NCBI RefSeq assembly: GCF_002787055.1
Contig: NZ_CP024808.1
Coordinates: 1,390,328-1,454,327, forward strand
From: Candidatus Nitrosotenuis aquarius
GTDB lineage: Archaea > Thermoproteota > Nitrososphaeria > Nitrososphaerales > Nitrosopumilaceae
DNA length: 64,000 bases
Direction of reading: 5' to 3'
Shown: piece by piece, positions 1 to 64,000 of the stretch
How the letters are laid out: each line of letters begins with the position of its first letter
Numbering within the stretch: the first letter of the stretch is position 1
The notes under the pieces: generated by a model
Databases searched by the model: none
What the model saw: only the letters and a program-made list of their open reading frames with translations
What the model was told of the DNA's origin: nothing
Position numbers and translations under genes: made by a program

Positions 1-257
1 AGAAAGGCCAAGGCGTTCAGGCAGTAAGAGAAGGCAGAACCGCCAAGAACGGCGACATTGCAATCAATCCATCAGGCGGACTAAAAGCAAAGGGTCATCC
101 AATTGGCGCAACAGGCGTAGGACAGGTAGTTGAGGTATTTGAGCAATTAACAGGTAAGGCAGGTGAGCGCACCGTTCAGGACGCAAAAATCGGCTTGACC
201 CACAACTTTGGCGCAACTGGAGCCAGCTGCGCAGTTCACATTTTCCAAAGCGTGTAA
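1..257 (+). CDS. Thiolase (acetyl-CoA acetyltransferase family), C-terminal part
   Basis: Only the C-terminal 84 residues are in the window; the reading frame starts at base 3 and stops at 255-257. The fragment carries the thiolase active-site motif KGHPIGATG and a C-terminal GATGASC segment that supplies the second catalytic cysteine region in archaeal thiolases. Thiolases of this group act on acetyl-CoA/acetoacetyl-CoA or on isoprenoid precursors. It is followed after 12 bases by a DUF35 OB-fold protein, a pairing conserved in archaea. Whether it serves the 3-hydroxypropionate/4-hydroxybutyrate cycle or mevalonate synthesis cannot be told from this fragment. Confidence 0.9.
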
Positions 258-269
258 TCCAACTTGACA

Positions 270-629
270 ATGAAGCAAGAATTCATAGATGCTGTCAAGT
301 CAGGCAAGGTTCTAACCAAAAAATGCACAAAATGCGGTCATTTGCACCTGGCAACCGTGTATTTTTGCCAAAACTGCGGCGCAAAGGGCTTTGAGAACAA
401 AATTCTGGATGGCACAGGCGTAGTTGCCACATATACAATAATCACGGTTCCTCCGGCAGGCTTTGAAAAATACACCCCGTATGCCTGGGTTGTGATGAAA
501 ATTGACGGATACGAGATTCGAATTTCCGGCTTTTTGGGCGGAATTGCCTCCCCTGCACAGCTCCCAGTTGGCGCCAAGATCAAAATAACGGGCTATGATG
601 ATCGCGGAATCCTCTTAGAAAAACAGTAA
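270..629 (+). CDS. DUF35 zinc-ribbon OB-fold protein, thiolase partner
   Basis: This protein of about 119 residues has an N-terminal rubredoxin-like zinc ribbon (CTKC then CQNC, roughly residues 20-37) and a C-terminal OB fold, the DUF35 arrangement. In archaea such proteins form a scaffold linking thiolase and HMG-CoA synthase or related acyl-CoA enzymes and may channel acetoacetyl-CoA. The ATG at 270 is preferred to an in-frame TTG at 264. The 12-base gap from the thiolase implies co-transcription. The role as partner of that thiolase is inferred from family and position. Confidence 0.88.
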   Translation: MKQEFIDAVKSGKVLTKKCTKCGHLHLATVYFCQNCGAKGFENKILDGTGVVATYTIITVPPAGFEKYTPYAWVVMKIDGYEIRISGFLGGIASPAQLPVGAKIKITGYDDRGILLEKQ

Positions 630-699
630 ATCGTTTTTCACCAAATTAATCGCAAAAATCAAAAAAGGTTCTTAATAGTTTTGCCAAACTTTGATCTCT

Positions 700-861
700 A
701 TGTCAGTTGATGTTACCTGCGGCAAGTGCGGATCAAAAATATCAAACATGAAAATGCTAAAGTCCGTCAAGGATGTCATGAAACACTACAATTCCAAGTG
801 TCCCTCCTGCGGTCAGACCCTGTCTGCCTCGGAATTTTCGATCGACGTTTCCAAAAACTGA
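700..861 (+). CDS. Zinc-ribbon microprotein, 53 residues
   Basis: An ATG at 700 opens a 53-codon frame ending in TGA at 859-861. It encodes two CxxC knuckles (CGKC near residue 7 and CPSC near residue 35) separated by a basic helix-like stretch, so a single zinc ribbon is likely. A TATA-like ttaatagt lies about 27 bases before the ATG, consistent with a leaderless transcript. Function is unknown; small zinc ribbons of this kind are common in Nitrososphaerota and could bind nucleic acid or protein. Confidence 0.7.
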   Translation: MSVDVTCGKCGSKISNMKMLKSVKDVMKHYNSKCPSCGQTLSASEFSIDVSKN

Positions 862-924
862 TCCGTAAAGTTTGTTTTTAGAAACTTCACAAGTCTTATT
901 TAGTACTGATCTGGACTCATATTC

Positions 925-3024
925 ATGAGTATTGAGGCTGCTGGGATGATCGATCCCAAAAAGTCTGGCGGAATTTTACAATCTACATCAAAACGCGTAA
1001 GAATGATCTTCTCTGTCATGGCAAGTCCAAATAGAATTGACATCTTAAGAATCCTAAACTCCAAAGGCCCACTGACATATTCTGAACTAAAGTCGCTTGC
1101 TGGATTCAAGTCCAAAAAAGAAAGCGGCAAATTTGCATATCACTTAAGAAAGCTACTAAGGCAGTCGCTTGTTGCGCTAAACAAATCCGAGAGACGCTAC
1201 ACCATTACAAATCTCGGCAAGCTAGTACTAAGTCTGGCTCGCCAAATAGAAGAGCGCTCTATCATAGAGTCTGGCAAAATGTATGTGCGAACCTCGCATG
1301 AATCAATCGAGGAATTCAACTCTCACAAAATCATCCAGTCCTTGGTACGAGAGGGAAGCCTTCCGCTGGAACTGGCTCAAAAAATCACAGAAGAAGTGGA
1401 AAATCGCATTTACAAATACCAGACGACCTACCTTACAGGCTCGCTTATTCGCGAAATGGTAAACTCTGTGCTGCTAGAGCATGGACACGAGGAATACCGC
1501 AACAAGCTCGCACGCCTAGGCATGCCTGTCTTTGACATTCAGGAAATGCTCACAAACGTCGACAATATCGACAATGGCGCGCAGGGATTGTTCTTCAAAT
1601 CCGGCCAAACAATCTTTGCGGAAAACCTGCTACTAAACGCGCTGCCAAAGGATGTGGCAGACTCGCATCTCTCAGGCGACATCCACATTTCAAATCCTGG
1701 AATCTGGTCGTTGCTTCCTGATACGATCTTCTTTAATCTTAAAGAACTCATCGAGGACGGAATTGATCTCAAGGGCAAATTCCTAGGCGTTAGCAGAATT
1801 GCAACAGTCAAGACACTTGACAACCTGATGTCGTCTCTATCAATGATCATATCTTTGGCATCAAAGGAGGCATCAAAGGAAATAATTCTGGATGGCCTAG
1901 TGCAACTTTGCACAAAACACGCAAAAAACGTAGCCGAGCTAGAGGAAAAGCTGGTCGGCTCACTGGTCACCTCTTCTACTGCATCCAAGTATACAAAAGA
2001 ACCGACGCTGGTATCGTTTAGAATCCAGTTAGGTGCAGAGCCAAAGATTGTCGCAGCAATACTAAACGCATACAAGAACTATGTCAAGATGACCCCAGTA
2101 CCTCAAGTAGGACTAGTCATTGACTATTCGGCAGGCAAGGTATCTGATGTTTCGCAAATCGTTTCTGAAATCATATCGATTGGTGGCAAAATTCTCTTTT
2201 CCAAAGACGAGACCTCGTACAGCGGAATAACAAGGATCAAGGCAAAGAACAGCACTTCATCAATAAACCTGCAGTCATTGACAATAAACCTGCCAAGACT
2301 TGCGTTTGAATCAAACAAGGACGAGACTTACTTTAGAGCAAGACTGGCGTTGTTAATGAAGCCGGCACTTGCTGCAATGTCTTTGCGCAAAAAAGACATA
2401 TCCGATCTTACCAGGCGCGGACTAAATCCAGTCCTTGCGGCAAACACGCAATACATGCAAAGAAGCTCAATTGGGCTGGTTGTAAATCTGGTAGGCCTAA
2501 AGGAGGCAGTCTTTAACATACTGGGCTATTCAGACGACAAGGAAGGCCACGAAATACTCTACAAAGTACTCCAGACGGCAGTCGATGTAGCCGAGAAAAA
2601 GGGCAAGGAAATGGGCGACTCTGTCATTGTAACCATGACGGAATCCGACGGCACGCCTAGATTTGGCTCACTGGACGGAGAAAAATACGGCAAAATGTCG
2701 GTTCTCAAATCACTAGAAAGCGGTGGCTACTCACAAGGAGTCGTCATTTTAGCCTCGGAATTAGACTCGCTGAGTGCAAAATCCGAGAAAATCTCAGACG
2801 CCAACAAGACGGCCAAGATCCTAAACGGAGGCCTGCTGGTACAGGTGCGATTTGAGCGTGATTCCAAGGTGGAAGACATCAAAAAGGCAATAGAAAAGGC
2901 AGGCGATCTGATCGGCTCCTTTAGACCAAGCAAGGACGTTCCCATCTGCGGCAACTGTGGCTTCAAGGACGAAAAGCTCTTTGAGAAATGCCCGTCCTGC
3001 AAATCCCCGTACATCATCAGCTAA
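925..3024 (+). CDS. Winged-helix/ATP-cone/NrdD-like fusion, probable ribonucleotide reductase regulator
   Basis: The 699-residue protein begins with an ArsR-like winged helix (about 25-110), followed by an ATP-cone-like region (about 120-210) and a long domain resembling class III ribonucleotide reductase NrdD, including an INLPRLAF-type strand near residue 450 and a GLKEAV segment. It ends in the NrdD-style zinc site (CGNC near 675, CPSC near 690) and stops there, so the glycyl-radical motif RVxGY is absent. The NrdD QTPAE-type loop reads MTESDGTPRF. I infer a catalytically dead nucleotide sensor fused to a DNA-binding domain. The class II reductase lies 214 bases downstream on the same strand. 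An enzyme is unlikely. Confidence 0.75.
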   Translation: MSIEAAGMIDPKKSGGILQSTSKRVRMIFSVMASPNRIDILRILNSKGPLTYSELKSLAGFKSKKESGKFAYHLRKLLRQSLVALNKSERRYTITNLGKLVLSLARQIEERSIIESGKMYVRTSHESIEEFNSHKIIQSLVREGSLPLELAQKITEEVENRIYKYQTTYLTGSLIREMVNSVLLEHGHEEYRNKLARLGMPVFDIQEMLTNVDNIDNGAQGLFFKSGQTIFAENLLLNALPKDVADSHLSGDIHISNPGIWSLLPDTIFFNLKELIEDGIDLKGKFLGVSRIATVKTLDNLMSSLSMIISLASKEASKEIILDGLVQLCTKHAKNVAELEEKLVGSLVTSSTASKYTKEPTLVSFRIQLGAEPKIVAAILNAYKNYVKMTPVPQVGLVIDYSAGKVSDVSQIVSEIISIGGKILFSKDETSYSGITRIKAKNSTSSINLQSLTINLPRLAFESNKDETYFRARLALLMKPALAAMSLRKKDISDLTRRGLNPVLAANTQYMQRSSIGLVVNLVGLKEAVFNILGYSDDKEGHEILYKVLQTAVDVAEKKGKEMGDSVIVTMTESDGTPRFGSLDGEKYGKMSVLKSLESGGYSQGVVILASELDSLSAKSEKISDANKTAKILNGGLLVQVRFERDSKVEDIKKAIEKAGDLIGSFRPSKDVPICGNCGFKDEKLFEKCPSCKSPYIIS

Positions 3025-3238
3025 GAATCTGAAAATCGCAAACTTCATTTCTGTGGGATAAAAATTATCACTCCTTGATGAGTCGATCACTTTCAAAAAT
3101 AACGCAAATCGTTTTTGGGGCCACGAGTGACCAAAACGAAAATTCTTGGAATGGTGTAAAAGTTGTTGAGCTAAAATCTGAAACTTTTCGGCGTCACGGT
3201 TATATCCAAACCGATTATACCTACTGAGGGGAGACAAT

Positions 3239-5893
3239 ATGACAACAGATTTTTCTCAAATTGAAAGTTCGATCGTCGACGTAAAGAAGCGCGACGGACG
3301 AATTACAGCATTTAATAAAGAAAAGATCACAAATGCGATCTACAAGGCTCTGGTGGCAAACGGCCAGCCAGACCGCAAAATAGCTGACGAGCTGACCAGC
3401 GGAGTTTTGGACAAGCTAATCCAGCAGGGATTTTCGGCATCCAGCCCGCCATCCGTCGAGGATGTTCAGGACATGGTCGAGTCGACACTAATCGAAAAGG
3501 GCTATGGCGAAATTGCCAAAGCATACATTCTGTACCGACACGAACGTCGCAAGGTACGAGAGGACAAGATGAAGGTTCTCAATACCAAAAATCTGGACTC
3601 TGTGGCAAAATCGTTTGACCTAAACTGCCTTCGAGTCTTGGCATCAAGATACCTATTGCGAAACAACAAAAACGAAATCATCGAATCGCCAAGCCAAATG
3701 TTTGAGCGAGTAGCAATCCTAGTTGGAGTCGGAGACATTCTCTATGACTCGGAATTATACGTCAGGGAGGGAGGGGCCCACCAGGACGCCGAGGAAGCAA
3801 GAAAATACTTGGCAAAACTAGATGACTTTGATTACAAATTCAAGGTAGGCCAATACTATCTGAACAAGTATCATTTCCGCGGACTGATCAACCAGTACGT
3901 GTACCTGGCAAAGCGCGGCCAAATGAAAAAGAGCTTCAAAGAAGTACTAACATTGCTTGCAGCAAAAAAGTTTGAGCAGTATGCGGATAGAATAACAGAA
4001 TATTACACCCTGATGACAGAGCAGGACTTTTTGCCAAACTCACCGACAATGATGAATGCAGGCGCAAGACTAGGACAACTGTCTGCATGCTTTGTCTTAG
4101 GCATGCCTGACGACATGGGAGATATCATGAAGTCGACATCCGATGCCGCACTAATATTCAAGTCCGGCGGAGGAGTTGGAATCAACTATTCCGACCTGCG
4201 ACACGAAGGAGACATTGTTGCATCCACATCTGGTGTTGCATCAGGACCAGTCTCTTTCATGAATATTATCAACACCGTCACCGAAGTAGTAAAGCAAGGC
4301 GGCAAGCGACGCGGCGCAAACATGGGCATCCTAGAAGCATGGCATCCAGACATTGAGAAATTCATCACAAACAAGACCAAAGACGGAATCTTGGAGAACT
4401 TTAACGTCTCAGTCGGAGTCTGGGAGGACTTTTGGTCTGCACTAGTAGATAGTTCTGATGGCAAATACACACTGCGAAGTCCAAGGGACAGAGCACCAGT
4501 AAAAGAAATCAATGCACACCAGCTAATCGACCTGATTGCTCTTTCTGCATGGAAGAGCGCAGAGCCTGGCCTGATATTCTTTGATAATATCAACAAGTAC
4601 AATGTCTTTGCAAAGGCAAGGGGCGGACCCCTGAGGGCAACCAACCCGTGCGGTGAGCAGTCACTGTACCCATACGAGTCCTGCAATTTGGGATCAATCA
4701 ACCTGGCAAATCTTGTAAAGAGAAAGGCGGACGGCCAATACGAGTTTGACTGGCAAAGATATGAGGAGACCATACGCAAAACAACACGATTCCTGGACAA
4801 TGTAATTGACATGAATCACTATCCAGTCCCAGAAATAGACCAGGCATCAAAGGAATCACGAAGAATCGGCCTAGGTGTCATGGGCGTAGCAGATCTGCTA
4901 TACAAGCTAAGAATTCCATACAATTCTAAAGAAGGATACGAATTCCAGTACAAGCTAGCTGAAGCACTCACGTATTACTCCATGGAGGAAAGCGTGGCTC
5001 TGGCAAGATCCCGTGGAGAATTTGATCTGTGCTCAAAGACTGAATATCCGGAAGGCAAGATTCCAGTCTCTGGATATTATGAAAAGCCAAAGGGCGAGCA
5101 TTACTATGACTGGGACGCACTAATCGCAAAGATCCAAAAGCACGGAATAAGAAACGTTCTGACCACAACAGTAGCGCCAACAGGAACACTATCGATGATT
5201 GCGGACTGTTCCAACGGAATGGAGCCAACATTTGCTCTGGTGTTCGAAAAACGCGTAACGGTGGGACGATTCTTCTACACCAACAAAATATTCGAAAACG
5301 TATTGCGCGAAAACGGCCTGTACTCTGAAGAATTACTGGCAAAAATAGCAGACAACTATGGTTCCGTTCGTGGACTAAAGGAAATCCCAGAATGGATTCA
5401 AAACATTTTCGTCACTGCAATGGACATTCACTGGTCTGACCACTTGATGGCCCAGGCAGTATGGCAGGAATGGATTGGAAATGCTATAGCAAAGACAATC
5501 AACATGCCACATGACGTTTCAGCAGAAGATGTCAAGGCTGCATATCTGCTAGCGCACGAGCTTGGCCTCAAAGGCATTACGGTGTACCGAGACGGCTCGC
5601 GACACACCCAGGTATTGCACATGACTAGCGAGAACGCCGAAAAGACATTTGATGTTGTTGCCAGCTCATTCCTAAATGAGTTCATCTCAAAGAGCATCAA
5701 AAACAACTACATCCGAACCCAGGTCAATAATGCACTGCAGCTCAAAATCCCTGAAGAGCCACTACTAGAACAAATAGCAAAAGAAGAAATATCAGAAGAA
5801 ATGCTTTGCCCGTCCTGCAAGAACGCACTGGTGTTTGTGGAAGGATGCAGCATCTGCATTGAATGCGGATTCTCTGGATGTACGTCTGGATGA
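3239..5893 (+). CDS. nrdJ: Adenosylcobalamin-dependent (class II) ribonucleoside-diphosphate reductase
   Basis: This 884-residue enzyme reduces ribonucleotides to deoxyribonucleotides using adenosylcobalamin as radical source. An ATP cone occupies about residues 10-100. The catalytic barrel shows C284 (SACFVLG) and C482 (ESCNLGS) as the candidate redox pair, and N469, C471 and E473 in NPCGEQ, where C471 would carry the thiyl radical. APTGTLS is also present. The C-terminus ends in clustered cysteines (CPSC, CSIC, CIEC), the usual class II redox tail. A gaggggagac ribosome-binding site precedes the ATG, so this mRNA is probably leadered. The upstream NrdD-like regulator and the B12 dependence link it to cobalamin status. 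Confidence 0.95.
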   Translation: MTTDFSQIESSIVDVKKRDGRITAFNKEKITNAIYKALVANGQPDRKIADELTSGVLDKLIQQGFSASSPPSVEDVQDMVESTLIEKGYGEIAKAYILYRHERRKVREDKMKVLNTKNLDSVAKSFDLNCLRVLASRYLLRNNKNEIIESPSQMFERVAILVGVGDILYDSELYVREGGAHQDAEEARKYLAKLDDFDYKFKVGQYYLNKYHFRGLINQYVYLAKRGQMKKSFKEVLTLLAAKKFEQYADRITEYYTLMTEQDFLPNSPTMMNAGARLGQLSACFVLGMPDDMGDIMKSTSDAALIFKSGGGVGINYSDLRHEGDIVASTSGVASGPVSFMNIINTVTEVVKQGGKRRGANMGILEAWHPDIEKFITNKTKDGILENFNVSVGVWEDFWSALVDSSDGKYTLRSPRDRAPVKEINAHQLIDLIALSAWKSAEPGLIFFDNINKYNVFAKARGGPLRATNPCGEQSLYPYESCNLGSINLANLVKRKADGQYEFDWQRYEETIRKTTRFLDNVIDMNHYPVPEIDQASKESRRIGLGVMGVADLLYKLRIPYNSKEGYEFQYKLAEALTYYSMEESVALARSRGEFDLCSKTEYPEGKIPVSGYYEKPKGEHYYDWDALIAKIQKHGIRNVLTTTVAPTGTLSMIADCSNGMEPTFALVFEKRVTVGRFFYTNKIFENVLRENGLYSEELLAKIADNYGSVRGLKEIPEWIQNIFVTAMDIHWSDHLMAQAVWQEWIGNAIAKTINMPHDVSAEDVKAAYLLAHELGLKGITVYRDGSRHTQVLHMTSENAEKTFDVVASSFLNEFISKSIKNNYIRTQVNNALQLKIPEEPLLEQIAKEEISEEMLCPSCKNALVFVEGCSICIECGFSGCTSG

Positions 5894-5935
5894 CTCCAGC
5901 CTAATTCTTTTATTATCACTTTTTTCAATTCCTCT

Positions 5936-7042
5936 GTGGACAAGAAAATATTCATCGCAATAGGAATAGGCGTGGCTGCCATTGCTGCCTTGCTTATATC
6001 ATCTAGTATTCCACAAGAAGACGTCTTTGTTGTACAGCAAAAAAACGACAAGCTGGGAATCATAGTAAACACACCAACACAGCAGGTAACACTGGATCAG
6101 ATCAAGAAAACCTACTCTAGGGCAGACGAGTCTGGTGCAGGCAGGACAAACCTGTACCTGTTTTGGAATCATGTCGAGCCAGAGCAGGAAAAATACAATT
6201 TCCGAGACACTGATGTTTTGATGAGCCTAAACAAGAACAATGGAATGCAGACGACACTATACCTTTCCATAGTAAACGGCAGAACAATAGGACCATATCC
6301 GACATGGATGGGAACGCCTGGCTTTGGAACTCTATTGGAGACAAAGGCAACTACAACACTGGATGCAATTCTTACCAGATATGACGGCGCAATTGATAGT
6401 GTAATAATTGGCGCAGAACTGGACTCTTACTTTGATGATGCAGACGGCAGCGTGAACTTGTACCGGGAATCATTTAACAATATTTACAGTGAATTAAAGC
6501 AAAAACACCCAGACGTCAAAATGGGTAACGCGTTTTCTTTGAATAATGTACTGAACAAAAACCTGACCAGATATGTTTCTGAATTTGCAGACACTGGCGA
6601 CTTTGTTGCGTTTACGTATCTTCCAGTAGACAGAATAAACGACATTACAAAAACGCCAGCTCAAGCCCGAGCAGACCTACAAAAAGCGCTGGATATGGTG
6701 CCAAACAACCAAGTTGTGTTCTTTGAGCTTAGCTGGAGTACTGCGCAAGACATTGGAGGATCCGAGCAAGGCCAGGAGGAATTTATCAAAACCGCATACG
6801 AATTCTATAGGGAAAACCAGTCAAAAATAGAGTTCTTCAACTGGTATAGGATCTATGACAGGCCTGACGGCTCTTGTGTAATAGACCAAAAATTTGCAGA
6901 ATCTCAAGTGTCTCTGACAAATAACGATCAGTATGTCCGAGAAAGACTTGGCAATTACATTTGCAATGCAGGGCTGCTAAAAACAGACGACTCTGCAAAA
7001 TCTGGATGGGATGAGCTGAAAAAGCAAATCGGCTCTAGCTAA
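5936..7042 (+). CDS. Membrane-anchored clan GH-A-like (TIM barrel) protein
   Basis: The GTG start gives a 368-residue protein with an N-terminal membrane anchor (about residues 4-24) and an extracytoplasmic alpha/beta domain. Its pattern is that of a GH-A glycoside hydrolase: NLYLFWNHVEPEQ resembles the first-strand region of GH-A enzymes. A glutamate in IIGAELDSYF (E161) sits where the acid/base would be, and one in VFFELSWST (E264) where the nucleophile would be. No named family is recognised and the substrate is unknown; a non-catalytic barrel is possible. One base separates it from Nep1 downstream. Confidence 0.55.
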   Translation: MDKKIFIAIGIGVAAIAALLISSSIPQEDVFVVQQKNDKLGIIVNTPTQQVTLDQIKKTYSRADESGAGRTNLYLFWNHVEPEQEKYNFRDTDVLMSLNKNNGMQTTLYLSIVNGRTIGPYPTWMGTPGFGTLLETKATTTLDAILTRYDGAIDSVIIGAELDSYFDDADGSVNLYRESFNNIYSELKQKHPDVKMGNAFSLNNVLNKNLTRYVSEFADTGDFVAFTYLPVDRINDITKTPAQARADLQKALDMVPNNQVVFFELSWSTAQDIGGSEQGQEEFIKTAYEFYRENQSKIEFFNWYRIYDRPDGSCVIDQKFAESQVSLTNNDQYVRERLGNYICNAGLLKTDDSAKSGWDELKKQIGSS

Positions 7043-7043
7043 A

Positions 7044-7712
7044 ATGTTATCACTAGTAATTGCAGAGGCCTCACTGGAACTAGTCCCAAAGGAACTGTAC
7101 CGCCATAATGCCATTACCGCATACTGCAGAAAGATGGACAAAAAGCCGTCTGAAATTTTGCTTGATAATTCGTGGCATTTTGGGGCAATGAAGGGCCTAA
7201 AAAACGAGATAAAGCGGGGACGACCTGATTTGGTGCATTTTTGCCTGCTTGAAGCATGTACAATACCGCTGTACTTGGAAGACGAAGTTTCTGTCTATGT
7301 GCATACTATAGATGATAAAGTAATCACGGTGGGCGAGCGAGTTCGGCTCCCAAAATCATATCACAGATTTGCGGGAATAATGGAGCAGCTGTTTGAGAAG
7401 AAAGTAATCAAATCAGACGATCAGAAATTATTTGAAATCCAGAACATGAGTTTTCCTGATTTGATTGATACAATAGAGCCAGACCAGGTAATTGGGCTGT
7501 CATCTGAAGGCAAAAAGAGCAGCTACGAATCCGTGGCAAAAATGTGCACGGATGAGACCTGCCTAGTCATTGGAGGATTTCCAAAGGGAGAGTTTTTTGA
7601 TTCTACAAAGAAAAGCATTGATTCGCTATATTCGGTGGATGAAAATCAGCTGGAGGCACATGTTGTGGTTGCTCGAACTTTGTACGAATATGAAAAAACC
7701 ATTTTTATGTAG
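7044..7712 (+). CDS. nep1: rRNA small-subunit pseudouridine N1-methyltransferase Nep1/Emg1
   Basis: This 222-residue SPOUT-class methyltransferase matches Nep1/Emg1, which methylates N1 of the pseudouridine near position 914-1191 (organism numbering) of small-subunit rRNA using SAM. Diagnostic segments are LDNSWHFGAMK, RGRPDLVHFCLLEA and RVRLPKSYHRFAGIMEQL. The C-terminal VIGGFPKGEF would be the knotted SAM-binding loop. Length is typical for archaeal Nep1. It begins one base after the glycosidase-like gene and precedes a tRNA gene. Confidence 0.95.
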   Translation: MLSLVIAEASLELVPKELYRHNAITAYCRKMDKKPSEILLDNSWHFGAMKGLKNEIKRGRPDLVHFCLLEACTIPLYLEDEVSVYVHTIDDKVITVGERVRLPKSYHRFAGIMEQLFEKKVIKSDDQKLFEIQNMSFPDLIDTIEPDQVIGLSSEGKKSSYESVAKMCTDETCLVIGGFPKGEFFDSTKKSIDSLYSVDENQLEAHVVVARTLYEYEKTIFM

Positions 7713-7734
7713 GCGCAAGGCGACTCCAGTTTGT

Positions 7735-7807
7735 GCGGCCGTAGTATAGCCTGGTAGTACGCTGGACTTCCAATCCCGTTACCCGGGTTCAAATCCCGGC
7801 GGCCGCA
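7735..7807 (+). tRNA. tRNA-Gly (UCC anticodon)
   Basis: The 73-base sequence folds as a cloverleaf. The acceptor stem gcggccg pairs with cggccgc, the T arm is ccggg-ttcaaat-cccgg, and the anticodon loop is cttccaa, giving UCC. The D arm fits with one wobble. The anticodon stem ctgga/tcccg has one mismatch (U28 against C42). No CCA end is encoded. The loop and acceptor are typical of archaeal glycine tRNA. Confidence 0.92.
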
Positions 7808-7893
7808 CCTGAATGTATATCATTGAGAAGAATTTTGTATTGTTTCCAGCCCTTGGACAAGTAAAAATTGAAATTTTTTAATAAATAAAAATT

Positions 7894-8064
7894 CTAAACC
7901 TCGATTTCTGATGCTTTTGCCTTGAATCCTATTTTTTGGTGGGATCCATCGCAATGAGGTTTATTGTTTGATGCACCGCATCTGCATAATGCAGCCACTG
8001 TCTTTCCATCTACATCTACTAGGCATGGGCCATTTTCAGTGGCCTTGATTGTGATTTTTGCCAT
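7894..8064 (-). CDS. CDGSH iron-sulfur domain microprotein
   Basis: An ATG on the minus strand at 8064 opens a 56-residue frame that ends in TAG at 7894. Residues 27-42 contain CRCG followed by PHCDGSH, the CDGSH signature in which three Cys and one His ligate a [2Fe-2S] cluster. MitoNEET-type proteins of this class transfer clusters or electrons; the single-domain small form is common in archaea. No membrane anchor is present. A CTAGTGCTAG sequence at 8123-8132, resembling the motif in the B12 region near 20-23 kb, lies about 60 bases upstream. Confidence 0.88.
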   Translation of the reverse strand: MAKITIKATENGPCLVDVDGKTVAALCRCGASNNKPHCDGSHQKIGFKAKASEIEV

Positions 8065-8136
8065 TGTTTGGTATAGTAGTTAGATTCTCATTAATCTTTC
8101 TTGATTATCTCAAAAGATACTACTAGTGCTAGATGA

Positions 8137-8724
8137 TTAGGCCAATCCAATCTGTTTCATAAATTCTAGGTTATCCCAGAATAGATATTCCTCATCCATC
8201 ACACCATCTTTCCAATGGCCAACAGTACACATTATCAATTTGAAAGATTTTCCTGTTGGTGGAATCGAACTACCATCTGGCAATGGCATTGGCTCTGTGA
8301 ATGTTCCCTCAATAACACCAATAACACTAGTCCACTCTCCAGAAGCTATCTTGACTGGATGTACTTGGATACGTGTGTCAGGCGCATAGACAAACATCGC
8401 CTTTAGATCTTCGATGTGTGGTTCAATACCTTCTGTCTGCCGTCCGTCTGGCCAGTGTACTATAATGTCGGGTGAGTGGCTCTCATGCAGTCGCTCCCAT
8501 TGTTGGTTGGTAAAGACATCAAAATCCAACGTATCGAAGGTTTTGATATGTTCGGCGGCAAGACTTTCGGCAATTTTGTATTTTTCTAATTCTATTTCTG
8601 CATTTGTGACAGTCACAGATTGACTTTGAAAAATCGCATAACCTATTCCAAGACCTGCAAGAAATGTACCGATTGCGATTCCTGCGAGTATTGATTTTGT
8701 CAACAATATTCTATTGTATTGCAA
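8137..8724 (-). CDS. Membrane-anchored SnoaL/NTF2-like protein
   Basis: The 195-residue protein has one N-terminal transmembrane helix (about 10-32) followed by an NTF2-like cone fold resembling SnoaL-type ester cyclases: a start helix, then IIVHWPDGRQTEG, VHPVKIASGEWTSVIG and a terminal VMDEEYLFWDNLEFMKQIGL. Such domains bind small hydrophobic ligands; the activity here is unknown. The anchor sequence FLAGLGIGYAIFQS is nearly the same as in the Met-rich protein at 53356, so it looks like a shared module. Confidence 0.72.
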   Translation of the reverse strand: MQYNRILLTKSILAGIAIGTFLAGLGIGYAIFQSQSVTVTNAEIELEKYKIAESLAAEHIKTFDTLDFDVFTNQQWERLHESHSPDIIVHWPDGRQTEGIEPHIEDLKAMFVYAPDTRIQVHPVKIASGEWTSVIGVIEGTFTEPMPLPDGSSIPPTGKSFKLIMCTVGHWKDGVMDEEYLFWDNLEFMKQIGLA

Positions 8725-8848
8725 TTATTTATCGAGATCCTAAGAAAATAGTTGCTTGGTAACTTTTCTCTAACCTAGTTAGATTCTCTTATCTTACTAA
8801 GTAAGTAATTACTACTATATTTAAATAACATACTTCCTATACTATACC

Positions 8849-9745
8849 GTGAAACAAAACACAAACAACCAACAATTAGAAAAAGAAAGCGGCCGATCAG
8901 TATTGCAAACAGTCAATGCAAAAACCACCACGGAAGGCGAAGGATTCTTGGTGCACAGGGCATTTCCAAACTATTCACTGCGAGAGTTTGATCCGTTTCT
9001 TCTACTAGATGAGATGGGGCCAATAGTAATGCCTCCAGGCCAGGCAAAGGGCGCACCGGACCATCCGCACAGGGGATTTGAAACAGTCACATACATGTTG
9101 GATGGAGTCTTTGAACACAAGGACTCACACGGACATGCAGGCAAGCTAAATCCAGGCGATGTGCAATGGATGACTGCAGGCTCCGGCGTAATACATTCAG
9201 AGATGCCAGAAAAGGAATTTCTGCAAAAGGGGGGAAGATTGCACGGCTTTCAGCTGTGGGTGAATCTGCCAAAAAAAGACAAGATGACAAGGCCGCACTA
9301 CCAAGACATTCCGGCAAGCAAAATTCCCATAATACAACAAAATGGTGTTTCTGTCAAGGTAATTGCAGGAGACTCTATGGGCCAAAAGGCAGTAATTGAC
9401 ACCAAGACTCCGATCATATACCTTCATTATATATTGCAGCCAGGCGCCAAAACAATACAGGCCGTTCCGCAAAACTATAATGCATTTGCATATGTGATTT
9501 CTGGCAAGGGACTTTTTGGCTCTGACAAAAAGCCTGCACATAAAGAGCAGGCGGTTCTTTTCAGGCAGGATGGCAACGAGATAACAATTGAATCACTAGA
9601 TGAAACACTGGATGTTCTTTTGATTGCCGGCGTGCCAATAGGTGAGCCCATTGCCAGGTACGGACCGTTTGTCATGAACACAGAGCAAGAGATCAGAGAG
9701 GCAGTACTGGACTATAATCTCGGCAAAATGGGAAAAATTGACTGA
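8849..9745 (+). CDS. Pirin family protein
   Basis: This 298-residue bicupin matches pirins. The metal ligands are visible as H72 and H74 in DHPHRGFE and as H116 and E118 in IHSEMP. The C-terminal cupin is also present. Pirins bind Fe and act as quercetin dioxygenases or redox-sensing cofactors; the role in this organism is unknown. Translation starts at a GTG, and tttaaata at 8818-8825 is a good TATA box, implying a leaderless or nearly leaderless mRNA. An HxlR-type regulator follows on the same strand. Confidence 0.92.
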   Translation: MKQNTNNQQLEKESGRSVLQTVNAKTTTEGEGFLVHRAFPNYSLREFDPFLLLDEMGPIVMPPGQAKGAPDHPHRGFETVTYMLDGVFEHKDSHGHAGKLNPGDVQWMTAGSGVIHSEMPEKEFLQKGGRLHGFQLWVNLPKKDKMTRPHYQDIPASKIPIIQQNGVSVKVIAGDSMGQKAVIDTKTPIIYLHYILQPGAKTIQAVPQNYNAFAYVISGKGLFGSDKKPAHKEQAVLFRQDGNEITIESLDETLDVLLIAGVPIGEPIARYGPFVMNTEQEIREAVLDYNLGKMGKID

Positions 9746-9798
9746 GTTTCAGCCCCCACAATCATTTTTTATAATTAGATAATGTTTTGCTACTAGGT

Positions 9799-10149
9799 AT
9801 GGAAACAGAATCTGAAAAAAACCGCAATATACAATGCAACGTTGATGAAATCTGGAACGTTCTTGGAAAGACTTGGGCTTTGCTTATTCTCAAAAAGCTA
9901 ACCGAAAACGAGGTCACCAGATTCAACGAAATAAAAAAAGCCATACCGCAGATAAGCAACACTGTTCTCTCTGAGAGACTGCACGAGCTGGAAGAACACG
10001 GCCTGATTACAAAAAAGATCTACGCTCAAGTTCCAATACGGGTCGAATACAGCATAACAAGACAAACCAAAGACCTCGGCAAAATCCTAGAACGACTTGA
10101 CGGCTGGGTCGTCAAGTGGAGAAAGGAAAAATCAAAAAGAAAAACCTAG
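9799..10149 (+). CDS. HxlR-family winged-helix regulator
   Basis: This 116-residue protein is an HxlR/MarR-like winged helix. Residues ~10-100 contain VDEIWNVLGKTWALLILKKL, then FNEIKKAIPQISNTVLSERLHELEEHG, the recognition-helix segment of the family, and a basic tail KWRKEKSKRKT. The single Cys near the N-terminus (IQCNVDEIW) is typical of HxlR proteins that sense redox or electrophile stress, though one Cys alone proves nothing. I chose the ATG at 9799 over an in-frame TTG at 9787. It lies 53 bases after pirin and may regulate it. Confidence 0.88.
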   Translation: METESEKNRNIQCNVDEIWNVLGKTWALLILKKLTENEVTRFNEIKKAIPQISNTVLSERLHELEEHGLITKKIYAQVPIRVEYSITRQTKDLGKILERLDGWVVKWRKEKSKRKT

Positions 10150-10352
10150 TTCTTTGCCCAATTTTGTTTATTAATGAAAAAAAGCAAAATCTAGGCACGA
10201 CGCACCTTACTTTTGCCAAAAACCTCCATTAAACTCCATTTAGAATCATTTTGTCTCATTGATTGTTAGGTGCTGAGCCTTTCATTCATGGAGTGTTTGT
10301 CTAATCTGAATAAACTAGACCATAGATTACAAACACAGCTTCACAGCATTGG

Positions 10353-11423
10353 ATGGGTCTAGGCGTATCTATTGCAGGTGGTATAGTATGTGCAGCCCTA
10401 GTTGGCGTGCTTGCTATTTTATTTTCAGTCACATCCCAAGTTCATGAGGTAAACTCGGCAAGATCCCAAAGCTCAGAACTGGATGCGTCTTTTGTACATA
10501 CGGATTTTGATTTTGAGAATCTATATGCCCAGTCTGGCAGCGACAGGGTAAGCTTTACTTTACAAAATACTGGCGGGGAAAAACTTTGGAACTATGACAA
10601 GTTTTCTGTGATAGTAACGTATAACGCAAGCATCTCTGGCTCTCCAGTGCTTACATCGGAGCGACTCAGCTATAATTCAGCCCAGTCATTTACAGGAGGC
10701 GGTGTCAGCAGTGGAAGCACCCAGTATGCCAGGCCAGACCAGGATGTTTCAAAAGAAAACTGGGACGATGCGGCAGGCGGAGACAACGACAACGTACTAT
10801 ATGATGAAATCAACGAATCCACTCAAAACGATTCCAACTATGCAACGTCCGGCTCGCTGAGTCTCTTGGACACTACAGAAACCTGGGAAGTGGGACTATC
10901 AAACATAATTGATCCGCAATCATCGTCTGGTCATATAGTTCGATATGCTTACGGCAAGGACGCATCGGGTGGAAGTGTCATAGATCTCACTGTGAGGCTA
11001 ATGCAGGGAACCACCCAGATTGCGTCCTGGACCCACAACGGCATAGGAACCGGATTTACACTTGCAACACAGACACTTGGCGTAGCCGAGGCAGATTCTA
11101 TATCGAATTATTCCGATCTTAGGTTACGATTTACCGCGACTTATTCAAGCGGAATAGCTGCAAGGTCTGCCCAAATATCATGGGCCGAGCTTGAAGTACC
11201 CCCAGCAACCGGAGTCTATGATTGCTCTGCCGTCTCTGTGACTGCCGGCAAGTGGATATTTGATAGAATTAGTGGCGATGGATTTGATCCACGTCTCTTA
11301 AACTATGGCGAGGAAGGCAAGGTCTGCATTCGGTTATCAAATAATGTCCATGCCGGAAGCAGCGTGACCGTATTGCTTGCAACAGACATTGGCAAGACCA
11401 AGTCAAGCACTATTACAGTCTAG
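10353..11423 (+). CDS. Archaellum FlaF/FlaG-like protein with inserted domain
   Basis: The 356-residue protein starts with a class III-like hydrophobic segment (residues 1-30) followed by a FlaF/FlaG-type beta sandwich: VSFTLQNTGGEKLWNYDKFSVIVTYN near 65-95 and, at the C-terminus, WIFDRISGDGFDPRLLNYGEEGKVCIRL. Between them lie about 185 residues that do not belong to FlaF (roughly 95-280), with NDSNYATSG and IDLTVRLMQGTTQIASW as in secreted beta-sandwich domains. FlaF anchors the archaellum motor to the S-layer. No other archaellum gene is nearby, so a surface-anchoring role outside the archaellum is possible. The ATG has no clear ribosome-binding site. Confidence 0.55.
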   Translation: MGLGVSIAGGIVCAALVGVLAILFSVTSQVHEVNSARSQSSELDASFVHTDFDFENLYAQSGSDRVSFTLQNTGGEKLWNYDKFSVIVTYNASISGSPVLTSERLSYNSAQSFTGGGVSSGSTQYARPDQDVSKENWDDAAGGDNDNVLYDEINESTQNDSNYATSGSLSLLDTTETWEVGLSNIIDPQSSSGHIVRYAYGKDASGGSVIDLTVRLMQGTTQIASWTHNGIGTGFTLATQTLGVAEADSISNYSDLRLRFTATYSSGIAARSAQISWAELEVPPATGVYDCSAVSVTAGKWIFDRISGDGFDPRLLNYGEEGKVCIRLSNNVHAGSSVTVLLATDIGKTKSSTITV

Positions 11424-11503
11424 ATGCCAAAATCAACAATCTAGCTTATACCCAAGCAGTTTAGCTGACGAATCCCTATCAATTGGGCATCATATCGCAC
11501 AAT

Positions 11504-11647
11504 ATGGAAAACAACCAACCAAAGAAAAGCCACTGGAACAGGGAAGTCAGAGCGCCATTCAAAAAAGTAATTGCATGGGATGTCTTGTTTTTTGTTCTAG
11601 GAATCGGCGTAGGACTCGGAATTGGTGCATTCCTAGTAACGAACTAG
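11504..11647 (+). CDS. Single-helix membrane microprotein, copy 1 (47 residues)
   Basis: An ATG at 11504 encodes 47 residues: a polar basic N-terminus, then HWNREVRAPFKKVIAWD, then a Gly-rich membrane helix FFVLGIGVGLGIGAFL. A paralogue with the same plan (HW.YEVRAPFKRVMAWD) is encoded at 25583-25711 on the other strand. Conservation of the cytoplasmic EVRAPFK.V.AWD motif indicates a real gene. The stop codon is inside a 9-bp inverted repeat. Function is unknown; small size and one helix suggest a subunit or regulator of a membrane complex. Confidence 0.75.
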   Translation: MENNQPKKSHWNREVRAPFKKVIAWDVLFFVLGIGVGLGIGAFLVTN

Positions 11648-11651
11648 GAAT
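11629..11651 (+). terminator. Perfect 9-bp hairpin over the stop codon of microprotein copy 1
   Basis: attcctagt (11629-11637) and actaggaat (11643-11651) are exact reverse complements around a 5-base loop. The TAG stop lies in the 3' arm. No T-tract follows, so it is not a standard archaeal terminator. The same structure with a compensated base pair exists at 25579-25601. Confidence 0.5.
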
Positions 11652-11741
11652 CGCCTATTTTTATGAAATCATGTCAAACAACAATCATACTGGTATAGAA
11701 TATCAGTAAACATTGTATATTGTAAATGTAGTTGATAACCA

Positions 11742-12218
11742 ATGGACAAAGTAAACATCGGGCTTTCCCCAAAGGCACGACAAAAAGTAGTTACAGTGCT
11801 ATCTGGTGTAATAGCGGACCAGTACGTACTGTACACCAAGACAAGAAACTATCACTGGAATGTCACGGGAGAAGACTTTGCGCAATACCATGAATTGTTT
11901 GAAAAACAATATTCCGCAATTGACGAAGACATTGACGATGTTGCAGAGCGAATTCGAGCACTGGGCACCAAAACCCCGGCAACACTAGCTGAATTTGTAA
12001 AATCCGCAACACTCAAGGAACATCCTGGAAAATACCCTCCAGCCAAGGCAATGATTGCAAATCTGCTTGCAGACCATGAGGCAGTAATTCGAAGCCTGCG
12101 AAAGGGAATCGAAGTGTGCGACGACGTAGACGATGATGGAACAGAAGACTTTCTCACACAACTAATGGAAAAGCACGAAAAGACTGCATGGATGTTACGC
12201 GCAACACTGGAAAACTAA
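11742..12218 (+). CDS. dps: Dps-family ferritin-like DNA-protection protein
   Basis: The 158-residue protein is a Dps: helix A contains NYHWNVTG and the inter-subunit ferroxidase ligands fit H38, H50, D65 and E69, with the family spacing H-x11-H-x14-D-x3-E. Dps dodecamers oxidise Fe(II) with peroxide and store iron. An upstream tattgtatattgtaaatg stretch gives a TATA box. The Lrp-TRASH regulator begins 27 bases downstream, suggesting joint metal-responsive control. Confidence 0.93.
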   Translation: MDKVNIGLSPKARQKVVTVLSGVIADQYVLYTKTRNYHWNVTGEDFAQYHELFEKQYSAIDEDIDDVAERIRALGTKTPATLAEFVKSATLKEHPGKYPPAKAMIANLLADHEAVIRSLRKGIEVCDDVDDDGTEDFLTQLMEKHEKTAWMLRATLEN

Positions 12219-12245
12219 TATCCTATCATTCCATTTTTTCATACA

Positions 12246-12674
12246 ATGCCATACCAGCTAGATGATATCGATGTTGCAATAATACAGTCGCTTATCCAGG
12301 ACGGCAGAAAGTCATTCAGACAGATATCTCGCGAAATCAAGGTCAGCACGCCCACCGTTCAGGCAAGATATGAGCGACTAGTCAATGTAGGCCTGATAAA
12401 ATCAGTATCGCCAGTACTGGATCATGGGCTGCTGGAACCCAAAGTCGAAAAACAGCTTGACACAATAAAGACAAAACCCAAGCCTGCCAAAATCACAAAA
12501 AACATGATACTTAACATGACTTGTGATTTGTGCAACGGCCCAATTTCCGGCAAGCCCCACCCGCTAAAGGTAGGTGATTTTGAGCGTTTTTTCTGCTGTA
12601 CTACATGCAGGGCAACCTACAAGGAAAAGTACAAGGGCAGAATAGAGTCCCTAAACCAAAAATCTAGACAATGA
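12246..12674 (+). CDS. Lrp/AsnC-type HTH fused to a TRASH metal-binding domain
   Basis: Residues 1-60 form an Lrp-type helix-turn-helix (DDIDVAIIQSLIQDGRKSFR then STPTVQARYERL). Instead of the RAM ligand domain the C-terminus has a TRASH motif: CDLCNGPI around residue 96, then FCCTTC about 30 residues later. TRASH domains bind heavy metals, and archaeal Lrp-TRASH regulators such as CopT-like proteins control metal homeostasis. Its position directly after dps suggests copper or iron control of that gene. The 3' end overlaps the convergent Sua5 gene by 11 bases. Confidence 0.85.
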   Translation: MPYQLDDIDVAIIQSLIQDGRKSFRQISREIKVSTPTVQARYERLVNVGLIKSVSPVLDHGLLEPKVEKQLDTIKTKPKPAKITKNMILNMTCDLCNGPISGKPHPLKVGDFERFFCCTTCRATYKEKYKGRIESLNQKSRQ

Positions 12675-13686
12675 TTTTTCTGTAGGAGGCCTTTCTGAGC
12701 CGATTCATTATTCCTAGGCCAAGCCCCTTCCTACTTGTCCCCCGAGCTAGAATGATATCGATTTTTTCGGCGTCAAATTCCCTAAATGATCTGAACAGAT
12801 TGGCGGCGATTTTTTCCTGGCTGCCCTGCGTTATTGTCATGTCTGACTTGATATTTGTGCCCAAAATGCCCACTCGCAACCCTTGCTTTTTGTATGATTG
12901 TAACAATTGTGAAATTTTTTTGTTGACTATGGCTTTTTGTCCTTCTATGAGAATTATTTTTGCTCTCGGCGAATAATGCCTGTATTTCATTCCGGGTGAG
13001 CGGTGTATTGTTTTTGTCTTCTTGCCGTGTATAATGGGATGGATTGCAATTTTGCCCAAGACCTTTTGCAGCTGCTCCAGTGTGACACCGCCCGGTCTGA
13101 GCAACATCGGGGTTTTTCTGGACAAATCAATTACTGTGGATTCTATTCCTATTTTTGTCGGACCCCCATCAAGTATCATGCTTGTTTTGCCAGAAAGATC
13201 ATCGATTACATGCTGTGCTCTGGTGGGGCTGGGCCTGCCTGCAACATTGGCAGAAGGCGCAGCTATTGGAGTACCGGAATATCTAATCAATTCAAGAGCA
13301 ATCTTGTTTTTTGGTATTCGTATTGCTACTGTATCTAGTCCGCCAGTTGTTATCTTTGGCACAATCTTGGATTTTTTGAGCACTATGGTCAGAGGCCCCG
13401 GCCAAAAATCTTCCATTAGATCAAATGCTGTTTTTGGTATGTTATTGGACAAAATTCCAAGGTCTGCAACATCTGAAATGTGAATAATTAGCGGATTGTC
13501 TGCCGGCCTGCCCTTTGCGTCAAAGATTTTTTTGACTGCCTTGGAATCTAGCGCGTTTGCACCAAGGCCATAAACCGTCTCTGTTGGAAATGCAACCGTC
13601 CCACCTGATCGTATGATTTTGGAAGCTTGCCTGATTTGCGACAAGCTGGGATTTTTTGGATTTACCTTGAGAACTCTGGTCTGCAT
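12664..13686 (-). CDS. sua5: L-threonylcarbamoyladenylate synthase (Sua5/YwlC)
   Basis: The 340-residue protein makes threonylcarbamoyl-AMP from threonine, bicarbonate and ATP for the t6A modification of tRNA. The YrdC domain shows GGTVAFPTETVYGLGANA and KGRPADNPLIIHI, APSANVAGRPSPT and LLRPGG. The linker RSPGMKYRHYSP and a C-terminal Rossmann-like Sua5 domain distinguish it from the short YrdC form. Length matches archaeal Sua5. Confidence 0.95.
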   Translation of the reverse strand: MQTRVLKVNPKNPSLSQIRQASKIIRSGGTVAFPTETVYGLGANALDSKAVKKIFDAKGRPADNPLIIHISDVADLGILSNNIPKTAFDLMEDFWPGPLTIVLKKSKIVPKITTGGLDTVAIRIPKNKIALELIRYSGTPIAAPSANVAGRPSPTRAQHVIDDLSGKTSMILDGGPTKIGIESTVIDLSRKTPMLLRPGGVTLEQLQKVLGKIAIHPIIHGKKTKTIHRSPGMKYRHYSPRAKIILIEGQKAIVNKKISQLLQSYKKQGLRVGILGTNIKSDMTITQGSQEKIAANLFRSFREFDAEKIDIILARGTSRKGLGLGIMNRLRKASYRKIIV

Positions 13687-13747
13687 GGGTCGATTTTAAA
13701 AAAGAAATTGCGCAGCCATATTAAGAATATGGTTATACTACACCACA

Positions 13748-14053
13748 ATGAAGCATGACCCAAAGCAGATTGCTCTGGATAGAATCCAAATTCTGGTAAA
13801 AGAGGCACAATCAAATATTTTGCAAAATCCGGAGCTTGCACAAAGGCAGGCAGGCCTTGCCAAAAAAATCAGCACCAAATACAAAGTTATACTCCCATAT
13901 GAAATTCGAATGCAGTTTTGCAAAAAATGCAAGTCGTTTATTCCGCCTGGGACAAGCCGAATAAGAATGGGCAGATCGACCCTAAAATCAATCAGAATCA
14001 CATGCATGTTCTGCAACCACACCTACCGCAAGGTCATTGCCAGACCAAAGTGA
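13748..14053 (+). CDS. rnp4: Ribonuclease P protein component 4 (Rpp21/Rpr2)
   Basis: This 101-residue zinc ribbon protein belongs to the Rpr2/Rpp21 family, which binds the specificity domain of RNase P RNA with Rpp29 in tRNA 5' maturation. The ligands are C58, C61, C86 and C89, with basic helices upstream (AQRQAGLAKKISTKYKV). It heads a run of information-processing genes (eS19, PDCD5) on the same strand. A TATA-like ttaagaatatgg precedes it. Confidence 0.92.
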   Translation: MKHDPKQIALDRIQILVKEAQSNILQNPELAQRQAGLAKKISTKYKVILPYEIRMQFCKKCKSFIPPGTSRIRMGRSTLKSIRITCMFCNHTYRKVIARPK

Positions 14054-14104
14054 TTCGTGATTTGCCCAAATGATTATAAGACGATTTGAAAGGTTGACTT
14101 TCAC

Positions 14105-14557
14105 ATGGCAAAAGCCTACGACGTACCAGCAGATGTTCTAATATCAAGACTAGCTGCAACGCTAAAGGCCGAAAATATCGGCAAGCCAGAGTGGGCTTCA
14201 TATGTAAAGACAGGCTCACACGCAGTGCGACCTCCACAAGACCGTGAATGGTGGTACACTAGATGCGCATCTGTATTTAGAAAAATATACCTGCACGGAC
14301 CAATCGGCGTAAACGACCTTAGAATCGATTATGGCGGAAACAAGGCAGTAGGATACGCATTCTCGCACCACCGAGACGCAGGCGGAGCTATCATACGAAA
14401 TGCAATCCAAGAACTAGAAAAACTGGGCTATGTCGAAAAAGTACAAGGCAAGGGCCGTGTAGTTACCCATGCAGGAATGAAAAAGCTAGACAGGCTGGCA
14501 TCTGAAATCCTAGACGAGCTTGCAGTGCAAAACCCATTACTCAAAATCTATTCCTAG
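14105..14557 (+). CDS. rps19e: 30S ribosomal protein eS19
   Basis: The 150-residue sequence is archaeal/eukaryotic S19e: PEWASYVKTGSHAVRPPQDREWWYTR in two adjoining segments, then RKIYLHGPIGV and YGGNKAVGYAFSHHRDAGGA. It lies in the head of the small subunit and helps 18S/16S 3' maturation in eukaryotes. A tataagacg TATA-like element lies about 30 bases upstream. PDCD5 follows within 10 bases, the usual archaeal order. Confidence 0.97.
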   Translation: MAKAYDVPADVLISRLAATLKAENIGKPEWASYVKTGSHAVRPPQDREWWYTRCASVFRKIYLHGPIGVNDLRIDYGGNKAVGYAFSHHRDAGGAIIRNAIQELEKLGYVEKVQGKGRVVTHAGMKKLDRLASEILDELAVQNPLLKIYS

Positions 14558-14566
14558 TGATGTCCT

Positions 14567-14842
14567 TTGAGCTATGATCAAGGAGACCAAAATCGGCCAA
14601 GCGACGAAGAAATTCTGGCGCAAAAAGAAATCATACTAAAGCAATTACTCTCTGCAGAGGCAAGACTACGACTGACCAATGTCAGAATGGTAAAGCCAGA
14701 GCTTGCGGCACTAGTCGAGAACTATCTGATTGGCATGGCATCTCAGGGAAAGATCCGATCGCAAATATCTGATGAGCAGCTAAAGCAGATCCTCCAGTCA
14801 ACACAACAACCAAAACGCGATTTCAAAATAGAGCGACGCTAA
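14567..14842 (+). CDS. DNA-binding protein, PDCD5 (TFAR19) family
   Basis: The 91-residue protein is the archaeal PDCD5 homologue, a three-helix bundle with a basic tail. Diagnostic text is ILKQLLSAEARLRLTNVRMVKPE and ENYLIGMASQGKI. Translation appears to start at TTG 14567; the nearby ATG at 14560 is out of frame. eS19 ends 9 bases upstream, so they are likely co-transcribed. The exact archaeal role (chromatin, chaperone contact) is not settled. Confidence 0.92.
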   Translation: MSYDQGDQNRPSDEEILAQKEIILKQLLSAEARLRLTNVRMVKPELAALVENYLIGMASQGKIRSQISDEQLKQILQSTQQPKRDFKIERR

Positions 14843-14879
14843 ATAAAATATAATTAGGGGTTTACTGAACCAGAAACAC

Positions 14880-15959
14880 ATGAAGGCAGTAGTTTATGAT
14901 GAATATGCACCAGATGATAATTATGCACGAATTCTCAAAGTCAAAGACATAGCAGAGCCAAAACCAAAACCAAACGAGGTTGTATTCAAGGTCAAAGCAG
15001 CTGCTCTGAACTATAATGATATCTGGGGAATGAGAGGCGTACCGGTTGCGGTTCCATTACCACATGTTTCGGGCTCCGATGCCGCAGGCGACGTAATCGC
15101 AGTAGGCGAAGACGTCACTAACATCAAAGTAGGCGACAGAGTTGTATCTCACTCTAACATGTCCTGTCGTGTATGCAAAGCGTGCACTGACGGACGCGAA
15201 TTTGACTGTGTAAAAAGAACAATCTGGGGATTCCAGACTGGTCCAACTTGGGGTGCATATCAGGAAATCACACACCTACCAGAAGTAAACGTACTAAAAA
15301 TTCCAGACAATGTAACATATGATGAAGCAGCAGCTGCATCAATGACTCTATTGACATCATGGCACATGCTAGTTGGCAGAGCCAAAATCAAGCCGGGACA
15401 AACCGTACTGATCATGGGTGGAGGTTCTGGTGTAGGAACATATGGAATTCAAATCGCAAAATTATACGGATGCACAGTTATTGCAACCGCATCTGGCGAC
15501 AAGCTAGAAAAATGCAAGCAACTTGGTGCAGACTATGCAGTAGATCACAGAAAGGAAGACTGGAGCAAAGAAGTATTCAAGATTACCAAAGAAATTGCAA
15601 AATCATCTGGCGGAGTACCAGGAATCGATGTGTCATTTGATCACATTGGTGAGACTCACTGGAACCCACAGCTGACACTACTAAAGTATGGTGCAACACT
15701 GGTATCATGCGGTGCAACAACTGGCTATGATGCAAAGACAGATCTTAGACATATCTTCTTCAAGGGAACAAACATCCTAGGTTCCACACAAGGAACAAGA
15801 GCAGAACTAGAAGATGGCCTATACTGGATGGGCAAGGGCAAAATAAAATCAGTCATTGACTCGGTTTATTCCTTTGAGCAAGCAGCCGAAGCCCACACAA
15901 AGATGTTGACAGGAAAAGGCCTCTTTGGCAAAATCCTGCTGAAGCCAGAAGGCGCCTAA
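14880..15959 (+). CDS. Zinc-type medium-chain dehydrogenase/reductase
   Basis: A 359-residue MDR enzyme: GroES-like catalytic half with VSGSDAAGDVIAVGEDV, a structural-zinc-type cluster CRVCKACTDGREFDC, and a Rossmann half with IMGGGSGVGTYGIQIAKLYG for NAD(P)H. Related archaeal proteins include acryloyl-CoA reductases, alcohol dehydrogenases and quinone oxidoreductases. In an autotroph with the hydroxypropionate/hydroxybutyrate cycle, acryloyl-CoA reduction is an attractive role but unproven. A CitE-like lyase starts 4 bases downstream, suggesting a shared operon. Confidence 0.85.
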   Translation: MKAVVYDEYAPDDNYARILKVKDIAEPKPKPNEVVFKVKAAALNYNDIWGMRGVPVAVPLPHVSGSDAAGDVIAVGEDVTNIKVGDRVVSHSNMSCRVCKACTDGREFDCVKRTIWGFQTGPTWGAYQEITHLPEVNVLKIPDNVTYDEAAAASMTLLTSWHMLVGRAKIKPGQTVLIMGGGSGVGTYGIQIAKLYGCTVIATASGDKLEKCKQLGADYAVDHRKEDWSKEVFKITKEIAKSSGGVPGIDVSFDHIGETHWNPQLTLLKYGATLVSCGATTGYDAKTDLRHIFFKGTNILGSTQGTRAELEDGLYWMGKGKIKSVIDSVYSFEQAAEAHTKMLTGKGLFGKILLKPEGA

Positions 15960-15963
15960 ATTC

Positions 15964-16821
15964 TTGGCAAGGCTTTATCGTAGCCTCTTATTTGTACCTG
16001 GGAACAATCCTCGCTTTTTAGAAAAAGCCAAATCCTCGCCGGCAGACATTGTCTGCTTTGACTTGGAGGATTCCGTGCCTGATTCTGAGAAAAAAAATGC
16101 ACGAAGCCTGATCAAAGATGTACTAAAGTCGAGGAGCAGTTATTCAAGTTCTATCTATGTCAGGACAAACTCGCCTGTCTCTGGCAAAATCCCAGATGAT
16201 TTGGCCGAAATAGTCCAGAAAGGCCTAGATGGAATTGTAATCCCAAAGGTAAACAATTCCCGGGAACTAGCAAAAATTATCAAAATTATAACAACATTGG
16301 AAAAGAAAAGAAAGCTAAAGTCAGTCTTTGTGATTCCGTCAATAGAGTCTGCCGAAGGCGTAGTGAACACGTATGATATCGCATCATCTAGTAAGAGAAT
16401 TCCCGCAGTGGTCTTTGGCGTCTTTGATCTGCTAAATGATCTAAAAATAGAATACACAAAGCAACCAGAAGGAGCAAAATACTCTCGCGCAAAAATCCCA
16501 GTCGATGCCAGAGCAGCCGGAGTTCTGGCAATAGACGCAATTTGGCAGGACCTAAAAGATGTAGAAGGCCTAAGGCAAGACTGTATCATTGGAAAAAGTC
16601 TTGGCTATTCAGGAAAGTCAATCATACACCCTGATCAAATCATATCGGCACATGAGCTGTTTGCACCAAACAAATCTGAAATAGAGTGGGCCACCAAAGT
16701 TTGCGCAGTATACGAGGAATCTACGAAAAAAGGAAAAGGTGCTACGGTAGTAGAAGGCAGAATGATTGATGAAGTGCACTACAAGCAAGCAAAGGCACTT
16801 TTAGAGCTGACGCAAAAATAA
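15964..16821 (+). CDS. HpcH/HpaI aldolase/citrate lyase beta-like (CitE) protein
   Basis: The 285-residue TIM-barrel protein has CitE-family segments RSLLFVPGNNPRFLEKA near the N-terminus, CFDLEDSVPDSEK, SIYVRTNSP, VIPSIESAEGV and GYSGKSIIHPDQI. Family members cleave malyl-CoA, citramalyl-CoA or citryl-CoA using Mg2+ held by Glu and Asp. It starts from TTG 4 bases after the MDR gene, so the pair may work on CoA thioesters. Exact substrate unknown. Confidence 0.88.
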   Translation: MARLYRSLLFVPGNNPRFLEKAKSSPADIVCFDLEDSVPDSEKKNARSLIKDVLKSRSSYSSSIYVRTNSPVSGKIPDDLAEIVQKGLDGIVIPKVNNSRELAKIIKIITTLEKKRKLKSVFVIPSIESAEGVVNTYDIASSSKRIPAVVFGVFDLLNDLKIEYTKQPEGAKYSRAKIPVDARAAGVLAIDAIWQDLKDVEGLRQDCIIGKSLGYSGKSIIHPDQIISAHELFAPNKSEIEWATKVCAVYEESTKKGKGATVVEGRMIDEVHYKQAKALLELTQK

Positions 16822-16825
16822 TTCA

Positions 16826-17395
16826 TTGAAGCTTTACCTTATGGCTGCAGGTGTAATGGCGGCCTATTTTGTTTTGGTCATGGTGGTTTTTCCAGACACA
16901 TACCAGGACACGCAAATTGGCGTGCCACAGCCAAGCCTGGATGCGACACTTTCCGCATCGCAAATCACACTTGGAGAGTCATTTGAGCTGAGATTGGTTG
17001 CGACCAATCTGGGTGAGGAAGCAGACATGCAAACCGTCACCGTGGAATTTCCGCAAAACAAAAACCTAGACAATATCAAAATTACATCGTACGACTTTTT
17101 GCAGTCCCCGCGACTATACCTAAAAGACACTGAAATTGGCTCTGACTATTCTGGCGGCGCAACCATGACACAATCACAGTATCCATTCATTGAGGCATAC
17201 AACAGGCCTGCTAAGCCTGACCACACCTACGCCATGACACTGCAAATAACACCAACTGAGGCAGGCCCATACACAATATACACAAAAACAGTCGCAATGC
17301 CACACGTATCTGAAATATCACACTATCCAACACGGGGAATTTTGGATCATCAAAATGAATTTGTCAAAGAACATGTAGTGCAGGTAATACCATGA
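16826..17395 (+). CDS. Membrane-anchored extracellular protein, unknown
   Basis: A 189-residue protein with one N-terminal hydrophobic helix (about residues 3-22) and a beta-rich extracytoplasmic domain. The segment LGESFELRLVATNLGEEADMQ is typical of Ig-like CARDB-type domains. Start may be TTG 16826 or ATG 16841. It begins 4 bases after the CitE-like gene and overlaps the next membrane gene by ATGA, so translation is probably coupled. I do not recognise a family. Confidence 0.65.
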   Translation: MKLYLMAAGVMAAYFVLVMVVFPDTYQDTQIGVPQPSLDATLSASQITLGESFELRLVATNLGEEADMQTVTVEFPQNKNLDNIKITSYDFLQSPRLYLKDTEIGSDYSGGATMTQSQYPFIEAYNRPAKPDHTYAMTLQITPTEAGPYTIYTKTVAMPHVSEISHYPTRGILDHQNEFVKEHVVQVIP

Positions 17396-18423
17396 AAAGA
17401 GAGCTAGTGCCAAGACTGGACTATACACAGCTGTTCAAAATTGCAAATCTAGTGGTGAGCTTTGGGATTATACTTGTGACAAGCGGTGGAAGCTGGGACA
17501 TTACAAATCATATCCTAAACAAGCCAGAGACGTTTTTTGCACCTCCTCACGCAATGCTGTATTCTGGTGTGGGGCTTGCATTGGCAGGATTTGTCGCACT
17601 GTATCTGAGCTGGAAAAAATCCGGCAAAAATCCGCAATTTAGTCGGGGAATAAAAATCACCACAATAGGAATTGGCGCGCTGCTTTCTGCAGGTCCGATT
17701 GATTTTGTATGGCATTCCTCCTTTGGGCTTGATGGCCTGCTCAGCCCGCCCCATCTGGTGTTGATAGCAGGTATGGGCCTGACCAGCATTGGAGCACTAG
17801 TCAACACAAAATCACTACAAAAATCCAAGCCAAGTCATTTTGGTATTATAATTTCGTTTATTCCTGTTTGGTTTTCTGTAACTGGATTGTTCTATTCTTT
17901 TTCGCTGCCTTTCTCAAAGACTGATTATTTTGATTTTAACCCAAATCCAGTGTTTGCTGCCGGATTTGCAAGCGTTGCGTACCCGTTTTTGATCTCCACA
18001 ATACTTGTCAGCTCTGCTATATTTGCAAAAAAGAGATTCGGAGTTGCATCACTAGTTGGCGTGTCATATCTGGGAATAATGACAATGAGTGCCATTATTC
18101 CAAATCATGCACTGATCCCGACAATTCCGTTTTACTTGTCTAATGTTATCCCAATAGTACTTGGCGATTATATCTTGTCCAGAACAAAAAATACCAAATC
18201 CATGATGATATCTGGCGCAATCTTTGGAAGCACATTTTATTTCATGTATTATCCCCTAATCACATACACATACAATGAGATAACACTGGACAAGCTGATG
18301 TGGCCCAGCCTTACATCGATTATCTACTTTGAGATAATGCCATTAATTGCGTCATTTTTGATAATGTCTGGGGCCTTAGTTGGCGCAATATCTGTCAAGT
18401 TTGCGCAAAAAATCTCCAGCTAG
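17392..18423 (+). CDS. Polytopic membrane protein, unknown
   Basis: The 343-residue protein has about nine hydrophobic helices, with histidines in or near them (HNLN-type region ITNHILNK, FVWHSSFGLDG, PPHLVL). Conserved-looking His and Asp in the first half could bind a metal or heme, but this is speculation. It overlaps the upstream secreted-protein gene by 4 bases and ends convergent with a methyltransferase gene, sharing 4 bases. No family recognised. Confidence 0.65.
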   Translation: MKRELVPRLDYTQLFKIANLVVSFGIILVTSGGSWDITNHILNKPETFFAPPHAMLYSGVGLALAGFVALYLSWKKSGKNPQFSRGIKITTIGIGALLSAGPIDFVWHSSFGLDGLLSPPHLVLIAGMGLTSIGALVNTKSLQKSKPSHFGIIISFIPVWFSVTGLFYSFSLPFSKTDYFDFNPNPVFAAGFASVAYPFLISTILVSSAIFAKKRFGVASLVGVSYLGIMTMSAIIPNHALIPTIPFYLSNVIPIVLGDYILSRTKNTKSMMISGAIFGSTFYFMYYPLITYTYNEITLDKLMWPSLTSIIYFEIMPLIASFLIMSGALVGAISVKFAQKISS

Positions 18424-19253
18424 GACTTTTCCAGGCTCAAAAACAGATAATCAATTATTTTTCTCTCGGATAGGGCCTTCATTTTTTTCATCGACTTGAA
18501 GACTAGGCCTTCTATATTGCCAGAATATGTTGTGACTAGTCTTTCCTTGAGGGCTTTTCTATTTTTTATGTAATAGTTTGCAAACGGTGCATACACCAAT
18601 TCCCCCACGGATTCTTCCTTTTTGAGGCGAAATCCAGCATGCCTTATTGCGCCTAGGACGTGGGATTTGGTGTATTTTTTTGAAAGCCACGTTATGCTTA
18701 GTATTCCAAGCTTGAATAATGAAGGATCCACTGTGACGGGAATTGCAAGTATTAGCTTGCCGTCATCTGTCAAGACCCGCCTTGACTCTTCAAAGAATTT
18801 TTCCAGCACAAAGTGTTGGGCCGATTCCAGCGCGATGATTCTGTCAAATGATTCATCAGAAAATGGAATGTCGCCTGAGGATGAGTTTATCTGAGATACG
18901 ATATGGTTGCTGCCGTTTTTTAGCTCTGAGAAATTCAAGTCCATACAAAATATGTCCAGATGCGAAAACCTCTCCTTCCATATTGTGGCAGGAATGCAAA
19001 ACCCACTACCAACATCTAGAATTTTTTTTGCAGAGCCAAACTCGCCAAACTCGGATGCATATTCCGACATTTCCCTTTGCGCGTCAGGCAGGACAGTAGA
19101 GTTTTTCCATAAGCCGAAATTGAGCATCTTTGTGTCTGCGCCAACCTGCATCATTGGGCCGAACTTGGAATAAATATTGACAATGTCCCTGCCCGAATGT
19201 CTTCCATTCCACAATATGACATCAAGTGGGTTTATCGTGATCTTTTGATTCAA
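18420..19253 (-). CDS. Class I SAM-dependent methyltransferase
   Basis: A 277-residue methyltransferase with motif I ILDVGSGFCIPA (residues ~75-86), motif II-like IFCMDLNFSEL, a FSDESFDRIIALESAQHF motif IV region and RVLTDDGKLILAIPV. It resembles UbiE/gamma-tocopherol and sterol-type methyltransferases of the type 11 group. Start is TTG at 19253; no better start is close. The substrate is unknown. Confidence 0.82.
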   Translation of the reverse strand: MNQKITINPLDVILWNGRHSGRDIVNIYSKFGPMMQVGADTKMLNFGLWKNSTVLPDAQREMSEYASEFGEFGSAKKILDVGSGFCIPATIWKERFSHLDIFCMDLNFSELKNGSNHIVSQINSSSGDIPFSDESFDRIIALESAQHFVLEKFFEESRRVLTDDGKLILAIPVTVDPSLFKLGILSITWLSKKYTKSHVLGAIRHAGFRLKKEESVGELVYAPFANYYIKNRKALKERLVTTYSGNIEGLVFKSMKKMKALSERKIIDYLFLSLEKS

Positions 19254-19277
19254 AGATGATATGGGAAGAAAAAGGGG

Positions 19278-20024
19278 TTATTTTAGGTTCAGTGGAATGC
19301 CACCAGAACCCCACGGCTCTTTTACATTGAACGTGTACTGCTTTGTTGGGTCGAACTTGAAGTCCACATAGCTTCCATAGCCAATTGCCGGACCAAATAG
19401 CATGTTAAATGTCCTAGATGCTCCCGGCTTTAGCACAATTTGGCCGTTGGTAAAGTCTTGTGCCGCATACTTGAATGTGGTAGTGCCATCTGATACGTCA
19501 TAGTTACACACGGCAGGACCTGTACAATACAGGGCTATGTTGTCTTTGGAGCCGGTGTTTTCAACTAGGAACTTGAGGTTCACAATGTCTTTACCACTAC
19601 TTTTCTCTACTGTTGCCCCGGCATAATAGAATGTAATTGGGCCGATTGTGGTCTTGGTTGCCTTTGCCTTGAATGCAGCATCTCCAGAGCTTGCCTTGAG
19701 TGCCTTTTCACATTCGTATTGCTCTCGCTGTGTTTTCTTTGCTTTGCATTCGTCTAGCTTTTGCTGTGCTGGATCAACAGAGGCAGGTGTTGGTTGTGTT
19801 ACACTAGTGATTGGTTTTGCCTGCGTCTTTTTTGTTTCTGTCTTTTTTACAGATTTATTTTCTTTTTTTGTATCTTTTTTGGAATCTTTCTTTGCGTCTT
19901 TTTTCTTGTCCTTTTTTTCTTCAGCAAATGCACTTGTAGATAGTGTAACGCTAAGAATTAAGCTGGCTGCAATTGCTAGCGCAACAAGTTTGATTGCGTG
20001 ATTTTGCGTCAATTTTTGTTTCAT
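19278..20024 (-). CDS. Exported protein with Lys-rich linker and beta-sandwich domain
   Basis: The 248-residue protein has a signal peptide ending near SAFA (about residue 34), a Lys/Asp-rich low-complexity segment (residues ~36-70), and a C-terminal domain with VNLKFLVENTGSKDNIALYC typical of Ig-like DUF4352-type folds. The two Cys pairs could form disulfides outside the cell. The promoter carries two copies of the 10-base repeat shared with the B12-protein locus, 19 bases apart (20056-20065 and 20075-20084), so it may belong to the same regulon. Confidence 0.7.
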   Translation of the reverse strand: MKQKLTQNHAIKLVALAIAASLILSVTLSTSAFAEEKKDKKKDAKKDSKKDTKKENKSVKKTETKKTQAKPITSVTQPTPASVDPAQQKLDECKAKKTQREQYECEKALKASSGDAAFKAKATKTTIGPITFYYAGATVEKSSGKDIVNLKFLVENTGSKDNIALYCTGPAVCNYDVSDGTTTFKYAAQDFTNGQIVLKPGASRTFNMLFGPAIGYGSYVDFKFDPTKQYTFNVKEPWGSGGIPLNLK

Positions 20025-20055
20025 TGAATATGATTTTGTAATTTTATTATATAAA

Positions 20056-20112
20056 CTAGTGATAAAATTCCAATCTAGTGCTAATTTTCCACATTTTGCT
20101 GGTTGGCACTAG
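20056..20112. promoter_or_regulatory. Operator-like repeats between the exported-protein gene and the zinc-ribbon gene
   Basis: CTAGTGATAA (20056-20065) and CTAGTGCTAA (20075-20084) are direct repeats 19 bases apart that face the minus-strand gene. The inverted TTGGCACTAG (20103-20112) faces the plus-strand gene, with a weak TTATCctgcg copy 19 bases on. TATA-like elements lie just downstream on each side (tttatataat, gtttaaataa). The same repeats occur near the CarH-like gene. Confidence 0.6.
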
Positions 20113-20160
20113 GGCAAAAAATTATCCTGCGTTTAAATAAAAAACAACCTAAGTTTTCTC

Positions 20161-20361
20161 ATGTCCACATCATGCAAAGGCGTCTGCACCAGCTTCAAGG
20201 CAGAGAGCGCACAAAACGGTGCACGATATACAATGGGACAAAAAAGATGCACGTATTGCTCGATATATCTACAAGTTGATTCGATAAACTGCCCATGTTG
20301 CGGTTCTAGACTTCGCTCAAAGGCAAGACACAGGCCGCAAATTCAACTGTTCAAGGACTGA
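20161..20361 (+). CDS. Thaumarchaeal zinc-ribbon protein, 66 residues
   Basis: This small protein has three Cys clusters: CKGVC at residues 5-9, CTYC at about 38-41, and CPCCG near 54, followed by RLRSKARHRP. A longer paralogue with the same spacing (CKGIC, RCQIC, CPCCGYRLRTKPR) is at 41114, so it is a genuine family. Likely a zinc-binding nucleic-acid or protein-interaction module. gtttaaataa 20131-20140 is its TATA box and the B12-locus repeats lie upstream. Confidence 0.8.
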   Translation: MSTSCKGVCTSFKAESAQNGARYTMGQKRCTYCSIYLQVDSINCPCCGSRLRSKARHRPQIQLFKD

Positions 20362-20366
20362 TCTTG

Positions 20367-20714
20367 ATGCCACACATTGTATTTGATAGTAAAATAGATC
20401 TTGAAGATTTTGCACAAAAGTTTTCTCCATATGTGGCAACAGAGCCATACATTATAAAGTTAAACGATTTGTTTTTGTCGCATACAAAAAAATCCGTACT
20501 AGTGCCCGCAGTAGCAATTGACGAAAAAAACCAGCAATACCTAATAGAAATACTTGCAAAGGATGAAAAAACAACGATTCGTCTCTATCCTGGAACTGAT
20601 CCTGAAAAAACAGCAGGCGTCAAGATGTCTATGGGATGTCTGGCAAAAATGATCCAAACAGAATTTCCAGAACTATGCATCTCAAAGACCAATATTGCTG
20701 AATTTATTCAATAA
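20367..20714 (+). CDS. Conserved hypothetical protein, 115 residues
   Basis: An alpha/beta protein of 115 residues starting at ATG 20367 (an in-frame TTG lies three bases earlier), 5 bases after the zinc-ribbon gene and presumably co-transcribed. Strands such as KKSVLVPAVAIDEKNQQYLIE and TTIRLYPGTDP are evident, with a conserved-looking MSMGCLAKMI near the end. No family recognised. It overlaps the convergent nitroreductase gene by 11 bases. Confidence 0.6.
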   Translation: MPHIVFDSKIDLEDFAQKFSPYVATEPYIIKLNDLFLSHTKKSVLVPAVAIDEKNQQYLIEILAKDEKTTIRLYPGTDPEKTAGVKMSMGCLAKMIQTEFPELCISKTNIAEFIQ

Positions 20715-21633
20715 CTCTGACCAAGTCCTTTAGCTTTCGTCTGGACTTTGGAGGTCTGCTCTTTTGTGGATAACCGATGCACAATATGGATGACGGCCTA
20801 AGCTTGGTTCCGAGGATCTGCCTTACCTTTTCCTCGTCAATCATTCCAATCCAAATCGAGCTTAGGCCCAAGGCCGAGGCGGCAAGCTGGGAATACGCAG
20901 CTGCCAGCGTTGCGTCTTGCAGTGAGAATTTTGCCAGAATCTCCGGGGGGAAGTTTATCTTGACTCTGGATGGGTCCATACAAAACACCAATACTACCGG
21001 CGCGTTTACGAATGGTTGGTTGTTTGCTGCCTCGACTAACCTTCGCTTTACCTCCTTGTTTTTGACGTAAAACACCTCAAAACCCTGAAAGTTGCCAGCA
21101 GTTGGAGCAGTATCGGCAGCTGCCAGAATTTTGTCCACCTGCCATTGCTCTATTACTTTGGATGAGTCAAAATTCCTAGTAGAGCGCCTAGTTGACATTA
21201 CCCGAAATAAATCTGATTGCGGAATTCCTTTTTTTGGCTTTGATTTTAGGACCGCGGCCAGCTGGTCGCCTTCTTCCTTTTCTATTTGTATTGATGGCAG
21301 AAATTCTTTAGGATAAATCTTGATTGGCTTTGGAGTATGTGGGACCTTTTTGTATTCTAGTATTGCTTTGGTCATGACACCGGTCTTTGCCTCCAGATAT
21401 TTGGAGTCCTTTAGGCGAAATTGGACTAGATCCGTGTTTATCAGAATTGTGCTAAATTCGTCTTCAAGCTCCACTTTGCCAGTAGAGTTTTTTGCCAAAA
21501 TTTCTGTCAGAGAATCCAACTCGTCTTTGTTTAGAACCACAACATCGGAATCGTCCTCATCAATTCCCTCCCACACAAGGCGGCAGCCGTCCTTGGAAAT
21601 GTAGGATGGCTCTACCTTAGTAAACTTGCCCAT
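20704..21633 (-). CDS. Nitroreductase family protein with extra N-terminal domain
   Basis: The 309-residue protein is a flavin nitroreductase fold in its C-terminal two thirds (MSTRRSTRNFDSSKV near 145, then ADTAPTAGNFQGFEV, NNQPFVNAPVVLVF, and ALGLSSIWIG). The first 110 residues form an extra alpha/beta domain with VVVLNKDELDSLTEIL that I cannot assign. The family uses FMN and NAD(P)H on nitro, quinone or corrinoid substrates; a BluB-like role is not supported by sequence. The shared divergent promoter with DUF1722 contains one CTAGTGCTAA site. Confidence 0.82.
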   Translation of the reverse strand: MGKFTKVEPSYISKDGCRLVWEGIDEDDSDVVVLNKDELDSLTEILAKNSTGKVELEDEFSTILINTDLVQFRLKDSKYLEAKTGVMTKAILEYKKVPHTPKPIKIYPKEFLPSIQIEKEEGDQLAAVLKSKPKKGIPQSDLFRVMSTRRSTRNFDSSKVIEQWQVDKILAAADTAPTAGNFQGFEVFYVKNKEVKRRLVEAANNQPFVNAPVVLVFCMDPSRVKINFPPEILAKFSLQDATLAAAYSQLAASALGLSSIWIGMIDEEKVRQILGTKLRPSSILCIGYPQKSRPPKSRRKLKDLVRVIE

Positions 21634-21697
21634 AAAATTGATCTGTCGTTTGTGATACTAATGCATATCGTTGTTGAAACATCTTTACAATGATAAT

Positions 21698-21707
21698 CTA
21701 GTGCTAA
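21698..21707. promoter_or_regulatory. CTAGTGCTAA site in the nitroreductase/DUF1722 divergent promoter
   Basis: An exact 10-base match to the motif at 20075 and 23170. A TTATCATTG half copy is adjacent on the minus strand, but the 19-base partner is missing. The TATA box for DUF1722 (gttaaaatatt) begins about 25 bases downstream. Confidence 0.5.
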
Positions 21708-21756
21708 TTCTTCATTCAACTTTTTCTGGTTAAAATATTGATTTTCAGCTAATACT

Positions 21757-22260
21757 ATGATGAGTGCGCCAAAAAACCCAGATGTATTGCTGACCAGCTT
21801 GCAAATATCCGCATTTGTAAGAAAAGGATTCTCGGAAATCAAGTCTGCTCCTGACATTGACAAGCTAGTCCACTTTCATTCTATCAACAAATTTCTGCTA
21901 ATGGCACACAACTACAACAGTACCCGAATATTGGGAAACATTGTTGCAAACCATGAACACCTTGCACTAGGCGAGATCTTTGAGAAATATGGTTTACAGC
22001 TAGGCCAAGCTCTCAAAAGCGAACCTTCCGTAAAATCACATGCAAACGTATTGCAAAAAATCTTGGGCTATTTCAAAAAAGAACTAACGCCTGAAGAAAA
22101 AACTGAAATCCTCAGTATGATCTTTGAATATAAAAAAGGCACAATCGCCCTCAATGATGTACTTTTGTTATTGGAAGAGATGACCAGAAAATTCCAAAAA
22201 ACATACTTGGTTAGGCAGACATACTTCCTTCTTTATGCTAAAGTGACAAAATCCAAGTAA
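21757..22260 (+). CDS. ybgA: DUF1722/YbgA family protein
   Basis: The 167-residue protein matches DUF1722: DKLVHFHSINKFLLMAHN near residue 35 and NHEHLALGEIFEKYGLQL follow the family pattern, with YLVRQTYF near the C-terminus. In bacteria ybgA-type genes accompany photolyase, B12-dependent MerR regulators (LitR/CarH) and SDR genes, and in other fusions a desulfidase domain. Here the neighbour is a CarH-like B12 protein and an SDR, which repeats that bacterial association in an archaeon. Molecular function is not known. Confidence 0.85.
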   Translation: MMSAPKNPDVLLTSLQISAFVRKGFSEIKSAPDIDKLVHFHSINKFLLMAHNYNSTRILGNIVANHEHLALGEIFEKYGLQLGQALKSEPSVKSHANVLQKILGYFKKELTPEEKTEILSMIFEYKKGTIALNDVLLLLEEMTRKFQKTYLVRQTYFLLYAKVTKSK

Positions 22261-22275
22261 TTCTGTCCAGCATGG

Positions 22276-23136
22276 CTATTTCTTGCTGGTCACTAGCCTT
22301 GCTATGTTTTTGAGGTTGGTGTCTCTGATTATCTGAGCGTATTCGAATTGTATCTGCTCATCCTTTATGGCTTGGCCTCCAACGAAAATCGGAACATCAA
22401 TGTGTTCTGCTATCTTTTTGATAAGCCTTTGAGCTGGCTTGATGCTGTCATCTAATGTGACTGAGACAACTATGGAATCTGGTTTGGTAGATTCAACAAA
22501 ACTCACAATGGAATTATGAGGCTCAGTTGGTGTCAAATTGTACACGCGGTGCCCAATGCTGGCTAGGTGCATCTCTAGAATGTTCGCGCCTAGGTTATGC
22601 TCTTCGCCTTCGGGAACGCAGATGACGATCTTTTTCTTCGTGGAAATGTCCGTGTATTTGCTGTTTATCATCTTGACAAGGGTGTTTGCAATGTTACTTG
22701 CAACATGTTCGTCGGCAATCCCTATCTGGTTTTTTGCCCACATGTCTCCAATTTGGTACATTACTGGTGTGAGAATTTTTTCAAAAAAACCCGGCGTACC
22801 GGATGTTGCCGAATATGTGTCATAAAGCTGCTTTGTCGAGTCAAAATCTCCCCTTATTAGATATCTGTACAGCTGTCCTCTGAGCTTTGCAAGAAGCTCC
22901 TCTTTCTCCACTATGGAGACAGTATCGATGGATGAAAGATATGCAATTATTTTTTTGTCGTTTCTATAGTCTGGCGGTATGTCGTCCTTTGTTATCTCAG
23001 CTGCTCTGCCTAGATACTTGATCGTCTCTTGCCTCGATGTACTCTTTTTTGGATCCCAGACTGATTTTACCAAATAGAGATATTTCTCGCCCTTTACTGT
23101 TTTAGCCCTCAGATAAACCAATGTTGGTATTTCCAT
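22276..23136 (-). CDS. CarH-like adenosylcobalamin-binding protein with non-MerR N-terminus
   Basis: The 286-residue protein has a C-terminal B12 domain like that of CarH photoreceptors. The helical cap contains W133 followed after nine residues by E143-H144 (ADEHVASN), the Wx9EH signature that senses the adenosyl group. The Rossmann part has EEHNLG (ExHxxG, H180 as likely lower axial ligand). The residue after W133 is Ala, whereas Thermus CarH has the His that forms the light-induced bis-His adduct. The N-terminal 65 residues (GEKYLYLVKSVWD, SRQETIKYLG) are not MerR and may be a different DNA-binding module. It could be a light- or B12-sensing regulator; enzymatic use of B12 is less likely. 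Confidence 0.8.
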   Translation of the reverse strand: MEIPTLVYLRAKTVKGEKYLYLVKSVWDPKKSTSRQETIKYLGRAAEITKDDIPPDYRNDKKIIAYLSSIDTVSIVEKEELLAKLRGQLYRYLIRGDFDSTKQLYDTYSATSGTPGFFEKILTPVMYQIGDMWAKNQIGIADEHVASNIANTLVKMINSKYTDISTKKKIVICVPEGEEHNLGANILEMHLASIGHRVYNLTPTEPHNSIVSFVESTKPDSIVVSVTLDDSIKPAQRLIKKIAEHIDVPIFVGGQAIKDEQIQFEYAQIIRDTNLKNIARLVTSKK

Positions 23137-23150
23137 CTACAAATTAATAA

Positions 23151-23179
23151 ATGGTGCCAACTTGTTTTCCTAGTGCTAA
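23151..23179. promoter_or_regulatory. Tandem operator-like repeats upstream of the CarH-like gene
   Basis: On the minus strand TTAGCACTAG (23179-23170) is followed after 9 bases by TTGGCACCAT (23160-23151), again a 19-base periodicity. A TATA-like ttattaattt lies between the second copy and the start codon at 23136. Autoregulation by the CarH-like protein is the simplest inference. Confidence 0.6.
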
Positions 23180-23233
23180 CTATGTTGATATTCTTTGGAT
23201 GATTTTTCTTATTTGTGCGGAAAAAATAATCTG

Positions 23234-23262
23234 TTGGCACTAGAAATAGTTTTTATCATCAG
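23234..23262. promoter_or_regulatory. Tandem operator-like repeats upstream of the SDR gene
   Basis: TTGGCACTAG (23234-23243) is followed after 9 bases by TTATCATCAG (23253-23262), matching the arrangement at 20084-20056 on the other strand. TATA-like ttatatt (23264-23270) comes directly after. Confidence 0.6.
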
Positions 23263-23291
23263 GTTATATTCTAGAAAATAAAATCATTCGC

Positions 23292-23354
23292 ATGAAGCAA
23301 AATCCATTGATTGTAAAAATCCAAAGCGACAATTGTGATTGGGTACGCCAATGA
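23292..23354 (+). CDS. Possible 20-residue leader peptide before the SDR gene
   Basis: An ATG at 23292 opens a 20-codon frame whose TGA overlaps the SDR ATG (ATGA). ttatatt at 23264-23270 lies 25 bases upstream, so the mRNA may begin at this ATG. The peptide (MKQNPLIVKI start) has no recognisable family. Translational coupling is possible; a chance frame is equally plausible. Confidence 0.3.
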   Translation: MKQNPLIVKIQSDNCDWVRQ

Positions 23355-24724
23355 GTCAGACAACTATGCAATTCTCCCAGATCAGACCATACAATATCTT
23401 GGTCACCGGCGCAACTGGATTCATTGGTTCGCGCCTTGTATCTTATTTACTAAAAAATGGATATTCTGTTAAGGCATTATCTAGGAGTTCTAAAAAAGAC
23501 GACAACAATCTAAAGTTTGTAAAAGCGGATTTATTTAATCAAGATGAATTAGAGAAAGCCCTTGACGGAGTAGAAATTGCGTATTATCTAGTTCACTCGA
23601 TGGAAGGAGATAAAAACCACTGGAAGGAATTTGCATCACGGGAAAGAACCCAAGCACAAAATTTTTTGAGAGCAGCAACAAAGGGGGGCGTAAAAAGAAT
23701 AATCTATCTTGGCGGACTAGTAAATGAAAATCTAGATCTCTCGCCACACATGAAAAGCAGAAAAGAAGTAGGAGATATTTTGGCATCTGGCAATATCCCC
23801 GTGACTCAACTTCGGGCTTCTCTGATAATTGGTGCTGGTGGTGGTTCATACGCAATGCTCCGTTATCTGGTTGAGCGCTTGAGAATCATGATCTGCCCAA
23901 GATGGGTAAAATCCCTGGCCCAGCCAATTGCCGTAGATGATGTGATAAAATACTTGGCAGGCTGTATGGAAAAACCAGAAACCACTGGAAAAATCTTCGA
24001 TATTGGGGGACCACAAAGACTAACCTACGAAGAACTGATGAGGTTGTATTCGGCATATTTGCACAAAAAGCTCTTTATCATACAAATACCGTTTCTGACC
24101 ACTAGACTTTCTTCATATTGGGTTGATCTAATAACACCTGTCAAGGCGTCGCTTGCAAGACCGTTAATTGACAGCCTAATACATGATACCATAGTTGAAG
24201 ATAATTCTATTAGAAAAATAATTCCAATCCCACTCAAATCCGTCACAGAATCAATACACATTGCAACACAGGAAATGAAACTAAGCCCGCCACAAGAAAA
24301 TCTGACAGAAAACAGGACTAGTTTTGTTCTAAATCAAAAGCTACTGTTAGTGTCGCTTTTGGTAATGGCTTCAATAGGAACCACATACTATTGGCTAGAT
24401 GACAGATCGGATGTGTATCAACCCGGATGGCTTGTAGTGTCTGGCGTTTGGTTTGTTGCACTTATCGCCTCGATAATCTTTGTAAATAATAAAACCCGTT
24501 TAGGATACCTGACTGCAGGAATTGTATCTTGGATAACGCTTGCTTTTTGGCTCTTTGATAATTACTATGTGGTGTTTCATGATTCTGTGATTGCTAGACA
24601 ACCAAACGCGGAAATGACGATTCGTAACTTTGTTGGTGTAATAATTGCAAGTCTTGCAATAGGCTCCTCACATAATGTATTCCACAAAATACACTCAAAA
24701 CAATTTCGTGGAAGGCCTGTCTGA
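23351..24724 (+). CDS. SDR-family NAD(P)-binding protein with C-terminal membrane domain
   Basis: Residues up to about 300 form an atypical SDR: ILVTGATGFIGSRLVSYLLKNG, KADLFNQDEL, YYLVHSMEG and a C-terminal substrate half. The last 120 residues hold about four transmembrane helices (LLLVSLLVMASIGTTYYWL and three more). Similar YtfG/ycf39-type SDRs sit in bacterial light-inducible LitR/CarH clusters. ATG 23351 is chosen; a 20-codon frame at 23292-23354 overlaps it by ATGA and might be a leader. The tandem operator just upstream ties it to the CarH-like gene. Confidence 0.82.
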   Translation: MSQTTMQFSQIRPYNILVTGATGFIGSRLVSYLLKNGYSVKALSRSSKKDDNNLKFVKADLFNQDELEKALDGVEIAYYLVHSMEGDKNHWKEFASRERTQAQNFLRAATKGGVKRIIYLGGLVNENLDLSPHMKSRKEVGDILASGNIPVTQLRASLIIGAGGGSYAMLRYLVERLRIMICPRWVKSLAQPIAVDDVIKYLAGCMEKPETTGKIFDIGGPQRLTYEELMRLYSAYLHKKLFIIQIPFLTTRLSSYWVDLITPVKASLARPLIDSLIHDTIVEDNSIRKIIPIPLKSVTESIHIATQEMKLSPPQENLTENRTSFVLNQKLLLVSLLVMASIGTTYYWLDDRSDVYQPGWLVVSGVWFVALIASIIFVNNKTRLGYLTAGIVSWITLAFWLFDNYYVVFHDSVIARQPNAEMTIRNFVGVIIASLAIGSSHNVFHKIHSKQFRGRPV

Positions 24725-24772
24725 AGCCTAGGGTACTTATTGTTTTTTACCTAGTTAAGATCTAGACTAGTT

Positions 24773-25573
24773 ATGGTGGACCTGTACGAAGAGGCCGCAA
24801 ACAACTTTTTGGAACTATCAAGCCAGCAGCGACTCCAGATAATATTCAAGCTGCTTGAGAAAAAGTCCAAGATAACAAACATGGCAAAGGAAATTGGCGC
24901 CACAGTCCAGGAGGTTCACCGCAACTTTGCCAGACTAGAAGACGGCGGATTTATTGTAAAAAACATGGACGGATACTATACGCTTACCACATATGGCAAG
25001 ACCATTTGCTCTCAGACTCCGTCAATCATCTTCCTATCTCGGAACAGGAAATATTTTGAGGATCATACCTTTGGCGACATTCCGCCCAAGTTTATCATGA
25101 GGATTGGCCAGCTTGCAAATTTCTCACACATCAAGGGAGTATCCAAGGTGCTGGAGCAGTGGAAGTCAATTTACAAAAACGCAAACCAGTACATCTATGA
25201 AATTCTGACTGAAATCCCGCTAGACATCATAGAGCCAAAAGTAAAGCAAATCGCAAAGGGCGTAAAGTTCAACTATATTCTGTCTGAATCCGCAGTCGTA
25301 CCAAAGGGAAGAAAAAAACTACTTGCCAAGCTCAACTATGATAGTTTGATAGAAAAAGGACTAATTGAGAGAAAGATGAAAAAGACAATTCAGACTCTGA
25401 TTGTTTTAAACGAAAAAGAGGCAAGCGTTGCCTTTCCAAATGCTGAAGGAGAAGCAGACCTGACTGAGATCTTTTACAGCACGGATTCAATGTTTCATGA
25501 GTGGTGCTTGGATTATTTCCGGTATAACTGGTACGAATCTGAAATATTTCAGGAATCAAAGCTAAAAGAATAG
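24773..25573 (+). CDS. Transcriptional regulator, winged helix plus FilR1 domain
   Basis: The 266-residue protein has an N-terminal winged helix (SSQQRLQIIFKLLEKKSKITNMAKEIGATV... to about 75) and the long archaeal FilR1/DUF1724 domain (about 100-255: VLEQWKSIYKNANQYIYEILTEIP, SVAFPNAEGEADLTEIFYS, HEWCLDYFRYNWY). FilR1 proteins regulate metabolism or cell shape in methanogens and are common in archaea. The ligand is unknown. It ends convergent with a 42-residue membrane microprotein and could regulate the neighbouring SDR locus. Confidence 0.88.
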   Translation: MVDLYEEAANNFLELSSQQRLQIIFKLLEKKSKITNMAKEIGATVQEVHRNFARLEDGGFIVKNMDGYYTLTTYGKTICSQTPSIIFLSRNRKYFEDHTFGDIPPKFIMRIGQLANFSHIKGVSKVLEQWKSIYKNANQYIYEILTEIPLDIIEPKVKQIAKGVKFNYILSESAVVPKGRKKLLAKLNYDSLIEKGLIERKMKKTIQTLIVLNEKEASVAFPNAEGEADLTEIFYSTDSMFHEWCLDYFRYNWYESEIFQESKLKE

Positions 25574-25578
25574 AAAAA

Positions 25579-25601
25579 ATTCCTAGCTTGTTGCTAGGAA
25601 T
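25579..25601 (-). terminator. Perfect 9-bp hairpin over the stop codon of microprotein copy 2
   Basis: attcctagc (25579-25587) and gctaggaat (25593-25601) pair around ttgtt. Relative to the copy at 11629-11651 the innermost base pair has changed from T-A to C-G on both arms, a compensatory change. It also sits between two convergent genes. Confidence 0.5.
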
Positions 25602-25711
25602 GCGCCGATTCCGGCACCTACGCCAATACCTAGGACAAAGAAAAGAGTGTCCCAAGCCATGACGCGCTTGAATGGGGCTCGAACTTCATAAGCCCAATGT
25701 GTTGTTTTCAT
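25583..25711 (-). CDS. Single-helix membrane microprotein, copy 2 (42 residues)
   Basis: The ATG at 25711 on the minus strand gives 42 residues: THWAYEVRAPFKRVMAWD, then FFVLGIGVGAGIGAFL. It shares about two thirds of its residues with the protein at 11504-11647, including the EVRAPFK.V.AWD motif before the membrane helix. The pair is therefore a family, probably a small inner-membrane component. It is convergent with the FilR1 regulator gene. Confidence 0.75.
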   Translation of the reverse strand: MKTTHWAYEVRAPFKRVMAWDTLFFVLGIGVGAGIGAFLATS

Positions 25712-25810
25712 GATTATACTGTATTGTATCGGCCTGATAGGGCCTACTCAGCTGATCTGATAACGATTAAGCTAACTTGTTGATTTTGTGCCTAAAAATA
25801 AGAAAAAGAG

Positions 25811-26671
25811 TCAGTCGTCATCATCTTTGTCATCATCGTGGTGCTTGTTTTTCTTTTGTTCTTTTTTGAGCTCTTTTAGCTCTTTTTTGAGATCTTTGCG
25901 TACGTCCTTGATGTCGTGCTTTAGTTCCTTGTATTCGCGTTTTGTGTCGTTCTCAAAGTCTCGAATTTCGTGTTTTGCCTCACGGATGTCTTTCTTTGTG
26001 ATGAGTCCTGTCTTTTTTGCCTCTTTTAAGAGGGATTTTGCATCTTTTTTGAATGTCTTGAATTCTTCTTTGAATTGTTCTCTTACGTCCTTGTACTTGT
26101 CCTTTAGAGCCTTCATCGATTCGCGGCAGTCTTCCATGATTTGTTTTCGTGTTGTGCTAGTTGCGTTGTTTGCCTTGTCTTGACACTCTCGGATTAGCTT
26201 GAGTGTTTCCTCGCGCTGTTTTTTGAGCAGCTCGTTTCTCTTGTGGACAAAATCCGAGACCTTTTGGCCCAAATTGTCAGTTGGCTTGGTTTGGTTTGTA
26301 GATGGTGCTGGTGGTGTTGCTGCCTGGGCAGTATTAGATGATGCACTGACACCGGATGGATTTAGTGCAAACACCTTGTATGCGTAGCATTTTGCTGGCA
26401 TCAAGCCGGTGTTGTTGTATTTGGTGGAGGTGTGGTTTGACACTAGGACAGAAAATGTTCCTAGGCATCCCGCATCGCGCTCTATTTTGTAGCCGTTGAC
26501 TAGGCTTTGCGTGGAATTGACTGGTGCGTTCCATGACAAGTTGATTTGCGTGCTAGAGATGCTTTGGGCAACAAGATTTGTCGGCGGATTGGCTGGTTCG
26601 GCAAAAGAGTTCCCCAAAGGCAGTGCCAGCGTCGCAACAAGTAGAATCAAGACGATTCCTGTTGTCTTCAT
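25811..26671 (-). CDS. Secreted fibronectin type III protein with coiled coil
   Basis: The 286-residue protein has a signal peptide (to about NSFA, residue 24), one fibronectin type III domain (about 27-118: PPTNLVAQSISSTQINLSW and YAYKVFALNPSG), then a long Lys/Glu-rich coiled coil (about 130-270) and an Asp-rich C-terminal tail (DDDKDDDD). It is probably a surface or cell-wall structural or binding protein. Its charge pattern is compositionally biased, so distant matches to Lys-rich proteins would be meaningless. Confidence 0.75.
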   Translation of the reverse strand: MKTTGIVLILLVATLALPLGNSFAEPANPPTNLVAQSISSTQINLSWNAPVNSTQSLVNGYKIERDAGCLGTFSVLVSNHTSTKYNNTGLMPAKCYAYKVFALNPSGVSASSNTAQAATPPAPSTNQTKPTDNLGQKVSDFVHKRNELLKKQREETLKLIRECQDKANNATSTTRKQIMEDCRESMKALKDKYKDVREQFKEEFKTFKKDAKSLLKEAKKTGLITKKDIREAKHEIRDFENDTKREYKELKHDIKDVRKDLKKELKELKKEQKKNKHHDDDKDDDD

Positions 26672-26716
26672 TATTCCAAAAACGAATTTTTTCTATATAA
26701 TGTTCAAGTATGATTT

Positions 26717-27580
26717 CTACGTGCCCATTTTATGGGACAAAAACGAGCTGCCCAAAAGCAAAATGTTCCTCTTTCTCTCCTTTAGGCGCCTGATAGAATA
26801 AGGAAGCCAGTTTGTCCCATATGGGATGTATTCTGATAATGAGAATCCTTTTTTGATCAGGTCTGGTTTTAGCTCATCCCTAATTCCGCGAAGCATTTGG
26901 AACTCGAATTTTTTTTCGTGTGTTTTTGCAAGCGTTATTGCGAAATTGATCATTGCGCCGTCATGCGTGGCAATTCCAAACTCATTGCCTGACTCGAATA
27001 AAATTTTCATCAATCTCTGATAGTTCTGGTCGATTTTTTCCTTTGATTTTAGCGCAACATCTGGGCTTTCGCGATATGCCCCCTTTACTAGGCGTATCTT
27101 GCCCCCGATTGAGAGCAGATCTGCCAGATCGCCCTGGCTTCGCATCAGGTTTGCTTGTATTGCAATGCCAAGTCTTTCGTATCTTGCAAGAAGGTTTTCG
27201 TAAATCTGAATTGTCTCGTCTGTGTGGTCTGAGGATTCCATGTCTAACCACACAAATGTCTGTGATTTTGCTGCGGCTCGAATCAAAATTTCAAAATTAT
27301 TAAGGCATTCCTTTTTGCTTTTCATCAGGCCTATCTGGGTTGGCTTTACAGATATTGCGCCGCTTACCTTCCATTTTCTAAATGAGCCCATTATTGTTTT
27401 GTATTCAGAGATGGTGTTTTCTATGATGTTTTTTGATGTGTGGTATTCTCCTAGCTTGTTGATTATGACACTCATTCCGTTTTTGTAAGAGACTTGGGCA
27501 GCATTCAATGCGTCATTAATGGTATCTCCTGCAATCCATTGCTTTGCGATACCAAAGAGAATCCTCTCCATTAATGCCAT
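26717..27580 (-). CDS. putA: Proline dehydrogenase
   Basis: A 287-residue FAD-dependent proline dehydrogenase (PRODH barrel), oxidising proline to pyrroline-5-carboxylate. The family motifs are IRLVKGAYRESPDVA, FVWLDMESSDHTDET, and near the C-terminus YIPYGTNWLPYSIRRLKER, whose two Arg bind the substrate carboxylate. No pyrroline-5-carboxylate dehydrogenase gene is adjacent. It is monofunctional, without the DNA-binding or second enzymatic half of bacterial PutA. Confidence 0.95.
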   Translation of the reverse strand: MALMERILFGIAKQWIAGDTINDALNAAQVSYKNGMSVIINKLGEYHTSKNIIENTISEYKTIMGSFRKWKVSGAISVKPTQIGLMKSKKECLNNFEILIRAAAKSQTFVWLDMESSDHTDETIQIYENLLARYERLGIAIQANLMRSQGDLADLLSIGGKIRLVKGAYRESPDVALKSKEKIDQNYQRLMKILFESGNEFGIATHDGAMINFAITLAKTHEKKFEFQMLRGIRDELKPDLIKKGFSLSEYIPYGTNWLPYSIRRLKERKRNILLLGSSFLSHKMGT

Positions 27581-27615
27581 GATATAATCACGGGTTTGAC
27601 GTGTAAAAATTTTGG

Positions 27616-28218
27616 TTAGAAATGATCATTTACTGACACTTGGTCCAGCGGTAGCTGTCCGCCCCTTGGGTTTGCCGGCTTTAGTGCCTTTCCTATTACT
27701 ACCATCATGACTATCATATGATCTGAAGGCAGGTTGATTATTTTTGCTACCTCTTCTGGCACAAAGCCAATCATTGGGCATGAATCATAGTTCATTGCCT
27801 TTGATGCAAGCATTATTGTCTGGGCCGCCATTCCGCAGGACCTGATTGCCTCGTCCCGTTGGAACTGTTCGTTTCCCTCGTATGCCTCTATTATTGCAGG
27901 AACCAAATAGTCCTGGGCTGATTTTGGTGCGTTCTTCCAGTATCTGGCTGGGTCTTTTTTCCACGCAAGCAAGTCTGCGCACAGCACAATTACGACCGAT
28001 GCGTCGGAGACCTGAGCCTGATTCCAAGAGGCAGCGCGCATCTTTGCCTTGGTATCTTTGTCTGTGATTACAACAAAGCGCCAGTTCTGAATGTTGTATG
28101 ATGTTGGCGATAGTATTGCAGCAGAGAGAATCTCGTCTATTTCTTGTCTTGATATGGCATAATTTGGATCAAAATTCTTAATTGCGCGGCGCTGCTCTAT
28201 TGCCTCAAAGACATCCAT
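27616..28218 (-). CDS. Nitroreductase family protein
   Basis: The 200-residue single-domain nitroreductase starts at ATG 28218 (MDVFEAIEQRRAIKNF), preferred to an upstream in-frame start. FMN/NAD(P)H segments are RRAIKNFDPNY, SPTSYNIQNWRFV, and SCGMAAQTIMLASKAMNYDS. It is divergent from the riboflavin synthase gene, which fits a flavoprotein, but co-regulation is only suggested. Substrate unknown. Confidence 0.9.
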   Translation of the reverse strand: MDVFEAIEQRRAIKNFDPNYAISRQEIDEILSAAILSPTSYNIQNWRFVVITDKDTKAKMRAASWNQAQVSDASVVIVLCADLLAWKKDPARYWKNAPKSAQDYLVPAIIEAYEGNEQFQRDEAIRSCGMAAQTIMLASKAMNYDSCPMIGFVPEEVAKIINLPSDHMIVMMVVIGKALKPANPRGGQLPLDQVSVNDHF

Positions 28219-28292
28219 GCAAAAACTGGATTTGGTTTTATTTTTAAGGCTTGCCTGAATCATTTTATACCGTAATTATACAATTCCAGTAA

Positions 28293-28883
28293 TTGTTCAC
28301 TGGTATAGTTGAGGGAGTAGGCAAAGTTCTAGACATAAAGCAAAACACCAAGAACCGCAGCGCCATACAAATGACAGTGGACCTTGGCAAAAACTCCAAG
28401 GGCCTCAAGCTTGGGCAAAGCGTAGCGCTAAACGGAGTGTGCCTGACAGTTACCAAAATTGACAAATCAAAATGCAACTTTGAGATGATCGAAGAGACGA
28501 CAAAAAAGACGGACCTTGGAAACCTAAAGGTAGACGAAATCGTAAACATCGAGCGAAGCCTCAAAGTCGGCGAGCGACTAGAGGGCCACTTTGTGCTGGG
28601 CCATGTGGATGGAGTGGGAACAATTACAAAAATTGAAAAAAAGCCAAAGGAAGTGCAGATCTGGTTTGAGGTTCCAAAAAATCTGGCGCGCTTTGTAGTG
28701 CAAAAAGGCTCTATTGCAATTGACGGAATCAGCCTGACAGTAGTCGATGTGAAAAAAAATCTTGCGTCAGTCTGTCTGATACCTCATACCATTGGTGTCA
28801 CAAATTTTTCAACAAGAAAGGTAGGCGACAAGATTAATATTGAAACCGACATTTTGGGCAAATATCTCCTAAAACAGGAATGA
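28293..28883 (+). CDS. ribE: Riboflavin synthase, alpha (trimeric) type
   Basis: This 196-residue protein converts two 6,7-dimethyl-8-ribityllumazine into riboflavin. It has the two tandem beta barrels of the bacterial/eukaryotic enzyme: MFTGIVEGVGKV then SVALNGVCLTV in the first, ERLEGHFVLGHVDGVG and GSIAIDGISLTV in the second. Most archaea use an unrelated RibC-type enzyme, so this is a bacterial-like choice shared by Nitrososphaerota. It is the first of a riboflavin gene set but is separated from ribB by 74 bases holding its own palindromes and a TATA box. Confidence 0.95.
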   Translation: MFTGIVEGVGKVLDIKQNTKNRSAIQMTVDLGKNSKGLKLGQSVALNGVCLTVTKIDKSKCNFEMIEETTKKTDLGNLKVDEIVNIERSLKVGERLEGHFVLGHVDGVGTITKIEKKPKEVQIWFEVPKNLARFVVQKGSIAIDGISLTVVDVKKNLASVCLIPHTIGVTNFSTRKVGDKINIETDILGKYLLKQE

Positions 28884-28888
28884 TTTTT

Positions 28889-28925
28889 TTACCAAAAAAG
28901 TGGTAATTACTAATTTACTAGTAAA
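28889..28925. promoter_or_regulatory. Palindromes and TATA box upstream of ribB
   Basis: ttacca (28889-28894) pairs with tggtaa (28901-28906), and tttactagtaaa (28914-28925) is a perfect 12-base palindrome. actttatta then serves as TATA box about 30 bases before the ATG at 28958. An operator for a flavin-responsive repressor is possible. Confidence 0.4.
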
Positions 28926-28957
28926 CTTTATTATTGTACCAAAGCCAATTTCATATT

Positions 28958-29632
28958 ATGACACTAGATGAGGCAATCTCGTCACTGAGGAGAGGCGAAT
29001 TCGTGCTGCTCTATGATTCGGGAAAAAGAGAAAACGAAGTAGACATGGTGGTGGCAGCCCAGTTTGTCACACCAGAGCACATCTCTCGAATGCGACAGAA
29101 TGCAGGGGGACTAATTTGCCTTGCAATAGAGGATTCATTTGCAAAATCACTAAACCTGCAATACATGCACAACATTCTATCTCAGTCTGGAGACATTGAC
29201 TCTGATTCAAAAAAAATGATAATGGGCACTGCCCCATATGGGGATCATCCTACATTTTCAATTTCAATAAACCACAGAAAGACCTACACCGGCATAACCG
29301 ACAAGGACCGAGCCCTGACCATAAAGGAAATGGCGCAACTATACCATTCTGATGATGCCAAAAACCAATTCATTACCTCGTTTGCCACGCCTGGACATGT
29401 CCCATTGCTTTTGGCCTCAAATGGATTACTTGCAAAAAGACAAGGCCATACAGAAATGTCGGTGTATTTGGCACAACTGGCAAATCTCACGCCAGTCACT
29501 GCCATATGTGAGATGATGGACGGACAGACATACTCCGCACTCACGCCGGAAAAGGCGCAAAAGTTTGCCAAAGAATACGCCATCCCGTTCATTGATGGCA
29601 AGGAATTACTGGAATTCTCAAAGGTGCGTTAG
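28958..29632 (+). CDS. ribB: 3,4-dihydroxy-2-butanone 4-phosphate synthase
   Basis: A 224-residue enzyme making the four-carbon precursor of lumazine from ribulose 5-phosphate. Visible are SSLRRGEFVLLYDSGKRENEVD with the metal-binding Glu, QNAGGLICLAIE, and TPGHVPLLLASNGLLAKRQGHTEMSV split between the two catalytic loops. The ATG at 28958 is preferred over upstream TTG 28934 because it fits a leaderless promoter. The next gene starts immediately at the stop codon. Confidence 0.93.
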   Translation: MTLDEAISSLRRGEFVLLYDSGKRENEVDMVVAAQFVTPEHISRMRQNAGGLICLAIEDSFAKSLNLQYMHNILSQSGDIDSDSKKMIMGTAPYGDHPTFSISINHRKTYTGITDKDRALTIKEMAQLYHSDDAKNQFITSFATPGHVPLLLASNGLLAKRQGHTEMSVYLAQLANLTPVTAICEMMDGQTYSALTPEKAQKFAKEYAIPFIDGKELLEFSKVR

Positions 29633-30046
29633 ATGAACATTGCAATAGTCACTGCGGAATTCAACGGCGAGATAACATCCCGGATGCTAGCTGTTGCCCA
29701 GGAAAAGGCAAAAGAGCTCAAAATCACAATCAAGTATTCCTGTATGGTGCCAGGCGCATATGACATGCCAATAATAGTAGATGCATTATTATCAAAAAAA
29801 GACGTCGATGGCGTAGTCACGCTTGGTACAATAATCAAGGGCCAGACAAAGCACGACGAGGTCATATCACACAGCACAGCAAAATCCCTAACGGAACTCT
29901 CACTCAAACACAAAAAGCCAGTCTCCCTTGGAATATCTGGTCCTGGGATGCAGGAGCGACACGCATACGCACGAATCAGGCCTGTCTCTGAGCGTGCAGT
30001 AGAGGCAGTGTTCAAGCTGGCAAAAGAATTGGAACGAATCCAATGA
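29633..30046 (+). CDS. ribH: 6,7-dimethyl-8-ribityllumazine synthase
   Basis: This 137-residue protein condenses 5-amino-6-ribitylaminouracil with the four-carbon phosphate. Family features are VTAEFNGEITSRML near the N-terminus, MVPGAYDMPIIV, VVTLGTIIKGQTKHDEVIS and KKPVSLGISGPG. It starts directly after the ribB stop codon and overlaps the next gene by ATGA, a tight operon. Confidence 0.93.
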   Translation: MNIAIVTAEFNGEITSRMLAVAQEKAKELKITIKYSCMVPGAYDMPIIVDALLSKKDVDGVVTLGTIIKGQTKHDEVISHSTAKSLTELSLKHKKPVSLGISGPGMQERHAYARIRPVSERAVEAVFKLAKELERIQ

Positions 30047-30798
30047 TCCAGCTTACCATAATCAAAATAACGGAATATGGCCCATGGACACTTACCTTGG
30101 GCTCGGACAGAGAGCACGAATTGCAAATGCTTCAGGCCCATCTGTACAGGGAAATCCAAAAACTCTTCTCAGAGAAAAACTGCCTGGTCTTCTCAAACAG
30201 GTTTGACGAGTTTTTTGTAATAACAAACGGCCTGACCTTGGCAGACCACATTGAAATCCAACAAAAACTAGAGCAAGTATCGTCACTCAAACTGTCAATG
30301 TCGATTGGGTATGCCGACAATCCGTTTGATGCAAATCTTAGGGCATACGAGGGCAAAAAGACTCCTATAGTATTGGACAAAGACCATCATATCTTTGGAT
30401 TTGTAAATGGCACCACTGATCAAAAGGTTACAATAATGCACTTTGATGTAGAAAACATCACTTCGCAAAGAAAGGTAAAGTCTCCATACGAAATCTCGTC
30501 TACGATTTTTGGAATTTATGCGAAAATGTCCGAGTTCTTTTTGGCAAAAAAATCCTTGGCATTTTTTATGGGAGGCGACAATTTCATGGTGGTAACGTCT
30601 GGCAACGCAAAGAAAAATGCGCGGGAATTTCTCGAAATTGCAAAAAAGGAGTTTGATGTGACCTTTAACTGCGGAATTGGAACCGGCAGAACAGCAAGGG
30701 AGGCAGTCAAGCTTGCAACAAAATCCCTTGATACCATACGGGAAATCCGAGATGCCAAAAAAGAAAAACCGGAAATCTATGAGCTGTCATGCTTTTAA
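30043..30798 (+). CDS. arfA: GTP cyclohydrolase III
   Basis: The 251-residue protein matches archaeal GTP cyclohydrolase III, which opens GTP to 2-amino-5-formylamino-6-ribosylaminopyrimidinone phosphate. Each half has a ferredoxin-like, GGDEF-related fold: LSMSIGYADNPFDA in the first and TFNCGIGTGRTAREAV in the second, with FFMGGDNFMVV holding metal ligands. ATGA overlap with ribH and overlap with the amidohydrolase gene indicate co-translation. Bacterial GTP cyclohydrolase II is absent here. Confidence 0.92.
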   Translation: MIQLTIIKITEYGPWTLTLGSDREHELQMLQAHLYREIQKLFSEKNCLVFSNRFDEFFVITNGLTLADHIEIQQKLEQVSSLKLSMSIGYADNPFDANLRAYEGKKTPIVLDKDHHIFGFVNGTTDQKVTIMHFDVENITSQRKVKSPYEISSTIFGIYAKMSEFFLAKKSLAFFMGGDNFMVVTSGNAKKNAREFLEIAKKEFDVTFNCGIGTGRTAREAVKLATKSLDTIREIRDAKKEKPEIYELSCF

Positions 30799-31964
30799 AA
30801 AATCTCAGCGTTCTTTACGGCCGGGACCTAAAGTACATTCATTCTACTAGCCTTCCAATACTTGGCGACAAGTTCGGCAAGCTTGGCCAAAAAAATGGAA
30901 AAGCAATAGACTGCGAGGGACTGCTTTTGGTGCCTGGATTTATCAACATGCACACGCACATTGGCGATTCCATTGCCAAAGATGCAACGCTTGCAGGCTC
31001 TGTAGACAGCAAAATCCACCCGGTTTTGGGAGCAAAGCAGAGAATCCTGAGGCAAACCAAGCCTGATCACCTGATCTCGTTTATGAAAAATTCCTGCCAC
31101 TCCATGATCAAAAAAGGAATTACGACATTTGTTGATTTTAGGGAGGGTGGCCCAGCAGGCATATCCCTGCTAAGACAAGCACTAGAAAACATTCCAATTA
31201 GGGGAATAATTCTGGGTAGAGTTGAATCATACCACGACAGAACCCAGATCAAAAAAAACCTACCACTAACCTCTGATGCAAAAAAGACATTGTTGCAAGT
31301 CATAAAGAATTCTGACGGAATTGGGATCTCTGGCGCAAATGAGAACAGTGACTCCGCCCTGCAATATTATTCGAGGACAAAAAAGATCAGGGCGATTCAC
31401 AGCTCCGAGACAAAACAAAGCATGGCAGCATCCAAAAAGATCACCAAAAAAACAGAGACATCTCGGGCATTACAGCTAAAGCCGCACTTTTTGGTACACA
31501 TGACATTTGCTGGTACAGACGATCTAAAAAAGGCGGCAAGAAAGACACGCGGAATTGTAATTTGCCCTAGGGCAAACTCGTCCTTGGCAGAAGGGATACC
31601 AAACTTTGAGGCAATGGCAAAGGCAGGCTGCACAATAGGAATCGGAACAGACAATGTCATGATAAACTCGCCAGACATGTTTCGGGAAATGGACTATCTC
31701 TGGAAGGCTCACATGGGATTACACCAAAAAAGAATAGACCCAAAGGAAATACTCAAAATGGCAACGGTAAACGGCGGAACAATCCTTGGCAAGAAAATAG
31801 GCTCAATTTTGCCTGGATTTTTGGCAGACGGAATATTCTTTGAAAAGCACTCACTAGACCTAGAGCCAATGCACAATCCACATGCAAGCATTGTTCATAG
31901 GGCAAATGAAACCGCAATTTCTGCAGTAATGATCGGAGGCAAAATAATCCATGGCAAGCTTTAG
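30789..31964 (+). CDS. Amidohydrolase family protein in the riboflavin operon
   Basis: The 391-residue protein belongs to the chlorohydrolase/deaminase branch of metal-dependent amidohydrolases. Metal ligands are H55 and H57 (MHTHIGD), H204 (AIHSSE), H237 (LVHMTFAG) and D288 (IGTDN), and ADGIFF closes the barrel. It lies between arfA and the reductase gene and overlaps both. Archaeal riboflavin synthesis requires a formamide hydrolase (ArfB, usually creatininase-like) and a pyrimidine deaminase that has not been identified generally. This gene is a good candidate for one of those; which one cannot be decided from sequence. Confidence 0.85.
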   Translation: MLLKNLSVLYGRDLKYIHSTSLPILGDKFGKLGQKNGKAIDCEGLLLVPGFINMHTHIGDSIAKDATLAGSVDSKIHPVLGAKQRILRQTKPDHLISFMKNSCHSMIKKGITTFVDFREGGPAGISLLRQALENIPIRGIILGRVESYHDRTQIKKNLPLTSDAKKTLLQVIKNSDGIGISGANENSDSALQYYSRTKKIRAIHSSETKQSMAASKKITKKTETSRALQLKPHFLVHMTFAGTDDLKKAARKTRGIVICPRANSSLAEGIPNFEAMAKAGCTIGIGTDNVMINSPDMFREMDYLWKAHMGLHQKRIDPKEILKMATVNGGTILGKKIGSILPGFLADGIFFEKHSLDLEPMHNPHASIVHRANETAISAVMIGGKIIHGKL

Positions 31965-32601
31965 GCCACACGTGATCCTGTCTGCGGCAATATCGCTGGA
32001 CGGCAAAATAGCTACTAGGACTGGAGACTCGGCACTGTCGTCTAAAATGGACATAAAGCGCGTCCACAAGTTGCGCTCTAGAGTAGATGCCATACTTGTT
32101 GGCAAAAACACCGTCCTTCAGGATGATCCAATGCTGACTGTTCGGCATGTAAGGGGCAAAAACCCAGTAAGAGTAGTTCTGGACTCTATGGGGCAGATCC
32201 CAACTGGCTCCAAAATAATCCAGACCTCATATGATATACCTACCATCATAGCTGTATCAAAAAAGGCATCACGCAAAAACCTAGCAAGGCTTGGAAGATT
32301 CCCAGTTGATGTCATTATATCTGGCAAAAATAAAGTCGAGCTAAAACCTCTTTTGCAATTCCTGCACCAGGCAAAAATCAGAACCATTCTGCTTGAGGGC
32401 GGCGGGACCACAAACTGGGACTTTGTAAATCAAGGCCTAGTCGATGAGGTAATAGTTACCATAACACCATATCTGGTTGGAGGACAAACAGCAAAGACAC
32501 TGGTAGAGGGAGAGGGATTCTCAAAAATATCAAAATCCCTGAGGCTGAAATTGCACAAAATCAGACGTCAGAACAACGAAGTTATTCTACACTATATCTG
32601 A
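31951..32601 (+). CDS. arfC: 2,5-diamino-6-(ribosylamino)-pyrimidinone 5'-phosphate reductase
   Basis: This 216-residue RibD-C/DHFR-like enzyme reduces the ribosyl side chain with NAD(P)H. Motifs are VILSAAISLDGKIATRTGDS, DAILVGKNTVLQDDP, NPVRVVLDSMG and EGGGTTNWDFVNQGLVDE. It overlaps the upstream amidohydrolase by 14 bases and the convergent TFE gene by 10. It completes arfA, amidohydrolase and arfC as a run. Confidence 0.93.
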   Translation: MASFRPHVILSAAISLDGKIATRTGDSALSSKMDIKRVHKLRSRVDAILVGKNTVLQDDPMLTVRHVRGKNPVRVVLDSMGQIPTGSKIIQTSYDIPTIIAVSKKASRKNLARLGRFPVDVIISGKNKVELKPLLQFLHQAKIRTILLEGGGTTNWDFVNQGLVDEVIVTITPYLVGGQTAKTLVEGEGFSKISKSLRLKLHKIRRQNNEVILHYI

Positions 32602-33107
32602 CGACGCATGTCGTTTCTAATGTCGGTGATCTTTGATTCGAGCGCTTTTTTGAGCTTGTCGTTTTTCTTGAGATTCACCACGCCATTGCACCTTGGGCAC
32701 TTGAAGAATTGTTCCAGTGCTGTCTCAAATGTGATTCTTGGGCAGTCCTCGTTTCCGCAATGATAAAATTGTGACGAGTTTTCATAGTCGAGTCTTTGCT
32801 GCAGTCGCTCTGCAATTTTCTTTTTCTGGTTTTCAATGAAATTTTCAACTTCGTCCTTTCTTGAGCGCCACCTGTACACGAACCAGCCCTTTCGTTCATC
32901 CTTGACGCGAATTCCCGTGATCAGTGCCTTGCCAAACAAGTCATAGAGAACCTTTCTTACCATGTTGATTCTCAGGCCTGTTGAGCTTGCGATTTCTTCG
33001 TCTGTTGCATCTTCTGCCTTGAGCAAAGCACGTGCAACCTTGAGATATTCATCTCCTCCAATCATTGCAGAAATTCTGACAAATGGGTCTTCGTACGACT
33101 CGACCAT
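32592..33107 (-). CDS. tfe: Transcription factor E, alpha subunit
   Basis: A 171-residue TFE: N-terminal extended winged helix (EDPFVRISAMIGGDEYLKVARAL, then INMVRKVLYDLFGKALITGIR) that stabilises open promoter complexes and a C-terminal zinc ribbon (CGNEDC near 120, CPRC near 140), linked by a charged coiled segment. It binds the RNA polymerase clamp and TBP. The gene is monocistronic and convergent to the riboflavin operon. Confidence 0.95.
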   Translation of the reverse strand: MVESYEDPFVRISAMIGGDEYLKVARALLKAEDATDEEIASSTGLRINMVRKVLYDLFGKALITGIRVKDERKGWFVYRWRSRKDEVENFIENQKKKIAERLQQRLDYENSSQFYHCGNEDCPRITFETALEQFFKCPRCNGVVNLKKNDKLKKALESKITDIRNDMRRQI

Positions 33108-33130
33108 GATTCCAGAACTTGATTTGCATA

Positions 33131-33137
33131 TTTAATA
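33131..33137 (+). promoter_or_regulatory. TATA box upstream of the candidate structured RNA
   Basis: tttaata at 33131-33137 lies about 24 bases before the start of the predicted terminal helix at 33155, the spacing expected for an archaeal transcription start. Confidence 0.45.
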
Positions 33138-33154
33138 TCTGCGAAGAAAAGTAG

Positions 33155-33258
33155 GAAGCTGACTTGGGGATTCAACATCCTTTGCTGAGGGCAGAAGCAG
33201 TATGTTCTGCCGGCAAACCAATGTTGGGTACAGGTCAATTGGCTATTGCGTCAGCTTC
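33155..33258 (+). ncRNA. Candidate structured RNA closed by a 9-bp helix
   Basis: gaagctgac (33155-33163) and gtcagcttc (33250-33258) are perfect complements enclosing 86 bases. Inside, ggat/atcc, ggcagaa/ttctgcc extended by tttgc/gcaaa, and ccaat/attgg can form three arms, giving a four-way junction. No protein frame of any length lies in this region. A TATA box is placed correctly upstream. It does not fit SRP RNA, 5S rRNA or tRNA by eye, and a role for RNase P RNA is not supported because the conserved CR-I and CR-IV sequences are not seen. The rest of the 33108-33468 gap holds only a gcatgatcatgc palindrome at 33288-33299. Confidence 0.45.
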
Positions 33259-33468
33259 TCATACATTAACCACCCCATGACACAAAAGCATGATCATGCG
33301 ATCTCTTTTGTTTTATGAGCTTAGGCGTAGTTTGGCTTTACAGTTATCTGGTTTTGTTCATCATTTCAGAGGAATTCTGAATGTTTGTTTGCTTTGTTAT
33401 TGTATTATTAGATAAATTCTCTATGAATTAATGATTTATGATAAATATGTTTGATGCGTACCATAACC

Positions 33469-33606
33469 ATGAGCTATTGTGTGAAATGCGGCGATGAGGC
33501 AGAAGTCTGTTTCTGCGGAATAGAGAAAAAGCCAATGACAGAATACATCAGCGCACTAAAAGAGTGCACTGATCTCAAATGCTATTGCAAAAAGCACATC
33601 CCATAG
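33469..33606 (+). CDS. Cys-rich zinc-binding microprotein, 45 residues
   Basis: ATG 33469 to TAG 33606 encodes MSYCVKCGDEAEVCFCG and then a C-terminal CYCKKHIP. Eight cysteines and one histidine in 45 residues could bind two zinc ions. It sits immediately before an Lrp-like RAM domain gene, whose start codon lies 10 bases on, so the two may be co-transcribed. No family recognised. Confidence 0.65.
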   Translation: MSYCVKCGDEAEVCFCGIEKKPMTEYISALKECTDLKCYCKKHIP

Positions 33607-33615
33607 GTGAGTGTA

Positions 33616-33840
33616 ATGTCGTACGCCTATGTTTTGATAAACTGTGATCTTGGTTCAGAAGAACGAGTGTTATCTGAGCTAAAGTCAATCAAAAAGATCA
33701 AAGAAACCCATGGTGTCTTTGGAGCATACGATATTGTTGCCAAAGTAGAGGCGCCATCAGATAGTATGATCAAAGAAGTTGTCACTGGAAAAATTCGCTC
33801 AATAGACCGTGTCAGATCAACTCTGACACTGTGGGGGTAA
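33616..33840 (+). CDS. Stand-alone Lrp/AsnC ligand-binding (RAM) domain protein
   Basis: This 74-residue protein is only the RAM half of an Lrp-family regulator: MSYAYVLINCDLGSEERVL, THGVFGAYDIVAKVEA and RVRSTLTLWG. Such proteins bind amino acids and can oligomerise with full-length Lrp regulators. The ATG at 33616 is preferred over GTG 33607. The next gene starts in or just after its stop codon. Confidence 0.82.
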   Translation: MSYAYVLINCDLGSEERVLSELKSIKKIKETHGVFGAYDIVAKVEAPSDSMIKEVVTGKIRSIDRVRSTLTLWG

Positions 33841-33845
33841 GTATT

Positions 33846-34250
33846 GTGTCGCTTGTAAGCAAAATTCGTTATCCCACATATGATGAAAAATGCAAAAAAC
33901 TAACAATGGAAAAAGAAATACGATTTGCAGGAATCCTAGATGAATATGGCAAGCTGGTGGCGGGCGGATTCAAGGAAGGACTTTTGCCGTTAGAGGATGA
34001 CAAGAAAAAGCTATCCAGTTTTATGGAGTTTATCTCACAGATATCTCTGCGACATGAGCTGGACAAAGAGCTAGGACCAATCAACTATTTGGCCGCAAGG
34101 CGTGACAAGATAATTCTGCTGAGCTTTCCATTTCCAATTGCAAAGATGACTCTGCTGATTTCTGCCGATAGGTGCCTTGACATTGAGGGCTTGGCGTCTC
34201 ATGTCGTTGATGTCTTTAGTGCAGAGCAGGCAAGACTTGCCGAAAAATAG
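33846..34250 (+). CDS. DUF6659-like protein, possible phosphate/light-type sensor domain
   Basis: A 134-residue alpha/beta protein with EIRFAGILDEYGKLVAGGFKEG and LGPINYLAARRDKIILLSFPF, features of the thaumarchaeal DUF6659 family (roadblock- or PAS-like in appearance). A related but diverged copy is at 46076-46462. Starts considered are GTG 33846 and GTG 33831, which would overlap the RAM gene. Function is unknown; the fold suggests ligand or membrane-lipid sensing, which is inference. Confidence 0.6.
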   Translation: MSLVSKIRYPTYDEKCKKLTMEKEIRFAGILDEYGKLVAGGFKEGLLPLEDDKKKLSSFMEFISQISLRHELDKELGPINYLAARRDKIILLSFPFPIAKMTLLISADRCLDIEGLASHVVDVFSAEQARLAEK

Positions 34251-34361
34251 CGAATTTCGCAACAAACTCTTTGTATTTTAAGCAAATAGGCACAAAATAC
34301 CAAACAAATGTTTGATTTTTTGCCGGCATTCCTAAAATAACTTTAAGCTCAGAATTACACC

Positions 34362-34466
34362 ATGGAAATCTCAAAATGCGAATGCCCTCCAGGCTCTCCG
34401 ACATACGAAGACGATGAAGGAATGCTTATCTGCTCGTCTTGCGGCGGATGGGTCCAGCCAAGCTAG
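34362..34466 (+). CDS. Zinc-ribbon microprotein, 34 residues
   Basis: ATG 34362 to TAG 34466 encodes CECPPGSPTYEDDEGMLI followed by CSSCGGW. The CxC and CxxC pairs, 20 residues apart, would form one small zinc ribbon. A TATA-like ctttaagc lies 25 bases upstream. The last 4 bases overlap the convergent aTrm56 gene. No family recognised. Confidence 0.55.
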   Translation: MEISKCECPPGSPTYEDDEGMLICSSCGGWVQPS

Positions 34467-34990
34467 GATTTTTTTGACACTACCTGCTTGCCTTTTTCTG
34501 ATGGTATGATTTGTAATCTGCCACCATCAAATTTGGAATCAAACTGGGCTCCGCTCTGGATTCTATCTAGCACTATTGCCAGTGCACTTATCTCTGAATG
34601 GGGCTGGTTTCCAACTGCCACGTTATAGTCGGCGTTTTCATAGACGTCGCGCGGAACCTTTTCTGCACCAACCACAATCAGAATTTGTTTTTCCTTTGCG
34701 ATTTTTGCCTGTATGGAATTGATGTTTTGGCCATACATTGTAAGGTGGATTATTTTTACACCGTCCTTTTTCTTTGATTTTAGCAGTGTCCGCCAGTTCT
34801 CAATGTATTGTATTTCAAAGTCGCTTCCCCAGGACTTGTTTACTTTGGAAAGCGTTTCCTTGATTTCCGGGTTTATCTCATTCATGTAGATTTTTTTGGC
34901 GCCAAATGCGCGCGAGACCAGAGCAACATGGGTTGTGACTCTATCATCTCGGACTAGTCTTTGCCCTATTCGCAGTACTTCAATCGTCAT
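34463..34990 (-). CDS. tRNA (cytidine(56)-2'-O)-methyltransferase aTrm56
   Basis: A 175-residue SPOUT methyltransferase of archaea that methylates C56 in the T loop of tRNA. Visible are [20 protein letters not shown] with the RDxRxxTHV family motif, [28 protein letters not shown] as the knotted SAM site in two parts, and a short C-terminal tail. ATG 34990 is preferred, giving MTIEVLR, over 34999. It overlaps hflX by 11 bases. Confidence 0.92.
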
Positions 34991-36110
34991 CTTGTTCATA
35001 GAATTTTGATAGGTCTTGCTTTCTTGGGATTTCTTTTATTTGCTGTGGGGGATTAGAGATCATTTTTTTGACCAGCTCGAGCAGCTTTGGAATGTTTTGC
35101 TGGGTCACTGCAGAGACTGGTACCCATTTTTTGCTGTTTGTTAGTCCAATGAATTCCGCCTTTTGGAGTATTTGGTCTGGCTCTGCTAGGTCAGACTTGT
35201 TTAGGGCATAGATTACACGTTCTTGGTCTACGTCGAGGTCAGCCATGGTTTTGAGGCAGCTCCGGTATTTTTTGCGCAGCTCCACCTCCGAATCTGAAAT
35301 GTCAATTACCACAATTACCACTTCGGCGTACTTGAGCTCCTCTAGTGTTGACTTGAAGGCCTCTATCATGTATGCTGGTAATTTAGAGATGAACCCTACT
35401 GTATCTGAAATCAGGACTGGGTCTTTGTCGATTAGGACCTTTCGCGTTGTGGTAGATAGTGTTGTGAATAGTTCTGGGCTTTCCTGCTTTGTCTCGCCTG
35501 TCAGCAAATTAAACAGGGTTGTCTTGCCAGCAGAGGTGTATCCTGCAAGTGATATTGTTTTGAGGCCGACACGCCTTCTTGCCTCTCGGTGTAGTGCCCG
35601 CTGCTTGCCCATCTTTTCCAGTTTGGATTTTACTGACTTCATTCTGTTTTGAATGTCGTTGTAATACGAATCTACTTCGTACATGCCTATTCCCATGAAT
35701 CCGGGCTGCTCGCCCTGTTTTGCTAGTCGGACCTTTTCCTTTGCCCTTGACATTTCATATCGGAACTGGGCCAGCTTGATCTGCAAGTGAGATTCGGAAC
35801 TTGTGGCACGCCTCTCAAAGATTTCCAAGATTAGTGATTCCCTGTCTAGGATGTTGATTTTGAGCTTTGATGCCAGATTGTAGTTCTGACTTGGCTTGAG
35901 AATTTCATCATAAATTAGAACATCCGGCTTTATTCTGTCTGAGATTTCCTTTATCTCTAGCATCTTGCCCTCGCCAATTCCATATCTTGCCTTGTTGAGA
36001 AATTTCTGGCGAATCAGCTTGTCTACTTTGTAGCCTGCTGCTTCACACAAACCATAGGCCTCCCTTATGGTGTCTTCGTTGTCATATGTGATTAGAATCG
36101 CGCTTAGCAT
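34980..36110 (-). CDS. hflX: GTPase HflX
   Basis: The 376-residue GTPase has an N-terminal HflX ATP/ribosome-binding part ([22 protein letters not shown]) and the Obg-like G domain: G1 [13 protein letters not shown]3 [11 protein letters not shown]4 NKSD and G5 SAVT. HflX splits or rescues ribosomes under heat stress. The operon context with aTrm56 and the PhoU-like gene upstream is common in Nitrososphaerota. The C-terminal lid ends in acidic EQDDD. Confidence 0.95.
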
Positions 36111-36123
36111 TGTACAATTCCGG

Positions 36124-37170
36124 CTATGGTCGTTTTCTTAACAACTTTTCTACGTTCATGTTAAGTACGATTTCTGCAATGTCTGATGCGTATTCAGCAA
36201 TTCTTGCTATGTTTTCCGCCATTCTTCTTATTCGGTAGGCCTCTTCTTCGTCTTTTATGGCCTTGACGGACTCGATTATCTTTTTCTCGTATTTTGATAA
36301 TTCTGATGCCTTTTCAATTGCCTTCTCTGCCTGCGCAAAGTCTTCTTTGAACAATGCCAGGCATGCTTGGTCCAAGACAGATATTGCAAAGTCGTTTAGG
36401 TCCTCAATTTTCTCCATTGCGTCCACTCTTACTGATTCTTTGAATTCCAGCAGGTCCTTGGCAATCAGTACTGCGTGGTCGCCTGTTCGCTCTATGTTTT
36501 TGACAATCAGTCGGTATCCGAGGCACTGTCGCGCGTTTGTAAAGCCCATTTCATGCAACATGTACTCATTTTGTATTGCGATCTTTAGTTGTCGAATAAT
36601 GTAAAATCCGAACCTGTCTACTTCGTCATCAGAGTCGATTACCTCTTTTGCAAGCTCCAAGTTTGCTTCTCTTACCGCAAGTAATGCGTCCTTGAGCATT
36701 GACTTTGCCAGGTGAAGCATTCGCTTAAAGGCGCCGTCAACAGTTAATTCTAATAAATTCACCAAGACCTGAATTGTTATGCCGTCAACAGAATCTGAAA
36801 TTATTTCTGCGCCCATCAGCATTCCCTTGACTGCTGACTTGATTGCAGTTCTCTGGCCTGGCTGGAGTCTGTCTCCCTTTGGCTTTATCTGAATTGTCTT
36901 GTAGCCAAGAAAATACAATGATACCAGCTTGCGAACAATTGCGGCATTGTTGTCTTCGCGTGTTATCTCTAAAACTGCCTCTTCGCCCTGTGATGATTTT
37001 GTTTGGTCTTTGGAAGGAATTATTTTGAGTGCCGATCTTCCCTCCCGAGTTATGGTTATTTGGTCTCCTTGCTTTAGGCCCAGCTCCATAATCCACTGTT
37101 TTGGTAATGACACTATATAGGAGGATTTTCCGGTAAACTGTATTCGTCTTGTCTCTTCTCTCTCTGACAT
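36124..37170 (-). CDS. phoU: PhoU-domain protein with SpoVT/AbrB DNA-binding N-terminus
   Basis: The 348-residue protein carries an N-terminal SpoVT-AbrB swapped-hairpin domain ([26 protein letters not shown]) and two PhoU three-helix bundles (about 100-330) with the acidic metal-binding faces DEVDRFGF and [13 protein letters not shown]. In archaea this form is thought to regulate phosphate transport directly. It is 13 bases from hflX on the same strand. No pst genes are in the window. Confidence 0.92.
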
Positions 37171-37303
37171 AACTACATGAATTTAATTTATCTATATAGA
37201 TGTGTCCTGTGATATATACTCACAAGCCAAGACGCATATTTTACAAACCTATCATCATATGGTAATACCTATTTACAATATACAAATTCTAAAAATCAAG
37301 AAT

Positions 37304-38956
37304 ATGCACAACAGGCATTTTGATTTTATTGTATTGGGGGGCTCTTTGTTTATCACATTTGCCATACTTGGATTGTTTTACAGCTATATTTTGATCCAAA
37401 AAGACAACGAGTTTGATCTAATTGCAAAGGATCTGGCTTCTTCAATAGAAAGCAGATTGGTAAACTATGAGCAAGTCCTCTTTGCCACACAGGGGCTCTT
37501 TGCCAGCTCAGACCAAGTAACCTCAGAGGAATGGCAAACCTTTGTAAAAAACCAGCAAATTGAAACCAGATTTCCGGGAGTGCAGGTGACAGGCTATTCA
37601 CAAAAAATAGGAAATGCTGATGATCTAGCACAACACATACAACAAATGCAATCTGTATATCCAAATTATTCAGTTAGGCCAGACACTCCGCGAGACGAAT
37701 ATCATTCAATTATCTATATCGAACCAGTCAACACTAGAAATCTCCAGGCACTTGGTTACGACATGTTCTCAGAACCTGTGAGACGCGCAGCGATGGAAAA
37801 GGCATGTGACACTAATACTGCAACAATTTCTGGCAAAGTTATCTTGGTGCAAGAAATAACACAGGATGTCCAGCCTGGATTTCTGATGTATCTTCCGGTA
37901 TACAAAAACAACATGCCGCACGAATCCGTTGAAGAAAAACAGGCTGCGTTGCAAGGATTTGTTTATATTGCATTTAGGGCACATGACTTGTTCGATGCAA
38001 TGCTGCCTAGCCTAGGTGCAGTACAACACAACGATATGAGAATCAAAGTTTATGATTCAGCAAAATCTGAAGAAAATCTCCTTTATGACTCTAAAATAAA
38101 TACACCTGATGGCTCTTGGCACAAATCAGCAGAGATAGACTTTGGCCATCGAACATGGATAGTGGAATTTAGCCGTCCTAACACGTTTAGTGACTTTGAG
38201 ACCGCGATTATGGTTGCGGTGCCTGCAATAGGAGTATCGATGAGCGCCTTTGTCTTCATAGCAATTCGCTCAAACCAGAGAAACATTGACAGAATAACGA
38301 GGCTAAACGAGGATCTTCTAAAAAGTGAAAAGCTCTCTGCGGTAGGACAACTTGCAAGCAGACTTGCACACGATATCCGAAACCCAATATCTGTTATAAA
38401 AAATACAGTCGAGATAGCAAAAAACAACAAAACACTTGATGAGAAAATGATATCCCAGCTAGACAGAATAGAGCGAGCTGCATCAAAAATCAACTATCTG
38501 GTCAGCGACACGCTAGACTTTGTGAGAACTACACAACTACAAATTAAGGAAAACTCGGTCAAAAAAATCCTCTTACTTGTTGCTGATAGAATAGACAAGC
38601 CTTCCACCATAACAATAAACCTGCCAGAAAATGATCACACCATAAAATGTGACGCAGAAAAACTCGAAGTGGCAATTGCAAACATTATGACAAATGCAAT
38701 TCAAGCAATGGATGGCGAAGGAACAATAAACATCAGGGTAAATGATCAAGACAAGTTCTTTACAATAGAAATTGAAAACTCGGGACCTGAAATTCCTGAA
38801 AACATCACATCAAAAATATTCGAGCCATTATTTACTACCAAGCCAAAGGGAACTGGTCTTGGCCTTGCTACTGTCAAAAACATCATAGAGCAACACGGCG
38901 GGACAATTTACGTAAAGAACAACCCAACAATCTTTACGATATCTCTGCCAAAATAG
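37304..38956 (+). CDS. CHASE-domain sensor histidine kinase
   Basis: About 550 residues from ATG 37304; longer in-frame starts at 37259 and 37202 exist. A TATA-like caatataca at 37276 puts transcription start at the chosen ATG. Order: transmembrane helix, extracellular CHASE sensor (residues ~40-300, with the motif YHSIIYIEPVN), second helix, HisKA dimerisation region with phospho-acceptor His in SRLAHDIRNPISVI, and HATPase (N box NIMTNAIQAM, G boxes GTGLGLATVKNII). No receiver or regulator is adjacent. The ligand is unknown; CHASE domains often sense cytokinin-like or short peptides. Confidence 0.9.
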   Translation: MHNRHFDFIVLGGSLFITFAILGLFYSYILIQKDNEFDLIAKDLASSIESRLVNYEQVLFATQGLFASSDQVTSEEWQTFVKNQQIETRFPGVQVTGYSQKIGNADDLAQHIQQMQSVYPNYSVRPDTPRDEYHSIIYIEPVNTRNLQALGYDMFSEPVRRAAMEKACDTNTATISGKVILVQEITQDVQPGFLMYLPVYKNNMPHESVEEKQAALQGFVYIAFRAHDLFDAMLPSLGAVQHNDMRIKVYDSAKSEENLLYDSKINTPDGSWHKSAEIDFGHRTWIVEFSRPNTFSDFETAIMVAVPAIGVSMSAFVFIAIRSNQRNIDRITRLNEDLLKSEKLSAVGQLASRLAHDIRNPISVIKNTVEIAKNNKTLDEKMISQLDRIERAASKINYLVSDTLDFVRTTQLQIKENSVKKILLLVADRIDKPSTITINLPENDHTIKCDAEKLEVAIANIMTNAIQAMDGEGTINIRVNDQDKFFTIEIENSGPEIPENITSKIFEPLFTTKPKGTGLGLATVKNIIEQHGGTIYVKNNPTIFTISLPK

Positions 38957-38994
38957 CATTTTGACATATTAATGGAATTACACTGGAATAATCA

Positions 38995-39468
38995 TTGGAT
39001 CCAGTAGTAAAGCTAAAACACACAATTGATGCGCTCTTTGGAAACGGAATATCAAAGAACCTGCCCAAAGAAATAGAGATGACATTTTCCAAAAAGACAG
39101 GCAGAATTCGGGAAGTATATCATGACAAAAAACTGCTCTGCACTCTGCGAATTGACGGAGGCCTGGCAATTTCGCCGTACTTTGCGCAAATTTTACTCAA
39201 GAACAAAAAGTTCCGCCAAAACTGCGTCGAGGTAAATGACGATTCTGCGCCATTTGTTCGGGACGGCAAGTCGGTTTTTTGCAAGCATGTTACTTGGGCC
39301 GGCAAAAACATCCTCATTGGAGCAGACGTTCCGGTATTATACCAAAATGAGGTGATTGCTGTGGGGCGCGCAATTGTAAATTCGGAGATGATGGGCACGC
39401 TAAAGCGCGGAGTTGCGATCAAGGTGCGAGATAGTTTAAAAAATAGTTTGGAGCAAAAAAAGACATGA
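38995..39468 (+). CDS. PUA-domain RNA-binding protein
   Basis: The 157-residue protein has a short N-terminal pre-PUA domain and a C-terminal PUA domain (about 75-155: GKSVFCKHVTWAGKNILIGADVPV and AVGRAIVNSEMM). It likely binds RNA, as in MCT-1/DENR-related or archaeal tRNA guanine transglycosylase partner proteins. It starts at TTG 38995 and overlaps the NAC gene by 4 bases, implying a translation-linked role. Confidence 0.85.
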   Translation: MDPVVKLKHTIDALFGNGISKNLPKEIEMTFSKKTGRIREVYHDKKLLCTLRIDGGLAISPYFAQILLKNKKFRQNCVEVNDDSAPFVRDGKSVFCKHVTWAGKNILIGADVPVLYQNEVIAVGRAIVNSEMMGTLKRGVAIKVRDSLKNSLEQKKT

Positions 39469-39806
39469 TGCGGGGAGGCAATCGCGAAATGCGAAGAATG
39501 CTGGACAGGATGGGCCTAGACATGAAAGAGCTCAGCAATGTTCAGGAGGTAATCATAAAAACCGACAAAAAAGAAATCATAATTACAAAACCGGCAGTGA
39601 CAGAAATGAAGTCAAAGGACAATTCCATTTTCCAGGTAATTGCGGATTCCTATGAGGAAAAGGAGCTAGAGACTCCTATTTTTTCAGAAGACGATATCAT
39701 GCTCATATGCAGTCAGGCAAACGTCACCCCAGAAGTGGCAACAAACGCCCTAAAGGAAACCGGCGGCGATCTATCACGGGCAATCTTGCTTCTTACCACA
39801 AAATGA
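39465..39806 (+). CDS. nac: Nascent polypeptide-associated complex protein (aNAC)
   Basis: A 113-residue protein with an N-terminal NAC beta domain (REMRRMLDRMGLDMKELSNVQEVIIKTDKKE) and a C-terminal UBA helix trio (EDDIMLICSQANVTPEVATNALKETGGDLSRAILLL). It binds nascent chains at the ribosome exit. The gene overlaps the PUA gene by 4 bases (ATGA). Confidence 0.95.
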   Translation: MMRGGNREMRRMLDRMGLDMKELSNVQEVIIKTDKKEIIITKPAVTEMKSKDNSIFQVIADSYEEKELETPIFSEDDIMLICSQANVTPEVATNALKETGGDLSRAILLLTTK

Positions 39807-39842
39807 AGAATTTAATTAGCCGTACGGGCGGGTTTTAGCTGT

Positions 39843-40196
39843 ATGAAGGACGCACCAGCTCAAAGCGTAGTTGCAGATTCCAAGGTAAGCAAAATTATCA
39901 AGTCCCTAGCAGAACTAGAGGACGATCTGGACTCGTTAAACATCAAGGTGGCAGATATGAAAAAAAGCCTCAGTACACACGCCCAAAAAGAGATCGACTC
40001 CCTTAGAGAAAAGGTAACCCAGATGGCAATGCAAGAAGCAGAAGCCATGATCTCAGAGACCCGGGTAAGAGCGGAAAGCCAGGCAAAGAAAATAGCAGCA
40101 GACGGTGCAGCAAAACTGGATAAAACACGTGCAACCATTGATTCCAAGTTTAATGAAGCAGTTGACAGCGTAGTGTCAACAATTCTCAAGCTGTAA
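39843..40196 (+). CDS. A-type ATP synthase peripheral-stalk-like (AhaH) protein
   Basis: The 117-residue protein is nearly all helix, with a heptad pattern (LAELEDDLDSLNIKVADMKKSL, then EAEAMISETRVRAESQAKKI) like the stalk subunit H of A-type ATP synthases. No other ATP synthase gene is nearby, so an unrelated coiled-coil protein is possible. Transcription is preceded by aatttaatta at about 39810. Confidence 0.5.
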   Translation: MKDAPAQSVVADSKVSKIIKSLAELEDDLDSLNIKVADMKKSLSTHAQKEIDSLREKVTQMAMQEAEAMISETRVRAESQAKKIAADGAAKLDKTRATIDSKFNEAVDSVVSTILKL

Positions 40197-40249
40197 AGCC
40201 TTAAATCGCTTATTGTATCACAAACAGTATCAGCACCGTACAACAATGT

Positions 40250-40882
40250 CGTATTGGTATTGCCACCACCCAGGGTAAATCCTACTTTCAGTTTGTCAAG
40301 GCACTCAGGTTTTTGAACCTAGAATACGACTCTATCGTGCCCGATCAGATCCCAACATATCCAGGAAGCCTCATATTTACAACAGAGGGCGAGTCGCCTA
40401 GATTTGCAAGTCAAGCAATCCTAAATGAAGAGATTCTCCAGCAGGACCCGACAGTAATCCAAGGAATTATTATAGAAAAGCTGGACTCGGGACTAAACCC
40501 GTCTGAGCTATTAATTGGAATAGATCCGGGGCAGCGAATAGGAATATCGGTCAGCTATTTTGGCAGGGAAATAGAGCGCGGACTGTACACGTCTCCAGAA
40601 GATCTAGCATCACATGTCGCAAAAATCCTTGGAGGCCTTCGAGCAGAGCGCAAGCTGGTGCGAATTGGAAACGGCAACATGCAGGTAGCAAAGCAAATCA
40701 CCACGCAGCTAAACCTCAAGTTCTGCTCTCACTTTGAGCTGGAATTTGTAGATGAGAGAAAGACAACAAAGAAAATCAAAAACTACAACAAACGTGGCAA
40801 GCGCGATATGCTTTCAGCTAGGTTCATTGCGCAAAGGGAGGGCTATAGGCACTTTGTGCTGCCGTTGTCACGCACAGGCTAG
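40250..40882 (+). CDS. RNase H-fold (RuvC-like) protein with unclear start
   Basis: The protein-like frame runs from about 40250 (IGIATTQGKSYFQFV) to 40882. The first usable TTG in this frame is at 40313, which would remove the conserved-looking N-terminus. An ATG at 40246 is one base out of frame with it. The C-terminal part has an RNase H fold signature, IGIDPGQRIGISVSYFG, and a conserved VRIGNGN and DERKTTKK. Possible holocomplex is unknown. The N-terminal half (LIFTTEGESPRFASQ) matches no family I know. The start is either non-canonical or the gene has a one-base shift. Confidence 0.6.
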   Translation, partial: RIGIATTQGKSYFQFVKALRFLNLEYDSIVPDQIPTYPGSLIFTTEGESPRFASQAILNEEILQQDPTVIQGIIIEKLDSGLNPSELLIGIDPGQRIGISVSYFGREIERGLYTSPEDLASHVAKILGGLRAERKLVRIGNGNMQVAKQITTQLNLKFCSHFELEFVDERKTTKKIKNYNKRGKRDMLSARFIAQREGYRHFVLPLSRTG

Positions 40883-41113
40883 GATCTAAATTAAAAAAAC
40901 ACTCAAAAACAACCCAAACTCAGGCTCCAAGTACGTGTAATACTGTGCGTAAAAAAATCGTTAGATATTTATACAACTTTTCGAGTTTTTGTCAAATTGA
41001 TCAAGCTGATCGGCAAGATCGGTTAAAATTTCTATATTCTTTTCCCAAAAAATATGTAAAAAATATGGATCCATGCTTAAATATTTGCGATTCCTATAAT
41101 ATGCTGACAAAAT

Positions 41114-41542
41114 ATGACGTGTAAGGGAATTTGCTCCAGATACAAGGCACAAAAGCCGGTAGGAACTGGACGTTATGCTTCAGGTCAAAGACGTTGTCAA
41201 ATTTGTGAAATCTTCATCAAATGGGAAGGTCTCTGGTGCCCATGCTGTGGCTACAGACTGAGAACAAAACCACGAAATCTCAAATACAAGGCCAAGCTGC
41301 GCGCTAGAGTTGAAGCCGAAGCTCAAGAAGCAACAGGAATCAACTCCATTGAAACAGTGGAAGAGACTGTCGAAGTTGAAGAGCCAATAGTTGTAGAAGC
41401 CAAGCCAAAAAAGGCAAGAGCAACAAAGGCAAAGACTGCCAAGGTTGCAAAAACAACTAGAAAGGCCAAGACTTCCAAGTTCTCCAAAGCTGCAATCCAG
41501 GTAGAGGCCCAACCAGAAGAAGCGATAGCAATAAAGGCATAA
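41114..41542 (+). CDS. Zinc-ribbon protein with histone H1-like Lys/Ala tail
   Basis: Residues 1-55 are a paralogue of the 66-residue protein at 20161: CKGICSRYKA, QRRCQIC and CPCCGYRLRTKPR with the same spacing. The following 85 residues form an acidic stretch and then KPKKARATKAKTAKVAKTTR, a histone H1-like basic tail ending with QPEEAIAIKA. It may be a DNA- or RNA-binding protein. The ATG follows an AT-rich 231-base gap with a TATA-like cctataata at 41092. Confidence 0.78.
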   Translation: MTCKGICSRYKAQKPVGTGRYASGQRRCQICEIFIKWEGLWCPCCGYRLRTKPRNLKYKAKLRARVEAEAQEATGINSIETVEETVEVEEPIVVEAKPKKARATKAKTAKVAKTTRKAKTSKFSKAAIQVEAQPEEAIAIKA

Positions 41543-41559
41543 GTCTCATCTGGCATTTA

Positions 41560-41892
41560 ATGTCAAGTTCTGACCACAGCATGACTGTGGAGACAGAAAA
41601 TCGGAAATTCGATGTCAAAATCTTAAAGTACGAAAACGCTTTTTTCATTTCAATTTCTGAAGGTCTGATGCGGATCGGTGGTATGATCATATCAATTGCA
41701 ACCGGACCGACGCCAGTATCATCTGAGATTATTCCAATACGAGCAGACCTGATGTTTCTAAAGCTTATATCGCAAAAGATGGCATCTGAGGTTCGCGGCA
41801 TTTGCGTTGTGTCGCTGTCGGCACAAAAGGAACTTGGCGCAGGCCCAAGCAAGGTTCTAATTGAGAAGATAACGGAGGCAATAAGGAAATGA
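41560..41892 (+). CDS. Conserved hypothetical protein, 110 residues
   Basis: The 110-residue alpha/beta protein has alternating strands (NAFFISISEGLMRIGGMIISIA) and a C-terminal helix. It resembles small proteasome-assembly-chaperone-type proteins in size and pattern, but I cannot assert homology. It overlaps the UbiD gene by 4 bases, so it is likely co-translated with it. Starts considered: ATG 41560 and ATG 41581. Confidence 0.55.
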   Translation: MSSSDHSMTVETENRKFDVKILKYENAFFISISEGLMRIGGMIISIATGPTPVSSEIIPIRADLMFLKLISQKMASEVRGICVVSLSAQKELGAGPSKVLIEKITEAIRK

Positions 41893-43217
41893 CGGACCTG
41901 CGTAGCTACATCGGTCTAGTAAAAAAGATGGGCCAGCTGCACACAATATCAAAAAAGGTCTCTACTAAATTTGAAATTGCATCGCTTACTGCACAGGTGG
42001 ACGATGCAAACGCAATTCTATTTGAAAATATTAAAGAAAGCAAGCTAAGGCTGGTTGCAAACCTGGTTGGGAATCGGGCCAGATTTGCAAAGGCAGTCTC
42101 TGGCACAGAAGATACCATTCACCAAAAGGTAATCTCGGCTATTTCACATGCAAAAAAGCCCAAGGTAACGTCATCTGGCAAGTTCTTTGAAAACAAGTCG
42201 CACGACCTGTCCATTTTACCAATAGTTACTCATTTTGAAAAAGAATCTGGACCATTCATCACGTCTTCTATAATTTACTCGCAAAACTATGAGAAAAAGA
42301 CGCAAAACTCGTCATTTCATAGACTAATGCCAATAGACAAAACGCACTTTTCTGTCAGAATGGTGGAAGGCAGACACCTGCACCGCTCGTTTATGGATGC
42401 CAAAGAGCATGGTGAGGACCTCAAAGTAGCAATAACTGTCGGCGTTCATCCAGCAGTATCCATTGCAGGAGCATATCAGGCGGAATGGGGTGAAGACGAG
42501 CTGGATATTGCAAACGCGATTTTGGGCGGCAAGCTCACACTAACCAAATTACCGTATTCTGGAAGGATGGTTCCGTCTGGAACGGAAATCGTAATGGAGG
42601 GTAAAATTCTCTCTGATAAAACCCACAAGGAATGGATGGTCGAAATGCTTCGGACATATGATTTTGTCCGGGCCCAGCCGGTCTTTGAGCTGGAAAATCT
42701 CTACTATAGGAACAATGCAATATTTCACGATATTTTGGCAGGCTTTGCAGAACACCGACTGTTAATGGGAATGCCGATCGAGTCCAAGCTGAACCGAGAC
42801 GTCAAAAAGAAAATTCCGCAGACAAATAAAGTCGTCATGTCTGATGGTGGATGCAACTGGCTCCACGCCGTTGTACAAATATCAAAGAAAAACAAGGACG
42901 ACGGCAAAAAGGCGATCGCAGAAACATTTGCAGCCCATCGCTCACTCAAAATGGTAACTATAGTCGATGACGACATCGACCCATCCGACCCAGTACAGGT
43001 AGAATATGCAATGGCGACAAGATTCCAGGCGGACAGAAACCTTACCATAATAGAAAAGGTACGAGGCTCTAGTCTGGACCCGTCAAGTGATCAGAAAAAC
43101 CTACTCACTGCAAAACTCGGAATAGATGCTACACGGCCGCTGGACAAGCACCAAGAGGGATTTGAGATTGCCAAAATCCCAGGCGCAAAAAAATTTCCGT
43201 TAGACAAGTACCTATGA
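41889..43217 (+). CDS. ubiD: UbiD-family decarboxylase
   Basis: The 442-residue protein is a prenylated-FMN-dependent decarboxylase. Hallmarks are VGNRARFAKAV, KVAITVGVHPAVSIAG with the FMN-binding segment, the family ExxxxE motif region EDELDIANAI, and the C-terminal DQKNLLTAKLGIDATRPL. Archaeal UbiD may act in menaquinone/ubiquinone or aromatic acid pathways. No ubiX is visible in the window. The gene is coupled to the small upstream gene by ATGA. Confidence 0.93.
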   Translation: MTDLRSYIGLVKKMGQLHTISKKVSTKFEIASLTAQVDDANAILFENIKESKLRLVANLVGNRARFAKAVSGTEDTIHQKVISAISHAKKPKVTSSGKFFENKSHDLSILPIVTHFEKESGPFITSSIIYSQNYEKKTQNSSFHRLMPIDKTHFSVRMVEGRHLHRSFMDAKEHGEDLKVAITVGVHPAVSIAGAYQAEWGEDELDIANAILGGKLTLTKLPYSGRMVPSGTEIVMEGKILSDKTHKEWMVEMLRTYDFVRAQPVFELENLYYRNNAIFHDILAGFAEHRLLMGMPIESKLNRDVKKKIPQTNKVVMSDGGCNWLHAVVQISKKNKDDGKKAIAETFAAHRSLKMVTIVDDDIDPSDPVQVEYAMATRFQADRNLTIIEKVRGSSLDPSSDQKNLLTAKLGIDATRPLDKHQEGFEIAKIPGAKKFPLDKYL

Positions 43218-43255
43218 TGACTAATGTTTTTTAGATCAGGTCTGGTGATTATACC

Positions 43256-43492
43256 ATGGAAGTAAAACGCAGAAGCGCCTGGTGGTTTTTGCTGCCGATT
43301 TTGTTCAATGTCATTGGTGGAGTGATTGCGTATTTTGTAATTAAAGACGATGATCCAAAAAGGGCAAAGAGCTGCCTGTGGCTTGGAATAATACTCACAG
43401 CAATTGGAATTGGATTGTTCCTAATCCCACTGGCAATTGGAATATCGCTAATGCCATATGATGACATGTTTTATTCGGATTTTTCGGTCTAG
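43256..43492 (+). CDS. Small membrane protein, 78 residues
   Basis: Residues 8-28 and 40-65 are hydrophobic helices, separated by FVIKDDDPKRAKSC. A short basic N-terminus (MEVKRRSAWW) suggests cytoplasmic start. I recognise no family. Its 3' end overlaps the convergent RHH gene by 4 bases. Confidence 0.6.
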   Translation: MEVKRRSAWWFLLPILFNVIGGVIAYFVIKDDDPKRAKSCLWLGIILTAIGIGLFLIPLAIGISLMPYDDMFYSDFSV

Positions 43493-44139
43493 ACTACTAG
43501 GGTGTAAAAGTTCTCTTCAGTCACACGCAGCCTGTGCAGGGTCTTGTTTTTGACAACAAAGATCTGCTCGTGGCAGTTGAATAGTTCTAGAATATCCTCA
43601 ATTTTGTTCTGCATTATTGTTTCTGTTAGGGCAATGCAATGAGTTATTCCTGGAACATGTTTTTTGTCGTACCACTCGCAGAACTTGGCTGATTTTTTTA
43701 TAGAATCATTTGCCAAATCCCCCGTCAGAAATGCAGCAATCAAAAGCTGTTTGTTTTTCTGGGGCTTTATGGAATCAATTATTTTTTTTGCATATTCTGT
43801 CGGATTTTGGTAGAATTTTTCGTATGGCTTTATGGTACCATCAAGCCAGTTGTATTTTGCAAGCGTTGTGATGCCTAGATGTTTTGGAGGTCCGCAGCAA
43901 ATCTTGAACCAATTGGTCTCTGTCAGCTCATTCATCTTTGATAATAGATACTTGAGTGATTCATCATCAGAATATAATATCAGATCGTGTCTGTGGCGCT
44001 CTTTGCCTAGCTGAGAAACCCACTTGTCTGCAGCGTCCTTGATTATGGAATTGACTGACATGCCAAGCTGTTCTGATGCGTTAGCGATCTTTGAGTGAAC
44101 CTCCTCGTCTAGTCCCCTGACTAGTATGTCGCGGGTCAA
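43489..44139 (-). CDS. Ribbon-helix-helix N-terminus fused to unknown domain
   Basis: Residues 1-45 form a ribbon-helix-helix DNA-binding module: MTRDILVRGLDEEVHSKI, then SEQLGMSVNSIIKDAADKW. The remaining 170 residues contain LILYSDDESLKYLLSKMN and a Cys/His-rich stretch KICCGPPKHLGI and LFNCHEQIFVV that I do not recognise. A regulator with a ligand- or metal-sensing domain is a reasonable inference. It is upstream of, and divergent from nothing; neighbours are small membrane and zinc-ribbon genes. Confidence 0.65.
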   Translation of the reverse strand: MTRDILVRGLDEEVHSKIANASEQLGMSVNSIIKDAADKWVSQLGKERHRHDLILYSDDESLKYLLSKMNELTETNWFKICCGPPKHLGITTLAKYNWLDGTIKPYEKFYQNPTEYAKKIIDSIKPQKNKQLLIAAFLTGDLANDSIKKSAKFCEWYDKKHVPGITHCIALTETIMQNKIEDILELFNCHEQIFVVKNKTLHRLRVTEENFYTLVV

Positions 44140-44196
44140 CGGAATTCTTCGCCTCCAGCTGAATATAAAATCGACATTGTATTGTATGATTGCATA

Positions 44197-44376
44197 TTAT
44201 GACTCCGCCCAGTTTGCCTTGCATACAGGACATGTGGCTCGCAGTCCTCCATACTTTGATTCCCAATATGGATTGATCTCTCTGTTACAAATGGGGCATT
44301 CTGCCTTTGCATGGTCTGCTTTGTTTGTGTGTAGGATTTTTTTGCCAAATTTTATTACTAGTTTTAGCTTTTCCAT
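44197..44376 (-). CDS. Zinc-ribbon protein, 59 residues
   Basis: Start ATG 44376 overlaps the upstream winged-helix stop codon (ATGA), so translation is coupled. The protein has CPICNREI near residue 27 and CPVCKANW near residue 49, one zinc ribbon, after a basic helix (KLKLVIKFGKKIL). It may be a partner of the winged-helix regulator. No other family is recognised. Confidence 0.72.
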   Translation of the reverse strand: MEKLKLVIKFGKKILHTNKADHAKAECPICNREINPYWESKYGGLRATCPVCKANWAES

Positions 44377-44711
44377 CAGATCATTGCTCTCTCTTTTTCT
44401 ATCATGGTATTGATCTCCCAAAACATTTCCTCGTTTAACTCAAAGTATGGCGCCACAAAGTAATAGTCGCTGTATCCATGGCCACTGTTCTTTACCAAGT
44501 TGTTTTCTTCTAGGATTCTAAGGTGGAAGCGAATTGCCTTATAGTCCAACTCAAAATGATGTGCAAGCTGGTTTGCGTTTGCCAAATTATTTTTGAGATA
44601 AATCATTATCTTTCTGCGATTTGCTGCCCCACGGCTATCAGCAAAGAGATACCAGAACCTAGACTTGGTTTCTCTGTCTGCCTTTGTCTGTAGCAGTCGC
44701 ATGTTTGCCAT
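44376..44711 (-). CDS. Winged-helix regulator, ArsR-like
   Basis: The 111-residue protein has an ArsR-type wing helix at residues 28-85: ANRRKIMIYLKNNLANANQLAHHFELDYKAIRFHLRILEEN in sequential segments, then a wing VKNSGHGYSDYYFVAPYF. No metal Cys motif. It is followed by the overlapping zinc-ribbon gene. The promoter contains an ATGATATCAT palindrome that overlaps the expected transcription start, consistent with autorepression, and two more copies in front of the divergent secreted-protein gene. Confidence 0.85.
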   Translation of the reverse strand: MANMRLLQTKADRETKSRFWYLFADSRGAANRRKIMIYLKNNLANANQLAHHFELDYKAIRFHLRILEENNLVKNSGHGYSDYYFVAPYFELNEEMFWEINTMIEKERAMI

Positions 44712-44715
44712 GAAA

Positions 44716-44772
44716 ATGATATCATGCTAGCATAATATAAGTATTATGATAAATGATATCATGATATCATTT
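44716..44772. promoter_or_regulatory. Threefold ATGATATCAT palindrome between divergent genes
   Basis: ATGATATCAT occurs at 44716-44725, 44753-44762 and 44761-44770; the last two overlap to form the perfect 22-base palindrome 44751-44772. The first copy overlaps the start region of the winged-helix gene; the second pair lies directly upstream of the TATA box (ccttaaatg) of the secreted-protein gene. This is a strong candidate operator for the adjacent winged-helix regulator. Confidence 0.7.
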
Positions 44773-44817
44773 AGATTTGGTACAATCCTTAAATGCCAAA
44801 CTCCGATCACTTTACCA

Positions 44818-46065
44818 ATGCAAAACGTAAACCGATCTAAACAGATCAAGACAGTATCGGCACTAGTTTTCAGTGTTGCATTGTTGTTTTCGGGCTCTAC
44901 ACTAACAGCAAATGCTGCAGTGCAAGAACTCTTAGACACGTCAGTCCCACTTGATATTCCACTAATCATGGGATATGCAGATGGCAACGAAGTGTTCTAT
45001 ATTACAACAGAGGCATCACATGAGGAAGTAGCTGATCATCTAAGCGAGCTGACAGGATTTAGAGTAGTATACACACCAGCACTCAAAAACACGCCAGCAG
45101 ATGCTCTTGCACAAATCTACGAGTTTACAAACGGAGTTGAGGGTCCAGGCCCAGCCGGATTCCAGCCAAACGTTGCAGATTCGCAGCCAGGAGACTCACA
45201 ATATAGCCCTGCATGGTCTGTACTGCATGTGACTTGGACTGATGAAGCCAACGCAAGAGAGCTAACATCGGAAGATGAAATCATTGCAGCGCAACAGGCA
45301 GGCGAGCTGTCAATAGAGGAAACCGGAGTAATAGTGAATTGCCCATTCATTCAATGGGAGGGCGGTGCATTACCAATTCGAGAAAATCCAGAACTAGGTG
45401 ACGACACTCCATATGGTGGTGGCCAAGTCCTAGAAATTGACACAGAAAACATGGTGGTAACATTTGTTGCACATAGGGGATTTGGACCGGACGGCTCTAC
45501 AATTTACTATATTGCAACCGATGCATCATCGCCAGAGGTAGCAGAGATGCTAGGTGTCATACATGTTGAGAAAATAGGCAAGACCCTGGTGTCTTCTGCG
45601 GCATCTGATCTGTATGTTTTCACAAACGGCATTACAGGCACAGGCCCGGCAGGATTTCAGGCAAGCATAGGCTCAACTCAGGAAGGCGACGAGTTCTATT
45701 CTCCATTTTGGAGAATCCAGACGGTAACCTGGGTTGACACAGAATCTGCATCGTTTCTGACTACGACAGCAGAAATCACGGAGGCTGCATCAAATGAGAA
45801 GCTGACAACTGCGCTTGGCGGATTCATAGTCAACTGTCCGTTTGTAGAGGTAGTGCTAGATTCCATGGAAGATGCCATGGAAGATTCTGTCGATGGACCA
45901 GTACTGGCACCACTAAAGCAGATGGAAGAAGGCGTAGAGCCAAGCCAAGTTCAGTGCAACGAAGGCCTACAACTAATGCTCAAAAAATCTAACGGTAACG
46001 CAATCTGTGTATCTGAAGGAACTGCGGGAATTCTAATACAGCGCGGATACGCAACACAACCATAA
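44818..46065 (+). CDS. Secreted protein with duplicated DUF7482-like domain
   Basis: ATG 44818 starts a signal peptide (to about NANA, residue 34). A leaderless start fits the TATA box at 44788. The mature protein has two copies of the same domain: FTNGVEGPGPAGFQP...YSPAW...VIVNCPF (about 95-190) and FTNGITGTGPAGFQA...YSPFW...IVNCPF (about 260-345), each preceded by an ITTEA/IATDA segment. The C-terminus has a Cys pair. Thaumarchaeal DUF7482 proteins of this type are otherwise uncharacterised. The gene is probably repressed by the divergent winged-helix protein. Confidence 0.8.
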   Translation: MQNVNRSKQIKTVSALVFSVALLFSGSTLTANAAVQELLDTSVPLDIPLIMGYADGNEVFYITTEASHEEVADHLSELTGFRVVYTPALKNTPADALAQIYEFTNGVEGPGPAGFQPNVADSQPGDSQYSPAWSVLHVTWTDEANARELTSEDEIIAAQQAGELSIEETGVIVNCPFIQWEGGALPIRENPELGDDTPYGGGQVLEIDTENMVVTFVAHRGFGPDGSTIYYIATDASSPEVAEMLGVIHVEKIGKTLVSSAASDLYVFTNGITGTGPAGFQASIGSTQEGDEFYSPFWRIQTVTWVDTESASFLTTTAEITEAASNEKLTTALGGFIVNCPFVEVVLDSMEDAMEDSVDGPVLAPLKQMEEGVEPSQVQCNEGLQLMLKKSNGNAICVSEGTAGILIQRGYATQP

Positions 46066-46075
46066 TCTCTTTTTT

Positions 46076-46462
46076 TTATAATGAAATATTCAGGCCTTGG
46101 ATCTGCTTGATTATCCCGTCATGGTCAGAGTCCACTTCTAGTGAAAATATTAGCAGGCCGTCATCTAGGAATAATGTCACTAGTTTTACCCGTTCTTTTG
46201 CAGTAATCATCCAGTTTGTTTTGCCCAACGGGCCGTCAAACATTTCTTCGACTCCTGCCTTGATTGACGCCCAGTAATGCGCCATGTTGCCTAGCTCCGA
46301 GTCAAGCAGTGGCGCCTTGGTAGTGTTTCTTGCAAATGCGACTACCTTTTTGTCCTTGATTCTACCCACAAATCTGATGGATTCGTCAAGTGTTAGGATA
46401 TGATTGCATATTTCCAGTGGACTGTACTGACGATTCAAGTTCTCCCCAAGCTGCAGCCTCAA
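46076..46462 (-). CDS. DUF6659-like protein, second copy
   Basis: The 128-residue protein resembles that at 33846: ESIRFVGRIKDKKVVAFARN corresponds to EIRFAGILDEYGKLVAGGFK, and a C-terminal strand LVTLFLDDGLLIFSLEVDSDHDGIIKQI. This supports a small family. It is convergent with the secreted protein. Function unknown; its strand/helix order suggests a roadblock- or PAS-like sensor. Confidence 0.6.
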   Translation of the reverse strand: MRLQLGENLNRQYSPLEICNHILTLDESIRFVGRIKDKKVVAFARNTTKAPLLDSELGNMAHYWASIKAGVEEMFDGPLGKTNWMITAKERVKLVTLFLDDGLLIFSLEVDSDHDGIIKQIQGLNISL

Positions 46463-46558
46463 AAAACTAGATTAAAGCTTTGCCATTAGATTCGAAAATC
46501 GAATCCGATTTTGCAAATTTTGTCTGATCTGCGATGTTTGTATGGAATTATTGTTAAG

Positions 46559-46620
46559 GATTCGATTCAAAACTGTAGGGGAAAAGGAACTGACTGAATA
46601 ATTCAGCCTTGAACCGAATC
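46559..46620 (+). ncRNA. Possible structured RNA or leader element
   Basis: gattcgattcaa (46559-46570) pairs with ttgaaccgaatc (46609-46620) with one mismatch, and tgaataattca inside is a smaller palindrome. A second inverted repeat gattcg/cgaatc lies at 46491-46507. The 46463-46715 gap has no protein frame. It precedes the DsbA-like gene by about 95 bases. A chance hairpin in AT-rich DNA is possible. Confidence 0.25.
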
Positions 46621-46715
46621 AATACTGATTGTATTAAAAATTACTAAAGCGTTTTCCCAAATTAAACCCAGATCTGGAAAAATCATTAAATGCAAAATTT
46701 TGATTCTGTAGTACA

Positions 46716-47564
46716 ATGAAAACAATTCTTGCATTTTTCTTGTCGGCTGCATTGATATCGATGATGATTAGCTCGCATGCAAGCGCAATGGAGGCAAAAC
46801 CATCAGATGCAGAAAAAGTCATGAAAAAAATGACTGACAAGAAAATGGACGACAAAAAAGATACCAAAAAGAAGGAAATCAAAAAAAAGCCAGTCAAGAA
46901 AAAGACAACAGAAAAGATGACAGACAAAATGCCGGACAAAAAGAAAATGACAGACAAAAAGATGATGGACAAAAAAATGTCCGACCACAAAATGTCAGAA
47001 AAGCCAAAGATGATTGGCGGAGTCGACATCTCCATGGCATCCCCAATTCAGGGCTCAGCTGACGCCAAGCTAACCATAATAGAGTTTGGCGACTATCAAT
47101 GTCCAAAATGCTATTCCTGGTTTACAAAGGAAAAGCCCACAATTGAGTCGCAATATATCGCGCCTGGCAAGGCAAACCTGATCTTCGTTGACCTGTCGTT
47201 TTTGGGCGCAGACTCGGATTCTGCGGTAATTGCATCATACTGCGCAGACGAGCAAGGAAAGTACTGGCAATACCACAACAAACTCTATTCCAGCCAGGGC
47301 GGGATCGGAAGCGGATGGGCAAGCACAGAAAACCTGAAGAAATTTGCCACGGATTTGGGACTGGATTCAACACAATTCAATTCCTGCCTAGACTCTGGTA
47401 AATACTCGGATAGAATCAAACACAATCTGTCTGTGGCGTCTTCTGCCGGTGCACAAGGCACTCCAACATTTCTAATTGTTGGCCCTAATGGTGAAACCGA
47501 GAAAATCTCTGGATCTCAGCCGGCATCCGTGTTTTCTGGCGTAATAGACAAGTATCTGAAATAA
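46716..47564 (+). CDS. DsbA-like thioredoxin-fold protein with Lys/Met-rich linker
   Basis: The 282-residue exported protein begins with a signal peptide (to about SHAS, residue 23). A repetitive Lys/Met/Asp linker follows (residues 25-95), then a thioredoxin/DsbA fold with the active-site CPKC in EFGDYQCPKCYSWF and cis-Pro loop GTPTFLIV. It may oxidise or isomerise disulfides outside the cell. The Met-rich linker could bind copper, a guess only. It is convergent with an amino-acid permease. Confidence 0.88.
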   Translation: MKTILAFFLSAALISMMISSHASAMEAKPSDAEKVMKKMTDKKMDDKKDTKKKEIKKKPVKKKTTEKMTDKMPDKKKMTDKKMMDKKMSDHKMSEKPKMIGGVDISMASPIQGSADAKLTIIEFGDYQCPKCYSWFTKEKPTIESQYIAPGKANLIFVDLSFLGADSDSAVIASYCADEQGKYWQYHNKLYSSQGGIGSGWASTENLKKFATDLGLDSTQFNSCLDSGKYSDRIKHNLSVASSAGAQGTPTFLIVGPNGETEKISGSQPASVFSGVIDKYLK

Positions 47565-48848
47565 TCAATTTTCTTTTTTTATTTTGTTGTAGATGAAATA
47601 GAATGATGCACCGCTAGCTACTACTCCTAGGCCCATCAGTATAACAAAGGGATCAAACTGAATGATTCCAAGAATCGGAGTTATGATTCCAAGTGCTGCT
47701 AATATCGGAAACTTGCCAATATTTCCTGGCGACTTGAACTGTCGATCCGCATTTGGTTCTTTGTAGCGCAGCCAAATCAGAGAGAGATTCACCAAGACAA
47801 AGACCATGATTATGGCAAAGACAGAAATGTTTGCAACTGTCCCAATATCTCCAACAAAAACAAATCCCGCAGACAGCGCTCCAATCAAAATCACCGCAAC
47901 CCACGGCGTCTTTCTTTTTTGGTGAATTGCAGAAAATATTGTAGGCAGCGCCTTGTCCACTGATACGCCGTACAAAATTCTAGACCCTGATACCAGCATT
48001 ATCAGAACTGTGTTTGTTGTGGCAAAAAGAGCTATGATCAAAATTCCAAAGCCCCACTCTTCCCCCAATGCCGTCTTTATCACATCGGACAGTGGTGCAA
48101 ATGATGCGTCTAGTGCCTGCCAATCCAATACCCGTACGGCAGAGACTGAGACCAAAATGTACACTATGGCGGTAATGGATATTGCCAAAATTATGGCCCT
48201 GGGAAGAACTCTTCTTGGATTTTTTATCTCTTCTGCAATGTTTGCAATGTTTTCAAATCCGATATAGGCAAAAAACACGAGCGTAAATGCGGAAAATATT
48301 CCTGAAAATCCATACGGCATCTCAAAATAATCAATTTCTACTCCCGTGATGGTCATGCCTGCCCAAATTACAATGACAAGACCAGCTGCTTCTATTATGG
48401 TAAATACAATGTTCATCGATGAGGACTCGCGAATTCCAAAATAATTCACAAATGTCAGTATCCCAATAATTAGAACTGCTGCAAGAACAATTGGAATTTG
48501 GAATAATTGTGTAAAGTATCCCCCAAATCCTAGTGCGATTGCCGCGGCCGATATTACTGCAACAAACAGTGTCAGCCAGCCAACCAAAAACGCAACAAAA
48601 TTGCTCTTAAACGCATTTTTTACAAACAAATATTCCGCAGCTGCCTTTGGATACATTGACGACAATTCTGCATAGCTTAGGCCGGTAAATACCGCAGAAA
48701 TTGCAGCAAGAACAAATGATAGCCAAACAGAGTTCCCCGCCTCGCCAGCTGCGTCTCCAATTAGCGCGTAGATTCCAGCACCCAGAATGAGGCCCACGCC
48801 ATACATTGTGGTGTGGAATAGTCCCAGGTGACGCTTTAGCTCGGCCAT
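47565..48848 (-). CDS. APC-family amino-acid/polyamine permease
   Basis: A 427-residue protein with twelve predicted membrane helices. The APC signature lies at the N-terminus (GLFHTTMYGVGLILGAGIYALIGDAAGEAG) split across two segments, with the helix 1 break GAGIYAL and helix 6 FFAYIGFENIANIAEEIKNP. Substrate is unknown. Start ATG 48848. Upstream at 48894-48913 is an exact-match-like stress operator, so the gene is likely a member of the regulon described for this island. Confidence 0.92.
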   Translation of the reverse strand: MAELKRHLGLFHTTMYGVGLILGAGIYALIGDAAGEAGNSVWLSFVLAAISAVFTGLSYAELSSMYPKAAAEYLFVKNAFKSNFVAFLVGWLTLFVAVISAAAIALGFGGYFTQLFQIPIVLAAVLIIGILTFVNYFGIRESSSMNIVFTIIEAAGLVIVIWAGMTITGVEIDYFEMPYGFSGIFSAFTLVFFAYIGFENIANIAEEIKNPRRVLPRAIILAISITAIVYILVSVSAVRVLDWQALDASFAPLSDVIKTALGEEWGFGILIIALFATTNTVLIMLVSGSRILYGVSVDKALPTIFSAIHQKRKTPWVAVILIGALSAGFVFVGDIGTVANISVFAIIMVFVLVNLSLIWLRYKEPNADRQFKSPGNIGKFPILAALGIITPILGIIQFDPFVILMGLGVVASGASFYFIYNKIKKEN

Positions 48849-48893
48849 TGCATTTTTTCAAAATCAAATTGCTTTATGTTTAGTGGATATTCC

Positions 48894-48913
48894 ATTATCA
48901 GCACTGAAAATCA
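48894..48913. promoter_or_regulatory. Stress-island operator, APC permease/sRNA promoter
   Basis: ATTATCAGCACTGAAAATCA, 19 of 20 consensus bases. It lies 46 bases before the permease start codon. On the plus strand the TATA box cattaaatag follows 8 bases later. Confidence 0.65.
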
Positions 48914-48950
48914 GGACCCTCATTAAATAGAAAAAACACTAAACCATACC

Positions 48951-49010
48951 ATTGGAAGGGAGGAGTAGCTGATTCCTGTTTCCCCAATTGCTTTCTTCGC
49001 CTTCCTTCCA
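48951..49010 (+). ncRNA. Candidate small RNA or leader hairpin controlled by the stress operator
   Basis: tggaagggagg (48953-48963) pairs with ccttccttcca (49000-49010) as an 11-bp helix containing one G-U pair around a 36-base loop. A TATA box cattaaatag at 48921-48930 puts the transcription start near 48951. The gene at 49072 has its own TATA box (tctaaataat at 49042), so this element may be a separate RNA. Confidence 0.4.
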
Positions 49011-49071
49011 TTCTTGCTTTGCAATGCAGTGTGTACCTAGTTTCTAAATAATTTGCAAGCCAAATCACACC

Positions 49072-49341
49072 ATGAAAGTAACCAAAGTCACAGGACGCGG
49101 AACCGGCAAGCGAGAAGCGGATGTCTCATCCCAGAACTGGGCAGGAGACGAATACAGAAAAGCCCAACAAGAAAGACTGGCCAAGATTGGCAAAAACATC
49201 ACTCTTTCCTTGGGAAGAGGGGACAGAACCATGGCACTCAAAGACCTTCCTGCACCACGGGCACGACCATCCACGGAAGGAATGGTGCGCGTCACAAACA
49301 GGGGAACCGGTGCCAGAAAAAGCACAAACAAGGGAAACTAA
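49072..49341 (+). CDS. Small basic protein, 89 residues, unknown
   Basis: Of the three overlapping frames here I prefer this one. Its ATG has a TATA box 25 bases upstream, and VTGRGTGKRE near the N-terminus and VTNRGTGARKS near the C-terminus are an internal repeat. The protein is rich in Arg, Lys and Gly, so nucleic-acid binding is plausible. No family recognised. The alternative frames have no such structure. Confidence 0.6.
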   Translation: MKVTKVTGRGTGKREADVSSQNWAGDEYRKAQQERLAKIGKNITLSLGRGDRTMALKDLPAPRARPSTEGMVRVTNRGTGARKSTNKGN

Positions 49342-49418
49342 TCCCTTTTCTTATTTTTGAATCTCATTTTTGAAAATTATATCCGCATTACAAATAACAT
49401 GCTCAAAAAACCATTCCT

Positions 49419-49859
49419 GTGAGCAGCGAAAAAAGATTTGTAGCGATTGCCCTAATTGTCGCAATTGCGGCATTTGGCGGTATAGTGTTATTTGCAGGCC
49501 AGGGAAACGTACGGCACGTCAACATTTTCTTTCCAGAAGAGATCAAGCAAACCCTGGAATTTAGAAACATTGATGGTAAAACAGTAGTTGTTGGTACAAT
49601 AGGAAACTCTGGCACAAACCCAGATCTGATATCGAGAACGGAATTTGCATACATTTTGACTGTTAAAAATGCCGACACAAAGCCTCACCTATTTTATGTT
49701 GACCCAATTGGGATCAAGACCAAGCTGCTCGAGCCAGGCCAGGAAGACACCATTGTACTACAGAGCAACAAGGAAGCCGTCTACCAGTACTATGACATTG
49801 CGGAAACAAAGCAACTCCTAGGCACAATTCAGATAAAGCGAGTGGGCCTAACAGAATAA
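49419..49859 (+). CDS. Membrane-anchored cupredoxin-like domain protein
   Basis: The 146-residue protein begins at GTG 49419, with one membrane helix (residues 6-26) followed by a beta-sandwich domain with NVRHVNIFFPEEIKQTLEF and VKNADTKPHLFYVDPIG. The fold resembles cupredoxins, but no clear His/Cys copper set is present. Its stop codon nearly abuts the malate dehydrogenase ATG. Function unknown. Confidence 0.65.
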   Translation: MSSEKRFVAIALIVAIAAFGGIVLFAGQGNVRHVNIFFPEEIKQTLEFRNIDGKTVVVGTIGNSGTNPDLISRTEFAYILTVKNADTKPHLFYVDPIGIKTKLLEPGQEDTIVLQSNKEAVYQYYDIAETKQLLGTIQIKRVGLTE

Positions 49860-49860
49860 A

Positions 49861-50778
49861 ATGATATCAATAATTGGCGCAGGCAAAGTCGGCTCTGCAA
49901 TTGCGTTTTTGTGCGGTTCTTCCGGCCTTGATAATATAGTATTAGTAAATAGGAATGAAAAAAGGGCAATAGGCGAGGCTCTGGATATAACAAACGCAAT
50001 CCCAAAAAATTCCACAATCTCTGTTTTTGGCACGTCGGATTATTCCAAAATTAAAAACTCTGATGTTTGTGTGATTGCGGCAAGCGTTGCACCTCACATC
50101 AAGACACGAAGCGATGTAATGCTTGATCAGGCAAAAATGATCACAGACGTTTCTCGCAAAATCTCGGAGTTTGCACCATCATCAAAGGTTCTGGTAGTCA
50201 CAAACCCTGTGGATGTGATGACGTATCTGGTGCAAAAAAGGGGTAACCTAGCCTCAAAAAATGTTCTTGGCATAGCATCAAGCCTGGACTCTGCAAGATT
50301 TAGGTATATGCTGGCAAAAGAGTTTGGCACAGACCAGTCCCAAATAAGAGATGCACTGGTGATGGGCGAGCACGACGATTCCATGGTGCCAATTTTTTCT
50401 TGCGCTAAATTTGGCGGCACGCCAGTGAATGATATTTTAGATGAGCAACAAAGGATGAGAATAACTGCATCTGTTAGGTCTTATTGGAAGTCCTTGCGGG
50501 ACTACAAGGGCAGCTCCGTTTATGGAATTGCAAAAAACACCTTTGATGCCATAGATTCTATGATCAAAAGTCAGCCGCTAGAAATTGCCGCATCTGTATT
50601 GCTTGATGGGCAGTATGGCATCAAAGACTTGTGCATGGGAGTCCCAGTCACAATAACCAAAGACGGAATTGCGCAAATTCATGAAATTCCTATTACACAA
50701 CAAGAAAGAGAGCAATTGCGCAAATCAGCAGGTATCATCCAAAACAACATTACACAAGTAAAAAAATTTCTAAATTAG
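49861..50778 (+). CDS. mdh: Malate dehydrogenase-like enzyme
   Basis: The 305-residue protein is an LDH/MDH superfamily member: GAGKVG at the N-terminus, TNPVDVMT, LDSARFR and the catalytic His in GEHDDSMVP. The substrate loop normally reads xPRKxGMxR; here it reads VAPHIKTRSD, lacking the first Arg and one residue shorter. That Arg contacts the C4 carboxylate in malate enzymes, so specificity may differ. MDH in the TCA cycle is the default assignment. Confidence 0.85.
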   Translation: MISIIGAGKVGSAIAFLCGSSGLDNIVLVNRNEKRAIGEALDITNAIPKNSTISVFGTSDYSKIKNSDVCVIAASVAPHIKTRSDVMLDQAKMITDVSRKISEFAPSSKVLVVTNPVDVMTYLVQKRGNLASKNVLGIASSLDSARFRYMLAKEFGTDQSQIRDALVMGEHDDSMVPIFSCAKFGGTPVNDILDEQQRMRITASVRSYWKSLRDYKGSSVYGIAKNTFDAIDSMIKSQPLEIAASVLLDGQYGIKDLCMGVPVTITKDGIAQIHEIPITQQEREQLRKSAGIIQNNITQVKKFLN

Positions 50779-51590
50779 CTGATTATCTGGTTTGTTAGGC
50801 GCTGCATGGCTACCAGCCTTTTGATTGGGAGCCTTGTTTTTTGCGCAAACTCGTAAATGTCGATATCGAGCAGATCCTTTGCTATCATCATGTTGCTTTT
50901 TGATAATAATTCCAGCTCCCTTTTGTTTGGGCCCAAAATAGTAACTGGATAGAGCTTTTTTTCCTCAATCATTTTTTCTAGGCCCATCTGCGGTGGAAAT
51001 CTCCACGAAAGAAGCTTTTGGCCTATGCATGTTGCGTATGTTATTGCCTCAGGCGAAACCTTGGTGTTGCACACAAGCATTTCGCCGTCAAACTTGTCTG
51101 CAAGGTCCAAAAATCGTGCGTGGGTGTACAGCGATTCCTTGAGGCCCGTATATCTGCCAGGAAAGTTATGGTACTTGCATTCTGCTAGCCATATTTTCTC
51201 ATCGCTTGACTCTAGGGATAGATCTACTTCGTGTATGACACATCTTCCTTGGATTTTTGCGCCAACTGATAGAACCTTGTATCCATAGTGCCGCAAGATT
51301 TGCCCTATGTAGTATTCAAAGGAAAAGCCTGCAGGGCCTAGCTTCATTATGGATTCCTTTAGGCGGTACCTTTGCTTTATGGCAGGAGTAGCATTCTCTG
51401 ATAGGAATCGTAATACAATTTTGTAGATCTCCTTTGTGGTCATTCCATAGCGAACCCTAGAGTGAACTTGTCTTGCAATTTGTTTTGCAATTGCCGGATC
51501 TGCTCCAGCCCTGATGCATGTTGTTACGACCTTGTTTGGATCAAACTCTGCCTTTTGCCCGTTCGCCTTTGTTATTATGATCTTTTTCAA
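50775..51590 (-). CDS. ATP-cone/PD-(D/E)XK nuclease-like protein
   Basis: Residues 1-90 form an ATP cone (KKIIITKANGQKAEFDPNKV, then FLSENATPAIKQRYRLKE), the nucleotide-sensing module of ribonucleotide reductases and NrdR. Residues 95-270 resemble a Mrr-type restriction endonuclease fold: GFSFEYYIGQILRHYGYKVL, HEVDLSLES and LAECKYHN with a plausible D..ECK active site. The combination suggests a nucleotide-regulated DNase. The strand overlaps the MDH gene 3' end by 4 bases. The ATP cone could respond to dATP. Confidence 0.72.
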   Translation of the reverse strand: MKKIIITKANGQKAEFDPNKVVTTCIRAGADPAIAKQIARQVHSRVRYGMTTKEIYKIVLRFLSENATPAIKQRYRLKESIMKLGPAGFSFEYYIGQILRHYGYKVLSVGAKIQGRCVIHEVDLSLESSDEKIWLAECKYHNFPGRYTGLKESLYTHARFLDLADKFDGEMLVCNTKVSPEAITYATCIGQKLLSWRFPPQMGLEKMIEEKKLYPVTILGPNKRELELLSKSNMMIAKDLLDIDIYEFAQKTRLPIKRLVAMQRLTNQIIS

Positions 51591-53228
51591 CTAGTACATT
51601 CCGGGCGACTGGCCTGGCATCTGTGGTGGAGATGAAGCCCTGGACACTGCCACTACGTTGTCTATTCGCAGAATCATGTTTGCTGTCTCTGTTGCGGATT
51701 TGATTACCTGCTCTTTTACCTTGATTGGCTCTAGCACATCGATTTTTTCAATATCGCCAATTACTCCATTTACTGCGTCCACTCCGGCGTATTTTTCCCC
51801 GGCACTCTGCTTTGCTCTTAGTTGTGTAATTGCATCTATTGGATTCATGCCGGAATTTCGTGCAAGCGAAATCGGGATTGATTCTAGTGCTTCGGCAAAT
51901 TTCTCCACTGCAAGCTGCTCCCGTCCGGAAAGCGATTGGGCCCAGACTCGAAGCTTTGTTGCCAAATATGCCTCAGGTGAGCCTCCGCCAGGCACAAAAT
52001 ATGGCCTTTCAATTACGTCCTTTACTACCATTAGCGCGTCGTGGATTGCCCGCTCTACCTCATCTACTACTCGCTGCGAGCCGCCACGGACCAAAAACGT
52101 GACTGCCTTTGGGTTCTTGCATCCTTCGATATAGGTCCAGTTGTCCTCTTCGATTTGCTTTTCCTCTACGTTTTGCGCTTGCCCAAGATCCTTTTCTGTT
52201 AGGTCATCTACATTTCCAACAATTCTGGCACCTGTTGCCTTTGCAAGCTTGGACATGTCGGATTCCTTGATTCGCCTAACTGCCAGAATTCCTGCCTTTG
52301 CCAAATAGTGCTGGACTATGTCGTCAATTCCCTTTTGGCACAACACAACACTTGCACCAATTTTTCTTATTTTTTCCACCATTTCCCTGAGGATTTGGTT
52401 TTCTTCCTCCATGAATGATTTTATCTGGTTTGGAGTCGAGATGTTTATTTTTGCCTCAAATTCCGTTTTTTCTATCTCAAGTGGAGCTGATATTAGCGCG
52501 ATTTTTGCGTTTTGTACTTTTTTTGGCATGTTGTTATTTACAACTTCTTTGTCCAGCACTATTCCGTTGATTAGCTGGCTATCAGAAATAGAGCCGCCTG
52601 TCTTTTTTTCCACCTTGACGTTTGTAATGTTTGCCTTGTAGCCGCCGTCCTTCTCCTCCATTATTGATATGACTGCATCGACTACTATCTTTGCCAGATC
52701 AGCTGCTTCTACTGCAACCAGCTTTGTGAGCATCGAGGTTCGAGCAACTTTTTCAAATGTCTGTTTATCGGAAATGTCTACTTTTTTTGCAATTTCTCCC
52801 AAAAACGAGATTGCCTTTTTTGCAGCCTTTTTGTAGCCGTCCGCAATGATTACTGGGTGAATGTCATTGTCAATTAGGCCCTCTGCCTTCTCTAGCAAAG
52901 CACCTGCAATCACTACTGCCGAAGTCGTGCCGTCACCTACCTCGGAATCAGTTGCCTTTGCAACCTCTACCATCATTTTTGCAGCCGGATGCTGTACATC
53001 GATTTCCTTGAGAATGGTCGCACCATCATTTGTAATGGTGATATCGCCAATGGAATCAACCAACATCTTGTCCATGCCTCTTGGGCCAAGGCTGGATGCG
53101 ATGATTTCTGCTACAAGCTTGGCTGCGTTTATGTTGTTTTTTTGAGCGTCTTTACCTCTGGACTGCTTGGAGCCCTCCTTTAGGACTATTACTGGGATTC
53201 CCTCAGATGTTGTCTGAATTGAGGACAT
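51591..53228 (-). CDS. thsA: Thermosome subunit (group II chaperonin)
   Basis: The 545-residue protein is a type II chaperonin. Markers are GDGTTSAVV (ATP-binding Asp loop), [16 protein letters not shown] and [14 protein letters not shown], and the C-terminal Gly/Met-rich tail ends MPGQSPGMY. It folds proteins in an 8-fold double ring. The ATG at 53228 is 69 bases from the stress operator at 53297. Confidence 0.97.
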
Positions 53229-53296
53229 GGCCGATAGTGTTGCAAAAATCGTATTTATGGAATAACGACAAATCTCAGACTTGATAATTTGGTGGG

Positions 53297-53316
53297 ATTA
53301 TCAGAACTGAAAATCA
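53297..53316. promoter_or_regulatory. Stress-island operator upstream of the Met-rich protein and thermosome
   Basis: ATTATCAGAACTGAAAATCA, the best match to consensus. The TATA box gtatatag lies at 53327-53334, 10 bases on, and the Met-rich gene starts at 53356. Confidence 0.65.
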
Positions 53317-53355
53317 TGTATTGTCTGTATATAGATAAATGAGAATCTCTGATTC

Positions 53356-53787
53356 ATGGCAAGCCAAGCAATATGGATTGGTATAGTAGTCGGAGTTTTC
53401 TTTGCAGGGCTAGGAGTTGGATATGCGGTATTTCAGTCCAGTCCTGGAAATGTGACGCTGACTCGCCAACAAATGATGTCGCAAATGATGTCAGATCCTG
53501 CAGCCATGAATGATTGGATGAACCAAATGATGGCAAATCCTCAGGCAATGCAGAAAATGCATGACACCATGATGAACAATCCAGAACACATGCAGCAAAT
53601 GCATCAAATGATGATGAATGATCCTACCCACATGCAAAACATGATGGGCCAAATGATGATGGATCCTGCAACAGTAAACCAAATGCACCAAATGATGTTA
53701 CAAGACCCACAACACATGCAGCAAATGATGGGTATGATGAACATGACTAGCATGATGGGTCAAGGCAAAATGATGATGGGCCAGTAG
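53356..53787 (+). CDS. Met/His-rich membrane-anchored protein with 14-residue repeats
   Basis: The 143-residue protein has an anchor helix (IVVGVFFAGLGVGYAVFQS) followed by six repeats of exactly 14 residues. Prolines of the (D/N)P start each unit at 48, 62, 76, 90, 104 and 118, with the pattern (D/N)Pxx(M)xxMHxMMxx. Residues 40-143 contain 37 Met. Repeats of this type resemble STI1-like or copper-binding Met-rich segments. A copper-storage or chaperone role outside the cell is plausible for an ammonia oxidiser. The anchor is shared with the SnoaL-like protein at 8137. Confidence 0.78.
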   Translation: MASQAIWIGIVVGVFFAGLGVGYAVFQSSPGNVTLTRQQMMSQMMSDPAAMNDWMNQMMANPQAMQKMHDTMMNNPEHMQQMHQMMMNDPTHMQNMMGQMMMDPATVNQMHQMMLQDPQHMQQMMGMMNMTSMMGQGKMMMGQ

Positions 53788-53845
53788 ATTATCATTTTTG
53801 ATTTTTTTCTATTTCTTATTAACTTGATTCTGGTTGTATTGTATT

Positions 53846-54529
53846 ATGAAGTGGCACTTTGAGGATTTCATTTATGGTTCATTTGATGGCTCGGTAACCA
53901 CGTTTGCCATTGTAGCAGGCGCAATCGGAGCGTCGCTATCGCCAATGATCGTGGTTATTCTGGGCTTTGCCAATTTGTTTGCGGATGGGTTTTCAATGGC
54001 AGTCGGCAATTATCAAGCATCAAAAGCGCGAATAGAATACATCCAAAAAGAACGGGCGCGCGAGGAATGGGAAATAGACAACATGGAAGAAACAGAACGC
54101 CAAGAAATCCGAGACATTTATGCAAAAAAGGGGTTCACTGCAGAACTATTAGAGGAAATAGTTAAGGTGATCACTGCAAGAAGAAAAGTCTGGGTTGATA
54201 CCATGATGAAAGAAGAATTAGGCCTAATAGAAGACGGAAGAAGACCGCTTGACACTGCAGCAAGCACCATGTTTGGCTTTGTAATAATTGGAATAATCCC
54301 ACTGATCCCGTTTTTGTTCATTTATCTTGCCGGGGCACATCTGAATTCTGAGATCTTTGCCTATTCTGTCATATCAACCAGTGTGGCATTTTTCCTAATT
54401 GGCGTAATCAAGGGAAGAATTGTCAAAAAATCACTAATACGATCAGGCCTTGTGACATTGCTTGTTGGCGGAATTGCAGCAACTGCTGCATATTTGGTAG
54501 GAAACCTGCTTGCTCATCTAATTAGCTAG
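53846..54529 (+). CDS. VIT1/CCC1-family membrane transporter-like protein
   Basis: The 227-residue protein begins MKWHFEDFIYGSFDGSVTTFA, the signature of VIT1/CCC1 iron or manganese transporters. It has about five membrane helices and a long charged cytoplasmic loop between helices 2 and 3 (residues ~55-120). The start ATG 53846 is preferred to TTG 53834. It shares 8 bases with the convergent CBS gene. Adjacent to the Met-rich protein, it points to metal handling. Confidence 0.9.
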   Translation: MKWHFEDFIYGSFDGSVTTFAIVAGAIGASLSPMIVVILGFANLFADGFSMAVGNYQASKARIEYIQKERAREEWEIDNMEETERQEIRDIYAKKGFTAELLEEIVKVITARRKVWVDTMMKEELGLIEDGRRPLDTAASTMFGFVIIGIIPLIPFLFIYLAGAHLNSEIFAYSVISTSVAFFLIGVIKGRIVKKSLIRSGLVTLLVGGIAATAAYLVGNLLAHLIS

Positions 54530-54986
54530 ATTCGCTACTCTCATCAAAGATCTTGGTCAATGCATGAAAGTACATCTTTCTTGTGTCTTCTCTGTTGCAA
54601 ACCGTGTACAATTTTACAAAGTCAGACGCACTAACAATCCCAAGCAGCTCGTCTTCGTCCAGTACTGGCAGTCTTCGTATCTTTCTTGAATACATCAGAT
54701 CGGCCGCAGTCCAGACCTCGTCGTCTGACCTTATGTGAATCAAAGGCGACGACATGACCTGCTTTACCTTGGTGTGAATTGGATATGCGTGGGCAGCTAT
54801 CGTGATTGCAAAGTCCCTGTCAGTCATTATCCCAACTGGGATGTTTTTTTCGGTAACTATTACCGAGCCGACCTTTGCCTTTTCCATCATTTTGGCAGCC
54901 TCATTTACCGTGGAAGAAGAATCTACCGTTATCAGGGACTTTGTCATGATGTCCTTGACTAGGATTGTGGGCTGGGTTTGCGCCAT
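54522..54986 (-). CDS. Two-CBS-domain protein
   Basis: The 154-residue protein (start ATG 54986, MAQTQPTILVKDIM) has two CBS motifs: VKDIMTKSLITVDSSSTVNEAAK and KQVMSSPLIHIRSDDEVWTAADLM. Paired CBS modules bind AMP/ATP or other adenosyl ligands. An upstream extended frame would overlap the operator at 55026, so the downstream ATG is chosen. The TATA box tgatatatcgg lies 20 bases before it. Confidence 0.85.
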   Translation of the reverse strand: MAQTQPTILVKDIMTKSLITVDSSSTVNEAAKMMEKAKVGSVIVTEKNIPVGIMTDRDFAITIAAHAYPIHTKVKQVMSSPLIHIRSDDEVWTAADLMYSRKIRRLPVLDEDELLGIVSASDFVKLYTVCNREDTRKMYFHALTKIFDESSESS

Positions 54987-55025
54987 GGTTCTGCATGGAA
55001 AATCCGATATATCACATTCATGCGA

Positions 55026-55045
55026 ATTATCAAAGCTGAAAATCA
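55026..55045. promoter_or_regulatory. Stress-island operator between CBS gene and USP gene
   Basis: ATTATCAAAGCTGAAAATCA, 18 of 20 consensus bases. It is 40 bases from the CBS start on the minus strand and 53 bases from the USP start on the plus strand. Confidence 0.6.
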
Positions 55046-55097
55046 ATTTCGAAAATCACTACATATCTTTAATTTGGATTAGTGCAGATGTGGTGTA

Positions 55098-55517
55098 GTG
55101 AAGCACAAAAACATTCTAGTGGCACTGGATGGCTCAAAGCCGTCGTTTGCTGCACTAGATCAGGCAATTTATCTAGCAAGGCAAAACCAGGGAACGGTTA
55201 CCGGCGTATTTGTAATTCCGCTATTTTCTGTCAATGTTGCAAGGCCCAAGTCCAAGCTTGGGGCTGCCCTTGCATCTGCAGGAAAAAAAGTACTCGAGCA
55301 CGCAAAATTTAGGTGCGCAACAAACGGAGTCTTGTTCCGAGAAAAAATTCTCTGCGGAAACGAGGGATTCAAGCTGGTCAATTTTGCCAAAAGCAACAAG
55401 GCTGATCTCATAATAATGGGCTCGCGAGGGCAAAGCAACGCGCGTGAGTTTGTGCTGGGAAGCGTATCGCATTATGTGTCGCAAAAATCCCCGATCCCGG
55501 TCTTGATCGTAAAGTAA
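55098..55517 (+). CDS. Universal stress protein, UspA family (A)
   Basis: The 139-residue protein starts at GTG 55098 and has a USP fold: KNILVALDGSKPSFAALD at the N-terminus and ADLIIMGSRGQSNAREFVLGS with the ATP-binding GxxGxSxA-like region. USP dimers bind ATP and occur as general stress or growth-arrest proteins. Its stop overlaps the ATG of the phosphoribosyltransferase gene (taATG), so the two are coupled. Confidence 0.88.
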   Translation: MKHKNILVALDGSKPSFAALDQAIYLARQNQGTVTGVFVIPLFSVNVARPKSKLGAALASAGKKVLEHAKFRCATNGVLFREKILCGNEGFKLVNFAKSNKADLIIMGSRGQSNAREFVLGSVSHYVSQKSPIPVLIVK

Positions 55518-56155
55518 TGTTTCATGACAGAATCCATGCAGCAAAACTATTGGCTCAAAAACTGCTCTTTCTCCAAAACACCAACTCTGTAATACTTGCA
55601 ATTCCCCGGGGTGGTGTCATAGTCGGCGCCGAGCTTGCAAAAATTCTTGGCATTCCACTGGATGTCATAATATCCAAGAAAATCACACCACCTAGCTATC
55701 CAGAATACGCAATTGGCGCAATCACGTATGATGGGATGATGTACTTTGGGCATGAGTGGGAGCGATACCGATCAGAGCCTAGGTTCCAAGAGGAAATCCA
55801 AAAAAAGAAGCAAGAGGTGATGCGGCAAATCTTGGCATATCGGGGCCACACAAAATACGACCTTGCAGAAAAAACAGTCATACTAGTAGATGACGGCATT
55901 GCGACAGGTGCCACAGCCTGCGCCATTTTACAGTGGCTACAAAAATCAGCAACGCAAATCATACTTGCAACGCCGGTAATTCCCTATGTCACATCAGAGA
56001 TAATCAAAAGATTCGGAGTGCAAATAATATCTCTAGAGACGCCTATGGAGTTCTCATCTGTGGGACAGTTTTATCGCAAATTCGACCAAGTGCCGGATGC
56101 TATAGTGCAAAATATTTTAAAAAAATTCAGCGCACAATCAAAACAGGGCAGCTAG
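55517..56155 (+). CDS. Phosphoribosyltransferase-like protein
   Basis: The 212-residue protein has the PRPP-binding motif VILVDDGIATGATA and an N-terminal IPRGGVIVGAELAKILGIPLDV, a type I phosphoribosyltransferase fold. Substrates for this stand-alone archaeal form, often annotated as erythromycin-resistance-like or xanthine PRTase, are unclear. Translation is coupled to the upstream USP gene. The 3' end overlaps the convergent USP gene by 29 bases. Confidence 0.86.
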   Translation: MFHDRIHAAKLLAQKLLFLQNTNSVILAIPRGGVIVGAELAKILGIPLDVIISKKITPPSYPEYAIGAITYDGMMYFGHEWERYRSEPRFQEEIQKKKQEVMRQILAYRGHTKYDLAEKTVILVDDGIATGATACAILQWLQKSATQIILATPVIPYVTSEIIKRFGVQIISLETPMEFSSVGQFYRKFDQVPDAIVQNILKKFSAQSKQGS

Positions 56156-56591
56156 CATTCTCAGAAATTTTGCGGCTAACACTTCCAAGTGACTTTATCT
56201 TGGCAACTCCGTGCAGTCCTTGGCTGCCTATGACAATCAAGTCGGCTGATTTTTTTCTTGCCACACCTAGGATCTCCTGTGAAATGTTTCCGCTAACTAG
56301 GATTTTTGAAAAAGCACGAACGCCAATCTTGTCGCAGTATTTTATTTGCTCTACATGTTCTTTTTCCATCTGGATTTTTGCAGATGTTATCAGTCTTTTT
56401 TGCAGTGTTCCATGCGATGCCTCCTTTACTAGGCCCAATAATGCGCCTGGTGGAACAACATTCTGCGTTGTTATAATGCTACAAAGATAGATTATCGCGT
56501 CGCTTGACTTTGCTATCTGTGCTGCATGCGCCAGTGCCTTTTTGGAATGTTTAGAGCCGTCATATGGCACCAGAATTCTCTGGTATATCAT
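56127..56591 (-). CDS. Universal stress protein (B)
   Basis: A 154-residue USP: QRILVPYDGSKHSKKAL at the N-terminus and DLIVIGSQGLHGVAKIKSLGS with the ATP loop near the C-terminus. It overlaps USP (C) by 4 bases (ATGA), and both run on the minus strand from the operator at 57059. The sequence is as diverged from USP (A) as expected for paralogues with separate roles. Confidence 0.88.
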   Translation of the reverse strand: MIYQRILVPYDGSKHSKKALAHAAQIAKSSDAIIYLCSIITTQNVVPPGALLGLVKEASHGTLQKRLITSAKIQMEKEHVEQIKYCDKIGVRAFSKILVSGNISQEILGVARKKSADLIVIGSQGLHGVAKIKSLGSVSRKISENASCPVLIVR

Positions 56592-57016
56592 TTTACCAAT
56601 AATACTGGAATCTGGGATTTGTGCAAGACTGCGTTTGAAACGCTGCCTAGGAACAATTCCTTTACCCGTCCCTTTCCGCGCGCCCCAATCACAATTAGAT
56701 CAATTTTCTTCTTTTTTGAAACTGCAATTATTTGCTCTACTGGACTGCCGTACAATATGGCATATGAAAAAAGAATCCCGTGCTTTGCCGCTCGATATTT
56801 TGCCTTTTCCAAAAACAATCCGGCTTCCTTTTTCTGGTAAATCTTGTATGGTGCTACTGCCGGCATGAATTCTGCTGGTAGAAACGGAATCACGTTTAGG
56901 CCCAATATGGTGGCATGTGTTGCCCGCGCAACCTCGATTGCCTCATCTAGTGCTTTTTCCGAGGTCTTTGAGCCGTCCATTGGAACAAGAATTCGCTTGA
57001 TCTGATTTTTTATCAT
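56588..57016 (-). CDS. Universal stress protein (C)
   Basis: The 142-residue USP starts at ATG 57016 (MIKNQIKRILVPMDGSKTS), since the longer upstream frame would include the promoter. The ATP site reads DLIVIGARGKGRVKELFLGS. A gtttaaatta TATA box is 25 bases upstream, and the degenerate operator at 57059-57078 follows. Confidence 0.86.
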   Translation of the reverse strand: MIKNQIKRILVPMDGSKTSEKALDEAIEVARATHATILGLNVIPFLPAEFMPAVAPYKIYQKKEAGLFLEKAKYRAAKHGILFSYAILYGSPVEQIIAVSKKKKIDLIVIGARGKGRVKELFLGSVSNAVLHKSQIPVLLVK

Positions 57017-57058
57017 GATGTGTGATTTTGGCTTTTTTAATTTAAACGTCTTGTTTTG

Positions 57059-57078
57059 ATTATCAAAAATGAATCTGA
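57059..57078. promoter_or_regulatory. Degenerate stress-island operator before USP (C)
   Basis: ATTATCAAAAATGAATCTGA, 13 of 20 consensus bases including the ATTATCA half. It lies 43 bases before the start codon of the minus-strand operon. ATTATC and GATAAT at 57078-57095 form a further palindrome. Confidence 0.45.
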
Positions 57079-57133
57079 TTATCACACATGATAATTGTGA
57101 TCCGCCTTAACTTGATCTGTTGCGGTATTATAG

Positions 57134-57150
57134 TACAAGACCTGCTTGTA
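57134..57150. repeat. Inverted repeat in the USP divergent promoter
   Basis: tacaag (57134-57139) and cttgta (57145-57150) pair around accTG. A tattatag TATA-like element at 57126 is close. Its role is unknown; the 57017-57246 gap otherwise holds only the two divergent promoters. Confidence 0.25.
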
Positions 57151-57186
57151 TGGACGGAAATGCAAGACAGTGACGGTGCTTTCTCG

Positions 57187-57206
57187 TCTTTCTCAGTTGT
57201 AATAAT
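57187..57206. promoter_or_regulatory. Degenerate stress-island operator before USP (D)
   Basis: On the minus strand it reads ATTATTACAACTGAGAAAGA, about 14 of 20 consensus bases. It is 41 bases before ATG 57247 and 11 bases before the TATA box gttaaatgc, the same geometry as the better sites. Confidence 0.45.
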
Positions 57207-57246
57207 CTAAAAAATCGTTAAATGCATTTTTTGACATCCTTGTTTT

Positions 57247-57663
57247 ATGTTTGCAAAAATCCTAGTGTGCATTGACGGATCCAAATACTCACTCAAGGCA
57301 GTAAAAATTGCGTGCGAGCTGGCAAAAAAGCACAATTCAACACTTTCGATAATCTATGTGGTGGACAAGACGGCAAAATCCAGCGTTCTGGCAGGCTCTG
57401 AGTACACCAAAATTCTGCGAAAATACGCACAAGAAGCGCTGGAAAAGGCATACCAGACCGCACTTTTGCATGGAGTCCAGCCAAATGTAGTTACCAAGGA
57501 AGGCAATGTCGCAAACGAGATAATCCAGTACTCCAAAACAACAAGGGCTGATCTGATTGTGGTTGGCAGCAAGGGGCTTGGCGCAGTACTCCGATTCGTG
57601 CTTGGAAGCATATCCTCAAAGATTGCGCAACACTCGCTTTGCTCGGTTTTGATAGTAAAATGA
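57247..57663 (+). CDS. Universal stress protein (D)
   Basis: A 138-residue USP: FAKILVCIDGSKYSLKAV, then DLIVVGSKGLGAVLRFVLGS as ATP loop. The ATG follows a TATA box (gttaaatgc). It overlaps the zinc-finger gene by ATGA, so the two are coupled. This is the third USP type in the island. Confidence 0.88.
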   Translation: MFAKILVCIDGSKYSLKAVKIACELAKKHNSTLSIIYVVDKTAKSSVLAGSEYTKILRKYAQEALEKAYQTALLHGVQPNVVTKEGNVANEIIQYSKTTRADLIVVGSKGLGAVLRFVLGSISSKIAQHSLCSVLIVK

Positions 57664-57938
57664 GCATGCATCATGGCGCAAGCTGTGTTTTCTGTGACAA
57701 TCCCAAGTTTTTGTATGCTGACAAATCCCAGTGGATGCGGCACCTGGCAGGCCATCGAGAAAAAATCATTGCGCACATAGTGGATAATTTTGAGCGGTGC
57801 CCGCTTGGTGCATACCCGAGATTGATCCAAAACAAAACGGAATATGCAGGACATTTGAAATGGTCGCACCAAAAGCGAGAGCTGCTAGAGTGGGCTTACA
57901 AAAACTTGATAGAAAATCAGATCTCGGTTCTGCCCTAG
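57660..57938 (+). CDS. C2H2-type zinc-finger-like protein, 92 residues
   Basis: ATG 57660 overlaps the USP stop codon. C9, C12, H28 and H32 fit C-x2-C-x15-H-x3-H, resembling a classical zinc finger, and a second set (C47, H65, H70) lies nearby. The remainder is basic and helical. It may act with the USP as a DNA-binding partner. Few archaeal proteins combine these. Function is unknown. Confidence 0.6.
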   Translation: MSMHHGASCVFCDNPKFLYADKSQWMRHLAGHREKIIAHIVDNFERCPLGAYPRLIQNKTEYAGHLKWSHQKRELLEWAYKNLIENQISVLP

Positions 57939-58306
57939 CTTAGCCTTTTGTATATTGTCTTGAATTCCTCTGCCAGGGTGTATGCTAGGTTTTGGAGGTG
58001 GGTTATCTCTATCATGCTTGATTTTCCTCGGGCAATCTGCCTGATTAGGGTCATGCACTGGTGAATTTTGTTGTGGCTGTCCTCCGTGGTGTCGTTTGGG
58101 CCTTCGGGCGTTGTTATGACTCTAAAGCACTCATTAAAGTCCAAACAAAACTTGAGAATTATCTGCTCCCAGCTTGGCGACGTGGTTGGAATTCCCATTC
58201 CCTTTGCCAGCTCCTTGAACTCGTTGCTCCTGTCTATTAGGAGCATGTCCAGTGATTCCTTTGCCTTTTTTGCCTCAAATTCGTGGAGATTTTCCAGTAT
58301 TCCCAA
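57935..58306 (-). CDS. Conserved hypothetical helical protein, 123 residues
   Basis: The 123-residue protein is largely helical with EFEAKKAKESLDMLLIDRSNEF and KIHQCMTLIRQIARGKSSMI. I recognise no family. It overlaps the convergent zinc-finger gene by 4 bases. A PhoU-like helical bundle or helical dimer is conceivable but not supported by motif. Its promoter region is shared with CBS gene 58427. Confidence 0.5.
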   Translation of the reverse strand: MGILENLHEFEAKKAKESLDMLLIDRSNEFKELAKGMGIPTTSPSWEQIILKFCLDFNECFRVITTPEGPNDTTEDSHNKIHQCMTLIRQIARGKSSMIEITHLQNLAYTLAEEFKTIYKRLS

Positions 58307-58365
58307 CTTTAGTGGTTATGCAACATTACTATTTAACAGATCAGAGAAAAACCAAACCTGATTCT

Positions 58366-58385
58366 GCGAATTCAGTTCTGATAAT
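58366..58385. promoter_or_regulatory. Stress-island operator before CBS gene 58427
   Basis: On the minus strand it reads ATTATCAGAACTGAATTCGC, about 15 of 20 consensus bases. It is 42 bases before ATG 58427 and 11 bases before the TATA box cttttaag. Confidence 0.6.
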
Positions 58386-58426
58386 CATGTTCTGATCTTT
58401 TAAGTGACATTCTAGAATTTTTACAC

Positions 58427-58861
58427 ATGACCGAACTGGTTCGAGACGTGATGAAAAAAAACGTCATCTCTATTGATTCCTCCATGACTGTTCAGGATGC
58501 TGCAAAAATGATGGATGACGCGTCAATTGGAGCAATAGTTGTACTGGAAAACGGAATTGTTACCGGGATCATAACAGAGCGCGACATGACTAGGAGGGTA
58601 GTTGCAAAGGGAAAACAATACACTACTAGCGTCAAGGATGTAATGTCTTCTCCTGTCGTGGTGGTAAATCCGGATGACTCTGTCTGGGAGGCCGCTCAGC
58701 TTATGAGGACCAGAAAAATTCACCGAATGCCGGCTGTTCAAAACAACATTCTGGTTGGAATGATCACGACATCTGACATTGTCAGATTGTGCAGTGTTGG
58801 CTCTGATTCGGAAATGCGAAGAATAACTGAACAAATACTGTTGCGAATGAAGCCGCAGTAA
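58427..58861 (+). CDS. Two-CBS-domain protein, second copy
   Basis: The 144-residue protein has CBS motifs VRDVMKKNVISIDSSMTVQDAA and VKDVMSSPVVVVNPDDSVWEAAQ, the same plan as the protein at 54522-54986 (about half the residues match). The leaderless ATG is 24 bases after cttttaag. It ends next to the convergent phosphoribosyltransferase. Confidence 0.87.
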   Translation: MTELVRDVMKKNVISIDSSMTVQDAAKMMDDASIGAIVVLENGIVTGIITERDMTRRVVAKGKQYTTSVKDVMSSPVVVVNPDDSVWEAAQLMRTRKIHRMPAVQNNILVGMITTSDIVRLCSVGSDSEMRRITEQILLRMKPQ

Positions 58862-59299
58862 CTAGTGTGCCTCATAGGGCATTCCGTGCTCAAATCTGTC
58901 CCACGGATACACAATGTATTCCGTGTCTCGCGTCAGCTCTGCATAGACTAGCTGCTTTGGGTAGCTGTCTTTTCTTCTTGCGTATATGGTAGCAAAGACC
59001 AACTCGTCCGGGTTTTCTGCCCTCTGTATTATTTTTCTAAATGTCTCGCCGGAATCGTAGATGTCGTCTACAAAAAGCGATTCTTCTGGTATTGACTCGC
59101 CATCGACTAGGATCTGCTTTATTCCTAGTCTATCTGCTACCAGCCTTGCCGGAACTAGGCCGCCCCTGCTAATTGTGGAGATTGTCTTGAATTTTTTTCC
59201 CTGTAGCTTTGTTACTAGCTTTGTGGTTGCTGATTCTATCTCGCTCCAGTTCTTGTAGTCGTATACTTTGCCCAATGAATGTAATTTGCATAATATCAT
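58862..59299 (-). CDS. Phosphoribosyltransferase-like protein, second type
   Basis: The 145-residue protein has the PRPP loop SLFVDDIYDSGETF and an upstream ISRGGLVPARLVADRLG, like hypoxanthine/xanthine phosphoribosyltransferases. It could salvage purines. Its start lies only 18 bases from the operator at 59317 on the minus side. It is shorter than the enzyme at 55517. Confidence 0.87.
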   Translation of the reverse strand: MILCKLHSLGKVYDYKNWSEIESATTKLVTKLQGKKFKTISTISRGGLVPARLVADRLGIKQILVDGESIPEESLFVDDIYDSGETFRKIIQRAENPDELVFATIYARRKDSYPKQLVYAELTRDTEYIVYPWDRFEHGMPYEAH

Positions 59300-59316
59300 T
59301 ATGACCTTGTCGGTTA

Positions 59317-59336
59317 ATTCTCAGGACTGAAATTCA
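59317..59336. promoter_or_regulatory. Stress-island operator between PRTase and USP (E)
   Basis: ATTCTCAGGACTGAAATTCA, 17 of 20 consensus bases. The USP start at 59383-59386 lies about 48 bases downstream, with a TATA-like ttatgtaat near 59360. Confidence 0.6.
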
Positions 59337-59373
59337 TGCCTGATAATCTTGCCTGCGGTTTATGTAATTTTGA

Positions 59374-59817
59374 TTGGGACTTGTGGTGTTGTTTGCACCA
59401 AAGAAAATCCTGGCTCCGCTTGACGGCTCTGATAACTCGTTTAGGTCGCTAGATGCGGCAATATTTCTTGCAAAAAAGTCTGAAGCCGAACTCGTCATAA
59501 TGTATTCAGTCTCTGTCTTTCCAAGCATAGAGGTCCAGACGGTAGACCCGATCAAGTGCCAAATCGAGGAGCGAAGATTTGCCGAGTCCATGCTAAAAAA
59601 GGCAGAACTAGTCTGCAGAAAAAACAACGTCTATCCAAGCAAAATCATTGCAAACGGGACGCCTGGCTATATGATACTAAAATACGCCAAAAGCAACAAA
59701 ATTGATCTCATAGTTATTGGATCGCGCGGGCGTAGTGCAGTAAGGGAGGTCTTTTTGGGAAGCGTGTCAAACTATGTCTTGCACAAATCCCCAGTTCCGG
59801 TGCTGGTAGTCAAGTGA
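59374..59817 (+). CDS. Universal stress protein (E)
   Basis: A USP with LFAPKKILAPLDGSDNSFRSL and ATP loop DLIVIGSRGRSAVREVFLGS. The frame opens at TTG 59374, but GTG 59383 or 59386 fits the TATA box at 59360 better. Length from there is about 144 residues. It is followed by an SDR gene after 38 bases. This is the fifth USP in the island. Confidence 0.88.
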   Translation: MGLVVLFAPKKILAPLDGSDNSFRSLDAAIFLAKKSEAELVIMYSVSVFPSIEVQTVDPIKCQIEERRFAESMLKKAELVCRKNNVYPSKIIANGTPGYMILKYAKSNKIDLIVIGSRGRSAVREVFLGSVSNYVLHKSPVPVLVVK

Positions 59818-59855
59818 GCACAACTGATTTAAGATAATTTGGTGTAGATAAAATC

Positions 59856-60611
59856 ATGAAACTCAAAAACAAAATCGCAATAATTACCGGCGCATCAAGC
59901 GACATTGGCGCAGACATGTCCAAAAGATTTGCAGAAGAAGGCGCCACAGTTGTAATGCTTGGGCGCAACCTGCAATCCCTGGAAAAAGCCCGCGCCTCAA
60001 TTAAGGGAAATGCAGTCTCCATGGCGTGCGATATTATGAACAATTCTCAAGTGCTAAGCACAATAGATCAAGTGGTGGGCAAGTACGGCAAAATCGACAT
60101 ACTAGTGAATAATGCCGCAAAAATAAACGACGCAATTCACTTCCATGAGATGAAGGACTCGGACATTTCCGATCTGGTAAACACAAACATCCTGGGAACA
60201 CTGAACATCACAAAAGCAGTCATATCCAAAATGCTTGACAACAAAAACGGCACTATCATAAATATTGGATCAATATCCAGTGAGCGCGCAATACCGCGGG
60301 TTCACCTGGCCGTATATTCAGCTACCAAGGCAGCAATCTCCATGTTCACAAAATCCATTGCAGTCGAATATGCAAGAAGAAACATCAGGTGCAATTGCCT
60401 AAACCTTGGAATCATAAACGCAGGCATGATCAAACCGTACCTTGATGACCCGCAGGCACGCAAGGTGCTCGAGGAGCGACAACCGCTAAACAAAATTGGT
60501 GATCCGGAAGACGTCTCAAAAGCCGCAATATTTCTGGCATCGGATGACGCCAAGTGGATTACTGGAACCGTACTGAACATAGACGGCGGAAAATCAGCAT
60601 CTGAGGGATAG
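59856..60611 (+). CDS. SDR-family NAD(P)H oxidoreductase
   Basis: The 251-residue classical SDR has the cofactor motif GASSDIGADM, ILVNNAAKIN, and the catalytic YSATKAA with a Ser in GSISS before it. Family members reduce ketoacyl groups or polyols; a FabG-like or glucose dehydrogenase-like role is possible. It follows USP (E) on the same strand with little gap. ATG 59856. Confidence 0.9.
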   Translation: MKLKNKIAIITGASSDIGADMSKRFAEEGATVVMLGRNLQSLEKARASIKGNAVSMACDIMNNSQVLSTIDQVVGKYGKIDILVNNAAKINDAIHFHEMKDSDISDLVNTNILGTLNITKAVISKMLDNKNGTIINIGSISSERAIPRVHLAVYSATKAAISMFTKSIAVEYARRNIRCNCLNLGIINAGMIKPYLDDPQARKVLEERQPLNKIGDPEDVSKAAIFLASDDAKWITGTVLNIDGGKSASEG

Positions 60612-60613
60612 TA

Positions 60614-60633
60614 ATTATCAGAGCTGAATTTCA
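60614..60633. promoter_or_regulatory. Stress-island operator before the cupredoxin gene
   Basis: ATTATCAGAGCTGAATTTCA, 18 of 20 consensus bases. TATA-like gttataatc (60642-60650) follows 8 bases later, and the gene starts at 60670. Confidence 0.65.
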
Positions 60634-60669
60634 GCTTTTGATGTTATAATCTAGTTTTCCAGCGTTTAC

Positions 60670-61179
60670 TTGTTGAATCATAAAATTGCATTATTTTGCG
60701 TTCTTACAGTGTCTTTGTTTGCCGCAAACTTCGCACATGCAGAATCCGTGCCAGACTGGGTCAAAAACACGGCAAAGTTCTGGACTGAAGGCAAGATAAC
60801 AGACACAGAATTTCTCAATGCTATCAAATTCCTAATAGAGAAAAACATAATCCAAGTAGAGGCAAAGCCCGCAGTCAAGCCGGCATCTAATGTGGCAAAC
60901 GTAGTAATTCCAAACGGCAATGCCGAGGCAGGCAATGCGGGATTCTACATTCCGCTGAACTTGCAGGTAATAAGCGGAACCACGGTAGTGTGGATAAATG
61001 ATGACAACATTCCACATACTGTCCAAAGCCAGGACGAAAAGGGAAATGTCTTGTCTCTCTTTAACAGCAAGGCTCTGAAGACAGGCGAGCGCTTTGCATA
61101 CAAGTTCTCAGAGCCTGGTGTGTATCATTATTTTTGTACGATACACCCGTGGCGAGTCGGGCTAGTGACTGTATACTAG
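60670..61179 (+). CDS. Secreted cupredoxin-like protein
   Basis: The 169-residue protein (TTG start) has a signal peptide to about FAHA and a small thaumarchaeal helical module (ESVPDWVKNTAKFW). The C-terminal plastocyanin fold follows. H116 (NIPHTVQS), C156 and H159 (YFCTIHP) fit a type 1 copper site. The expected Met in HPWMxG is R162 (HPWRVG), so the axial ligand is missing or different. Such proteins act as electron carriers in ammonia oxidisers. The 3' end overlaps the CBS gene by 4 bases. Confidence 0.85.
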   Translation: MLNHKIALFCVLTVSLFAANFAHAESVPDWVKNTAKFWTEGKITDTEFLNAIKFLIEKNIIQVEAKPAVKPASNVANVVIPNGNAEAGNAGFYIPLNLQVISGTTVVWINDDNIPHTVQSQDEKGNVLSLFNSKALKTGERFAYKFSEPGVYHYFCTIHPWRVGLVTVY

Positions 61180-62027
61180 GCAATAGCCTTTACAATATCT
61201 GACTTTGTTATTATTCCGCACAAGAGCGACTTTTTGACAACAGGTAAGCCGCCGATTCCGTTTCTTATCATGATTAGTACGGCAGAAGACACTTGGTCGT
61301 CGGAATTTACTGTGACTGGGTTTGGTGTCATAATGTCCTCTGCCCTAAACGACAAAATGTAGGATAATTGGTTCATTCTGAATTCATCGGGATTTGGGTT
61401 TGTCTGGTATTTTTCCACTTCCTTTGGGTCTGCAAAATCCCTGATCCATTTTGGCATCTTTGCTGGAATAAAGTCGCGATTTGTTATGATTCCAACTGGT
61501 TTTTTGTTGCGCTGCACTACTATTCTGGAGATCTTGTGCTTTACTAGAAGGCTTTCCACCAGCAAAAGCGAGTCGGCAGGCATTACAGTTATGACGTCTT
61601 TGGTCATTATGTCTGAGACCCGGAGTGGCTCTGCCGACTGGGTCAAAAACACGGACGCAATGTCTGTCTTTGTTATGATTCCAGCCAGTCTGTTTTTTTC
61701 TAGGACCAAAACAGAGCTTATCTTGTGTTTTTGCATCAGTCTGGTGCAATCAACAATTGTAGCATTTTTTGTTATTGTGATCAAGTCCTTTGACATAAAG
61801 TCGCGGACCAGAATTTTGCTTACGTGCTTTCCATTAAACTTGTAGATTGCCCTAACAAAGTCTTTTTCCGTTATGATTCCGACTGGCTTTTTGTTTTTGT
61901 CCAGAACCGGGAGCCGCCCGACTCGGTGCTTTAGCAGAAATTCGCGCGCCTCAAGCAGGGTCATACCATCAGTTACGGTTACCGCGTTTCTGATTACTTG
62001 GGTTATGCTTGGGTTTTTCAGCTTCAC
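61176..62027 (-). CDS. Four-CBS-domain protein
   Basis: The 283-residue protein (GTG start, MKLKNPSITQVIRN) has four CBS motifs: VIRNAVTVTDGMTLLEARE, VRDFMSKDLITITKNATIVD, VSDIMTKDVITVMPADSLLLVE and AEDIMTPNPVTVNSDDQVSSAV. Two Bateman modules usually bind adenosine nucleotides. It is probably a regulatory protein of unknown target. The divergent gene is a CBS-HPF fusion, so the pair shares an operator at 62082. Confidence 0.88.
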   Translation of the reverse strand: MKLKNPSITQVIRNAVTVTDGMTLLEAREFLLKHRVGRLPVLDKNKKPVGIITEKDFVRAIYKFNGKHVSKILVRDFMSKDLITITKNATIVDCTRLMQKHKISSVLVLEKNRLAGIITKTDIASVFLTQSAEPLRVSDIMTKDVITVMPADSLLLVESLLVKHKISRIVVQRNKKPVGIITNRDFIPAKMPKWIRDFADPKEVEKYQTNPNPDEFRMNQLSYILSFRAEDIMTPNPVTVNSDDQVSSAVLIMIRNGIGGLPVVKKSLLCGIITKSDIVKAIA

Positions 62028-62081
62028 AAATATTGGTTGTTTTGCAGTTTTTTAAATATAGATACAAGAATCTCACCGCTG

Positions 62082-62101
62082 AATATCAGAGATGAAAATT
62101 G
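62082..62101. promoter_or_regulatory. Stress-island operator between the divergent CBS genes
   Basis: AATATCAGAGATGAAAATTG, 15 of 20 consensus bases. The plus-strand gene starts 40 bases on (TATA-like gtttaattt between), and the minus-strand gene 55 bases away with TATA-like ctatatttaaaa. Confidence 0.55.
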
Positions 62102-62140
62102 TATCATTTGTTTAATTTGTGACTTGTTGGGAATAGTTTC

Positions 62141-63289
62141 ATGAGCCTAGATGTAATCCATGATCACTTTTCGCAAATAATGCAAAAAAAGATCGACTCT
62201 TTAATTGAAAAACCTGTAATAATACAGCCGGACTCGACTGTTTCTGAGGCAATCAGTTCTATAATACACAACAACTCCTTTGATGCATTTTGCAGGGAAA
62301 AACACGTAACTCTAAACGTAAACACGCGAGACTTGCTCCTAGGAAAAGACATTGCACACATGAAGGTGAGGCCATTTTTGCACCCAATCTCGAGCCTGCA
62401 AAGGGGCGATACCATAGAAAAGGCAGTAACTATTTTGACCCACAATAGAATTCGCTCAGCACCGGTAGTGGAAAACGATGAGATCGTAGGCGTCGTGCAC
62501 GCAAGAGACATACTCAAGCTGGTGGCGGGCCTTGACAACAAATGGATAAAGGCAAACCAGATTTTCACGGCAAATCCTCTGGTAATAGAAAACAACACGC
62601 TACTGAGCACGGCAAGAATGCTGATGAGCAGCAAAAGACTGGATCATCTCCCTGTGGTAAAAAAGGACAAGATCTCCCAGGTCCTCACATCGCATCACAT
62701 GCTGTATACAATACTTCCATCAGAGCGGGTGGGAAAGGCAGACATTGGATCAAAGAAAATAAACAGGCTGGAATCGCCAGTTGGTAATCTTGGTACAAAT
62801 AGAATGGCAAGCTGTGTGCCGATGGATGACCTAAACAAAATACTAGACGAGATGCTTCATGCAGACACGACATTCTGTCTTGTGTCGTTGTGGGACCAGC
62901 TTCAGGGAATCATAACATATAGAGACATCTTGAACTTGCTTAGCACACGAGTCAAAAGCAAAGTTCCTCTCTTTATTGTAGGGATGCCAAAGGAAGACAA
63001 TTCTGGAATAATTGCGGAAAAATTCACAAAGATACTAGAGAAACTCCAGCGAGTCTATCCAGATGTGCAGGAGGCCAAGGTTTATGTCAAAAAGCACCAC
63101 GGAACTGGAAGCAGATACAACTATGACGTCTCTACAACAATCATAACTCCGCACCAGAGGTACATGTTTTCCAGAACTGGATACGATCTGAGCAAGGTCT
63201 TTGATGAAATCTCTGGCAGGCTGATGCGCCTGCTCTCAAAGAGGGCAAAAAAGCGCTACAAGCTTAGCGTCAGAAAAATAACACAATGA
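62141..63289 (+). CDS. CBS-domain protein fused to an HPF-like ribosome hibernation domain
   Basis: The 382-residue protein has CBS motifs up to about residue 275 (IDSLIEKPVIIQPDSTVSEA, KVRPFLHPISSLQRGDTIEK, KANQIFTANPLVIENN, NRMASCVPMDD). The last 110 residues resemble the ribosome-binding S30EA/HPF domain: VQEAKVYVKKHHGTGSR, YDVSTTIITPHQRYMFSRTG and IMRLLSKRAKKRYK. I infer ribosome hibernation control by adenine nucleotides. Archaeal hibernation factors with CBS modules have been discussed; the exact homology needs a structure search. Confidence 0.75.
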   Translation: MSLDVIHDHFSQIMQKKIDSLIEKPVIIQPDSTVSEAISSIIHNNSFDAFCREKHVTLNVNTRDLLLGKDIAHMKVRPFLHPISSLQRGDTIEKAVTILTHNRIRSAPVVENDEIVGVVHARDILKLVAGLDNKWIKANQIFTANPLVIENNTLLSTARMLMSSKRLDHLPVVKKDKISQVLTSHHMLYTILPSERVGKADIGSKKINRLESPVGNLGTNRMASCVPMDDLNKILDEMLHADTTFCLVSLWDQLQGIITYRDILNLLSTRVKSKVPLFIVGMPKEDNSGIIAEKFTKILEKLQRVYPDVQEAKVYVKKHHGTGSRYNYDVSTTIITPHQRYMFSRTGYDLSKVFDEISGRLMRLLSKRAKKRYKLSVRKITQ

Positions 63290-63996
63290 CGGCAAAAAGG
63301 CCTGCAAAAATACTTCTTCTTGGCTTTCCGGGAAACGGCCTAATAGGCACATTTACCATATCGTATCTGATATCGCACCTAAAAATGAGGCTAGTTGGAG
63401 ATATCGGCCATCCTGACTTGCCGCCAACACTATTTGTGGAAAACGGTGAGATTCTCAGCCCAATTCGAATCTACCGCAAGGACAACATTTACGCAATAAT
63501 ATCTGACATTCCAATTTTTCCCGAAGTCGCAGTCGAGTTTGTCTCGTCTGTTGCCCAGTTTTGTAAGAAAAACAAAATCGGCAAAGTAATTGTTCCAAGC
63601 GGAGTGGACACGCAAAGCACCGATTCCAAGGACGCAAAAACGTACGGCCTTGCAACTGATGTATCATTTGAGAAACTAATGTATGAAAATGATGTGCCCA
63701 AGTTTTTGGCAGGCTCTATTATTGGAACGGACGCAACCGTGATTTCGACTTTTAGCAACTATGGGATTCCCCTTTTGGTATTGTATACATCATGCCATCC
63801 TTTCTTTCCAGATCCGCAGGCAGCAATCTTTGCAATCACGTCTCTTGCCAAGGTGCTAAAAATCCAGGTCGATACAAAGGACATCCAAAAGCGAGTTGAC
63901 TATTTGCGAATCCAGCACAGAAACCTGATGCAGGAAACACTTGATGTGCTGCAGGAAAAGCAGGCACCACCAAAGGTTCCGCCAATTTACCGGTGA
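63286..63996 (+). CDS. PAC2-family protein (proteasome assembly chaperone-like)
   Basis: The 236-residue protein matches PAC2: AKILLLGFPGNGLIGTFTISYLISH at the N-terminus, IRIYRKDNIYAIISDIP and VIVPSGVDTQSTD. In archaea PAC2-like proteins are thought to aid proteasome assembly. It overlaps the CBS-HPF gene by ATGA and is probably co-translated. A further gene may begin at 63996 (ATGA), cut by the window end. Confidence 0.88.
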   Translation: MTAKRPAKILLLGFPGNGLIGTFTISYLISHLKMRLVGDIGHPDLPPTLFVENGEILSPIRIYRKDNIYAIISDIPIFPEVAVEFVSSVAQFCKKNKIGKVIVPSGVDTQSTDSKDAKTYGLATDVSFEKLMYENDVPKFLAGSIIGTDATVISTFSNYGIPLLVLYTSCHPFFPDPQAAIFAITSLAKVLKIQVDTKDIQKRVDYLRIQHRNLMQETLDVLQEKQAPPKVPPIYR

Positions 63997-64000
63997 TGAA

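Follow-up and report, generated by a model that had tools for sequence, protein, structure and literature searches.

Candidatus Nitrosotenuis aquarius encodes a B12-photoreceptor-type archaeal regulator in which a different, putative DNA-binding module takes the place of the MerR domain. We consider it probable (roughly 0.7) that this protein is an AdoCbl-dependent, autoregulated and light-responsive controller of a UV/light-stress regulon. The initial annotation had proposed a CarH-like sensor without a MerR N-terminus, whose architecture could be new among archaeal systems of B12- or light-dependent control, and the computational analyses reported here, which draw on sequence comparison and a predicted structure, lend support to that proposal. 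The regulator is CarH-like in its functioning, yet it falls outside CarH/LitR; we do not file it there because neither of the two defining features that were tested, the MerR domain and His132, was found. A broader proposal, on which we would place even odds, is that it stands for a class of B12 photoreceptors in ammonia-oxidising archaea. In this class MerR would be replaced by a beta-sheet DNA-binding domain akin to the N-terminus of a transposase; the domain would read repeats phased by 19 bp at TATA/BRE elements, and light would switch a UV-repair regulon through a mechanism without bis-His ligation.

Light is known to help shape the niches of ammonia-oxidising archaea, and photolyases occur in their surface lineages (PMC10232715). 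The portion of the literature covered by our search contained no paper on a light-sensing regulator of these organisms, nor on an archaeal CarH-type photoreceptor; an uncommented listing in the SignatureFinder survey, which comprises 1,561 sequences, is possible. With a candidate gene, a putative operator sequence and a list of predicted targets in hand, light control in ammonia-oxidising archaea becomes directly testable. If our reading is true, B12 photoreception would be extended to a different DNA-binding module, and a regulator that lacks His132 would inform how B12 domains signal without bis-His ligation.

The regulator gene

The gene was taken from the open reading frame list of the window (i.e. 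the whole 64-kb stretch of DNA that was analysed), and its features are collected in Table 1. Orthologues start at the position that corresponds to residue 6 of the window protein, and the true start may therefore be the TTG codon given there. Two Pfam families match the 286-residue protein above their curated cut-offs, B12-binding_2 at residues 88-156 (8e-11) and B12-binding at residues 169-258 (3e-12), and Pfam returned no match in residues 1-87.

Table 1. Regulator, neighbouring genes and promoter elements, in window coordinates.
Feature	Position	Strand	Remarks
CarH-like B12-domain regulator	22276..23136	-	286 aa; start may be TTG at 23121
N-terminal three-stranded beta-sheet domain, putative DNA-binding	22957..23121	-	window residues 6-60
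B12-binding module, four-helix bundle and Rossmann domain	22276..22875	-	residue 88 to end; W133, E143, H144, H180
Distal operator repeat TTAGCACTA, regulator's own promoter	23171..23179	-	
Proximal operator repeat TTGGCACCA, own promoter	23152..23160	-	19 bp from distal repeat
TATA-box-like TTTATTAAT	23143..23151	-	directly after proximal repeat; read from sequence; orthologues share layout
Operator repeat TTGGCACTA, upstream of divergent SDR gene	23234..23242	+	
Degenerate second repeat TTATCATCA, SDR promoter	23253..23261	+	19 bp on, then GGTTATAT
Operator repeat TTAGCACTA, upstream of secreted-protein gene	20076..20084	-	
Second repeat TTATCACTA, secreted-protein promoter	20057..20065	-	19 bp on, then GTTTATATAA
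Operator motif between divergent nitroreductase and DUF1722 genes	21699..21707	.	
Single motif TTGGCACTA facing the genes at 20149 and 20364	20103..20111	+	
NmrA/epimerase-like SDR oxidoreductase, predicted target	23339..24724	+	Pfam
DUF1722 (YbgA-like) protein, predicted target	21757..22260	+	adjoins photolyase gene in close relatives
Nitroreductase-family protein, predicted target (weaker)	20704..21633	-	
Lys/Ala-rich protein with signal-peptide-like start, predicted target	19278..20024	-	no Pfam family; nearly confined to regulator carriers
Unknown 116-aa protein	20364..20714	+	motif upstream of its family in 30/37 loci

A putative phased operator in the regulator's own promoter

The repeats that the initial annotation had placed at 20056-23262 proved to be real, as five of the six TTRGCACTA sites in the 64-kb window fall within 3.2 kb (20,076-23,242), all of them in promoter regions. 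The putative operator has as its consensus a 19-bp-phased direct repeat, TTRGCACTA-N10-TTRGCAYYA, that abuts the TATA box. This direct repeat stands at exact 19-bp spacing against the TATA box in the promoters of the regulator (TTAGCACTA-N10-TTGGCACCA-TTTATTAAT), the SDR gene (TTGGCACTA-N10-TTATCATCA-GGTTATAT) and the secreted-protein gene (TTAGCACTA-N10-TTATCACTA-GTTTATATAA). A strict direct-repeat scan of the same genome returned three matches, one of which is the regulator's own promoter, and missed the other promoters' second repeats, which are degenerate.

Conservation of the operator was assessed in 80 orthologue loci with record titles, which come from Nitrosopumilus, Nitrosarchaeum, Nitrosotenuis, Nitrosopelagicus and others, and expected motif counts were obtained from order-1 Markov shuffles. 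The motif is present in the regulator's own promoter at 75 of the 80 loci (0.25 expected) and the phased pair at 48 (0.00 expected), with a spacing of exactly 19 bp in 46 of the 47 pairs that could be measured in coding orientation. The conserved phased operator in the regulator's own promoter supports autoregulation. More generally, the conservation, the 19-bp phasing and the TATA-adjacent position, seen in many genera, strengthen at the sequence level the case that the regulator acts on the nearby repeats. Whole-genome counts of CTAGTGCYAA separate carriers of the regulator from non-carriers weakly (p = 0.006, ignoring kinship) and exceed a reversed-pattern control in several non-carriers as well; as these counts discriminate weakly, we rely on promoter position and phasing.

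Predicted targets and UV-repair genes

In the orthologue loci, the motif lies upstream of the DUF1722 gene in 41/49 cases, of an FAD amine-oxidase-like gene in 36/43, of the secreted-protein gene in 48/60, of TFB genes in 25/58, of the SDR gene in 17/66 and of photolyase genes in 4/13; for all other ORFs in these loci, a set that includes ORFs sharing a target promoter, the count is 73/821. The SDR homologue itself is present in 64 of the 80 loci. A photolyase-like gene adjoins DUF1722 in the close relatives L050-L054 (Pfam was run on the L050 copy), and in E. coli K-12, too, phr is preceded by a DUF1722 gene (YbgA). TFB-like genes are found beside the regulator in 44 of the 80 loci, often with the motif (e.g. 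L050:2742-3602, L054:1833-2702 and L060:9716-10648), and it is possible that they constitute a light-regulated general transcription factor.

Two further neighbours were noted in the window. A 70-aa Cys-rich, zinc-ribbon-like ORF at 20149-20361 (+), which is below the cut-off of the ORF list and has weak Pfam matches, is preceded by the TTGGCACTA motif. A winged-helix (wHTH) protein, HVO_A0261-like, is encoded at 24773-25573 (+); it is conserved beside the SDR gene in close relatives and is rare in the other orthologue loci.

Near-full-length matches to the regulator were found in 18 of 61 related genomes. Seven of the 61 genomes carry a photolyase and all seven carry the regulator (Fisher 7e-5; 0.002 within the family, phylogeny being ignored in both), and the secreted-protein gene occurs in 17 genomes, 16 of which are regulator carriers. 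Candidatus Nitrosotenuis aquarius has no photolyase in its genome, and the motif lies 64 bp ahead of the match to the only pyrimidine-dimer glycosylase detected there (PF03013). The motif precedes the pyrimidine-dimer glycosylase by 57 bp in a second genome (G019), and in other lineages the glycosylase gene directly adjoins the regulator.

Several individual genomes deserve mention. The 99%-complete genome G033 (L208) has the motif before its glycosylase, yet no regulator was detected in it, which counts against our main reading. In G007 (L215), which is without the regulator, a TGA interrupts the glycosylase gene, and in G009 (L214/L217), which has the regulator, the gene is split over two frames; the upstream motif is kept in both. 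One photolyase gene with the motif has near it what may be a light-blind paralogue, in a relation like that of CarA to CarH.

SDR homologues on plasmids were considered as guilt-by-association evidence and dropped. On two Thermus brockianus plasmids the SDR homologues lie near cobalamin-synthesis genes, one of them also near uvsE, and no CarH annotation is present within 9 kb; no light genes were seen near the homologues on two haloarchaeal plasmids. On Thermus brockianus pTB1 (L222, NZ_CP016313.1) the SDR homologue is clustered with a second SDR, a flavin reductase, YceI and uvsE (UV endonuclease), beside cobalamin-synthesis genes.

The N-terminal domain and proposed recognition of the repeats

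As the initial annotation had suggested from the sequence, the N-terminus is not a MerR helix-turn-helix: its 55-64 residues have no Pfam, NCBIfam or PDB sequence match, and their predicted fold is a three-stranded beta-sheet and not the MerR winged helix. When predicted alone with AlphaFold2, the domain comprises, with good confidence (pLDDT 91.4), the three-stranded sheet and a helix after it. Comparison of this fold with the PDB gave no significant match, so that no structural precedent was found there for a DNA-binding role; PC4 and the HIV integrase core, the weak top matches of the isolated domain, were discarded as not significant. Residues 6-60 are nevertheless the most conserved part of the regulator, with a mean identity of 78-79% among orthologues as compared to 68% over the full length of the protein in a comparable set. 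A phylum-wide search located fusions of the domain to a B12 domain in three families of the order, Nitrosopumilaceae and two others, and no genome had more than three matches.

Distant copies of the domain occur outside the regulator. One forms the N-terminus of a disrupted DDE transposase (L192:4703-5230, 38% over 45 aa) and another belongs to a Fic-domain protein (L199:4653-5564, E 2e-5); in these two proteins the N-terminal sequence is related to that of the regulator and the C-terminal domains differ. Further copies reside on small unknown proteins (L193:4686-5093 and L066:866-1312). The N-terminal domain looks like an undescribed mobile archaeal domain, and its conservation, the transposase link and the operator together suggest that it binds DNA.

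The repeats could instead be bound by another factor, either the wHTH protein or a dedicated TFB paralogue for which they would form an extended BRE, in which case the B12 protein would be a B12/light sensor whose beta domain makes protein-protein contacts. The proximal repeat does sit at the BRE position beside the TATA box, the TFB homologues of the 44 loci often bear the motif, and the wHTH gene lies close to the regulator in Nitrosotenuis-type genomes. However, a wHTH homologue is present in only 4 of the 80 loci, where the motif is nearly universal, and TFB promoters have single motifs and never the phased pair. At least two repeats spaced by 19 bp would also suit an oligomeric regulator better than a BRE, and the strong conservation of the N-terminal domain is itself an argument for the regulator as the binding protein. 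We regard recognition by another factor as unlikely.

The B12 module and its light-signature residues

The W133-x9-E143-H144 and H180 signature described in the initial annotation is invariant in an alignment of 46 orthologues, where these residues correspond to W131, E141, H142 and H177 of CarH/LitR, and each of the 81 proteins scanned has both W-x9-EH and PxGExH. The Ala that had been pointed out after W133, at the position of the light-state histidine (H132 in CarH), is also borne out: His never occupies this position in the 81 orthologues, which have A, S, E, D, K, Q or V there. The signature of light-responsive B12 domains comprises the elements GxxW, EH, GxxH and GxxxP (SignatureFinder; PMC11796333), three of which are present and invariant in the regulator (G130DMW133, E143H144 and G177EEH180). 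At the fourth, the window protein reads TPTEP (TxxxP); among the aligned orthologues the Gly of this element is found in 26/46 and its Pro in 46/46. A light response of the regulator is plausible on these sequence grounds. As there is no His at the H132 position, a light state cannot be bis-His and must take another route, as in CtMerR and the photocobilins.

The same genome encodes a cobalamin adenosyltransferase, so AdoCbl should be available. We infer that the protein binds AdoCbl, that photolysis alters its assembly, that the beta domain binds DNA and that control is by repression, steps which would combine as follows. AdoCbl would sit in the C-terminal module, with H180 as its lower ligand and with W133 and E143 against the adenosyl group. 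In the dark, the AdoCbl-loaded regulator would assemble into an oligomer, whose N-terminal beta-sheet domains would bind the 19-bp-phased repeats at the TATA box and block TBP/TFB. In the light, the Co-C bond would break, the adenosyl group would be released, the assembly would change and repression would be lifted. The genes derepressed would be those of the regulator itself, the SDR, DUF1722, the FAD oxidoreductase, the secreted protein, TFB and UV repair, the last represented by photolyase where it is present and by the pyrimidine-dimer glycosylase in Candidatus Nitrosotenuis aquarius.

The regulator might alternatively read the form of cobalamin, redox state or oxygen, the UV/oxidative genes then making up a general stress regulon and light sensing perhaps having been lost. 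Consistent with this, His132 is absent from every orthologue and H132A CarH responds poorly (the TtCarH mutant retains photolysis and its tetramer largely persists after light in one study, although an earlier report describes disassembly; PMC10442372), and M. xanthus CarA provides a precedent in being a CarH paralogue that represses without need for B12. Nevertheless, the invariance of W133, E143, H144 and H180 would be unexpected had adenosyl sensing been lost. Some B12 domains that have Arg, Gln or Tyr in place of H132 are known to be light-responsive (PMC11796333), and the repair carried out by photolyase and pyrimidine-dimer glycosylase is specific to damage from UV/light. A signal other than light appears to us improbable. 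Both this alternative and recognition of the repeats by another factor partly overlap with the main reading of an autoregulated, light-responsive controller.

Fold and relation to known systems

The initial annotation had set a CarH-like structure against that of a corrinoid methyltransferase subunit, and the prediction came down on the side of the former. An AlphaFold2 model of the regulator, calculated with the window protein and 45 orthologues as input (mean pLDDT 89.6), has TtCarH/LitR, the photocobilin SasPcob and CtMerR as its best 50 Foldseek matches in the PDB, and corrinoid methyltransferase subunits are absent from these 50. Pfam and Foldseek both recognise the four-helix bundle and Rossmann B12-binding module, and the closest solved structures by sequence are Thermus thermophilus CarH variants. 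The top curated model is likewise CarH, which covers the B12 part alone and scores 65 bits, below its 400-bit cut-off. That the regulator is a corrinoid protein of a methyltransferase system is very hard to sustain: it shares the superfamily and the MtgC, pyl_corrinoid, MtaC and MetH models match it, but more weakly than CarH, which ranks higher by sequence and fold, no corrinoid methyltransferase gene was found adjoining it, the W-x9-EH pair is present together with an additional conserved domain at the N-terminus, and the promoter and partner genes of the regulator are of a regulatory or repair type. A search of the same genome for a canonical MerR-CarH yielded an 831-aa protein as the sole other B12-domain relative, which by its length is probably MetH, and a search of viral contigs found no relatives.

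The regulator shares with CarH and the class I LitR proteins (Thermus thermophilus CarH, PDB 5c8a, 5c8d and 5c8e) the fold of the B12 module (TM 0.85 over the CarH B12 domain), the W, EH and lower-ligand His residues and, as predicted here, a direct-repeat operator that overlaps the promoter and target genes for light/UV protection. It differs from them in having neither the MerR winged helix nor His132, and in a locus with archaeal TATA/BRE promoters and a repeat period of 19 bp, as compared to 11 bp for CarH, whose operators consist of three or four 11-bp direct repeats over promoters (PMC8156234). CtMerR from Chloracidobacterium (PDB 8jbs/8jbt) and the photocobilins (PDB 8j2w/8j2x) have a light-responsive B12 domain without His132 and are close matches to the regulator in fold and sequence; however, CtMerR has a MerR domain, the photocobilins have a biliverdin domain or a diguanylate cyclase, and neither possesses the N-terminal domain of the regulator. 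Unlike the regulator, class II LitR proteins are missing the B12 Rossmann domain and have LOV protein partners. The targets of their regulons in Pseudomonas (PplR/PmlR) include a photolyase, a short-chain dehydrogenase and an FAD-dependent oxidoreductase (PMC9758184), a likeness in gene type to the predicted targets of the regulator.
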